DNA of 33,548 bases from a virus, in the IMG/VR virus record IMGVR_UViG_3300048929_000461, positions 1 to 33,548 of that record. One strand, 5' to 3'. The position numbers were made by a program, and so were the translations under genes. Below the pieces are notes generated by a model. The model searched no databases and was not told where the DNA came from. It was given only the letters and a program-made list of their open reading frames with translations. Below, piece after piece: positions 1 through 33,548 of this stretch (positions are counted from its first letter, which is position 1; every line of letters begins with the position of its first letter).

Positions 1-10
1 CGTAAATTTT

Positions 11-592
11 CTAGCCTGTTTGTTTCAGCACGAGTTTTGTCAAAAGGTCGATCTGCTGCTGCTGTTTATCGACGAGGGCTTTCAGCTCGATAGAGCGCAT
101 CCGATCGAACTTATCGTGCAGCGCCATGATTTCGATCTCTGCCTTCAGATTGACCTCGTAGTCATGTGCGGCGTCGATCCGATCCTTGGCCGCATGGCGG
201 TTCTGGCTCATCATGATCACCGGCGCCTGAACCGCTGCGAGCATGGATAAGATGAGATTGAGGAAAATGAACGGGTAGGGATCGAAGGCGTTCGAAGCCG
301 CGATAATGTTTGCGCTCAGCCATATCGCAAGCAAAGCCGCAAATATAAGGATAAAGGTCCAGGAACCACCGAATTTGGCAACCGCATCCGCAAGCCGCTG
401 GCCGGGCGTCAGTCTCTCGTCGAAAACCGCATTCGCGTCCGCCGAGATGGTGCGCCTTGCTGCAAGACGACGAAATATTGCTTTTTCCCTGTCCGGCAGC
501 AGCTCAAGCGGTTTCCCCAGATAACGGCTCGCTCCCTCCGCCAGGTCCTGAGGTATGAGCATGTCACTGTCGTCTTCGATACGGGTTGCCAT
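11..592 (-). CDS. DUF1003 family membrane protein (host gene)
   Basis: The 193-residue product matches the DUF1003 pattern: a soluble N-terminal part, two adjacent transmembrane segments (about residues 80-100 and 107-127, with FILIFAALLAIWLSA and FIFLNLILSMLAAVQAP), then a conserved motif with NRHAAKDR and a charged helical tail. Its biochemical role is not known; the family is an inner-membrane one. I start at 592, not at the upstream ATG at 619, because AAGGGAGA lies just before it. It sits outside the tRNA-Lys attachment fragment, so it is host chromosomal flank, not phage. The end near base 11 is a true stop, so the gene is complete. Confidence 0.85.
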   Translation of the reverse strand: MATRIEDDSDMLIPQDLAEGASRYLGKPLELLPDREKAIFRRLAARRTISADANAVFDERLTPGQRLADAVAKFGGSWTFILIFAALLAIWLSANIIAASNAFDPYPFIFLNLILSMLAAVQAPVIMMSQNRHAAKDRIDAAHDYEVNLKAEIEIMALHDKFDRMRSIELKALVDKQQQQIDLLTKLVLKQTG

Positions 593-902
593 CGTTCTTT
601 CTCCCTTGGCTCGCGTCACTCCGACGACCGCCTCCGGACCGAAGGTCGCCCCTACACGGATCAGGTATTAGCACACGCCATCGTACCATGCTTTGCATTG
701 AGCTGCCTTATCGGCCGGTTCGCGAGCCAGGGGACGGCGTGTCAGGGAGGGCGGCGATTTGCGTTCTTCTGGGAGGCAGTTTCAGGGACGAGATCTGTCG
801 TAACGCAACTTCATGTCACGCGGCGCAAGCGCATATCGTTACCGCCAGCGAACATATCGATGGGCATTATGCGTCTTAACTTACTGATATCTTTGAGGAA
901 GG
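593..902. other. Host flank without a recognisable gene
   Basis: About 310 bases between the DUF1003 gene and the tRNA fragment. Short open frames on the + strand here have no ribosome-binding site and no recognisable product. The stretch presumably carries the DUF1003 promoter and what was the region downstream of the original tRNA-Lys gene. I see no repeat or terminator that I would defend. Confidence 0.5.
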
Positions 903-951
903 TGGTGAGAGCGCAGGGATTCGAACCCTGGACCTACTGATTAAAAGTCAG
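903..951 (-). tRNA. 3' part of tRNA-Lys(UUU): prophage attachment site
   Basis: Read on the minus strand this is the anticodon arm with loop CTTTTAA, a variable region, a perfect T arm (CAGGG-TTCGAAT-CCCTG), the 3' acceptor strand, discriminator A and an encoded CCA. The 5' half (acceptor, D arm) is missing: beyond the anticodon stem the sequence is unrelated. With an integrase 150 bases away, this is the displaced host 3' end at one prophage border. The intact tRNA gene should be re-formed at the far border, outside this window. The crossover core lies within these bases. Confidence 0.85.
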
Positions 952-1043
952 GCTTTTATGTAATGTTTTTAAACTGCTTAATTTCAAACTGCATCTTGTA
1001 ACGTACATCGAGTTTCAAAGACTTACAGTAAGTCTGCAAACTG

Positions 1044-1069
1044 AAAAAGCGACTGAATTTTTCAGTCGC
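1044..1069 (-). terminator. Rho-independent terminator of the integrase operon
   Basis: A 9-bp perfect stem (GCGACTGAA / TTCAGTCGC) with a 3-base loop is followed on the minus strand by TTTTT. It lies 34 bases past the integrase stop, as expected for the end of the leftward operon. Confidence 0.85.
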
Positions 1070-1102
1070 CTTACAGTACGGTTACATTCACGGTTGCGCA
1101 AG

Positions 1103-2152
1103 CTACTTCTTTTGGCCCTGATAATCCTCCAGCTTGGCAATGGCTTGTTCGGCGAGTTCAGCTCGTCCGCCCAGATAGTGAGCGTCAAGGATAGCGTCGA
1201 CGTCGCGCAGGCTGTGGCCGGTGATTGACGCGATTTGGCTGTTGTTGCAGCCTGCCATGGCCAGACGCGTGACCGCAGTTCCGCGTAGATCGTGGAACGT
1301 CAGATCATCGATGCCAGCCTTTGCTTTCGTTTTCTGGAACGACGTGTCGAAGCCATCCGATGTCCAAGGGATCTTCTTTTTCGTGTTGGTGAGAATCACC
1401 GTCGACCGTCGCGGCATCGCGTCCAAAATCTGTTTCAGTTCGTTGCCGCATGGGATTTTTACGCGCGCGCCCGTCTTGCTCTGCTTCACCTTGATGGTCT
1501 TGCCGTCGTAGTCGCTCCATGGGGCAACCAGCAGGTCGCCTTTGCGCTGGCCAGTCCACAGGGCGAAGATAACTGCAGCCTTTATCTCCGTCGTCGCAAC
1601 GGCGAACAGCTTCTGCAAGTGCTCTTCTGTCCAGATGTTTTCGGTGCGGTCGGCGGAATAAAGGCGGCCGCCTTTCTCCGCAATGTTCACTGACAGCTTG
1701 CCGCGGTCCTTCCCGAAGGAAAGGATGCGGGCAAGGGTGGTCCACGCATAATCCGCTGTACGAGGCTTGTCCGCCATGCTGTCGCGCCACTTCTTGAACT
1801 CGCCTCGGTAGCGAGGATCTTGGAGCATGAAGAACGGTACCTTGCCGAACTTCTCTCGAATTAGATCGAGGTACCGGTCATATTCGCGGCGTGTCTTGTC
1901 GGCTTTCGATAAGAACTCGGTAGACGCCCTATATTCGGTGATGAGGGCTCCCAACGTTTCGCTTGGGTCAACGTGGCGATCCTTCGTCGCATCCGAAAAC
2001 GCCTTGATCAACATGGGATCGCCCGGCTGCATTGGCTCGCCGCTCTTTGTTTTGAGAAGCGGACCGCCGCGCCAGGCGTAGCAGTAATAGATGGTCTTGC
2101 CGCTCGCGAGGGTCTTTTTGACCTTCATCAGCCCTTTGAGCTTAACTCGCAT
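1103..2152 (-). CDS. int: Tyrosine recombinase (phage integrase)
   Basis: The 349-residue protein catalyses site-specific integration and excision at the tRNA-Lys site. The N-terminal half (to about 165) looks like the arm- and core-binding SAM-like region. The catalytic domain follows with Arg203 in TGQRKGD, His287 and Arg290 in HDLR, His313 in TGH and the nucleophile Tyr326 in HYL. Length and motif spacing are normal for phage integrases. The start overlaps the end of the excisionase-like gene by 11 bases, so the two are translationally coupled and last in the leftward operon. A terminator follows. The position next to the tRNA fragment supports the role directly. Confidence 0.95.
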   Translation of the reverse strand: MRVKLKGLMKVKKTLASGKTIYYCYAWRGGPLLKTKSGEPMQPGDPMLIKAFSDATKDRHVDPSETLGALITEYRASTEFLSKADKTRREYDRYLDLIREKFGKVPFFMLQDPRYRGEFKKWRDSMADKPRTADYAWTTLARILSFGKDRGKLSVNIAEKGGRLYSADRTENIWTEEHLQKLFAVATTEIKAAVIFALWTGQRKGDLLVAPWSDYDGKTIKVKQSKTGARVKIPCGNELKQILDAMPRRSTVILTNTKKKIPWTSDGFDTSFQKTKAKAGIDDLTFHDLRGTAVTRLAMAGCNNSQIASITGHSLRDVDAILDAHYLGGRAELAEQAIAKLEDYQGQKK

Positions 2153-2384
2153 TTTCCCTCATCCATTTCTCATAGGGGTCTTCGTTGTCATTGGCTGACA
2201 AGCTGCTCAGTTCGTCAAGGCGAGCATCTATCGCCTTCTTGTCCCATCTTCTGGTGCCGGCGATCGGCTGCGGCATCTTGAGAGTAGCCACCCACACCGA
2301 AAACGTGGACTCGGCTATGCCAAGATATTCTGCAGCCTCTCTGCGACCAATGAGGCGAGGGGAGTTGTCATTGGCTGGTGACAT
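2142..2384 (-). CDS. Excisionase-like / AlpA-type small HTH protein
   Basis: An 80-residue protein with a winged-helix MerR/AlpA-like DNA-binding core: IGRREAAEYLGIAESTF is the helix-turn-helix, followed by an R-W-x-K segment typical of the wing. Such proteins act as excision directionality factors or as regulators of the neighbouring integrase. The start at 2384 is chosen because AGGAGGG lies 6 bases upstream; the open frame extends further but would run deep into the preceding gene. It overlaps that gene by 17 bases and int by 11. The protein carries the ANDN motif twice, near each end. Excisionase is inferred from fold and position; a pure transcriptional role is possible. Confidence 0.75.
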   Translation of the reverse strand: MSPANDNSPRLIGRREAAEYLGIAESTFSVWVATLKMPQPIAGTRRWDKKAIDARLDELSSLSANDNEDPYEKWMRENAS

Positions 2385-3114
2385 TGCCACCCTCCTGCTT
2401 TGCGGGTGCTGCGGGGAGAGGCATCCAGTGCGACGGGTTCGGCTCGCTGTCGGCATTATCCATCCAGTATTGTTCGCCGTAACCGTTGTCGTGCCACCAG
2501 CAATTGAAATAGCTTCCTTTATCGAACGCGAGGAATTGGTTCCCATCCTTCGGCGCGGTCACAATCGACTGCCACCCCGCCACGTCCTGCACCTGTGCGG
2601 AGAGGGCCTGCTCACACACCTCCCGGATAAGGCGCATGAAATTTAACCACCGGTCGGCAATTTCTCCGGTTACGGCAGTTCCGTCCTTTAGGATAACCCT
2701 GTGAGGTTCATCCGTTTCGCGAACGCTGGATTTCACGGCGGAAAGCAGTGCCCCCAAAGCCTTCACGGCCACGCATGGCGCGGGAGGGGCTGCGTAGAGC
2801 CGAATGCAAGGGAAGAATTTTGCCTGATCTTGCGAATACACGATATTAGTCAGCCAAGGTTCGGCGGCTGTCATCTGCTCCCATCTACGAGCAGGCAGCC
2901 ATGCTACAGGCTCCGCAGGGGACAGGGCGGCTTCGAGGGCGGCAAGTGCGGCATGAGCGCGGCGGACGTGGCCGAACGTCATTGGCAGCGGGCCTTCCGT
3001 TGTCCAGCCGACACTGTCCTCGTCAGCGTCATTCATTTTCAGAGCGCCAGTTTCCTCAGCAACAATGCTGAGGAGTGATCGCAGATCGGAAATGCTCTCG
3101 GCGGCGCCCATCAT
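2368..3114 (-). CDS. Phage protein with C-terminal DUF551-like domain
   Basis: A 248-residue protein of unknown function. The C-terminal third (GWQSIVTAPKDG ... W ... HWMPLP) fits the DUF551 pattern common in phage accessory genes, where W and HWMPLP are the conserved positions. The N-terminal part has an Ala-rich helix (HAALAALEAAL) and no motif I recognise. The start is ATGATG with GGGAGGAGA just upstream; either ATG (3114 or 3111) could be used. The start overlaps the stop of the upstream gene by 4 bases (ATGA) and the end overlaps the excisionase-like gene. It is thus an internal member of the leftward operon, made soon after induction. Confidence 0.7.
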   Translation of the reverse strand: MMGAAESISDLRSLLSIVAEETGALKMNDADEDSVGWTTEGPLPMTFGHVRRAHAALAALEAALSPAEPVAWLPARRWEQMTAAEPWLTNIVYSQDQAKFFPCIRLYAAPPAPCVAVKALGALLSAVKSSVRETDEPHRVILKDGTAVTGEIADRWLNFMRLIREVCEQALSAQVQDVAGWQSIVTAPKDGNQFLAFDKGSYFNCWWHDNGYGEQYWMDNADSEPNPSHWMPLPAAPAKQEGGNVTSQ

Positions 3115-3323
3115 CTTCTCCTCCCATTATCATTCGCCGCGACCAGTTCACGAAGCTTGGAGGCGATAATGCGGTTGCGACCGTCCTTCCTGCGCTCGTG
3201 CCATTTTGCGACCGCCACGAGAACGGCCGCCGGCGCGGTTTCGGGTGAAAGGTTGGCTACGACTTCGAGCCTGTCGCCGGCGTATGGAGCAGGGGTGTAG
3301 GTGGTGTCGCGTCTTCTCGACAT
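3111..3323 (-). CDS. Small hypothetical phage protein with ANDN motif
   Basis: A 70-residue basic protein of unknown function. A central helix (AAVLVAVAKWHERRKDG) and an Arg-rich tail ending in AANDNGRRR are visible. The leader is the phage-type CCACCACCACACCGAGGAGACACAAATG, so the start is well supported, although I find no stem around the ACCAA in this leader. It overlaps the next gene by ATGA. No domain is recognised. Confidence 0.65.
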   Translation of the reverse strand: MSRRRDTTYTPAPYAGDRLEVVANLSPETAPAAVLVAVAKWHERRKDGRNRIIASKLRELVAANDNGRRR

Positions 3324-3354
3324 TTGTGTCTCCTCGGTGTGGTGGTGGTTGGTG

Positions 3355-3492
3355 TCAGTGAGCCCAAATCAGCACTGCGGTGATAAAGAGCGACAAAGCC
3401 AGAAAACTGGCTATGTCGTTCATCAAGTCGGCATGCTGGGTAAGGATGATCTGCTGGACGGTGTTCGGCTCGGTCGCTGCGGCCGCGCTCAT
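3355..3492 (-). CDS. Small single-pass membrane protein (45 aa)
   Basis: A 45-residue open frame starts at an ATG overlapping the stop of the preceding gene by 4 bases (ATGA), the coupling used repeatedly in this phage. It has a short polar N-terminus (MSAAAATEPNTVQQ), an amphipathic stretch, then one strong transmembrane segment of about 18 residues (IASFLALSLFITAVLIWA) ending at the C-terminus. No family is recognised. Position in the leftward early operon does not suggest a holin. It could be a regulator of a host membrane complex or an exclusion peptide, but that is a guess. Confidence 0.6.
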   Translation of the reverse strand: MSAAAATEPNTVQQIILTQHADLMNDIASFLALSLFITAVLIWAH

Positions 3493-3845
3493 ACGCCGGC
3501 ATCCGGCGTCGTGCTGACCTGACCGCAAACGGAGAGAACATCGTAAGTGCCGCCGTGCTCAGAGTGCAGGCGTGCGGCTTCGACCAGCGCAGAATCGTAG
3601 GAGGGATGCTCGAAGGGCCACATGCAGGGGCGAATGCGCCCAGTGCTGTCGCCACGGCGGAACACGAAGTGGCCACCGCCGACTTCCTCGCCGTTACGCG
3701 GCTTCTTGGGGAAGCGGCGCATGTACTCATATTTCGTCTTGGGCTTGCCGTGCTTCTTGGCCTTGTGGTCCGGGCGCTTCATAGGCTCATCGGACTGGGC
3801 AGCAACGGCGACGTCGTCAAACTCTTCGGGACGTGGTCTGTACAT
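3489..3845 (-). CDS. First gene of the leftward early operon, hypothetical
   Basis: A 118-residue protein of unknown function. The first half is basic and lysine-rich (KRPDHKAKKHGKPKTKYEYMRRFPKKPRNG). The second half (GGHFVFRRGDSTGRIRPCMWPFEHPSYDSALVEAARLHSEHGGTYDVL) looks like a small folded beta/alpha domain. The start at 3845 is set by AAGAGGAGATACACTATG. This ribosome-binding site lies inside a 12-bp inverted repeat that can hide it, described separately. It is the first gene behind the leftward promoter region near the 3907-3937 palindrome and is coupled by ATGA to the 45-residue membrane protein. Confidence 0.65.
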   Translation of the reverse strand: MYRPRPEEFDDVAVAAQSDEPMKRPDHKAKKHGKPKTKYEYMRRFPKKPRNGEEVGGGHFVFRRGDSTGRIRPCMWPFEHPSYDSALVEAARLHSEHGGTYDVLSVCGQVSTTPDAGV

Positions 3846-3849
3846 AGTG

Positions 3850-3899
3850 TATCTCCTCTTGTGGTGGCCAGCTTGGTTTGCTGGTTGCAAGAGGAGATA
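3850..3899 (-). promoter_or_regulatory. Leader hairpin sequestering the ribosome-binding site
   Basis: On the minus strand TATCTCCTCTTG (3899-3888) is a perfect 12-base complement of CAAGAGGAGATA (3861-3850), which contains the ribosome-binding site. Between them sits a smaller hairpin, CCAGC-AAACCAA-GCTGG (3884-3868), one of the phage's ACCAA-loop hairpins. The leader can therefore fold with the site hidden in the outer stem. Confidence 0.7.
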
Positions 3900-3906
3900 T
3901 AGACCT

Positions 3907-3937
3907 ACAAACTTTTAGCGTCAATAACAAAGTTTGT
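3907..3937. promoter_or_regulatory. Palindromic operator upstream of the leftward operon
   Basis: ACAAACTTT (3907-3915) and AAAGTTTGT (3929-3937) form a 9-bp inverted repeat with a 13-base spacer. The half-site resembles the ACAAAC half-sites at 4784-4824. It lies between the repressor gene end and the start of the leftward operon, the place for a repressor-controlled promoter. Confidence 0.5.
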
Positions 3938-3949
3938 AATTTTGTGATT

Positions 3950-4738
3950 TTAATATTTGCCTGCGAGAACGATCGGGTGAGTCGTTAGGACCTCATTGAC
4001 GTCAAACTGGATTTCGATCGGCGGATTGTACTGCCGGAGAACTAGGTTGTTGCCCTGACGGCCAACGAACTCTTTGACGTAGCCCCAAGGAGGAGAGCCG
4101 TCGTCTTCTATAGGTTTAAGCTGGACAATCACGTCGTCACCTCGACGAGCTGGCTTGCCTGGGTGTACCCACACGGTCTCGCCAGCCTTAAAGCGGGGAT
4201 ACATCGACTCGCCATCTATGTAGACTGCGTAGGCTCCCGCTACGTTCTCTAAAGACGGAGGGCAGACCACGTAGTCGATTACGCTGCCGTTGAATATGTA
4301 GCGTCCATCCTCACCTCCAACGGCCATGCCAAGGACGGGGAGCATTTTGTTTGTTGTTACAATCTGTTGGCGTGGAGCAATGGTGGCGTTTGGCGTTTGG
4401 CGAGTAGGTCGAAGCAATGGGATCCGATCATCTAAATCGGGGACTTCCTCCTCAGTGCGTGGCATTTTTCGAAAGCCCAGATCTCGCACCCAGGCCTCCG
4501 CTGGGAGATCGGGTCCTGCATCCCTCCGAACTGCCACCATGATTGAGTCAAGTTCTATTTCTCGCAGGCCAAGAGCACGCGCCGCCGTTTTCCAATAAGA
4601 CGGTTTGATAACATCCCCATTCAACCAGTTGCTGATGTTTTGCTGACTGGTGCCAACGACCCGCGCGAGCTCGCTTGCGTTGCCGTCAAATTTTTCGCGA
4701 AGTTTTTCGTTGAGGAGGCGTGTAAGGGCCGTTTCCAT
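3950..4738 (-). CDS. CI-type repressor: XRE HTH plus S24 peptidase domain
   Basis: A 262-residue lysogeny repressor. The N-terminus holds an XRE helix-turn-helix (NASELARVVGTSQQNISNWLNG). A linker of about 70 residues follows, then a LexA/UmuD-type S24 domain with the catalytic serine in DGESMYP (Ser178) and the general-base lysine in YVKEF (Lys222). Both catalytic residues are present, so RecA-stimulated self-cleavage, and thus SOS induction, is expected from family knowledge. I start at ATG 4738, which has TAGGGAT upstream; an ATG at 4765 has no ribosome-binding site. The gene is divergent from the rightward promoter at 4801 and flanked by palindromes at 3907 and 4784. No clear Ala-Gly cleavage dipeptide is visible in the linker (MAVGGE is the likeliest region). 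Confidence 0.9.
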   Translation of the reverse strand: METALTRLLNEKLREKFDGNASELARVVGTSQQNISNWLNGDVIKPSYWKTAARALGLREIELDSIMVAVRRDAGPDLPAEAWVRDLGFRKMPRTEEEVPDLDDRIPLLRPTRQTPNATIAPRQQIVTTNKMLPVLGMAVGGEDGRYIFNGSVIDYVVCPPSLENVAGAYAVYIDGESMYPRFKAGETVWVHPGKPARRGDDVIVQLKPIEDDGSPPWGYVKEFVGRQGNNLVLRQYNPPIEIQFDVNEVLTTHPIVLAGKY

Positions 4739-4783
4739 CAAATTATCCCTAGTTTCCACAATCATTTAGCAAAAATAACGCAT

Positions 4784-4824
4784 TAACACAAACAAACTTA
4801 TTGACCTAAAAATTGTTTGTGTTA
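4784..4824. promoter_or_regulatory. Repressor operator, 12-bp inverted repeat
   Basis: TAACACAAACAA (4784-4795) and TTGTTTGTGTTA (4813-4824) are perfect reverse complements with 17 bases between. The right arm fills the spacer of the rightward promoter at 4801, so binding would block it. The placement between the repressor and the rightward genes matches a lambda-type OR region. Confidence 0.7.
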
Positions 4825-4828
4825 GTTT
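4801..4828 (+). promoter_or_regulatory. Rightward early promoter (PR-like)
   Basis: TTGACC at 4801-4806, a 16-base spacer, then TAGTTT at 4823-4828. The same TAGTTT hexamer is used as -10 at 6041. The right arm of the operator palindrome overlaps the spacer. Confidence 0.5.
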
Positions 4829-4907
4829 GTGAATCAACAGCGGCCACACAAGAAGCCGACAGGGCAAAAGACCCCAAGACGAACCTGCAGCATGAAAGGG
4901 AATGCGC

Positions 4908-5045
4908 ATGTTTAAGGATTGCGAAAGAAGACGATCGACGACCCAAGCGCTGATCGGCATGAGCGCCATGATGGCGAGAAGAAGATGGGAGCATGAAGCT
5001 CCCGACCGCAGAAGAAGATGGCGGCCAGTGACCGGGCCGCCTTAA
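4908..5045 (+). CDS. Possible small Arg-rich early protein (45 aa)
   Basis: An open frame of 45 residues is the first on the rightward transcript. AAAGGGAA lies 8 bases before the ATG. The product is very rich in arginine (CERRRSTT, MARRRWEHE, RRRRWRP), which could suit an RNA- or DNA-binding peptide such as a Cro-like or antitermination factor, but there is no recognisable helix-turn-helix and GC-rich DNA gives such peptides by chance. The stop is 2 bases before the hairpin at 5047. Confidence 0.35.
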   Translation: MFKDCERRRSTTQALIGMSAMMARRRWEHEAPDRRRRWRPVTGPP

Positions 5046-5046
5046 A

Positions 5047-5065
5047 CGCCAGCAACCAACTGGCG
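5047..5065 (+). promoter_or_regulatory. ACCAA-loop leader hairpin (gene at 5102)
   Basis: CGCCAG-CAACCAA-CTGGCG: a 6-bp perfect stem with a 7-base loop, 37 bases before the start at 5102. The loop is an exact complement of TTGGTTG in the terminator loop at 32027-32037. Confidence 0.6.
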
Positions 5066-5101
5066 ATAACAAAATCAATAATGCCAGAAGGGGAGACGAC
5101 T

Positions 5102-5224
5102 ATGAGAAAGACCGCAAACAATGACTTCGAAAACTTAGCGCCGGTGGAGCATGAAGCTCTGCCGGCGTTGTCGTGCATGCAGCATAAAACGAAAAGGGGC
5201 GTAATGAGCCGGCACCACCCGTAA
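5102..5224 (+). CDS. Small hypothetical early protein (40 aa)
   Basis: A 40-residue frame preceded by AAGGGGAGACGACT, the phage-type ribosome-binding site, and by an ACCAA-loop hairpin 37 bases upstream. The leader architecture is the main reason to believe it. The product (MRKTANNDFENLAPVEHEAL..., C-terminus basic and His-rich) has no recognised domain. It includes ANND rather than ANDN. It lies between the two repressor-like genes on the rightward transcript, the position of Cro in lambdoid phages, though no helix-turn-helix is visible. Confidence 0.5.
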   Translation: MRKTANNDFENLAPVEHEALPALSCMQHKTKRGVMSRHHP

Positions 5225-5297
5225 CTCCGCCCCTTCTCCGTACTAACACGCCGAGGAGACCTTCGCCGTAAGGCGGGATCAAAGCGCGTGTTCCATA

Positions 5298-5314
5298 TCC
5301 GACACCACATCGGA
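5298..5314 (+). promoter_or_regulatory. ACCA-loop hairpin with no gene behind it
   Basis: TCCGA-CACCACA-TCGGA, a 5-bp stem with a loop close to the family consensus. A GAGGAGACC lies nearby (about 5253) but no ATG follows it. This looks like a leftover or rearranged leader, or a site read for another purpose. Confidence 0.4.
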
Positions 5315-5318
5315 CAGT

Positions 5319-5346
5319 CAATTCCTACACAAATTTGTAGGAATTG
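5319..5346. promoter_or_regulatory. 28-bp palindrome containing ACAAATTTGT
   Basis: CAATTCCTACA (5319-5329) and TGTAGGAATTG (5336-5346) are perfect inverted repeats around CAAATT. The centre contains ACAAATTTGT (5329-5338), the decamer that overlaps the -35 boxes at 6018 and 16493. No T-run follows, so an operator is likelier than a terminator. Just to the right, TATAAGG (5355-5361) and CCTTATA (5374-5380) form another inverted repeat. Confidence 0.6.
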
Positions 5347-5394
5347 TCAAGCGCTATAAGGTTTCACCAAAATCCTTATAACGCAACCAACCTG

Positions 5395-5997
5395 CTATGC
5401 CGTCACCACCCGCTCCGAAAGGACGATGACATGAACAGCTTCCACGTTCTTCACTTCAAGCTGCGAGCCATCGTAGCGGCTAAGCTGAACAGCGCCATTG
5501 CTCATTCCTTCAAATCGTCCGATCCAAGCGAATCCGCCCGAATGCGCGAGCACGTCGTCACCAACGGCTGGCCAGCGGGAAGGGTCAAGCCAAGCTTTCA
5601 CGCCGACGTGGAAGACGGGCTCCATCACTTTCGTGTCGATGACGATCGCGTACCGGCCTTCGGGGATACGTTTGCGACCGTCGTTGATGGGCTCGAATTT
5701 GAATTTGCCGGCCTTGCGGTCGGAGATCTTGCCGTAGGTGCGGGCAACCGTAATAGGCGTGATGGAAGGAGCGGTTTCTGCCGCCTCGCGAGCCATCTCT
5801 GCCACGTCATCTTCGGAGACACCCAGGAAGGCGGCAATCGCCGGGAATTGCCTAGGTCTTGGAATGACGCCAGCCTTCCAGGTACTGTAGGTCTGCTGAG
5901 GCACGCCTAGCTCTTCGTACACAGCGCGATCCTTTACGGCTCTCCGCTTCTGTTCTTTCAGTATCGACTGCAGGAGGCGCGACTTAACTTCAGGCAT
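5395..5997 (-). CDS. Second repressor-like protein: HTH plus degenerate S24 domain
   Basis: A 200-residue regulator. An XRE-like helix-turn-helix occupies about residues 19-50 (YEELGVPQQTYSTWKAG). The C-terminus keeps the S24 framework (YAIVIDTKVMEPVFHVGVKAWLDPSRWPAVGDDVLAH). The usual G-x-S-M-x-P reads D-T-K-V-M-E-P, so the catalytic serine is replaced, and the lysine position (WIGRF) lacks Lys. It should dimerise but not self-cleave. The start at 5997 has AAGGTGG upstream. It is divergent from the promoter at 6018, whose -35 overlaps the palindrome ACAAATTTGT; the same palindrome recurs at 5329 and 16496. I infer it is the repressor of the rightward early promoters. Confidence 0.75.
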   Translation of the reverse strand: MPEVKSRLLQSILKEQKRRAVKDRAVYEELGVPQQTYSTWKAGVIPRPRQFPAIAAFLGVSEDDVAEMAREAAETAPSITPITVARTYGKISDRKAGKFKFEPINDGRKRIPEGRYAIVIDTKVMEPVFHVGVKAWLDPSRWPAVGDDVLAHSGGFAWIGRFEGMSNGAVQLSRYDGSQLEVKNVEAVHVIVLSERVVTA

Positions 5998-6017
5998 GCA
6001 TCCACCTTGGAGAAATC

Positions 6018-6046
6018 TTGACAAATTTGTAAAAATAGTTTAGTTT
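6018..6046 (+). promoter_or_regulatory. Early promoter with operator ACAAATTTGT
   Basis: TTGACA (6018-6023), 17-base spacer, TAGTTT (6041-6046). The palindrome ACAAATTTGT (6021-6030) overlaps the -35. The stretch CTTGACAAATTTGTAAAAA followed by GTTTAG is almost identical to the promoter at 16493, 10.5 kb away. Confidence 0.7.
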
Positions 6047-6100
6047 CATAACCCTGCTGCTTTGTCAACCACAAGGCGGCCACCACGCAGAGGAGACGAC

Positions 6101-6460
6101 ATGACGCTTATCACCAGCACTATGCTGGCGGATATGCACGCGCGCCGTGAAAACGGTGAGAGCGTCGCAGATATTGCCGCCAGACACAACGTCAAGCCGA
6201 TGGCCGCATACCAGCGGCTGCGGCGCGCATACGGCCTGCACAAGCAGCGCGCCTTCATCCCAGCCAATGACAACAATCCAGACCGCACTACGCACCTGGC
6301 ACCGCACAACGGCGGTTGCTCCACGCTCTCCGGCCTTATGCCGGTTTCACTGCCGCGCGTTCTTACTGCGGCGAACGACAATGCTGACGATCTGGCAGCC
6401 GGGCAGGCGGTCAACGACTACGCGCTGCGTGGGGTGGCGAGTGGGCGGGTGGCGGCATGA
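6101..6460 (+). CDS. Small HTH protein, first gene of the main early operon
   Basis: A 119-residue protein with a helix-turn-helix of the resolvase or sigma region-4 type near the N-terminus (ARRENGESVADIAARHNVKPMAAYQRLRRAYGL). The rest is a low-complexity tail holding ANDN twice (PANDNNPD, AANDNADD). It probably binds DNA and may regulate early transcription. The start at 6101 is set by CAGAGGAGACGACATG preceded by CCACCACG. It lies directly behind the 6018 promoter and is coupled to the next gene by ATGA. Confidence 0.7.
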   Translation: MTLITSTMLADMHARRENGESVADIAARHNVKPMAAYQRLRRAYGLHKQRAFIPANDNNPDRTTHLAPHNGGCSTLSGLMPVSLPRVLTAANDNADDLAAGQAVNDYALRGVASGRVAA

Positions 6461-6738
6461 CCTGCGACTGCGAATTCTTCAATTTCGGCGATCCGGTCCG
6501 CAACCGACAAAACCCTCATCTCACAGGCGTCGTCATCGGCGATCGCAACTGGGGCAGCGAGTACCAGGTGCGCCTTGCCGACGGCGCCTCGACGATCTGG
6601 TGGCACGGCTTCGAGATCGAGCACGATCCGGATGGCGAACCGCCAGCGAAAGAGGACGACGACACCAACGTCGTCAAGGTGGACTTCACACAACGGCGCG
6701 CGATGACCGCCGAAACAACAACGGAAGGAGCAGCGTGA
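6457..6738 (+). CDS. Hypothetical early protein (93 aa)
   Basis: The start overlaps the upstream stop by 4 bases (ATGA) and the stop shares one base with the next start (TGATG). The sequence (DCEFFNFGDPVRNRQNPHLTG, then GSEYQVRLADGASTIWWHGFEIEHDPD) looks like a small SH3/Tudor-like beta barrel of the type seen in short phage proteins (a 'G-x-V...W-x-G-x-E-I-E' pattern). No function is known. The C-terminus is acidic, then polar. Confidence 0.65.
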   Translation: MTCDCEFFNFGDPVRNRQNPHLTGVVIGDRNWGSEYQVRLADGASTIWWHGFEIEHDPDGEPPAKEDDDTNVVKVDFTQRRAMTAETTTEGAA

Positions 6739-7682
6739 TGGGTGAGTTTAAGAAGGGTGTCGTAATCAGAGCGAAGCGCGACATAAACGGCTTTTTCGAC
6801 AAAGGGGCTAATTATCGTATCGCGAAAAAGATCGGCCAGAACTTCGTACTCACCGATAACGACGAGCCCGAGCTTGAGGATGCGAAACATCATACCGATT
6901 TGTCGTGGCTGATCGAGAATTTCGAATTGGTCACCCTCAAAATCGAAGCCGGCAAGTTCTATAGGACGCGCGACGGCCGCAAGGTCGGGCCGGCCTTTAT
7001 TGTTGGCAGATGCGCAGTATTCGGCAACGGCAGCAATTATGCCAGCGCGGTATGGGCAGACGATGGTCGCTCATCTCGTCGAGACGACAAGTTGAGCCTG
7101 AAAGACAACGACATCATCGCCGAATGGATCGAAGAGCCCGTAGTTGCCAGCAACGACAACGCGAAGCCGAAGTTCAAGGTCGGTGATCGGGTGCGCGTCG
7201 TGAAGCAAGGGTTCACCAACGGCGGATCTGGTCACAACGCAAAAGTCGGCGACGTCTTTACGCTGAAATATATGAACTCGGCAAAGACATTCTGGCGCAC
7301 GGATGGGCCAGACTTCTACGAGCACGAGTTGGAACCTGTGTTGGACACTGCAAAAGTCACACCACCCACCTCAATCGTCGCCCTTATCGAAAACGGCCAA
7401 CCGAAGCCGTCCGCCACGCCGCACGTTCACGCGTCCACCGGCGCGGCGGAGAAGGAAGCCAAGCGCCTTGCGGCCAAATACAAGGGCCAGCAGTTCGGCG
7501 TGTTCACGCTGACCACGACGCACGAAGAAGCCGCGCCTGTCTATGACCACAAGTGGCAGAACATGGCGGCTCTGGGCCTCAAGATCGACGCGATCAAGGA
7601 ACTGCGAGCTGTTGCCGGCCTTACTTTGAAGGGTGCCAAAGACGCGGTCGAGGCGTGGATCGAATACGAGAACGCAGCCTAA
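6738..7682 (+). CDS. Multi-domain phage protein ending in an L7/L12-like segment
   Basis: A 314-residue protein. Residues 1-65, 70-135 and 145-200 look like three SH3/KOW-like beta domains (for example FKVGDRVRVVKQGF ... KVGDVFTLKY). An ASNDN linker separates the second and third. The last 35 residues read GLKIDAIKELRAVAGLTLKGAKDAVEAW. This matches the ribosomal L7/L12 C-terminal pattern K-x3-IK-x2-R-x3-GL-x-LK-x-AK-x2-V, the surface that binds translation factors in L7/L12. I start at ATG 6738 with GGAAGGAG upstream. A link to translation or transcription is inferred only from these folds. Confidence 0.7.
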   Translation: MGEFKKGVVIRAKRDINGFFDKGANYRIAKKIGQNFVLTDNDEPELEDAKHHTDLSWLIENFELVTLKIEAGKFYRTRDGRKVGPAFIVGRCAVFGNGSNYASAVWADDGRSSRRDDKLSLKDNDIIAEWIEEPVVASNDNAKPKFKVGDRVRVVKQGFTNGGSGHNAKVGDVFTLKYMNSAKTFWRTDGPDFYEHELEPVLDTAKVTPPTSIVALIENGQPKPSATPHVHASTGAAEKEAKRLAAKYKGQQFGVFTLTTTHEEAAPVYDHKWQNMAALGLKIDAIKELRAVAGLTLKGAKDAVEAWIEYENAA

Positions 7683-7691
7683 CCAGCGCTA

Positions 7692-7714
7692 GCGGCTGGC
7701 CACCAACCAGCCGC
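7692..7714 (+). promoter_or_regulatory. ACCAA-loop leader hairpin (gene at 7742)
   Basis: GCGGCTGG-CCACCAA-CCAGCCGC: an 8-bp perfect stem, the strongest member of the family. It is followed by CACCATACATTGAGGAGAC and the start at 7742. Confidence 0.75.
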
Positions 7715-7741
7715 ACTTCACCATACATTGAGGAGACAATT

Positions 7742-7942
7742 ATGAAGGATGCTTTCGCAATCCTCGGCGCGACGCTCATCACGCTTGTGCCGCTCAGCGC
7801 TGTCATTGCTGCAGTCGCAGCTTGGGTGACGCACGTCTATGTGTGTATTCAGGCCAGTGCATGGATCCTGCTGGCCTTCGGGTGCATCGTCGCGCCTGTC
7901 GGTATCATCCACGGCGTCGGCGTTTGGTTGGGAGCGTTCTGA
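7742..7942 (+). CDS. Small two-helix membrane protein (66 aa)
   Basis: Two hydrophobic segments, AILGATLITLVPLSAVIAAVAAWV and ASAWILLAFGCIVAPVGIIHGVGVWL, separated by a very short polar turn (THVYVCIQ), fill almost the whole protein. The start follows a full phage leader (hairpin, CACCATA, GAGGAGAC). The stop overlaps the start of the next membrane protein (TGATG). Two consecutive tiny membrane proteins in an early operon are odd; lysis genes would be expected in the late region. They could be exclusion proteins or replication-membrane anchors. No family is recognised. Confidence 0.7.
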   Translation: MKDAFAILGATLITLVPLSAVIAAVAAWVTHVYVCIQASAWILLAFGCIVAPVGIIHGVGVWLGAF

Positions 7943-8169
7943 TGACGTCCCCTTGGTACACCGAATCCATCACCGCACCTCCGCTCGACCACGTGCCAGT
8001 CACACCGACGCCGCGCAAATACGTCCTTCGCGGACTGAAGCGCGGCGGCATTGCTGCGGTGACAGCAGCGGCGGCAATCGCCCTCATCACGCTGTTCCCG
8101 TTAGCGATCGTGGCAATCGTCGTGCTTGGCGCCTTCTGGTGGCTCTTTTGCCTCCTGTTCGCACGCTGA
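7942..8169 (+). CDS. Small membrane protein (75 aa)
   Basis: The N-terminal 35 residues are polar and proline-rich with a basic patch (PRKYVLRGLKRGG). A long hydrophobic hairpin follows (IAAVTAAAAIALITLFPLAIVAIVVLGAFWWLFCLLFAR), enough for two transmembrane helices. The positive-inside rule puts the N-terminus in the cytoplasm. Translation is coupled to the 66-residue membrane protein through TGATG. It may work with it. No recognised family. Confidence 0.65.
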   Translation: MTSPWYTESITAPPLDHVPVTPTPRKYVLRGLKRGGIAAVTAAAAIALITLFPLAIVAIVVLGAFWWLFCLLFAR

Positions 8170-8249
8170 TCGCTCATTGGCGGTGGCTCATTGTCTTTGC
8201 AGCCGCAGCCTACATCGCAGCCATCATTTTCACCGCACCACCACACTGA
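8148..8249 (+). CDS. Possible overlapping third membrane peptide (33 aa)
   Basis: In another frame, overlapping the end of the 75-residue protein, a frame from TTG 8148 to a stop at 8249 encodes a transmembrane peptide (WLIVFAAAAYIAAIIF, then TAPPH). There is no ATG; the start is a guess supported only by GGTGG a few bases upstream. The protein character (one helix, charged flanks) and the otherwise empty gap before 8259 make it worth noting. Confidence 0.3.
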   Translation: MPPVRTLIAHWRWLIVFAAAAYIAAIIFTAPPH

Positions 8250-8258
8250 GGAGGCCTT

Positions 8259-9074
8259 ATGGCTATCAAATGGGATGAACTGAAGGACACTTCAGACACC
8301 GATCCACCGATCACCACGCTTTACGGCGGCGCAAAGCTGGGCAAGACGACCTTGGCGTCTGAATGGCCGGCTCCTTACTATTGCCGCACTGGAGAAGGCG
8401 AGAGACAGAGCGCAGGCACGCCGATGAAGTCTTTCGGCGTTTCCGAGAACTATGAAGATGTCGTCGACCAAATCACCTACATCCTGGAAGCAGAACACGA
8501 TCGTCGCACGTTCGTCCTCGATGCGCTCGACGGCATGGAGGTCTTCGTCAATGCCGAGGCTTGCGCTCGAAACGGCTGGGCAGACATCGAGGAGCCAGGA
8601 TTCGGAAAAGGCTACGCGGCGGCCCACTCGGTCTGGCTGGAATTTATCAAGCTTTTGCTGAAACTGAAGAAGGCCGGATACTACGTCGTACTCATCTCGC
8701 ACGTGAAGGCCAAGACCGTACCCGGCGTCACGACCGACAGCTACCCTCGCTACATGCTCAATCTGCGCGATGACGCGGGTAGCGCGATATGCGATGCCTC
8801 GGACCTTATTGGCTTCCTGCATCAGCGCGTGTCGATCGCAAAGGAAGATCTTGGCTTCAAGAAGACTGCGAAACGCGGGCAGGGCGGCGGCGAGGTCAAT
8901 ATAGCTGTGCAGGAACGTCCAGGCTTCATCGCTGGCAACCGGTACCAGATTGCAAAGCCCATTCTCGAATACAAGCAGGGGCAGGGCTTTGCCGCTCTCA
9001 ACCAATACTTCCCTCCGCAGCCTGACGTCGTGACCGCGGCTGTTCCTGATGAGCAGGAAGGGGAGGCGGCATGA
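8259..9074 (+). CDS. Sak4-like RecA/AAA ATPase (phage annealing/recombination protein)
   Basis: A 271-residue P-loop protein of the AAA_24 / Sak4 group, single-domain RecA-like proteins that work with a phage ssDNA-binding protein in strand annealing. Walker A is GGAKLGKTT (23-31). Walker B is FVLDALDGM (Asp88). A downstream VLISHVKAK matches the sensor region of this family. The C-terminus is acidic (DEQEGEAA). GAGGAGG precedes the ATG. The DUF669 protein and a RecB-like nuclease just downstream complete a typical phage recombination cassette, which supports the assignment. Confidence 0.85.
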   Translation: MAIKWDELKDTSDTDPPITTLYGGAKLGKTTLASEWPAPYYCRTGEGERQSAGTPMKSFGVSENYEDVVDQITYILEAEHDRRTFVLDALDGMEVFVNAEACARNGWADIEEPGFGKGYAAAHSVWLEFIKLLLKLKKAGYYVVLISHVKAKTVPGVTTDSYPRYMLNLRDDAGSAICDASDLIGFLHQRVSIAKEDLGFKKTAKRGQGGGEVNIAVQERPGFIAGNRYQIAKPILEYKQGQGFAALNQYFPPQPDVVTAAVPDEQEGEAA

Positions 9075-9226
9075 CCATGTTCCGCGGCGAGTCGTGGTTC
9101 GCGTGGCATCCCGTAAAGGCACGCACTCGATCCGGTCAGTTGATCTGGGTCTGGCTCACTTATGTCTGGCGCGATCAGGCGTCGACGCCATTCGGTAGCG
9201 GTCCTTTCCGCTATTACCTTCGCTAA
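9071..9226 (+). CDS. Small aromatic-rich protein (51 aa)
   Basis: The start overlaps the stop of the Sak4-like gene by ATGA. The product is rich in Trp and Arg (ESWFAWHPVKARTRSG, LIWVWLTYVWRDQA, GPFRYYLR). The pattern W-F-A-W-x-P-V ... W-V-W-L ... W is like short 'primosome-adjacent' phage ORFans, but I do not recognise a family. The tight coupling between two recombination genes supports it as real. Confidence 0.6.
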   Translation: MTMFRGESWFAWHPVKARTRSGQLIWVWLTYVWRDQASTPFGSGPFRYYLR

Positions 9227-9256
9227 CCACCACACCAACACCATAGGAGACTACGC

Positions 9257-9814
9257 ATGGCAGGACTTGGTCAAAGATTTGATGCGACCGCACACGACAC
9301 ACAGCAGAACGACTACGCCGAACTTCCAAACGGCATTTACAAACTCGAGATCGAGGCGAGCGAGGTCGGCCCCACGAAGGCAGGCAACGGCACCATTCTC
9401 AAGACGACGATGGTCGTCATCGAGCCCGAAAGCCTCAAGGGCCGCAAACTCTTCACGACCTACAATCTCGAAAATTCCAACCCCCAAGCCCAGGAGATCG
9501 GACAGAAGCAGTTCGCCAGCCTCTGCCGTGCTGTTGGTGTTTCGGCAGTTGAGGACAGTGAAGAGCTTCACTTCCTCGCGTTCACGGCAAAGGTCGGCCT
9601 CGGAAAGGCGCAAAATGGCTACGCCGCACGCGCCGAAATCAAGCGGTACTTCTTCGAAGACGAAGGCAACGTACCGGCGCCTGCGATCGACGCCAACCAG
9701 CCTGCGCCTCAGCCAGCCGCAGCCAACGACAACCGCCGCACCGCAGCCAGCAACGACAACAAGCCTGCCGCTGCGGCTGCCGGCACGACGCGCCGGCCCT
9801 GGGGAAGCAAGTAA
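9257..9814 (+). CDS. DUF669 ssDNA-binding protein
   Basis: A 185-residue protein of the DUF669 family, phage single-stranded DNA-binding proteins with an OB-like core that partner Sak4-type or Erf-type recombinases. Family features are NGIYKLEIEASEVGPTKAGNG at the start of the barrel and a K-x-Q-F-x-x-L-C-x-A-x-G segment near residue 95. After about residue 135 there is a disordered, Pro/Ala-rich tail with ANDN twice, ending in RRPWGSK; such tails in SSB-like proteins bind partners. TAGGAGACTACGC precedes the ATG. The neighbours (Sak4-like gene upstream, clamp and nuclease downstream) fit a recombination role. Confidence 0.8.
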   Translation: MAGLGQRFDATAHDTQQNDYAELPNGIYKLEIEASEVGPTKAGNGTILKTTMVVIEPESLKGRKLFTTYNLENSNPQAQEIGQKQFASLCRAVGVSAVEDSEELHFLAFTAKVGLGKAQNGYAARAEIKRYFFEDEGNVPAPAIDANQPAPQPAAANDNRRTAASNDNKPAAAAAGTTRRPWGSK

Positions 9815-9822
9815 CCATCAAC

Positions 9823-9847
9823 GCGGGCTGCCTCACCAGTGGCCCGC
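9823..9847 (+). promoter_or_regulatory. ACCA-loop leader hairpin (gene at 9875)
   Basis: GCGGGC (9823-9828) pairs with GCCCGC (9842-9847); the 13-base loop contains CCTCACCA. It is followed by TTCACCACATTTGAGGAGAC and the start at 9875. The loop is longer than in the other members. Confidence 0.5.
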
Positions 9848-9874
9848 TATTTCACCACATTTGAGGAGACACCC

Positions 9875-10930
9875 ATGCACCTTGTCATCCACAAGGAAGA
9901 CCTGACACGTGCGCTTGCCGCCACGATGAAGGTCGTAGAGGCAAGATCCACCATCCCCATCCTATCGAGCGTTCAAGTTGCTGCCGCAGGTGAAGGCCTT
10001 GCTATCACGGCAACCGACCTCGATATTATCGCCACCGCAGGTGTACCTGCTGAGGTCAGCAAGGCAGGAAACATCTGCGTCAGCGCGAAGCTGCTCAACG
10101 ACATCGCGCGAAAGGCAACCGGCGACATCACCATGACACTGGATGGTGACAAACTTCTGGTGAAGTCCGGACGGTCGCGCTTTTCTCTTGCCACGCTGTC
10201 AGCAGATGACTTCCCAACGCTCGGCGACGACAAGTTCGACGCTGAATTCGAGATCGATCTGGCAGGACTGTTCGCACCAGTGTCGTTCGCCATTTCGACC
10301 GAAGAAACGCGCTATTATCTGAACGGCGTGTTCTTCAAGGGCGGCGTCAAGTCGGAAGCCGTAGCCACCGACGGCCATCGTCTTGGCCGCCACTACGGTC
10401 CAGAGCTGCCAGCCTTCGACGGCATTATCGTGCCGCGCAAGACCGTTGGCCTGTTGCCAAAAGGCAAGGTGCAGGTGGCTGTGAGCCAGCAGAAAATCCG
10501 CATCGTGTCGGACGACGTGCGCATTACCTCAAAGCTGATCGATGGCACGTTCCCAGACTACGAACGAGTCATTCCGAAAAGCAACGAACGCGTCGTGACT
10601 GTCGATCGCGATGCACTGATGAAGGCGTCCGATCGTGTGTCGACGGTGTCGTCTGAGCGTGGCCGCGCCGTGAAGTTCAGCATCGCGCCCGGCAGCATCG
10701 CGCTTGCTGTTGCGGCTGGCGAGGCGTCGGCAAATGACGAAGTTGAGGCGGAATACAGCGGCGAGCCGATGGATATCGGTTTCAATGCGGCATACGTCCG
10801 CGACGTGTTGAATGTGTTGCCAGCTGGTCCGGTCAAGCTGGCCTTGCAGGATGGGGGCACGCCGGGGCTGATCAGGTCCGATGGCTTCGAGGGGCTGTCG
10901 CTCGTTTGCATGCCTATGAGGGTCAGCTGA
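9875..10930 (+). CDS. dnaN: DNA polymerase III beta-like sliding clamp
   Basis: A 351-residue homologue of the bacterial beta clamp, slightly shorter than the usual 370 or so. The three-fold repeat is visible: domain I (LTRALAATMKVVEARSTIPILSSVQV), domain II (YYLNGVFFK ... VATDGHRLG) and domain III ending LSLVCMPMRVS, matching the typical C-terminal MPMRV of cellular clamps. It should encircle DNA and tether a polymerase, either the host enzyme or a redirected one. I start at 9875 with TTGAGGAGACACCC upstream; a longer frame from 9839 has no such signal. It lies between the ssDNA-binding and nuclease genes. A second clamp in a lysogen could compete with the host clamp. Confidence 0.93.
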   Translation: MHLVIHKEDLTRALAATMKVVEARSTIPILSSVQVAAAGEGLAITATDLDIIATAGVPAEVSKAGNICVSAKLLNDIARKATGDITMTLDGDKLLVKSGRSRFSLATLSADDFPTLGDDKFDAEFEIDLAGLFAPVSFAISTEETRYYLNGVFFKGGVKSEAVATDGHRLGRHYGPELPAFDGIIVPRKTVGLLPKGKVQVAVSQQKIRIVSDDVRITSKLIDGTFPDYERVIPKSNERVVTVDRDALMKASDRVSTVSSERGRAVKFSIAPGSIALAVAAGEASANDEVEAEYSGEPMDIGFNAAYVRDVLNVLPAGPVKLALQDGGTPGLIRSDGFEGLSLVCMPMRVS

Positions 10931-10970
10931 TGGTGGCTCTTGTAATTTTCGCTTCTCGTGTGGGGTCATA

Positions 10971-11900
10971 ATGGCCCCACTACCTCGCGCACAATCCAGT
11001 ACTGTCAGAGCAATATATCAAGCCTACGAAGCCGCAGCCTCGTCATGGGACAGCCTCGGCATATCCGTCGGTGAGGCCAACAACCCATGCGACCGTGCTC
11101 TCTGGTATGCCTTTCGCTGGGCATCGCCGCTTGAAAAGCACCACGGCCGGCAGCTTCGATTGTTCGAGACCGGCAACATCGAGGAGGACAGGCTCGTTGC
11201 CGACCTGGAGCGCATCGGCGTCGATGTCTATGGGCAGCAGGACAAGATCAGGCTGGTGCAGGGGCACGTCCGCGGCAAGTGCGACGGCAAGGCGATGGGC
11301 GTCGTCGAGGCGCCGAAGACTGAGCATCTGCTCGAATTTAAGTCTAGCAATGCCAAAGGTATGAAGCTGATAGTTAAAGACGGATGTGAGAAGGCGAAGC
11401 CGCTCCACTACGGCCAGTGCCAGCTTGGGTTACACGCCTTCGGTCTGTCGCGATGCCTCTACCTCGTCAGCTGCAAAGATGACGACACGCTCTATGCCGA
11501 GCGCATCGAATATGATCCCGAGTTCTGCCTGCGTCTGCTGGCGCGGTTGGAGCGCATCATTAGTTCACCTGAGCCGCCTTCACGCATCAACGAGGCACCG
11601 GACTGGTTCGAATGCATGTTCTGCAAGCACAAGCCTGTCTGCAAGGAGGGCGCTTGGCCCCGCGTGACGTGCCGGTCCTGCATCCACTCTTCACCGGAGA
11701 TGGGCGGCGATGGTCATTGGTCATGCGCGCGATGGGCAAAGCCGATCTCATTCGACGAGCAAAAGGAAGGCTGCCCCACGCATCTCACCATCCCGGCTCT
11801 CGTGCCAGGCGAACAGACTGATTGCGACGAGGAAGCTGAGACGATCACTTACGTCCTGCGAGATGGCACGACATGGATTGATGGCGCCACCAACGCCTGA
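10971..11900 (+). CDS. PD-(D/E)XK (Cas4/RecB-like) nuclease with likely Fe-S cluster
   Basis: A 309-residue exonuclease. The nuclease core shows Asp105 in GKCDGK, Glu122-x-Lys124 in LLEFKSS and Gln149 in the QCQLGLHAFG helix. Cysteines follow the Cas4/AddB arrangement: Cys40 in NPCDRALWY before the core, then Cys215-x2-Cys218-x5-Cys224 after it, which predicts a 4Fe-4S cluster. A second cysteine group (234, 237, 252, 268) looks like a separate zinc site, with an HxxC-like W-S-C-A-R-W turn and a short C-terminal domain. It probably resects DNA ends for the Sak4/DUF669 pair. GTGGGG lies upstream of the ATG, but this gene lacks the usual leader. Confidence 0.85.
   Translation: MAPLPRAQSSTVRAIYQAYEAAASSWDSLGISVGEANNPCDRALWYAFRWASPLEKHHGRQLRLFETGNIEEDRLVADLERIGVDVYGQQDKIRLVQGHVRGKCDGKAMGVVEAPKTEHLLEFKSSNAKGMKLIVKDGCEKAKPLHYGQCQLGLHAFGLSRCLYLVSCKDDDTLYAERIEYDPEFCLRLLARLERIISSPEPPSRINEAPDWFECMFCKHKPVCKEGAWPRVTCRSCIHSSPEMGGDGHWSCARWAKPISFDEQKEGCPTHLTIPALVPGEQTDCDEEAETITYVLRDGTTWIDGATNA
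11883..11897 (+). promoter_or_regulatory. ACCAA-loop leader hairpin overlapping a gene end
   Basis: GGCG-CCACCAA-CGCC, directly before the nuclease stop codon (TGA 11898-11900), and followed by CCACACCACATGAGGAGACC and the start at 11924. That the hairpin is kept inside coding sequence argues for function. Confidence 0.65.
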
Positions 11901-11923
11901 CCACACCACATGAGGAGACCACG

Positions 11924-12442
11924 ATGCCACCTATTGCGGTGAATGATAACAACCCGCGCAATCCAGAGTTCGACCGCAAGTTATTGGCCTATGAGCCGGC
12001 ACTGCGAAGACTGGCGCGGAAGATCACCAAGAATGAAGATGCGAGCGACGAACTGTTTCAGTCGGCGATGGTCGTTATGTTGCGCCGTCATCGCGAATGC
12101 CGCCTTGAGACTTTCTGGACGTGGGCCGTCCTCTGCGTAAGGGGGACGGCGCAGGAATTCGTTCGCACCAATTCCACCAAATCGCGGTCCGCTGAGGTCT
12201 GCAGTCTCTCGGCGTTTGACGAACTGCCGGGCTCTACCTTTCCGCATCAGGAGGAAGGTACAGACCTATCGCGTGTTGTTTCCCTGCTGGAGGGCCGCAA
12301 TGGCACGATGCTGATGCGCAGGGCAATGGGTGAGACGCTGGAGGCCATCGGCAACGACCATGGCCTTACGAAAGAACGCGTTCGCCAGGTTGTCATCAAG
12401 GAGCGGGCGAGGGTGCTTGGGCAGCTGCGGGAGGCTGGTTAG
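11924..12442 (+). CDS. Phage sigma-70-like factor
   Basis: A 172-residue protein with two sigma regions. Region 2-like: LRRLARKITKNEDASDELFQSAMVVMLRR then FWTWAVLCVRGTAQEFVR. Region 4-like: GETLEAIGNDHGLTKERVRQVVIKERARVLGQL, with the classic G-L-x-x-E-R-V-R-Q recognition helix. The size is that of ECF sigma factors. It could redirect host RNA polymerase to phage late promoters, which is inference. The N-terminus carries AVNDNN, the ANDN motif variant. The start follows a full leader. The stop overlaps by 4 bases the end of an opposing membrane-protein gene. Confidence 0.75.
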   Translation: MPPIAVNDNNPRNPEFDRKLLAYEPALRRLARKITKNEDASDELFQSAMVVMLRRHRECRLETFWTWAVLCVRGTAQEFVRTNSTKSRSAEVCSLSAFDELPGSTFPHQEEGTDLSRVVSLLEGRNGTMLMRRAMGETLEAIGNDHGLTKERVRQVVIKERARVLGQLREAG

Positions 12443-12717
12443 AGAAATAGCCTAAAGAAAGGTACGGCGATCTGTAACACCGTGCCAACCGAAACAATGA
12501 CTAGGCCCCGCTTTGCGCCACGCGATGACTTAAGGAGCGATTGGACGTGCGGGAGCTGTAATGCCTGCTCGTGCGTCTCAGGCGCATATCGAGAAACGCC
12601 AATGGTTGCTGCTTCCGCTTCGGTAAGAATGACCGATCTAGCGGTCAGGCCCGCGCCAATAGCCGTCAGTGCTAGCCCAATCACTGCAAAAAAGTCTGCC
12701 CACCAAGAAAGGTCCAT
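12439..12717 (-). CDS. Small two-pass membrane protein, opposite strand (cargo)
   Basis: A 92-residue protein on the strand opposite to the early operon, squeezed between the sigma-like and helicase genes. Two transmembrane segments are seen: WWADFFAVIGLALTAIGAGLTARSVIL near the start and GLVIVSVGTVLQIAVPFF near the end, with about 40 polar residues between. I take ATG 12717, with GGAG some 12 bases upstream; a TTG at 12786 would extend it by 23 residues and into the helicase gene. It overlaps the sigma-like stop by 4 bases. No family is recognised. Its placement is like the other opposite-strand membrane genes, but it lacks their cysteine-pair loop. Confidence 0.55.
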   Translation of the reverse strand: MDLSWWADFFAVIGLALTAIGAGLTARSVILTEAEAATIGVSRYAPETHEQALQLPHVQSLLKSSRGAKRGLVIVSVGTVLQIAVPFFRLFL

Positions 12718-12725
12718 GAGGAAAC

Positions 12726-14435
12726 ATGCTCCAACTGCGCCACTACCAAGAAGAAGCAGAAAACGCCGTCTTTGACTACTGGTCAACGACGGCCGGCAAT
12801 CCGCTCGTTGGTCTTGCGACCGGCTGCGGCAAGTCGCTGCTCATGGCTTCGCTCATCAAGAGGCTGGTTGAAGGCTGGCGGGACATGCGCATCCTTGTCG
12901 CTACCCATGTCGCCGAGCTGATCGAGCAGAACTACCTTGAGCTGCTTGGTATCTGGCCTTTTGCGCCGGCGGGGATTTTCTCGGCTGGCCTCGGCCGCCG
13001 TGACGCGCGTAGTCAGATCATCTTCGCAGGTATTCAGACCGTGCACAGCAAAGCTGCGCTCATCGGCCACATCGACGTCTTGATGGTCGATGAGTGTCAT
13101 CTTATCCCCACCAACAGCAACACGATGTACGGCCGCTTCATCGCAGCCCTGCGTGCCATCAATCCAGACATGAAGATCCTGGGGCTAACTGCGACGCCTT
13201 ACCGGCTGGATACAGGTCGTCTTGATGAGGGTGATGATCGGCTTTTCGACCAGATCGTCTACACCTACGGCATCGCAGATGGCGTTGCTGACGGTTATCT
13301 TGCGCCGCTTTCGTCCAAGGCTACGGCAACAACCTTTGACATGAAGGGCGTCGGTAGGCAGGGCGGCGATTACAAGCAGTCCGCGTTGCAGGCTGCCGTA
13401 GACAAGATGGACGTCACGCGGTCTGCCGTTAATGAGATTTTTGCGAAGGGCGCCGACCGTAAGTCATGGCTTTGCTTCTGCTCGGGCGTCGACCATGCTG
13501 AGCACGTGCGTGACGAGATCCGTTCGCGCGGCATCTCCTGCGAGATGATTAGCGGCGAAACCCCTAAGGATGAACGCCGGCGCATCATCGAGGACTTCAA
13601 GTCCTACAAGATCCGTGCTCTGACCAACAACTCAGTGCTGACCACAGGCTTCAATCACAAGGGCGTCGATCTGATCGCAGCCCTTCGCCCGACGTTGTCG
13701 GTGTCGCTATATGTGCAGATGATGGGTCGCGGCACTCGCGTCATTTACGCGCCTGGCATGCCTCTCGACACGCCTCAGGAGCGCGTAGCTGCAATCAAGG
13801 CTGGTCCGAAACCTTCGTGCCTCGTGCTAGATTTCGCCGGGCTCGTTGACAAGCATGGACCGGTCGACATGGTGCAGCCAAAGACGCCCAACAAGGGCGA
13901 CGGCGAAGCACCTGTAAAGGTGTGCCCGTTCGACGTCGAAGACAAAAATGGTCGCTTCGGCTGTGGTGAAAAGGTGCATGCCTCGGCGCATACGTGCTCT
14001 TGCTGCGGATATGAGTTCGACATCGACGACAGCCCGAAGATTACGGCGACGGCCGCAGACACGCCGATCATGTCGACGGCTGAACCTGAACCCCGAACGG
14101 TCACATCGCGCAGCTTCTACTACCATGAGGGCAAGGGGGATAAACCGCCGTCCGTTAAGGTCAGCTACATGTCCGGCATGACGGCGATCAATGAGTGGGT
14201 TTGCCCGCAACATAGCGGTTTTGCCAAAACCAAAGCTGACCGCTACTGGCGCGCGCATGGCGGCAGGATGCCGTTTCCCAGGACGGTGCTGGAGTGGATT
14301 GAACGTCAGTCAGAGCTTGCCGATACGGTAGAGATAACGGTCAAGCCGCGTCAGAAGTATTGGGATGTCGTAGGTCATGTGGTTGGTGAGGCCAATGACA
14401 ATCTGAGGTTGGGAAAGATTAGTTTGGCGTCTTGA
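12726..14435 (+). CDS. SF2 DEAD/DEAH-type helicase with zinc ribbon
   Basis: A 569-residue helicase. Motifs in order: Q-x-x-A-x-x-A near the N-terminus, Walker A LATGCGKS (31-38), Walker B VDECH (about 121), LTATP (motif III), VLTTGFNHKGVDLI (motif V) and QMMGRGTR (motif VI, about 331). After the RecA-like pair comes a four-Cys zinc ribbon (CPFD ... FGCG, CSCCGYEF). The C-terminal 120 residues hold an SH3-like segment (VTSRSFYYHEGKGDKPPSVKVSYMSG) and end with EANDN. It resembles phage-encoded Rad25/SSL2-type helicases used in replication or recombination. GAGGAAAC precedes the ATG. It belongs to the same early transcript as the sigma-like gene. Confidence 0.9.
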   Translation: MLQLRHYQEEAENAVFDYWSTTAGNPLVGLATGCGKSLLMASLIKRLVEGWRDMRILVATHVAELIEQNYLELLGIWPFAPAGIFSAGLGRRDARSQIIFAGIQTVHSKAALIGHIDVLMVDECHLIPTNSNTMYGRFIAALRAINPDMKILGLTATPYRLDTGRLDEGDDRLFDQIVYTYGIADGVADGYLAPLSSKATATTFDMKGVGRQGGDYKQSALQAAVDKMDVTRSAVNEIFAKGADRKSWLCFCSGVDHAEHVRDEIRSRGISCEMISGETPKDERRRIIEDFKSYKIRALTNNSVLTTGFNHKGVDLIAALRPTLSVSLYVQMMGRGTRVIYAPGMPLDTPQERVAAIKAGPKPSCLVLDFAGLVDKHGPVDMVQPKTPNKGDGEAPVKVCPFDVEDKNGRFGCGEKVHASAHTCSCCGYEFDIDDSPKITATAADTPIMSTAEPEPRTVTSRSFYYHEGKGDKPPSVKVSYMSGMTAINEWVCPQHSGFAKTKADRYWRAHGGRMPFPRTVLEWIERQSELADTVEITVKPRQKYWDVVGHVVGEANDNLRLGKISLAS

Positions 14436-14484
14436 AAATAGTCTCAAAGCCTGATTCAGTTGCCAACGGTTGCTGGGGGCATGC

Positions 14485-16470
14485 ATGCTAGAGACATTAT
14501 TGCAGTCGGGTACTGTTAACAGAGATATTTTTGTCAGCGTAGCGGGAATGTTGATTGGAACCGCTATGCTGGCGTTCGCCAAGCCTTCTATACCTCGCTC
14601 ACTTTGGGCCCACATCCGAGCTCGATATTTCCGCATCAGAAAAGGAGAGGCGCTCGGGGTCATCGTCTGTGATCTTCGAGGGGATGACAACCGATCAATA
14701 TCTTATCTCATACTGTCTCACCTACGCCAAAACTACGTTAGGCCAGTGGGTGCCGACGGTGCCGAGGGGAGGCCGCTGGTTGCCGCCAAGTTCCCCTTGT
14801 CCCTCCATGGTACGGGCGACACCGACCAAGAGGAGAGACGGATTGAGCAGCGTGCCTTGAAGTGGTTGGCGAAGGCTAATGCGGATATCATCGTTTGGGG
14901 TGATCACGCCAAATCAGGCAACATCAATACGATCAACATTCTGGGGCTGAGGTCAAAAGAGAGGATACACGCTAAGATTCATGTGGATTTCAATGATAGC
15001 ACTTTGAATGATCTGATTGCTGAAGTGGTGACGAGAGAAGTTGCGTCAATTTCAACCGATGCGTTCTCTGACCCGTCTAGGTATGATCTGACCACCTTGC
15101 GAGGTATCCTAAAGAACACTGAAGCGCTTATTGGCTCATCTTTCCCTGGGTTTAACTCGTCAACCGAGCTTCGAATTCGAGAGAGCATAAGCAATGTAAT
15201 GAGCGAGGTTTGCAAGCGATCTAGTGATGCTGACGATTGGCGAGCAGCGACGGAGAATTCACGCAAGATTGTTGTAAATCTGGAGGCGGAAAAATTTAGC
15301 CCACGATGGGCGAAATCCGTCAACAATCTGCTGAGATTCCTAACCGTGAGCGCTTGGTCTGGCCATTGCTTAGACACATTAGAGTTCGCGCTGCATGCTG
15401 CGGAACAGTTGGAATTGCGAGGCCTTGAGCCAAGAGCAGTGGGGGGCCCGTCTTTTGCAGAGAGAATTTCGATATTGAAATATATCGCCGGGATCGCGGC
15501 GGGACAAAGTAGGCGACTTGTCCATTCTCTGATCAATACTGATAAAAACACGTCAAATTTTGCGATAAACCTCGACTACAGCGCAAAAAATAAACAAATT
15601 ATATTCTTGACCAATCGTGAATCGCTTTCAGATTTTATAAAATTCATTGAGTCTCTTTCAATCGAAGAGGAGATAAGGTGCTTTATTGTCACTGAATATT
15701 TGCTGTCTATATTTCAGTTCGAAGCCGAGGAAGCGGATCATAATTATATCATTAGATATCTATCGTCATTCATCAAGGACGAACGTCCCCTAACCTCCAT
15801 GGATCAGGCATGGAAGATATTCTTCAGCTTATATATTTTAGCGAGGATTACTTCTACGGAAGGATTCTCCCTGGTGCTGGATGCTGACAGATCATTTCCA
15901 ATCGAGTATCTAATGCGGAATTCGGCCGGCAAACTGTATCATTTTAGCGGTATATTTCCCAGAGGAAGCTCAACTAGAATAGAATTTATTAATTTAACTG
16001 CGCATGTTTTGGCGGTTTGTGCTATTTATTCTGAAGATTCTCATGTTTTTAAGCTTTCAGAAGATTTTTGGTCGGAAACCTACAAGCTGGCGACAACTCA
16101 TTTTCCAACACGCGTGGTAAGTCTACAGATTGCCCGCTGTATCGATCTCAATAACTGGGGCGCTCGTAAAGCGGACCCTGATGCTCTCGATCAATCCATT
16201 GGAATAAGCAAAGCATTTGCATTGGATCAAAATCTACCCCCCAACGATCGAATCCATTCGGGGTACGTACTTGCTTTTGCTTGGGCCGCGAAGGCCGCAC
16301 TAGGACTTCACACTGATCGTGTAAGAGCTAAGCGTGACGCCCAAGAGGCGATGGATATTTGCCTTCGGTGTGAAGCTGCCGCTGACTCGGCGGACTATCT
16401 GTCAACTAGGGCTTCTATCAATTCGGTCCGTAAACTTCGCGGCTACATAGACGAGCTGGAATTACTCTAA
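14485..16470 (+). CDS. Membrane-anchored large protein, unknown (cargo gene)
   Basis: A 661-residue protein. One N-terminal transmembrane anchor (IFVSVAGMLIGTAMLAFA) is followed by a basic stretch, so the bulk should be cytoplasmic. Residues about 55-170 (GVIVCDLRGDDNRSISYLILSHL ... WLAKANADIIVWGD) recall the FlgO/TolB-like N-terminal domain of TPR-containing proteins. The remainder is helical; the last 120 residues look TPR-like. Base composition is clearly more AT-rich than the flanking phage genes, and the protein lacks ANDN. It sits between two operon segments, just before a second copy of the early promoter. It is a good candidate for a defence or exclusion gene, but no function is known to me. 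Start 14485 has TGGGGG upstream; a TTG at 14470 is the alternative. Confidence 0.7.
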   Translation: MLETLLQSGTVNRDIFVSVAGMLIGTAMLAFAKPSIPRSLWAHIRARYFRIRKGEALGVIVCDLRGDDNRSISYLILSHLRQNYVRPVGADGAEGRPLVAAKFPLSLHGTGDTDQEERRIEQRALKWLAKANADIIVWGDHAKSGNINTINILGLRSKERIHAKIHVDFNDSTLNDLIAEVVTREVASISTDAFSDPSRYDLTTLRGILKNTEALIGSSFPGFNSSTELRIRESISNVMSEVCKRSSDADDWRAATENSRKIVVNLEAEKFSPRWAKSVNNLLRFLTVSAWSGHCLDTLEFALHAAEQLELRGLEPRAVGGPSFAERISILKYIAGIAAGQSRRLVHSLINTDKNTSNFAINLDYSAKNKQIIFLTNRESLSDFIKFIESLSIEEEIRCFIVTEYLLSIFQFEAEEADHNYIIRYLSSFIKDERPLTSMDQAWKIFFSLYILARITSTEGFSLVLDADRSFPIEYLMRNSAGKLYHFSGIFPRGSSTRIEFINLTAHVLAVCAIYSEDSHVFKLSEDFWSETYKLATTHFPTRVVSLQIARCIDLNNWGARKADPDALDQSIGISKAFALDQNLPPNDRIHSGYVLAFAWAAKAALGLHTDRVRAKRDAQEAMDICLRCEAAADSADYLSTRASINSVRKLRGYIDELELL

Positions 16471-16492
16471 AACTCGGCATCCAATGTGGTTC

Positions 16493-16521
16493 TTGACAAA
16501 TTTGTAAAAACGGTTTAGCTT
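16493..16521 (+). promoter_or_regulatory. Second copy of the early promoter/operator
   Basis: TTGACA (16493-16498) with the palindrome ACAAATTTGT (16496-16505) overlapping it, a 17-base spacer and TAGCTT. It matches the promoter at 6018 over most of about 28 bases. It would restart early transcription after the cargo gene at 14485, under the same repressor. Confidence 0.65.
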
Positions 16522-16530
16522 TGAATACTG

Positions 16531-16546
16531 CGCCACACCAATGGCG
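16531..16546 (+). promoter_or_regulatory. ACCAA-loop leader hairpin (gene at 16569)
   Basis: CGCCA-CACCAA-TGGCG with a further G-T pair outside. It is followed by TCACCACATTGAGGAGAT and the start at 16569, and begins 10 bases past the -10 of the 16493 promoter, so it must be at the very 5' end of that transcript. Confidence 0.65.
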
Positions 16547-16568
16547 TCACCACATTGAGGAGATGAGA

Positions 16569-17096
16569 ATGAGCGAGAGAAGATCCGCCAACGACAACTA
16601 TTTGGCCGCCGACGTCGCCAACCTCGAGGCGCTCTTCGCCGACATGTTGGCCGCTTATCCAGAGCTAGAGGCCGACGAAGAGCTGCGCGCTGATATGCTG
16701 GAAGGCGAGACCAACTTCCACGCCGTCCTGACTCGCCTCGTCAACGGTGAGCGCGACGCCGACAGCCTGGCAAAGGCCGTGGCTGGCCGCATCTCCGACC
16801 TGCAAGCGCGTAAGGCTCGCGCAGAGCGACGCAAAGAAGCCATGCGTAGCCTGATGTTCAAGCTGCTGAAAGTTGCTGGTGTGCCGCGCGTGCCGCTTGC
16901 AGAGGCGACAATCTCCATTGGCAGGAAGGCTGCAAGTGTCGAGATCATCGATGAGGCTTTGCTGCCGAAGGCCTACCTGCGGGTCTCGACGTCGCCGGAC
17001 AAGACCGCCATCAAGGAAGCGCTGCAGACTGGGGCGTCAGTGCCGGGAGCGAAGATCGGCGAGGCGGGTGAGCAGCTGTCGGTGAGGGTGGCTTAG
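16569..17096 (+). CDS. Siphovirus Gp157-family protein
   Basis: A 175-residue protein of the Gp157 family, found in the replication regions of many siphoviruses. An N-terminal coiled coil runs to about residue 100 (LTRLVNGERDADSLAKAVAGRISDLQARKARAERRKEAM). The conserved C-terminal block follows: ISIGRKAASVEIIDEALLPKAYL, then PDKTAIKEALQTGASVPGA. The family is linked in Streptococcus to phage resistance when expressed alone; its role in the phage is not settled. ANDN is at residues 7-10 (SANDNY). GAGGAG lies 6 bases before the ATG at 16569; ATG 16563 is too close to it. The stop overlaps the opposing gene at 17093. Confidence 0.85.
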   Translation: MSERRSANDNYLAADVANLEALFADMLAAYPELEADEELRADMLEGETNFHAVLTRLVNGERDADSLAKAVAGRISDLQARKARAERRKEAMRSLMFKLLKVAGVPRVPLAEATISIGRKAASVEIIDEALLPKAYLRVSTSPDKTAIKEALQTGASVPGAKIGEAGEQLSVRVA

Positions 17097-17818
17097 ACGG
17101 TAGGCCAGTTAAAATATTCATATAGTCCAGTGAGCGCTCTGGGCTCTACACCTACCGTCCGTAAGAGATCTGGCAGGGGCCCAATTGGAAGTTTGTTTTC
17201 GCGCAAGTCATACCGCCCGGCGCTATCGAGGTTGCGAGATACAGACAACAACATGTGCCAGACGATATAGCTTTTCGCTAAAGCCTCTCTGGACGCGTTG
17301 TATGTCGAGCGGGATGGAGCGGAACCCAACAACGCGTCTATCTCGACTTTCCTACCAGAAACGATTGAACCAAGCATAGGATCGATATTGTGAAGGGCGG
17401 CCATGTAATCAGCCGTCTTCGCAAAAGGAGACGGTTGTTGAGGAGCATAAAGGCCCATTGCCGAACTATGCTTAACGAGGCGAGCGCTGGCATCCCTAAA
17501 TTCGTCGGCAACTATTGAGCACGCGATTACGGCCGCTCTCTTACTCTTAGCGTCTTCCAAGGCCAAAGAGGTCGCGGTGGAATGACGCGCTGCAATTAGT
17601 GCGAAAGCACCACCAGCCACGGCAAAGACGCCGGCGATGAGCGTCTGATATGGAGAAACCCATTTGAGTAAGGCTATCCACCGAACGCCTTCCCAGTAGT
17701 TAGAGAGACACGCAGAGGAAAGAAAAACGCCGCAGCTGCTCTCATAGTGCCATGAGACAAAAGCGAGCAAAGCCCACGAACAGACGCCTACCCACCAGTA
17801 ACGCTTAAGCTTTTCCAC
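17093..17818 (-). CDS. Two-pass membrane protein with Cys-pair loop (cargo)
   Basis: A 241-residue protein on the opposite strand. TM1 is about residues 8-23 (WWVGVCSWALLAFVSW) and TM2 about 57-78 (YQTLIAGVFAVAGGAFALIAA). The loop between them carries a cysteine pair (SSCGVFLSSACLS). The remaining 160 residues are helical and polar and should be cytoplasmic. The start appears to be GTG; no ATG is available near the N-terminus. Topology and Cys-pair loop are shared with the genes at 19308 and 20659, though overall sequences differ strongly. It overlaps the end of the Gp157 gene by 4 bases. It lacks ANDN. I suspect a superinfection-exclusion or defence role; that is inference from position and topology only. 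Confidence 0.65.
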   Translation of the reverse strand: MEKLKRYWWVGVCSWALLAFVSWHYESSCGVFLSSACLSNYWEGVRWIALLKWVSPYQTLIAGVFAVAGGAFALIAARHSTATSLALEDAKSKRAAVIACSIVADEFRDASARLVKHSSAMGLYAPQQPSPFAKTADYMAALHNIDPMLGSIVSGRKVEIDALLGSAPSRSTYNASREALAKSYIVWHMLLSVSRNLDSAGRYDLRENKLPIGPLPDLLRTVGVEPRALTGLYEYFNWPTV

Positions 17819-17865
17819 GATTTCGCCGACCCCGATTCCCCGTCGTCGACACTACCACACCACCC

Positions 17866-17884
17866 GCCGCGCCACCAACGCGGC
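17866..17884 (+). promoter_or_regulatory. ACCAA-loop leader hairpin (gene at 17924)
   Basis: GCCGCG-CCACCAA-CGCGGC, a 6-bp perfect stem, followed by AACACCATAGTCTGAGGAGAC and the start at 17924. CACCACC also precedes it. Confidence 0.7.
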
Positions 17885-17923
17885 TTCCGCTTCGGCGGTA
17901 ACACCATAGTCTGAGGAGACATT

Positions 17924-18469
17924 ATGAACCCGCTTCCAGAGGGGCGCTTCGGCGCGATCCTTGCTGACCCGCCATGGTCATTCAGAACCTACGCCAACGA
18001 CAATGTCGCGCCCGCACGCGGTGCGCAGCCTTATGCCGTGATGTCGCTAGACGATATTGCGGCGCTGCCCGTTTCCGACGTCGCGGCTACTGACTGCCTG
18101 CTGTTTATGTGGACGGTCAGCCACCTCCAGCGCGCGGCCTTCGACGTCGCTGCCGCTTGGGGTTTCAAGCCGGTCTCGCTGGCATTTGTCTGGGATAAAG
18201 GCCGCATGGGCATGGGCTATTGGACCCGGCAGGAGGTAGAGGTCTGCCATTTGTTCAAGCGTGGTCGCCCAAGGCGCCTAAGCCGCGGAGTGAGGTCGGT
18301 CATTCGCGCGCCGCGGCGGGAGCATTCACGCAAGCCCGATGAGCAGTATGGACGCATCGAGTCGCTTGTCGCCGGTCCGTACCTAGAGTTGTTCGCTAGA
18401 CAGGCGTGGCCGGGTTGGTCGGCTTGGGGCAATCAGGTCGGGAAGTTTGATGTGGCGGAGGCAGCGTAA
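17924..18469 (+). CDS. MT-A70-type adenine methyltransferase
   Basis: A 181-residue enzyme of the MT-A70 group, which methylates adenine N6 in DNA. The catalytic DPPW is at residues 15-18 (ILADPPWSF). A beta-strand LLFMWTV, a second helix GFKPVSLAFVWDK and the C-terminal G-x-x-x-ELFAR-x-x-x-x-GW-x-x-WGN complete the fold. Length is typical of phage members. ANDN follows the active site (TYANDNVAP), in what should be a loop. It is coupled to the next methyltransferase by TAATG. It probably protects phage DNA against host restriction, or mimics host methylation. The site it recognises cannot be read from the sequence. Confidence 0.9.
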   Translation: MNPLPEGRFGAILADPPWSFRTYANDNVAPARGAQPYAVMSLDDIAALPVSDVAATDCLLFMWTVSHLQRAAFDVAAAWGFKPVSLAFVWDKGRMGMGYWTRQEVEVCHLFKRGRPRRLSRGVRSVIRAPRREHSRKPDEQYGRIESLVAGPYLELFARQAWPGWSAWGNQVGKFDVAEAA

Positions 18470-19302
18470 TGGCCAAGCTCACCAAAGCTCAAGCAAAAGC
18501 CCATGCGCAGGCCTGCCACCTGCTGACCAAAGACGTGCTGACTGAAGACGACAAGGACTTCGTTCTCAAGAACTGGAACGAGGGCGCAAACCACGTAAAT
18601 GGAGCGGCTGGCGCGTTCTTCACACCGTACGATATGGCGTTCGATTTCACCATAGATGCTATCGGTCAGGGCGGATACGGCGGGCGGATCATCGATCTGT
18701 GCGCTGGCATCGGCATGCTGTCCTACGCATGCTGGCATCGAAGCCACCAAAAGGCCCGCATCACCTGTGTGGAGCGCAATCCGGATTATCTCGCTGTTGG
18801 TCAGAAGATCCTGCCTGAGGCGGAGTGGATACTCGCAGACGTGATGGATGTGCTGGGCATGGGTCTGCACACTGGACCGGCTGGCCGCTTCGACGTGGCG
18901 ATCAGCAATCCGCCTTTCGGCAAAATCAAGCGAGTCGGCGGGGCACCTCGATACACCGGCGCAGAGTTCGAATTCCACGTCATCGATATAGCCGCGCATC
19001 TGGCTAACTCGGGCGCATTCATCGTGCCGCAAATGTCAGCTGGCTTCAACTACAGCGGCCGGCCTTGCTACGAGCGACAGAAGGACGGCAAGGCGATGAA
19101 ATTCCAGGAGCTGACCGGCCTTCATTTCGAGGCGGGCTGCGGGATCGATACGTCTTTCTATATCAACGATTGGAAGGGGGTTTCGCCGATGTGCGAGATC
19201 GTGTGCGTCGAGTTTGAGCGTCCGGACGAAGCGTGTCTCATTGAGGCGGCAAATGACAATGTGTCGCCGGTTCAGGCGGATTTGTTTGGGGTGGCAGCAT
19301 GA
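18469..19302 (+). CDS. N6-adenine-type DNA methyltransferase (NPPF)
   Basis: A 277-residue class I SAM-dependent methyltransferase. Motif I is IDLCAGIGMLSY (about 81-92), a motif with acidic residue CVERNP follows, and the catalytic ISNPPFG is near residue 147. The N-terminal helix is Lys- and His-rich. A loop with FNYSGRPCYERQ may belong to target recognition. The C-terminus carries AANDN. The start shares a base with the stop of the MT-A70 gene (TAATG), so both are made together. Substrate could be DNA or less likely RNA or protein. The stop codon sits in ATGA, a coupling signal with no phage gene behind it now, because a membrane gene lies there. Confidence 0.85.
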   Translation: MAKLTKAQAKAHAQACHLLTKDVLTEDDKDFVLKNWNEGANHVNGAAGAFFTPYDMAFDFTIDAIGQGGYGGRIIDLCAGIGMLSYACWHRSHQKARITCVERNPDYLAVGQKILPEAEWILADVMDVLGMGLHTGPAGRFDVAISNPPFGKIKRVGGAPRYTGAEFEFHVIDIAAHLANSGAFIVPQMSAGFNYSGRPCYERQKDGKAMKFQELTGLHFEAGCGIDTSFYINDWKGVSPMCEIVCVEFERPDEACLIEAANDNVSPVQADLFGVAA

Positions 19303-19303
19303 C
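19294..19303. repeat. Left copy of a 10-base direct repeat around a cargo gene
   Basis: GCAGCATGAC occurs here, at the methyltransferase stop, and again at 20046-20055, at the start of the next phage gene. The opposite-strand membrane gene 19308-19982 lies exactly between. The pattern suggests that the cargo came in at an ATGA stop/start junction. Confidence 0.5.
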
Positions 19304-19307
19304 CGTA

Positions 19308-19982
19308 TCACGGGAAAAAGTCGCAGGCTGGCAAAGTACTGAAAAGCTCGAAGCGGTCTTTATTGTCGATGTAGTGCGCGATTATTTTGACTGTGACGTC
19401 GCCTTCGGGCACGGCCGGACGGCTCGGCTCGTTTTCAAGGTCAGTCCACCTGAATTCGAGGTCGAGGACATGCGGTTTTTCTTGGCGACTAATCCAGCCC
19501 ATAACTTTCGGCGTCCAATCAAGGGACCCGTCGGAGCTAAGGCAATAAATCCTTCCCGCGACTGGCTCGGGTTTCTCAGTGGCATAGCGCCAAACCCTAG
19601 TCGGTTTCTGAGAATCTGGAACGTCGATAATTTGGATACGATCTATCAGCATCGATCGTCTGTTCCAGTTTATCACGCGGAAGCCAGGGCCGCTGCCGTT
19701 GCCAGCTTTTCTTTGCGGCTCAATCGATGGCTCACCGTCGCCAAGGATGAACGACGTCTGTTTTCTCTGTTCAGCAAGCTGACTTCGAGTAAATCCAATA
19801 GTCACACCAGCTGCTATCAGTCCAACCCATCCGCTCAATGCGCTGAGCCAGCCTTGCAGGCTACATCCATCCCCTTTGCACGCGTTCAAAACCGAAAAGT
19901 CTGGAAGAAATCGAACGGCGAGCGATACAAGACAAAGCACCGCTATGGTGCTGCAGCCAATGTAAAAAGGTCTCTGGTGCAT
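19308..19982 (-). CDS. Two-pass membrane protein with Cys-pair loop (cargo)
   Basis: A 224-residue protein on the opposite strand. TM1 is IGCSTIAVLCLVSLAVRFL (about 8-26). A loop with a cysteine pair (ACKGDGCSLQ) follows, then TM2 GWLSALSGWVGLIAAGVTIGF (about 45-65), then a helix (RSQLAEQRKQTSFILGD) leading to a beta-rich cytoplasmic domain of 140 residues. The helix-plus-G-D-x-E/Q-P signature is one I associate with prophage membrane proteins of unknown function. I start at ATG 19982; the ribosome-binding site is weak. It is flanked by a 10-base direct repeat and lacks ANDN. Same architecture as 17093 and 20659. Confidence 0.65.
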   Translation of the reverse strand: MHQRPFYIGCSTIAVLCLVSLAVRFLPDFSVLNACKGDGCSLQGWLSALSGWVGLIAAGVTIGFTRSQLAEQRKQTSFILGDGEPSIEPQRKAGNGSGPGFRVINWNRRSMLIDRIQIIDVPDSQKPTRVWRYATEKPEPVAGRIYCLSSDGSLDWTPKVMGWISRQEKPHVLDLEFRWTDLENEPSRPAVPEGDVTVKIIAHYIDNKDRFELFSTLPACDFFP

Positions 19983-20050
19983 AGACAGTATCTCGAACGA
20001 CGTGAGGGACAGAAAGCACAAAGAACAAGACCTTGGCAAGGAGAAGCAGC

Positions 20051-20284
20051 ATGACACCCGCCGAGATGAAAGACGCCTGCAACGCAAGCCTTGCTGGCGC
20101 GCGAGAACTGGGTCTGGAAGAGAGCAAGGCTAGCGTTACGTTGGTCTTGCCTAAAGGCTTCAAGGTACCGCCCAGGTTCCCGCGCGGATACCTGTTGCAA
20201 GTCAAGGATGACGGCAGCCGACTGTGCAGCTTTCCTGCAAAGAAGCTGTTGGTGTGGGTCGAATGGGCGGAGGCGCAGGCATGA
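20051..20284 (+). CDS. Small hypothetical phage protein (77 aa)
   Basis: A 77-residue protein. The segment LEESKASVTLVLPKGFKVPPRFPRGYLLQVKDDGSRLCSFPAKKLLVWV reads as a small beta-domain with a Pro-rich turn. No family is recognised. AAGGAGAAGCAGC precedes the ATG. The stop overlaps the next gene by ATGA. Before the cargo gene arrived it was probably coupled directly to the N6 methyltransferase, because GCAGCATGAC is found at both places. Confidence 0.65.
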   Translation: MTPAEMKDACNASLAGARELGLEESKASVTLVLPKGFKVPPRFPRGYLLQVKDDGSRLCSFPAKKLLVWVEWAEAQA

Positions 20285-20655
20285 CCAAACTCCCAACAAC
20301 CCCACGCCAGCACACGCCAACGGTCGACGCCGACCACAATCCGACGACCTGCTTCGTCTGCGGAATGCACGCATTCGGTATCGGCGTGAACGCCAACAGC
20401 CGCGAGAAAGACCCCCACTATATCTGCCGGAGGTGCGCCGTGGGCATCGACAATTACAAGAAGATCGATCGCCTCGACGACTACGAACTGCGGGCATTGG
20501 ATGCGGGCGTTGATGCCGTCGGCGAATACATTGCGTCGCATGGCGTCACGGACCTCGCGCACTTCGATGAGCTCATGCAGCGCATGATGGTCAAGGAGGC
20601 ATGGGAGGGCTGTGCGCGGGGGCTAAGGGCGGCGCTGAGTGAGGTGCCGTTTTGA
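20281..20655 (+). CDS. Zinc-binding phage protein, DUF6511-like
   Basis: A 124-residue protein. Two Cys pairs, CFVC (about 24-27) and CRRC (about 51-54), should bind zinc. A helical C-terminus follows (LDAGVDAVGEYIASHGVTDLAHFDELMQRMMVKEAWEGC). The pattern of a treble-clef-like N-terminus and a helical region resembles small alphaproteobacterial phage proteins annotated as DUF6511; I am not certain. Function is unknown. ATGA coupling to the 77-residue gene is clear. Confidence 0.65.
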   Translation: MTKLPTTPRQHTPTVDADHNPTTCFVCGMHAFGIGVNANSREKDPHYICRRCAVGIDNYKKIDRLDDYELRALDAGVDAVGEYIASHGVTDLAHFDELMQRMMVKEAWEGCARGLRAALSEVPF

Positions 20656-20658
20656 TGG

Positions 20659-21372
20659 TCAAATCCGGCGGATGATATGCTCGACCGGGTCACGCACCTC
20701 ATAACCCGTGGCAGGATTGAAACCTGCCATTAACTGCCAAAAAAACCGCAACACGACTTTCTGGTCATCATAATCCGTTGTGCGAGGGTCGTACTCTTTC
20801 ATTGCTCTGCTGAGCCTTTGCAGAAACTCAAAGCTAGCCTGATCTGCGACATCGGTGTTGTTGAGCACATACTGAATATCATCTCGGAGGACTGACATTG
20901 CGATCAACAGCTCACTGCCTTCGTTCTGCGAGATGTTGTTCGCCACGTCATGCCACTTGTCGCCATCGACCTTTCCACTTGGCCGACTGAAATAACTTTT
21001 AAAGCTCTTCTGAGGGACAAGTTCGTCGGCCAAATTAAAATCTACAAATCCTGCCTCTGCGGCGGAGAGAAATTGGATCACGGCCGATCTGCGAAATGCC
21101 AGATAGCTTTGAAGCAGATAACGCCGTAGTCGCTTCCGTTTTGAAATCTCAGGAAGCTGCACCAAAAGCCAATAGAATAACACGCTTACCGATGTTCCGA
21201 GGCCAAACTCAAACAGGAGGCTATTCCAAAAAGCCGGATGATCTACCGAAAGACACCACGGACCGATTGCGCACCATGCATCGCGCGCAAGAGGATCGGG
21301 ATTGCCAAATGCAACCGCAACCAATCCGCAAACAAACAAAAGTGGAAGGCTCCACTCAACTACTTTTTGCAA
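20659..21372 (-). CDS. Two-pass membrane protein with Cys-pair loop (cargo)
   Basis: A 237-residue protein on the opposite strand. TM1 is LPLLFVCGLVAVAFG (about 9-23). The loop has a cysteine pair followed by L-S (WCAIGPWCLSVDHPAFW), close to ACLSNYW in the 17093 protein. TM2 is FEFGLGTSVSVLFYWLLVQL. The cytoplasmic part of 165 residues is helical. The start is TTG at 21372 with CGGAGC 8 bases upstream; there is no early ATG. Codon use is more AT-rich than in phage core genes, and ANDN is missing. It separates the DUF6511-like gene from the C5 methyltransferase. Third member of the topology group with 17093 and 19308. Confidence 0.65.
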   Translation of the reverse strand: MQKVVEWSLPLLFVCGLVAVAFGNPDPLARDAWCAIGPWCLSVDHPAFWNSLLFEFGLGTSVSVLFYWLLVQLPEISKRKRLRRYLLQSYLAFRRSAVIQFLSAAEAGFVDFNLADELVPQKSFKSYFSRPSGKVDGDKWHDVANNISQNEGSELLIAMSVLRDDIQYVLNNTDVADQASFEFLQRLSRAMKEYDPRTTDYDDQKVVLRFFWQLMAGFNPATGYEVRDPVEHIIRRI

Positions 21373-21412
21373 CTTTCAGCTCCGTTCCACTCGAATTGCC
21401 ATTCTAACCGAC

Positions 21413-21427
21413 GACGCCACCAACGTC
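21413..21427 (+). promoter_or_regulatory. ACCAA-loop leader hairpin (gene at 21463)
   Basis: GACG-CCACCAA-CGTC, with an outer CCG/CGG pair of strands (21408-21410, 21429-21431). It is followed by CACCACATCAAGAGGAGAT and the start at 21463. Confidence 0.65.
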
Positions 21428-21462
21428 TCGGCACAACAACACCACATCAAGAGGAGATTACC

Positions 21463-23421
21463 ATGACGCTTCACTTCGTGCCCGATCCTTCGCGTCCGCT
21501 TATTATTGACAGTTTCGCTGGAGGCGGTGGCGCTTCTACTGGCATTGAGCTTGCCCTCGGGAGATCGCCAGATTTGGCCATCAATCACAACCCGGCTGCG
21601 CTGGCTCTCCACGCCGCGAACCATCCCGAGACGCTCCATCTGTCGGAGAATGTCTACAAGGTTGATCCGCTGGACTATCTGCGACGCAGGCACGTCGGGC
21701 TCGCATGGTTTTCGCCTGACTGCAAACACTTCTCGAAGGCTAAGGGCGGCAAACCTGTGGAGCGGAATATCCGTGACTTATGCTGGATCATTCCCGGCTG
21801 GATCGAGCGCATCCAGAAGAGCGGCGGCAAAGTCGATGTCGTCATTATGGAGAATGTTGAGGAATTCAAAGACTATGGCCCACTGATGCAGACCGAGCGT
21901 GGCCTCATGCCGGACCCGGAGCGCAAAGGCGAAACCTTTAAGGACTGGTGCAAGAAGCTTCGGAAGCTTGGTGGAAAGATTGAGTTTCGCGAGTTGCGGG
22001 CGTGCGACTACGGTGCACCGACCATCCGAAAGCGTCTGTTTGTTATTGTCCGATTCGATGGAAAGCCGATCGTCTGGCCAATGCCGACGCATGGAAAACC
22101 GACTGATACTGATGTTGTCGCTGGTCGAAAGCTGGCATGGCGCACGGCTGCTGAGTGCATCGACTGGAGCCTGCCTTGCCCATCGATTTTTGATACTACA
22201 GAGCAGGTGATGGCTCGCCACGGTTTGCGTGCCGTGCGGCCGCTCGCTGATGCCACGATGTCGCGTGTTGCGCGCGGGATGAAGCGGTACGTGTTGGATG
22301 CGGAGCGGCCATTCCTCGTTCAGACAGGATACGGTGAGCGGAAAGGGCAGGAGCCACGGTGCATGGACGTGGATGGTCCGCTTGGCACTGTCGTCGCCGG
22401 CGGCATAAAGCATGCGGTCGTTGCACCAAACCTTATGAGCCTAAAGGGCAACGCGCGGCGAGACAGCGCGGCAAATGACCCGCATCCTACTGTTCTGGCT
22501 GGCGGCGGTCACTCGGCTGTCATAGCGCCGCACCTCATGACGATGCGGAATGCCGGCAAGCCCTTCAATGGTGCTGATGAGCCGACACACACGATCACTG
22601 CTGGCGGTGCTGGCCTTTCACTGGTTGCGCCCGTACTCAGCTATGCTCAGCAAGGCGGCGCTAATCGTTCGGTCGAGGATCCGCATCACACCATCTGCGC
22701 AAGCCAGAAGGATCAAAACCAAGTAGCTATGGCCTTCATCGCCCAGCACAATAATGACAACCGTCGTATCGGCGGCGTCAACCCAGGTCGTGACGCTCAA
22801 GAGCCGATGTCAACGGTAACAGCCACCGGTGCGCAGCAGGGCGTGGTTTCTGCGTTCGTTTCCCGCCAGTTCGGCGCCTCGATTGGCCATAATGTTGAAG
22901 AGCCGTCGGCAACCGTCACGGCTGGCGTCAACAAGTCTGCACTCGTCGCTCCTCACCTGCATGCCTACTACGGATCGGATCAAGACACGCCGGAAGACGA
23001 GCCTTTCCACACCATCACGACCAAGCCGCGTTTTAGCCATGTTGAGGCCGATCTCCGCGCGCCGCCTTTTACGACTGACCAGCACGAACGAGCCCGCCAG
23101 GTCGCCGAATTCCTGCGCTCTTACGGATTCTGGGATGACAGCGAATTCGTAACGCTTTTCATTGGCGATGCGGAATTTGTCATCGTCGACATCGGCATGA
23201 GAATGCTGACGCCTCGAGAACTGTACAACGCTCAGGGCTTCCCTGCCGATTACCGGATCGACGCAGACTTCGATGGCAACGCTTTTCCGAAGTCTGTTCA
23301 GGTCAGTTGCGTCGGCAACTCGGTCTCGCCGCCAGTGGCTCGGGCACTCGTCGCTGCGAACTGCGGACATCTAGCTGTCGCTAACGACAACCAGGAGACA
23401 CCCTTTGCAAACGCCGCTTGA
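21463..23421 (+). CDS. C5-cytosine DNA methyltransferase with internal repeat array
   Basis: A 652-residue Dcm-type enzyme, much longer than the usual 330-420. Motif I is DSFAGGGGAS (about 16-25). The catalytic Cys is in FSPDCKHFS (near 87), with D before C where most have P or C-Q after it. MENVEEF (motif VI) and TIRKRLFVI (motif VIII) follow. Between about residues 285 and 525, where the target-recognition domain lies, there are about six repeats of roughly 40 residues. Each has [D/E]-[D/E]-P-x-x-T-[V/I]-x-A-G-G and V-A-P-x-L. Motifs IX-X follow (RELYNAQGFP, VGNSVSPPVA). The C-terminus has VANDN. The start follows a full leader. Likely an anti-restriction enzyme, perhaps with several targets. 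Confidence 0.9.
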   Translation: MTLHFVPDPSRPLIIDSFAGGGGASTGIELALGRSPDLAINHNPAALALHAANHPETLHLSENVYKVDPLDYLRRRHVGLAWFSPDCKHFSKAKGGKPVERNIRDLCWIIPGWIERIQKSGGKVDVVIMENVEEFKDYGPLMQTERGLMPDPERKGETFKDWCKKLRKLGGKIEFRELRACDYGAPTIRKRLFVIVRFDGKPIVWPMPTHGKPTDTDVVAGRKLAWRTAAECIDWSLPCPSIFDTTEQVMARHGLRAVRPLADATMSRVARGMKRYVLDAERPFLVQTGYGERKGQEPRCMDVDGPLGTVVAGGIKHAVVAPNLMSLKGNARRDSAANDPHPTVLAGGGHSAVIAPHLMTMRNAGKPFNGADEPTHTITAGGAGLSLVAPVLSYAQQGGANRSVEDPHHTICASQKDQNQVAMAFIAQHNNDNRRIGGVNPGRDAQEPMSTVTATGAQQGVVSAFVSRQFGASIGHNVEEPSATVTAGVNKSALVAPHLHAYYGSDQDTPEDEPFHTITTKPRFSHVEADLRAPPFTTDQHERARQVAEFLRSYGFWDDSEFVTLFIGDAEFVIVDIGMRMLTPRELYNAQGFPADYRIDADFDGNAFPKSVQVSCVGNSVSPPVARALVAANCGHLAVANDNQETPFANAA

Positions 23422-25630
23422 ACTAGCGCAACATTACGTCGGACAAGGCTGGCCGGTATTTCCCTGCCGTTCGCACGCCGAGGAGCACGTCGACCAGGCA
23501 ACCGGCGAGATCATCACTCTCGGAGAAAAGACGCCTTTGACACCTAACGGCTTCAAGGGCGCAACGCGCTTTCCGCGGATCATTGAGAGATGGTGGTCGG
23601 ATTGGCCGGACGCTGCCGTTGGCTTGCCCACGGGCGAGAAGACAGGCTTCTTCGCGCTCGACATCGACAACAAGCCGGGCGGCGCCAACGGCTTCGACTG
23701 GCTGGCTGAGATGGAAGCCGAGCATGGACCGCTGCCTGACACGGCGCGCGTGACGAGCCCTAACGGCGGGCTGCATATCTACTTCAAATACGTTGTGGGC
23801 ACCCGCAACCGCGGCGCGCTTGGCGCTGGCGTGGATATCCGGTCGGAGGGTGGTTACGTGCTGGCGGCTGGCAGCATGATGGCAAACGGCCGCTCCTACA
23901 AGTGGGAAACAGACACGCGCGAAATCGCAGACGCGCCGGCGTGGCTGCTCGACCTGCTGCTGCCGAAGTCTGCACCAGCCCATACGCAGTACAGCCTGTC
24001 GGCCGCCACCAACAACGCCTATGTGGATGCCGCCGTCGACCGCGAACTGGCAGACCTTGCTGGTGCGCCGATGGGCAGCCGTAACAACGCGCTGAACGAT
24101 GCTGCCTTCTCCATCGGCACTATCGTCGGCGCAGGTGCGCTCGGTGAAGCGGAGGCACGCGCCTTGCTGCAGGATGTTGCGCGCGGCTGGGGTCGGGACT
24201 GGTCGCGCTGCTGCAAGACCATCGAAAACGGTCTGAAGGCTGGCATCCAGAACCCGCGCCACATTCCGGAGCCGGATTTCCCTGCGCACGACAACACGCG
24301 TCTTGTGGATATCACGCGCATGATCCAGCGCGGTCTCGAGAAAGGCAGGCTGCGCGAGCAAGCGGCAAGGGTCGATGCAGACCTTACCGTACAGGAAGAA
24401 GTGCTGCGCAACGGCACGTATATTCCCGAGCGGGAAGTTGCATCACTCACCGGTGACGTGGAGCCAGCGAACGACAACGTGCCGCAATCGCCGATCACGG
24501 CGACGGCATTCAAATGGATCGACCCAAAGACATTGCCGCGCCGTGAGTTTGCCTACGGCTCGCATTTTATTCGCAAGTATGTGTCGGTCACGGTATCGCC
24601 GGGCGGCCTTGGTAAGACGTCGGCCAGCATCGCGGAAGGACTTGCCATGGTGTCGGGCAGGGCACTGCTCGGGATCAAGCCACCCAAGCGCTTGCGCACG
24701 TGGATATTCAATGCCGAAGACCCGCGCGACGAAATGGAGCGGCGCATCATGGCTGCTTGCATCCACTACAAGCTAAAGCCTGCCGATCTTGAGGGACATC
24801 TGTTCCTGGACAGTGGTCGCGAGCAGGAGCTTGTCGTTGCCATTGAAGACAAGAAGGCCGGCGTGCGCATCCAGCAGCCGATCGTCGAGGCGGTGGTCGA
24901 GCAGATCGAGCGATATGGCATCGATGTTATGATCGTGGATCCATTCGTGTCCACGCACGGCGTGAATGAAAATGACAACGGCGCGATCGACAAGGTGGCG
25001 AAGCTCTGGGCGCAGATCGCCGACTACACCAACTGCTCGATCGACATCGTGCACCATCTGCGCAAGGTCGCCGACCGAGAGGCTACCGTCGAAGATGCTC
25101 GCGGCGCGGTATCGCTGATCGGCGCGGCGCGATCGGTGCGAGTCCTAAACCGCATGTCGGAAGAGCAGGCAATCGAGGCGGGTATCAACAAGGAGGACCG
25201 CTTCGGATACTTCTACACCACCTACGGCAAGTCGAACCTGACGCCGCTTTCGCACCGGGCGGAGTGGAGGCATTTGGTCTCGACACCGCTTGGCAACGGC
25301 ACAGGCCTCGCCCAGCCGCAAGACTTCGCGCCGGTAGTTACAGAGTGGCATTGGCCGAGCGCCGAGGATGTGGCGGGAGACCTCACAGACGACCAGCGTG
25401 CGTCCATTCTGGCGGCTGTGAGCGCGTCCGACTACAAGAAGTCACCGAAGGCCAAGAACTGGGTTGGAGCCGCTGTGGCATACGCTGTGGGGCTGGATTT
25501 GGACGACAACGTGCAGCGCAAGCGCGCGTCCAGCATCGTCACGGCGCTGATGCGTGAAGGAGCGCTTGTGGAGAGAGAGGAGCGTGATCCGGTCAGGCGG
25601 GAGCTGGCGGTGTTTGTGAGGGCGGGTTAG
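23405..25630 (+). CDS. Primase-polymerase fused to RepA-like ATPase
   Basis: A 741-residue replication protein. The N-terminal PrimPol domain shows FFALDIDNK with its metal-binding acids (about 83), GLHIYFKY (His motif) and VDIRSEGGYVLAAGS. A helical linker with EPANDNV leads to a RecA-like AAA_25/RepA domain: Walker A VSPGGLGKTSAS (about 397-408), Walker B VMIVDPF (about 511) and IDIVHHLRK. The C-terminus is a winged-helix-like region. It should prime and unwind phage DNA, so it is the probable replication initiator. The start is TTG at 23405 with CAGGAGACACCC upstream, 17 bases inside the methyltransferase gene, so the two are coupled. No ATG fits better. Confidence 0.9.
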   Translation: MQTPLELAQHYVGQGWPVFPCRSHAEEHVDQATGEIITLGEKTPLTPNGFKGATRFPRIIERWWSDWPDAAVGLPTGEKTGFFALDIDNKPGGANGFDWLAEMEAEHGPLPDTARVTSPNGGLHIYFKYVVGTRNRGALGAGVDIRSEGGYVLAAGSMMANGRSYKWETDTREIADAPAWLLDLLLPKSAPAHTQYSLSAATNNAYVDAAVDRELADLAGAPMGSRNNALNDAAFSIGTIVGAGALGEAEARALLQDVARGWGRDWSRCCKTIENGLKAGIQNPRHIPEPDFPAHDNTRLVDITRMIQRGLEKGRLREQAARVDADLTVQEEVLRNGTYIPEREVASLTGDVEPANDNVPQSPITATAFKWIDPKTLPRREFAYGSHFIRKYVSVTVSPGGLGKTSASIAEGLAMVSGRALLGIKPPKRLRTWIFNAEDPRDEMERRIMAACIHYKLKPADLEGHLFLDSGREQELVVAIEDKKAGVRIQQPIVEAVVEQIERYGIDVMIVDPFVSTHGVNENDNGAIDKVAKLWAQIADYTNCSIDIVHHLRKVADREATVEDARGAVSLIGAARSVRVLNRMSEEQAIEAGINKEDRFGYFYTTYGKSNLTPLSHRAEWRHLVSTPLGNGTGLAQPQDFAPVVTEWHWPSAEDVAGDLTDDQRASILAAVSASDYKKSPKAKNWVGAAVAYAVGLDLDDNVQRKRASSIVTALMREGALVEREERDPVRRELAVFVRAG

Positions 25631-25735
25631 GGGGCGCCCTGATATTTAATTGTTGATGATTTGGGGGGCAACTATAGACATCCGCAAATAACTCGGACCC
25701 AATAGAGCTTACAGCTTAGGGTTGGGGGAACGGTG

Positions 25736-27016
25736 ATGCCTAGCAACGTCATGCAAATAGTAAAAGTTAGCGACAGGGAGCTTCTAGAATTCTGCACGAC
25801 GGCTGCAAAAATCCTTCAGACGGAGGAAGTGCACGTGTCCATTTTTGGAGGCGGACCGGAGCAAACTTACGATCGAAACGATGAGAGGCTGGGGCGCTTT
25901 TCCGACAGCTCATTTGGAGCGATAAACTCCGTTAGGATTGTAAAGAGCCCTTATTACATTATCACTCTGCAGAGAGGGCAAGGAAGCAACTCAGAACAGT
26001 TGATCTACGATACTTTGAGGATCGACAACGTTGCTGAGGAAAATGGGCAGCCGCAGCACGCCCTTGCATTCGAAGTCATTAAGGAAGTCCAAGAACTCGT
26101 TGAGAAAACATTTTCTCAAGATCAAGAATCTATCTCGGTTTTATTCAAAAATCCAAAGCTTTTCAGAGATTTGCTAGCATCCCACCACCGACAGAATGTA
26201 CAATTGCAAAAGACTGTCCTTGACATTGGAAAGAATGCAGCAAGTGCTCGAATATCCCTTGAAGAGGAGTTTGCGAAGCGCAGACGCCAACTCGAGAATG
26301 ATGCTCATGCCGCTGAGTTTGAGAGACAAAAAGCACTAGAAGCGAGGCTGGAGGCGGTACGGGCAGAGGACGAGAGACTTCAAGCCCTGCAGAAAGAAAT
26401 CGATGACCGCAACAACACGCATGCCCGACGAGAGCTACATCGAGATCTAAAGGCGAAAATTTCTCAGCGTGCCGGGAGCATGAAAGTTACTCCTGAGACG
26501 ATCCGAAATCGTACTCCGATTCATATCGCAACATGTTTAGCGGTTGCATCCATGCTCGGCCTCATACTCTGGCTTTCGGCTCAAGCTGCTTCAATGCCTA
26601 GCGGGCTGACCTCTGTGCAGTATTTAATAGCGGGGATTAAACCCGCGTTGCTTACTGTCGCGATGCTGGGTTTGATCGCTTGGTATTTGCGATGGATGAA
26701 CAGGTGGTTTGAACGTTACGCGGACGCCGAGTTTCAATTGAAGCAATTTGAGTTGGATATCGATCGCGCAAGCTGGGTCGTGGAAGCCGCACTTGAATGG
26801 AAACTATCTCAAGACCGGCCAATGCCTGAACATCTCCTTGAGACAATCTCTAGAAATCTCTTTTCCAAGAGTGAGGCCGACGACGCTTCCGACATGCATC
26901 CAGCTGATTACTTGGCATCAGCCATACTCGGCAGGGCTTCGGCGCTCAATCTTAAGATGCCGGGTGGCGAGCTGTCGCTCACGGGAAAAGACATTCAGAG
27001 GCTTAAAAACGATTAG
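25736..27016 (+). CDS. Coiled-coil two-pass membrane protein (cargo)
   Basis: A 426-residue protein of unknown function. Residues 1-130 form an alpha/beta domain (ELLEFCTTAAKILQTEEVHVSIFGG ... YYIITLQRG). A long charged coiled coil follows to about 245 (LEEEFAKRRRQLENDAHAAEFERQKALEARLEAVRAEDERLQ is its core in outline). Then come two transmembrane helices (CLAVASMLGLILWLSAQAA and ALLTVAMLGLIAWYLRW) and a soluble C-terminus with a helical region. AT-richer than the phage core and without ANDN. GGGGGAAC precedes ATG 25736; GTG 25733 is possible. Coiled-coil plus membrane anchors occur in abortive-infection effectors, but that is only an analogy. Confidence 0.65.
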   Translation: MPSNVMQIVKVSDRELLEFCTTAAKILQTEEVHVSIFGGGPEQTYDRNDERLGRFSDSSFGAINSVRIVKSPYYIITLQRGQGSNSEQLIYDTLRIDNVAEENGQPQHALAFEVIKEVQELVEKTFSQDQESISVLFKNPKLFRDLLASHHRQNVQLQKTVLDIGKNAASARISLEEEFAKRRRQLENDAHAAEFERQKALEARLEAVRAEDERLQALQKEIDDRNNTHARRELHRDLKAKISQRAGSMKVTPETIRNRTPIHIATCLAVASMLGLILWLSAQAASMPSGLTSVQYLIAGIKPALLTVAMLGLIAWYLRWMNRWFERYADAEFQLKQFELDIDRASWVVEAALEWKLSQDRPMPEHLLETISRNLFSKSEADDASDMHPADYLASAILGRASALNLKMPGGELSLTGKDIQRLKND

Positions 27017-27304
27017 TTTGAGTATCGTGCCCGAAATGTCGGCTAGCACTGATCGCGACCGTTATTAGGTCTGCAGTATAGCGAAGTCAAAAGAAGCGCT
27101 TGGTAAGGCAATCTTCCTATCGTAGGGCCAACTACTACGGCATTCGTAAAGCGTTGGTCGGCACCGCGCCTCTTGTCTATTGATGCGGGCGGCTAGGGTC
27201 TCAACAGCTCAGCTATAATTGCTGTATGTGGGGCCGTTGAGAACGTGCGCATCCTTTTGGAATTCCACGCGTTGTTCTCGTTCAACATGAGCGAGGAGAA
27301 TTTC

Positions 27305-27478
27305 ATGTCCAAGAGAGAGCTAATCGATACCGGCACTGACAAGCGCTATGTCCGCCGGGACGAAAAGGGCCAGTTCAAAGAAAGTGTCGACGTTGGTCGG
27401 TCGTTGTCGGCTGATAAGCGGCACAAGGCGAAGCACAACGCCAAGCCCGGCGAGGGCGATCGCGGCGATCACAAATAG
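27305..27478 (+). CDS. Small basic protein of a rhizobial type (57 aa)
   Basis: A 57-residue basic protein: TDKRYVRRDEKGQF, then VDVGRSLSADKRHKAK and a GEGDRGD tail. I recognise this as a small protein common in rhizobial genomes; its function is not known to me. GCGAGGAGAATTTC precedes the ATG at 27305. A possible promoter with TATAAT at 27214-27219 lies 86 bases upstream. It is followed after 14 bases by another small gene. It probably came as cargo or was picked up from a host, since core phage signals (ANDN, hairpin leader) are missing. Confidence 0.7.
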   Translation: MSKRELIDTGTDKRYVRRDEKGQFKESVDVGRSLSADKRHKAKHNAKPGEGDRGDHK

Positions 27479-27492
27479 GACTGAGGCTGTCC

Positions 27493-27687
27493 ATGCAGGA
27501 TGAAATCCGTATTGAACTCAAGCAGCTCGCAGACCGGTTTGTTCAGAAAGGACACACGGCCCCAGACGTCATCGCAGCCATGAAGCAAGCTCTTGATGAA
27601 TTGACGACTTCGTATGAGGAAGATTCGGATCCCTCAGACGATCCGAAGCAGATAGACGAGCCGGCCAACGATTGGCCGGGCGCGTGA
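27493..27687 (+). CDS. Small acidic hypothetical protein (64 aa)
   Basis: A 64-residue acidic protein: a helical N-terminus (MQDEIRIELKQLADRFVQKGH, then VIAAMKQALDEL) and an acidic, disordered tail (EEDSDPSDDPKQ) ending in PANDWPGA. It is 14 bases after the small basic gene and likely co-transcribed with it. A terminator at 27776 follows. No function is known. Confidence 0.6.
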   Translation: MQDEIRIELKQLADRFVQKGHTAPDVIAAMKQALDELTTSYEEDSDPSDDPKQIDEPANDWPGA

Positions 27688-27775
27688 CGGGAACCAAAGA
27701 CGTTGTCGCTAGTTTCGTGGCCAGACAGCTTGAGCCCTGACCACGGATGTACTGGCAGAGGCGATAGCTACAGGA

Positions 27776-27806
27776 AGGTCGGGGCGAATAGCACCGGCCT
27801 TTTTTC
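27776..27806 (+). terminator. Rho-independent terminator
   Basis: AGGTCGG (27776-27782) pairs with CCGGCCT (27794-27800), one G-T pair, and is followed by a run of Ts. It ends the two small genes at 27305-27687. Confidence 0.75.
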
Positions 27807-27925
27807 TATTTAAGTTAGATTTTTACCGGTATCCACAGCTACTTTAAGATGTGGTATGGAATGTCGGCTGATGTTGTGGTCGTGTATTCATTGTTTGGTT
27901 GCCTCTGGGTCGGATTATCATTCCA

Positions 27926-29593
27926 ATGTTGCGGTCTTTGCAGTTTAAATTTGGCTCATCGAAAGATGCCACTCCCCTTAGCATTGAGGTCAGGCCGTCA
28001 ATCACGATCTTCGTCGGCCCAAACAACTCGGGGAAAAGTCAAGCTCTGCGGGAGATTAACAATTATTTCTCAATCGGAAGTAATGGCGGCGGTGTTGTTG
28101 TTGAATCTGTGCAGTTTCGGGAATTCAACCAAGAGGACGCTCATAAAGAACTAGAAATGCGCATCGTCCCACCGGGTGTTGGTGATATGATATATCCGGG
28201 TCATGAGTATATCCGAATTCCGGGCGGGCGGGCACATACTCTAACGTCCTCATTTATTTCTTGTCTCACCTCTCCAAATGCCGATGCATTTAACCGACGA
28301 AATTTTGCGCAGCATTTCGCATCCGGGCTGATACTTTCTCTCGATGGTCCTTCACGTATCGGGCTGGCTCATGCCCAACAGCGAGGTGACTTAAAGAGCC
28401 CAAACACCGCGTTTGCTCGATTATTCGTCAATGATGCAAAGCGGCAAAGCATGCGCAATCTTTTGTATGGAGCGACAGGTTTGTATTTCGCGCTAGATGC
28501 ATCCGTTGGCGACCATCTGCACGTGAAGTTTGGCAGCATCCCGCCACCAAACGAACGATCGCTAGATGACTTAACCTTGGAATACATGCGTACAGCTCGC
28601 GGTTTTGATGACATCAGCGACGGTATCAAAGCCTTCACAGGAATTTTGATACAGCTTCATGCAGGCACGCCTCAGGTTATTACAGTCGACGAGCCAGAAG
28701 CTTTTCTTCACCCATCCCTAGCCTTCAAGCTTGGCAAGGAGCTTGCACGTGGTGCGGCAGAAGAAGCAAAGCAAGTGTTTTGTTCGACGCACAGCGCTCA
28801 GTTCCTGATGGGTGCAATTTCGTCCGGAGCAGAAGTAAATATTGTCCGGCTGACTCACCAGGATGGTTCCGGGACTGCCCGTCTACTTCCTAGCGAAGAA
28901 CTCAAGGTGCTTATGCAAGATCCGCTTCTAAGATCTGTAGGCGTCCTTGATGGTTTATTTTTGGATTCCGTATTGGTGGGCGAAGCTAATGCCGACAGAG
29001 CGTTTTATCAGGAGATAAACGAGAGACTTCTGGCAGTTGGCGACACCAGAGGAGCAGCCAGAACGCTGTTTCTTAATGCCGACACCAAACAAACAATTCC
29101 CAGGATTGTGTTGCCATTGAGGAAACTCGGCATTCCCGCCGTAGGGGTGGTTGATATAGACGTTTTAAAGGATGGGGGAGCAGAGTGGACGCGTCATTTA
29201 AATGCAATAGGAATACCCCCCTCCGAGCAAACTTCATATGCCACCAGGAGAGTTGCGGTGCTTAGTAGTCTGGATGCAACTGGGAAAAACTTCAAAACTG
29301 AAGGCGGCATAACGGTTCTCAATGGCAGCGAACGTGAGGCTGCTGAAAATCTATTGGACAATTTGGCGCGGTATGGTCTTTTTATTGTTCCGCGTGGTGA
29401 GATTGAGAATTGGCTTACCGATCTCGATGTTGACCGCTCGAAAAACAAATGGCTTAGGAATATATTTGAGAAGATGGGAAGCGATCCCAGCAGCGAGGGC
29501 TACGTGAAGCCACAAGCGGGAGACGTCTGGGACTTTGTCGGGCAGATATCTCAATGGATCAACGACAAAGGAAGACGAGGGATTCCTGCTTAA
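27926..29593 (+). CDS. OLD-family ATPase-TOPRIM protein (candidate defence gene)
   Basis: A 555-residue protein. An ABC/SMC-like ATPase comes first: Walker A FVGPNNSGKS (about 30-38), Walker B VITVDEPEAFLHP (about 251-263) and a His switch in CSTHSAQF. From about 350 a TOPRIM-like domain starts (VLVGEANADRAFY with the catalytic Glu; VVDIDVLKDGG with the D-x-D pair near 408). This order is that of OLD nucleases, several of which act in phage defence (P2 Old, Gabija GajA, PARIS AriA). It has no GajB-like helicase or other known partner next to it; the membrane protein at 25736 is the nearest large cargo gene. Start ATG 27926 has no clear ribosome-binding site; TTG 27899 is the alternative. No ANDN, AT-richer than the core. 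Confidence 0.8.
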   Translation: MLRSLQFKFGSSKDATPLSIEVRPSITIFVGPNNSGKSQALREINNYFSIGSNGGGVVVESVQFREFNQEDAHKELEMRIVPPGVGDMIYPGHEYIRIPGGRAHTLTSSFISCLTSPNADAFNRRNFAQHFASGLILSLDGPSRIGLAHAQQRGDLKSPNTAFARLFVNDAKRQSMRNLLYGATGLYFALDASVGDHLHVKFGSIPPPNERSLDDLTLEYMRTARGFDDISDGIKAFTGILIQLHAGTPQVITVDEPEAFLHPSLAFKLGKELARGAAEEAKQVFCSTHSAQFLMGAISSGAEVNIVRLTHQDGSGTARLLPSEELKVLMQDPLLRSVGVLDGLFLDSVLVGEANADRAFYQEINERLLAVGDTRGAARTLFLNADTKQTIPRIVLPLRKLGIPAVGVVDIDVLKDGGAEWTRHLNAIGIPPSEQTSYATRRVAVLSSLDATGKNFKTEGGITVLNGSEREAAENLLDNLARYGLFIVPRGEIENWLTDLDVDRSKNKWLRNIFEKMGSDPSSEGYVKPQAGDVWDFVGQISQWINDKGRRGIPA

Positions 29594-29932
29594 CTTAACA
29601 ATCTCTCTGTTTGCAATTCGCGCAACCGCACAATAATCAGTACAACCAAGGGTAACGCCCGGATAGCGCATTTTTTATCCGTGCACTAACTGTGCACATA
29701 CGGGCAGAGACACCTGCACAGCGCTGCCCGGTTAGTGCACGTTTAGTAGGGTATATATTTATATATACCCCTACACGTGCAACCGTGCAGGGCGGTGTGC
29801 CGCGCGCACGGTTCTCAAGATGATTTTAACTGGGCAACGTGCGGCGGGCAGAAGGGCAGTCCGGGTGCAACCTGCATTTTGACTGGAACTCGAATCAGGG
29901 TGGTCGCATTTGCGGGTCAGAAGGAGGGCGCC
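29594..29932. other. Gene-free stretch with a cluster of inverted repeats
   Basis: No convincing gene. It begins with TA-rich spacer after the OLD gene, then holds the palindrome cluster 29660-29813 and ends with the ribosome-binding site AGAAGGAGGGCGCC of the gene at 29933. Confidence 0.6.
29660..29813. repeat. Cluster of inverted repeats built on GTGCA
   Basis: CGGATA/TATCCG (29660, 29676). CGTGCACTAAC/GTTAGTGCACG (29680-29690, 29731-29741), with an inner CGGGCAG/CTGCCCG (29701-29707, 29724-29730) and TGTGCACA (29691-29698). GGGTATATA/TATATACCC (29749-29757, 29762-29770). AACCGTGC/GCACGGTT (29781-29788, 29806-29813). The word GTGCA or its complement occurs about eight times. Such a set of nested palindromes with an AT-rich centre could be an origin, a recombination site or a complex operator. 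Confidence 0.6.
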
Positions 29933-30094
29933 ATGCCAGACAACGAAACGCAGCCATACACCGTCGAGCAATTGCAACAGGAATACTCGGTCAGCCTGCC
30001 AAAGGCCGTCGAGGTCATGGATCGCTTCGGCGGAGACCGGCGGACGATCAAGAAGCTGATGAAGCGATGCCCGCATCGCGGTGACGAGCACTAG
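29933..30094 (+). CDS. Small hypothetical protein (53 aa)
   Basis: A 53-residue protein: TVEQLQQEYSVSLPKAVEVMDRFGGDRRTIKKLMKRCPH. The two helices with a turn (YSVSLPKAVEVMDRFGG) could be a small DNA-binding unit; the type is common in rhizobial genomes, with unknown role. AGAAGGAGGGCGCC is a strong ribosome-binding site. A terminator follows 4 bases after the stop. It stands alone between the palindrome cluster and the last early operon. Confidence 0.7.
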   Translation: MPDNETQPYTVEQLQQEYSVSLPKAVEVMDRFGGDRRTIKKLMKRCPHRGDEH

Positions 30095-30097
30095 TCC

Positions 30098-30128
30098 AAA
30101 GGCCGGCATTTAGCCGGTCTTTTCTTTT
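30098..30128 (+). terminator. Rho-independent terminator
   Basis: GGCCGGC (30101-30107), loop ATTTA, GCCGGTC (30113-30119), then TTTTCTTTT. It ends the 53-residue gene. Confidence 0.8.
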
Positions 30129-30190
30129 GGCCAAAAAATATTTCACAAATCTACTACCCGTTTTCGCGCCTCTCTCGGAAAGTATGTGTG

Positions 30191-30209
30191 TCGCCATCAC
30201 CACTGGCGA
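30191..30209 (+). promoter_or_regulatory. ACCA-loop leader hairpin (gene at 30243)
   Basis: TCGCCA-TCACCAC-TGGCGA, a 6-bp perfect stem, then CCACCACGACAGCACACCACGAGGAGACAG in outline up to the predicted start at 30243. Confidence 0.65.
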
Positions 30210-30242
30210 GCCACCACGACAGCACACCACGAGGAGACAGCC

Positions 30243-30719
30243 ACGGGAAAAGCCACCACCCAAACCACCCGCGTCAACGGGAAGCGCGTTGTGATCCGCA
30301 CAAGTGCCAAGGGCAAGTTGACTGTGGCCGATGCCCCCATCAAGGAAAGCGAAGGGCAGGCGGCCCAGGTTCGCGCCCTGCGGTCGCTGCCGGAGTACGG
30401 CCGCCAGTTCCTGCTGGCCGGCGATATGAACAGCGCCAAGCGAGGCCCACGCGCACAGGCTGATGCTATCGCAACCGGCATGACGCCAGGGGAGGCCGAT
30501 CTGCGGATCTATCTCATGGGCGGCGTACTGCGGATGATCGAAAACAAGGTCGGCAAGGGTCGGCTGTCGCCGGCTCAGGTCGCGCGCCACGCTTCGTTGG
30601 CCAAGTTGGGGCATCCAGTTGAGGTGGTCCGGTTTACGTCCACAGGTGAGGCGGCAAGCAAGGCCGTATCACTCGTTAAAGGCTGGCTGGCCGACAACGA
30701 CAACGCCAAGAAGCAATAA
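30243..30719 (+). CDS. Hypothetical phage protein with apparent ACG start
   Basis: A 158-residue protein. A full phage leader (hairpin, CACCACG, GAGGAGACAGCC) runs straight into ACG where every similar gene has ATG. The only other in-frame start is a GTG at 30186, ahead of the hairpin, without a ribosome-binding site. The body (VRALRSLPEYGRQFLLAGDM, then ADLRIYLMGGVLRMIENKVG and PVEVVRFTSTGEAASKAVSLVKGWL) is well-formed and ends ADNDNAKKQ. So the gene either uses ACG, at low efficiency, or is silenced by one T-to-C change. No domain is recognised. Confidence 0.6.
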   Translation, partial: TGKATTQTTRVNGKRVVIRTSAKGKLTVADAPIKESEGQAAQVRALRSLPEYGRQFLLAGDMNSAKRGPRAQADAIATGMTPGEADLRIYLMGGVLRMIENKVGKGRLSPAQVARHASLAKLGHPVEVVRFTSTGEAASKAVSLVKGWLADNDNAKKQ

Positions 30720-30722
30720 CGG

Positions 30723-30735
30723 CGCCTACCAAGCG
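30723..30735 (+). promoter_or_regulatory. Weak ACCAA-loop hairpin (gene at 30758)
   Basis: CGC-CTACCAA-GCG: loop of the family but only 3 bp of stem. It is followed by CACCACAGAGGAGACG and the start at 30758. Confidence 0.35.
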
Positions 30736-30757
30736 ATAGCACCACAGAGGAGACGAT

Positions 30758-31669
30758 ATGGCCAGACATGGATCACTTGCAGAGCAGTTGGCGGCGGTGC
30801 GCCGCTTTGCCACTGAACCCGATCATCAGCCCGAGCCGCTACAGACCAATTGGTCAGTTGTTGCCGCGAACGACAACAATCCGGATGATGTCGAGGATCT
30901 CAAGCATGACCGCAAAAGGCTGGTCACGCCGTCGGTAGCGGAAATCATGAGGAACGTTGCATCAGGTGAAGTGGAGAAAAACGAAGAAGGGCAGACGATT
31001 CGCATCGGCCGACTTCGTTTCAGTGACGGGAACCAGACCGAAAGAGCGTTCAGGCTTACGATCGACGGAGGCGTTGAGGAATATGCCGCAAGGATGCCAG
31101 CAGGTGCGATGCTTGGTTCACGCGACAAGGTTGACGTTGCGCTTGGCGGCGACGAAAACCCACGTGAGGTGATCGAGAGCAACAACTACTTCGCCGAGAT
31201 GCTGGACACCAAGAAGCCCAGATACCTGACCGGAAAGAAGCACAACGGCCCGCGTGTGAGGATGACGGCAGAAGAAGCCAGATCGGAGCTAACCAAGGCC
31301 TACGCCAACACCGACATGAGCAAGGTTACTTTCACTCGCTGCCCTGATGGTCTTCCGTGTGGCTCCGCAAGGATCGCAGATAGCTTCCTGGGAATGCAAA
31401 AGACCACATGCGCAGGTGGCGGTTCGATGATGTGGCAGGACATAGTCACTGCAACGGCCGAACGCAAAGAGTGGTTCGATGCGTTAGATCAGCTCAAGGA
31501 AAAGGATCGCCTCGCTCTGAACGCATCCATATCTGCGGAGAACTACGCAGACATCGGTGTGGCCTTGGGCCAGACGCGCACCTACGCTGATAAAAAGAAC
31601 GGAGGACGGAAAGCCTTAATGGCTGCAAACGATAATCTCATGTCAGCGATACGAAAATTTTCAGCTTAG
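30758..31669 (+). CDS. Hypothetical phage protein (303 aa)
   Basis: A 303-residue protein of unknown function. ANDN occurs near both ends (VAANDNNPDD, AANDNLMSAI). The middle has a stretch with RLRFSDGNQTERAFRLTIDGGVEEYAARMPAGAMLG, probably a beta domain, and a Cys pair (CPDGLPCG). The gene follows a leader with CACCACAGAGGAGACG. It is the last protein gene before the structured RNA and tRNA region and has no terminator of its own, so the transcript should continue through that region to 32056. Confidence 0.65.
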   Translation: MARHGSLAEQLAAVRRFATEPDHQPEPLQTNWSVVAANDNNPDDVEDLKHDRKRLVTPSVAEIMRNVASGEVEKNEEGQTIRIGRLRFSDGNQTERAFRLTIDGGVEEYAARMPAGAMLGSRDKVDVALGGDENPREVIESNNYFAEMLDTKKPRYLTGKKHNGPRVRMTAEEARSELTKAYANTDMSKVTFTRCPDGLPCGSARIADSFLGMQKTTCAGGGSMMWQDIVTATAERKEWFDALDQLKEKDRLALNASISAENYADIGVALGQTRTYADKKNGGRKALMAANDNLMSAIRKFSA

Positions 31670-31686
31670 GGTAGGGAAAACGCGAT

Positions 31687-31897
31687 CTCGGAGAGAGTAA
31701 TGTGAAGGGGTGGCGCAACGTAGTTGCGAACCCCACTGCACTCCGAGCGCTCTAAGCGTCGGACCCATCGCCATGCTGCACTTGTTGCAGCCTCTGAGCT
31801 TTGGGTAACTATCGCCGCCCCAATCCTCTGCTTGCAAGCTTGGCCCTGAATTGACAGGCATCCGCTGTGGACGCGCAGTGGTGGGCGGGTAACTATC
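31687..31897 (+). ncRNA. Structured RNA region upstream of the tRNA
   Basis: No open frame, but dense nested pairing. CTCGGAG (31687) with CTCCGAG (31741) encloses GGGGT/ACCCC (31707, 31730) and CGCAAC/GTTGCG (31714, 31723). Then CGCT/AGCG (31748, 31755). Then ACCCA/TGGGT (31763, 31802) around GCTGCA/TGCAGC (31775, 31786). Then CCGCCC/GGGCGG (31815, 31883) enclosing CCTG/CAGG and CCGCTG/CAGTGG, which is a cloverleaf-like unit of about 73 bases. That unit and the tRNA are each preceded by GGGTAACTATC (31803-31813, 31887-31897). It may be a novel structured RNA, or decayed tRNA genes. Confidence 0.45.
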
Positions 31898-31898
31898 A

Positions 31899-31975
31899 CG
31901 TGGAGTCGAGCAGACCGGTAGCTCGCCAGCCTCATAAGCTGGAGGCCGTGAGTTCAAATCTCACCTCCGCAACCG
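31899..31975 (+). tRNA. Initiator-like tRNA-Met(CAU) encoded by the phage
   Basis: A complete cloverleaf: acceptor CGTGGAG/CTCCGCA, D arm GAGC/GCTC with GG in the loop, anticodon arm CCAGC-CTCATAA-GCTGG with anticodon CAT, T arm GTGAG-TTCAAAT-CTCAC, then A-CCG. The C1-A72 mismatch and A11-T24 pair are initiator hallmarks. The third hallmark, three G-C pairs at the base of the anticodon loop, is not kept: pairs 29-41 to 31-39 are A-T, G-C, C-G. The 3' end reads CCG rather than CCA, so CCA must be added after processing. It is not at a prophage border and does not look like an attachment site. Confidence 0.85.
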
Positions 31976-32056
31976 CTCCCATGCGCGTTCTCCTCCGCTT
32001 GCATGGTGATCGTGCGGCCCGTTCCCTTGGTTGGTTGAGCGGGCCGCTTTTGTTTT
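31976..32056 (+). ncRNA. tRNA trailer: candidate two-hairpin sRNA
   Basis: Hairpin 1: CCATGC-GCG (31979-31987), loop TTCTCCTC, CGC-TT-GCATGG (31996-32006). The loop contains TCTCCTC (31989-31995), the exact complement of the phage ribosome-binding site GAGGAGA. Hairpin 2 is the terminator with loop containing TTGGTTGGTTG (32027-32037), complementary to the ACCAA loops of the leaders. The order of the two loops fits antiparallel pairing with a leader. Cleavage at the tRNA 3' end would release this RNA. Confidence 0.4.
32014..32056 (+). terminator. Strong Rho-independent terminator with 18-base loop
   Basis: GCGGCCCG (32014-32021) pairs perfectly with CGGGCCGC (32040-32047), followed by TTTTGTTTT. 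The loop is unusually long for such a terminator and holds TTGGTTGGTTG. Confidence 0.9.
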
Positions 32057-32070
32057 GATGGGTGTGTGGT

Positions 32071-32331
32071 CTAGGCCAACCCTTCCTTTACCCAAGCTTC
32101 ATAGATTGTTGTGACGTTAGCCATGTCGATTGGCTGGCCTAACCCCTCTACCCAGACAGTTACGCTATCGTGGGCTCCAGATTTTTCTGCATCTACAGCC
32201 TCCTTGAAAGCCACTTTGGCGGGCTTCAAGTCGAGCTCTCTAGCATCCTGAGGGTCATCAGTTTCGCGAATGATTACCCTAGCATCGGCGTCGGGGCTCA
32301 CGTCTTTATACCAGGCTCGATATATCTCCAT
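32071..32331 (-). CDS. Small hypothetical protein on the opposite strand (86 aa)
   Basis: An 86-residue acidic protein (MEIYRAWYKDVSPDADARVIIRETDDPQDARELDLKP in outline; C-terminus GLGQPIDMANVTTIYEAWVKEGL). It looks like a compact alpha/beta fold; no family is recognised. GGAGACG lies 11 bases upstream of the ATG. It is convergent with the RNA region and divergent from the HNH gene, so it has its own promoter near 32340-32380. A lysogenic-conversion gene is possible. Confidence 0.6.
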   Translation of the reverse strand: MEIYRAWYKDVSPDADARVIIRETDDPQDARELDLKPAKVAFKEAVDAEKSGAHDSVTVWVEGLGQPIDMANVTTIYEAWVKEGLA

Positions 32332-32389
32332 TTTCTTACGTCTCCATTTCTAATGATGGCATGGATCGCATCTTAATATGGTGGTTGCA

Positions 32390-32707
32390 ATGCCCAAACC
32401 CTACGGCCGCTCGGCCGAAGCTGCGCTCTACCGTCGAATGTACAAGACGGCACAATGGCAGCGTTTACGTGAGGCGCAGCTTGCTGCCGAGCCGCTATGC
32501 CGGTTCTGCTTGGCGATTGAGGATGTCACAGAGGCAACGACGTGTGACCACGTCAAGCCGCACAAGGGCGACGAGGCTTTGTTCTACGACCCGAGCAACC
32601 TGCAATCACTTTGCGCTCCATGCCACGACAAGCTGAAGGCTCGCATCGAGCGAGGCCAGCATGCCGTAGTCATTGGTGTTGATGGCTATCCGGTGGAGGT
32701 AGGCTGA
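32390..32707 (+). CDS. HNH endonuclease of the packaging module
   Basis: A 105-residue HNH nuclease. The Cys pair CRFC and the pair CAPC bind the structural zinc; the catalytic core is CDHVKPHKGD, then PSNLQSLCAPCHDKLK. Stand-alone HNH proteins next to the terminase are needed with it for cos cleavage in HK97-like phages, which fits the gene order here. I prefer ATG 32390 (GGTGG 5 bases upstream, typical MPK start); ATG 32378 would add 4 residues. The stop overlaps the next start (TGATG). Confidence 0.88.
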   Translation: MPKPYGRSAEAALYRRMYKTAQWQRLREAQLAAEPLCRFCLAIEDVTEATTCDHVKPHKGDEALFYDPSNLQSLCAPCHDKLKARIERGQHAVVIGVDGYPVEVG

Positions 32708-33030
32708 TGATGCGTGGCACTGGCAAGACTAAGGCCATGGTGATGGCTCTGCCCAACGATGGCGCATGTATCGTGGTGCATACTGGACCAATGGTTCGAT
32801 ACGTAGAGCAGATGATCTACGCCCTGCGCGGCAAAGACTTGATGAAGCGCTGCAGGGTTATCAGCGTAGCCCGCCAGCATGATGCTGATCGCCTTCAAGG
32901 GTTGCGTATGCGGACGTTCGTTGACCATGCCTTCTGGTGGTTGGCCCGTGATCTCCACCTTGTGCGCCGCGTCGAGTGTCTCGTCGATCGCATCAACTAT
33001 CAGTTTCCCGGCATGAAGGCGGTTGCTTAA
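32707..33030 (+). CDS. Short P-loop protein between HNH and terminase
   Basis: A 107-residue protein with RGTGKTKAMVMALP at its very N-terminus, a Walker A sequence, followed by an alternating alpha/beta region (ACIVVHTGPMVRYVEQMIYALRG, then RVISVARQHDADRLQGLRM and FVDHAFWWLARDLHLVRRV). It resembles the first third of an ATPase core, with D-H in place of an acidic Walker B pair. It is complete, with stop-start coupling to the HNH gene, so it is not an obvious fragment. A packaging accessory role is inferred from position only. Start could be ATG 32707 or 32710. Confidence 0.65.
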   Translation: MMRGTGKTKAMVMALPNDGACIVVHTGPMVRYVEQMIYALRGKDLMKRCRVISVARQHDADRLQGLRMRTFVDHAFWWLARDLHLVRRVECLVDRINYQFPGMKAVA

Positions 33031-33093
33031 TTTAGCACTCGAAGAAACATCGAGAAATATTTGTTTTAATTATACAATAATTGAAATAGCAGT

Positions 33094-33122
33094 TGACATA
33101 TTCTCCAGTATGTGGCATGATC
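33094..33122 (+). promoter_or_regulatory. Possible promoter for the terminase genes
   Basis: TTGACA (33094-33099), a 17-base spacer, CATGAT (33117-33122). The -35 is perfect and the -10 fits in 5 of 6 positions with TATGAT-like use. It lies in an AT-rich stretch between the P-loop gene and the terminase. It has no ACAAATTTGT operator. Confidence 0.5.
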
Positions 33123-33129
33123 AAGGGTT

Positions 33130-33184
33130 TTGGCCGTCGGGGGGGGTCGCAAAGTCGACGATCGCCTCGGCCAAGGACCGCCGG
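33130..33184. other. Possible cos region
   Basis: A run of eight G (33139-33146) lies between TTGGCCG (33130-33136) and CGGCCAA (33178-33184), a 7-bp inverted repeat, just upstream of the small terminase gene and downstream of the HNH gene. This is the usual place of cos in HNH-containing phages, and G-rich overhangs are common. No direct evidence of cleavage. Confidence 0.3.
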
Positions 33185-33259
33185 GGTAACGCAATTCAAA
33201 TGCAAACACAGATTTTTGCCTAGAGCGTGCGCAAGCGCGCGTGCGCGAGGGGATTCCGC

Positions 33260-33548
33260 ATGTCTGATAAGAAAAGCCGCGTCGACAGCGTTGATGAGGC
33301 CGTGAGAATTGCCTCTGCGGCTTCTGAGGAGATCCAGTTTCCTGAAAACGTGCCGCTCGACGACGGCGACGTCCCATTTTTCAAGAATGTCATTGCCGAA
33401 TATGCCCGCGCCGATTGGTCGGCGCACCAGCTTGAAATTGCCGCGATGCTTGCCCGCACGATGGCAGACCTAGTGAGGGAGCAAGACCTGCTTCGCACTG
33501 AGGGCTCGGTCGCAGTCACTGAAAAAGGGACGCCCGTAGCCAACCCAC
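33260..33548 (+). CDS. Phage terminase small subunit (partial, runs off the window)
   Basis: The first 96 residues of a small terminase of the P27-like type, which recognises phage DNA for packaging and hands it to the large subunit. The N-terminus is polar. The helical part FFKNVIAEYARADWSAHQLEIAAMLARTMADLVREQDLL is followed by TEGSVAVTEKGTPVANP, the typical 'G-x-V-x-x-x-x-x-G-x-x-x-NP' hairpin of this family. GAGGGGATTCCGC precedes the ATG. The gene continues beyond base 33548; the large terminase should follow. Confidence 0.8.
   Translation, partial: MSDKKSRVDSVDEAVRIASAASEEIQFPENVPLDDGDVPFFKNVIAEYARADWSAHQLEIAAMLARTMADLVREQDLLRTEGSVAVTEKGTPVANP

Follow-up and report, generated by a model that had tools for sequence, protein, structure and literature searches.

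A short phage RNA that ends at a terminator on the boundary between the early and the late genes is a layout familiar from phage lambda. Among phage RNAs, StxS acts in trans, the 6S RNA of lambda is bound by Hfq and is of unknown function, and the c4 RNA of P1 and P7 as well as the sar RNA of P22 block translation by pairing at the ribosome-binding site (PMC12197685). In rhizobia, the small RNA (sRNA) NfeR1 silences ntrB by means of anti-Shine-Dalgarno (anti-SD) loops, which pair with the translation start region (PMC10746234). On the side of the leaders, the SAS/ESAS signal of cluster K mycobacteriophages is a repeated motif over the SD that is found at non-structural genes only, often with an upstream inverted repeat, and whether its partner is an RNA or a protein was left open (PMC3203893).

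The locus analyzed herein lies in a 33.5-kb IMG/VR virus record (33,548 nt; the whole of this stretch is referred to as the window) of a temperate phage, which encodes an integrase, an S24-type repressor, a DNA polymerase III beta-like clamp, a helicase, a sigma-70-like factor, methylases and PrimPol, carries an HNH endonuclease gene at its right end, and has the 16-3-like phages of Rhizobiaceae as relatives. A hairpin and an intrinsic terminator are located after the last early gene and before the HNH gene (Table 1). This arrangement resembles that of lambda 6S and StxS in that a terminator separates the early from the late block, but the sequences are unrelated, and StxS has not been described as targeting early phage leaders. 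Whereas c4 and sar each act on a single antirepressor mRNA, the complement of the present loop precedes many early genes. With the alpha-r14 (cuckoo RNA) family and NfeR1, the hairpin element shares a conserved anti-SD loop on stems that vary. The alpha-r14 RNAs, however, are host sRNAs having three anti-SD hairpins with CCUCCUCCC, whereas the phage element consists of one hairpin with the core CUCCUC, present in one copy at the early/late junction; none of the relatives has CCUCCUCCC in the loop, and the loop in the window is UUCUCCUC. By these defining features the phage RNA is outside the alpha-r14 family, and NfeR1 offers an experimental precedent, from the same bacterial family, for an anti-SD mechanism.

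Table 1. Positions of the hairpin element, its neighbors and GAGGAGA-bearing leaders in the window
Feature	Position	Strand	Remarks
GAGGAGA leader of lysogeny-region gene	3852..3858	-	ACCAA-loop hairpin
GAGGAGA SD of 119-aa early gene	6090..6096	+	
GAGGAGA leader	7730..7736	+	ACCAA-loop hairpin
GAGGAGA SD of DNA polymerase III beta-like gene	9863..9869	+	hairpin upstream
GAGGAGA SD of sigma-70-like gene 11924-12442	11912..11918	+	candidate target
GAGGAGA SD of gp157-like gene	16557..16563	+	ACCAA-loop hairpin
GAGGAGA SD of MT-A70-like gene	17913..17919	+	ACCAA-loop hairpin
GAGGAGA SD of C5-cytosine methylase gene	21451..21457	+	ACCAA-loop hairpin
GAGGAGA SD of ORF 30758	30747..30753	+	candidate target
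Last early gene	30758..31669	+	303 aa, phrog_36072, function unassigned; start carries GAGGAGA
Upstream conserved structured RNA domain	31684..31812	+	starts a short way past the stop of ORF 30758-31669; ends GGGTAACTAT
Second module	31813..31896	+	ends in GGGTAACTAT; in some relatives, others have different hairpins instead
tRNA-Met(CAU), initiator-like	31899..31974	+	C1 x A72 mismatch; optional neighbor of the hairpin
Hairpin 1 (anti-SD hairpin)	31977..32010 (approx.)	+	stem CCAUGC/GCAUGG plus GCG/CGC
Hairpin 1 loop, UUCUCCUC	31988-31995	+	universal core CUCCUC at 31990-31995
Intrinsic terminator	32014..32056 (hairpin 32014-32047)	+	variable loop, UUGGUU here; T tract
HNH endonuclease gene	32378..32707	+	a short way downstream; opens the terminase/late block, judging from 16-3 and TM3_3_14B
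Late leader, example			TTTGGAGAC

A conserved RNA family at the early/late junction

The sequence-only reading of the window had placed, right 3' of tRNA-Met, a hairpin with the loop UUCUCCUC followed by a terminator hairpin, and both were confirmed, the latter with a T tract. The 87-nt stretch folded at -39.6 kcal/mol (z = -4.2), with none of 200 shuffles as good, and the covariance model R1 matched the window at 31973-32017 with 36 bits. When the transcript is folded at full length, UUC in the window loop may pair upstream. The terminator stem carries the conserved motif GG-UU(bulge)-GAG / CUC-CC. The same reading had taken TTGGTTGGTTG for an open terminator loop, which had to be corrected, as the loop comprises only the 6 nt UUGGUU, the next GG being paired, the UU bulged and the G paired.

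By using a 19-base pattern derived from the hairpin, which presupposes the loop, the hairpin and the terminator were found in 48 viral contigs. With the loop sequence not required, a hairpin of the same build and a terminator were located 3' of all 24 of 24 relatives of ORF 30758-31669, at protein identities from 81 to 27%. Named members include Rhizobium phage 16-3, in which the hairpin lies at 59752-59798 within the dubious ORF p109, RHph_TM3_3_14B, Sinorhizobium phage NV1.1.1 and RHph_X2_25. One copy only was present in each of the 23 hairpin-bearing phage records searched whole. Among 43 relatives of the HNH gene, the hairpin accompanied all 39 of at least 85% identity and was missing from the 4 of 48-59% identity. 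The covariance model yielded about a dozen further members in Rhizobiales genomes (at least 34 bits, mostly with a bulged terminator), nothing convincing in the class-level search beyond Rhizobiales, and the search of plasmids for the element gave none.

The stems of the hairpin covary, with 39 doubly changed cells as against 21.5 +- 3.4 in shuffles (0/500) and 1-17 in slid controls, and the loop of hairpin 1 is more conserved than its stems. CUCCUC fell within the terminal loop of 32 of the 33 distinct sequences folded, and the loop variants (UUCUCCUC, CCUCCUCU, UCCUCCUC, CCUCCUC, UCUCCUCCUC and similar) have the complement of GAGGAG as their common part. The match of the loop to GAGGAG, originally noticed in the window, goes beyond chance in that no fewer than 33 distinct sequences have kept the loop. 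The terminator loop differs among relatives, being UUGGUU, UUAAGU, UUUGCU or CAUCGU or replaced outright, and in the contigs L019, L021, L022 and L025 the entire terminator is replaced and the hairpin kept. The hairpin is real and defines a well-conserved RNA family, whose carriers are 16-3-like phages and prophages in Rhizobiaceae. Its identity as a host chromosomal sRNA was rejected upon scanning a genome collection, in which only four Agrobacterium matches had both the hairpin and the terminator, the rest being chance matches in other sequence. In Rfam, the tRNA alone reached the gathering score, the best sub-threshold sRNA matches scoring 12-14 bits where 45-49.5 were needed, and a description of the element was absent from the open-licence papers searched; as far as these searches reach, it is previously undescribed. 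For annotators, this adds an RNA family now hidden under dubious ORFs. Annotated ORFs overlap the hairpin in L164 (5554-5856, p109 of 16-3) and L223 (8528-9139, the HNH gene of X2_25); p109 is probably a spurious gene call, while the X2_25 HNH gene probably starts farther downstream than annotated.

The sequence-only reading had further treated the RNA as a tRNA trailer released by tRNA 3' processing. A tRNA-Met lies upstream of the hairpin in 36 of the 48 loci, in 8 of these tens of bases away, and is absent from the other 12. The hairpin is therefore an independent element, and neither the definition as a trailer nor tRNA processing as the defining step could be maintained. The tRNA-Met of L006, closely related to that of the window, was 81% identical to four host copies. 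The window tRNA-Met ends in CCG in this record, and most relatives encode CCA right before the hairpin; in TM3_3_3 and phiLM21, too, a tRNA-Met lies close to the early/late boundary.

Further upstream, the structured domain at 31684-31812 showed 33 consensus pairs, 11 of them with compensatory changes, in an alignment of 11 phages, and had no match in Rfam. In TM3_3_14B, the stop codon of the last early gene marks the start of this upstream RNA, with no space between the two. No sigma-70-like promoter was detected at 31600-32400; the phages encode their own sigma-like factor. The conserved modules within 31684-31896 each end in G(G)GTAACTAT and are shuffled among phages. ORF 30758-31669 adjoins the hairpin RNA in every relative found. 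Its AlphaFold model (mean pLDDT 46.7) was unusable except for a predicted helical C-terminus, which, given so poor a model, could at most tentatively be a DNA-binding domain.

GAGGAG in the leaders of early genes

In an annotation-free count of start sites in 18 phages plus the window, GAGGAG was present in 138 of 482 SD-bearing early starts and in 2 of 305 late ones. Since the 18 phages share ancestry, pooled p-values overstate independence and tests within one phage are safer; at the annotated starts of the two phages whose annotation was usable, GAGGAG was found in 7/28 early versus 0/30 late genes of TM3_3_14B (p = 0.004) and in 11/32 versus 0/24 of NV1.1.1 (p = 0.001), while the lysogeny-region and other non-late genes of these two phages had it in 14/66.

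The controls were three rhizobial phages taken to lack the hairpin: TM3_3_3 and ppBeUSDA76-1, in which the covariance model found no credible hairpin, and the TM3_3_3-like phage phiLM21. GAGGAG occurred in 3/65 of their early SD starts and in 3/94 SD starts of the host, and it made up 138 of the 265 strong early SDs in hairpin phages as compared with 3 of 27 in the controls (p = 3e-5). In the control phages, too, strong SDs were less frequent at late (12/72) than at early starts (27/65); the share of strong SDs among late genes did not differ between hairpin phages and controls (p = 0.32). Weak late SDs alone thus do not point to the hairpin RNA, and the avoidance by late genes is weakened as proof of targeting in trans. 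What sets the hairpin phages apart is that their early genes favor GAGGAG. A late leader can have the same frame as an early one (CACCACATTTGGAGAC, late, versus CACCACAAGAGGAGAC, early).

The early leaders were distinguished by other stretches as well. CACCA was contained in 31% of them, as against 12% of late, 5% of control and 4% of host leaders, and ACCAA in 21% as against 5%, 5% and 2%, respectively, so that the leader signal is more than the SD alone; its consensus is a C/A-rich, CACCAC-like stretch plus GAGGAGAC. Like SAS/ESAS, it is a repeat over the SD that adjoins the start and belongs to non-structural genes. It differs in that the consensus GGGATAGGAGCCC is not matched, the host is a different one, and a candidate RNA partner exists here: the hairpin RNA would be the candidate partner of this SAS-like leader signal. 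A conserved phage RNA is the exact complement of an SD-overlapping leader signal in the same genomes, including that of the long-studied Sinorhizobium phage 16-3.

The window contains 20 copies of GAGGAGA where 4.0 are expected, and 11 of ACCAA...GAGGA where 1.35 are expected. GAGGAG stands ahead of an ORF at no fewer than 11 sites on the plus strand and at 3 on the minus strand, many of them behind a small ACCAA-loop hairpin. CAACCAA at 5053, which had been singled out for pairing 7 of 7 with the terminator loop, is present but stands ahead of no start codon with a reading frame, the nearest downstream GAGGAGA (5253) being without a start. Small leader hairpins, most with an ACCAA loop, were seen about 10-30 nt 5' of the CACCAC/GAGGAGAC start signal at 6040-6090, 7695-7725, 11885-11900, 16535-16550, 17875-17895 and 21410-21440 on the plus strand and at 3860-3890 on the minus strand; they are enriched in the early leaders of hairpin-bearing phages, resemble the ESAS of cluster K mycobacteriophages and are unrelated to the terminator loop.

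The pairing between the loop and the SDs is short (6-8 bp), and its predicted specificity held in part: by duplex energy, the loop paired better with the early leaders of the window (-9.7) than with host leaders (-8.8), and better than shuffled loops did (-8.1), but no better than with the early leaders of unrelated phages (-9.5). Covariation of loop and SD outside the core was not found, GAGGAGA being used at 30/41 sites in phages with a loop expected to favor GAGGAGG and at 94/123 in the others (p = 0.68). An A before GAGGAG was observed at 23/41 sites in the phages with the CCUCCUCU loop versus 25/123, which fits pairing but follows clades. The proposal of a second contact, made by the terminator loop with ACCAA leaders in a two-point pairing, was discarded. 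That loop is variable; ACCAA leaders occurred independently of it (11/25 with a UUGG loop versus 47/100 without, p = 0.83); its match to such leaders was no more than chance; and its duplex energies were unspecific, being -12.1 with the phage's own early leaders versus -11.7 with host and -12.4 with foreign late leaders.

Candidate functions of the hairpin RNA

We assign a probability of roughly 0.5 to the reading that an anti-SD RNA, terminated at the early/late junction, base-pairs with the SDs of early genes and reduces their translation. Of the sequence-only reading, comparison supports a phage RNA with an exposed and conserved anti-SD loop, in phages whose early and lysogeny but not late genes use GAGGAG, whereas two-point pairing and release from the tRNA have been dropped. 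Starting within the 3' untranslated region that follows the last early gene, the RNA would run to the intrinsic terminator, where RNA polymerase, having crossed the early operon, would stop and release it. If made in this way and stable, it would act in trans, the CUCCUC loop base-pairing with the GAGGAG(A) SDs of early and some lysogeny genes. This pairing would block ribosome binding, and early protein synthesis would be damped toward the late phase; the late genes, with weak SDs lacking GAGGAG, would escape. Were the pairing true, the timing of phage expression could be set translationally by one anti-SD RNA. A wider reading, which we put forward tentatively and hold to be rather doubtful, has the early/late switch governed by a phage-wide RNA code, in which early leaders would be marked by the ACCAA-loop hairpin, CACCAC and GAGGAGAC, and one dedicated RNA, made once polymerase has traversed the early operon, would read the SD part and shut early translation, with late genes escaping.

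In the foremost alternative, which we consider unlikely, the RNA would be a regulated transcription stop like tR' of lambda. The hairpin and the bulged terminator would be read in cis by an antitermination factor, the anti-SD loop serving as a recognition element or keeping ribosomes or late SDs from interfering, and the late genes would lack GAGGAG because their transcript also includes the loop. The position of the terminator, between the early operon and HNH/terminase, suits such a role, and the gap from the terminator to the HNH gene is 18 nt in L106 and L028 and roughly 14 nt in 16-3. The HNH genes of these phages therefore need read-through. Elsewhere read-through is not required, however, and in most relatives 100-1700 nt separate the terminator from HNH, which leaves room for a promoter. 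The UU-bulged terminator motif is kept, even with swapped strands, and the structured domain upstream is also conserved; yet the terminator is replaced outright in the four contigs named above, in which the hairpin stays. A cis role, moreover, predicts no enrichment of GAGGAG in early genes. As to the motif itself, its strands are swapped in L079, L082 and L088, and it is possibly a protein site.

Quite improbable is an ordinary end-of-operon structure, in which the pyrimidine-rich loop would be kept for RNA stability, for processing or for DNA-level reasons such as a packaging signal close to cos, and pairing would have no part in regulation. It would agree with the site near HNH, which lies about 390 nt from cos in 16-3, and with the uptake of tRNAs and other inserts by this region. 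A terminator needs no fixed loop, yet here the loop has changed less than the stems, and a single copy is kept across large divergence. Least probable is an anti-SD RNA aimed at the host, which would lower host translation by mimicking the 16S rRNA 3' end or the rhizobial NfeR1/AbcR RNAs and would make the GAGGAG leaders of the phage a separate feature: many loops do hold CCUCC, which is the core of the 16S anti-SD, and CCUCCUCCC is the loop of the NfeR1 type, but the universal core is CUCCUC, the window-type loop UUCUCCUC is without CCUCC, and GAGGAG is rare at host starts (3/94).

The hairpin element was also borne by a "Bacteriophage sp." scaffold from human feces (L050, MT839724.1, 621-704), which looks like rhizobial phage sequence in a gut sample. 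In the window, three TTGACAAATTTGTA...-like repeats at 5324-5354, 6016-6046 and 16491-16521 are promoter-like and contain a ACAAATTTGT palindrome, and they are likely repressor operators/promoters.
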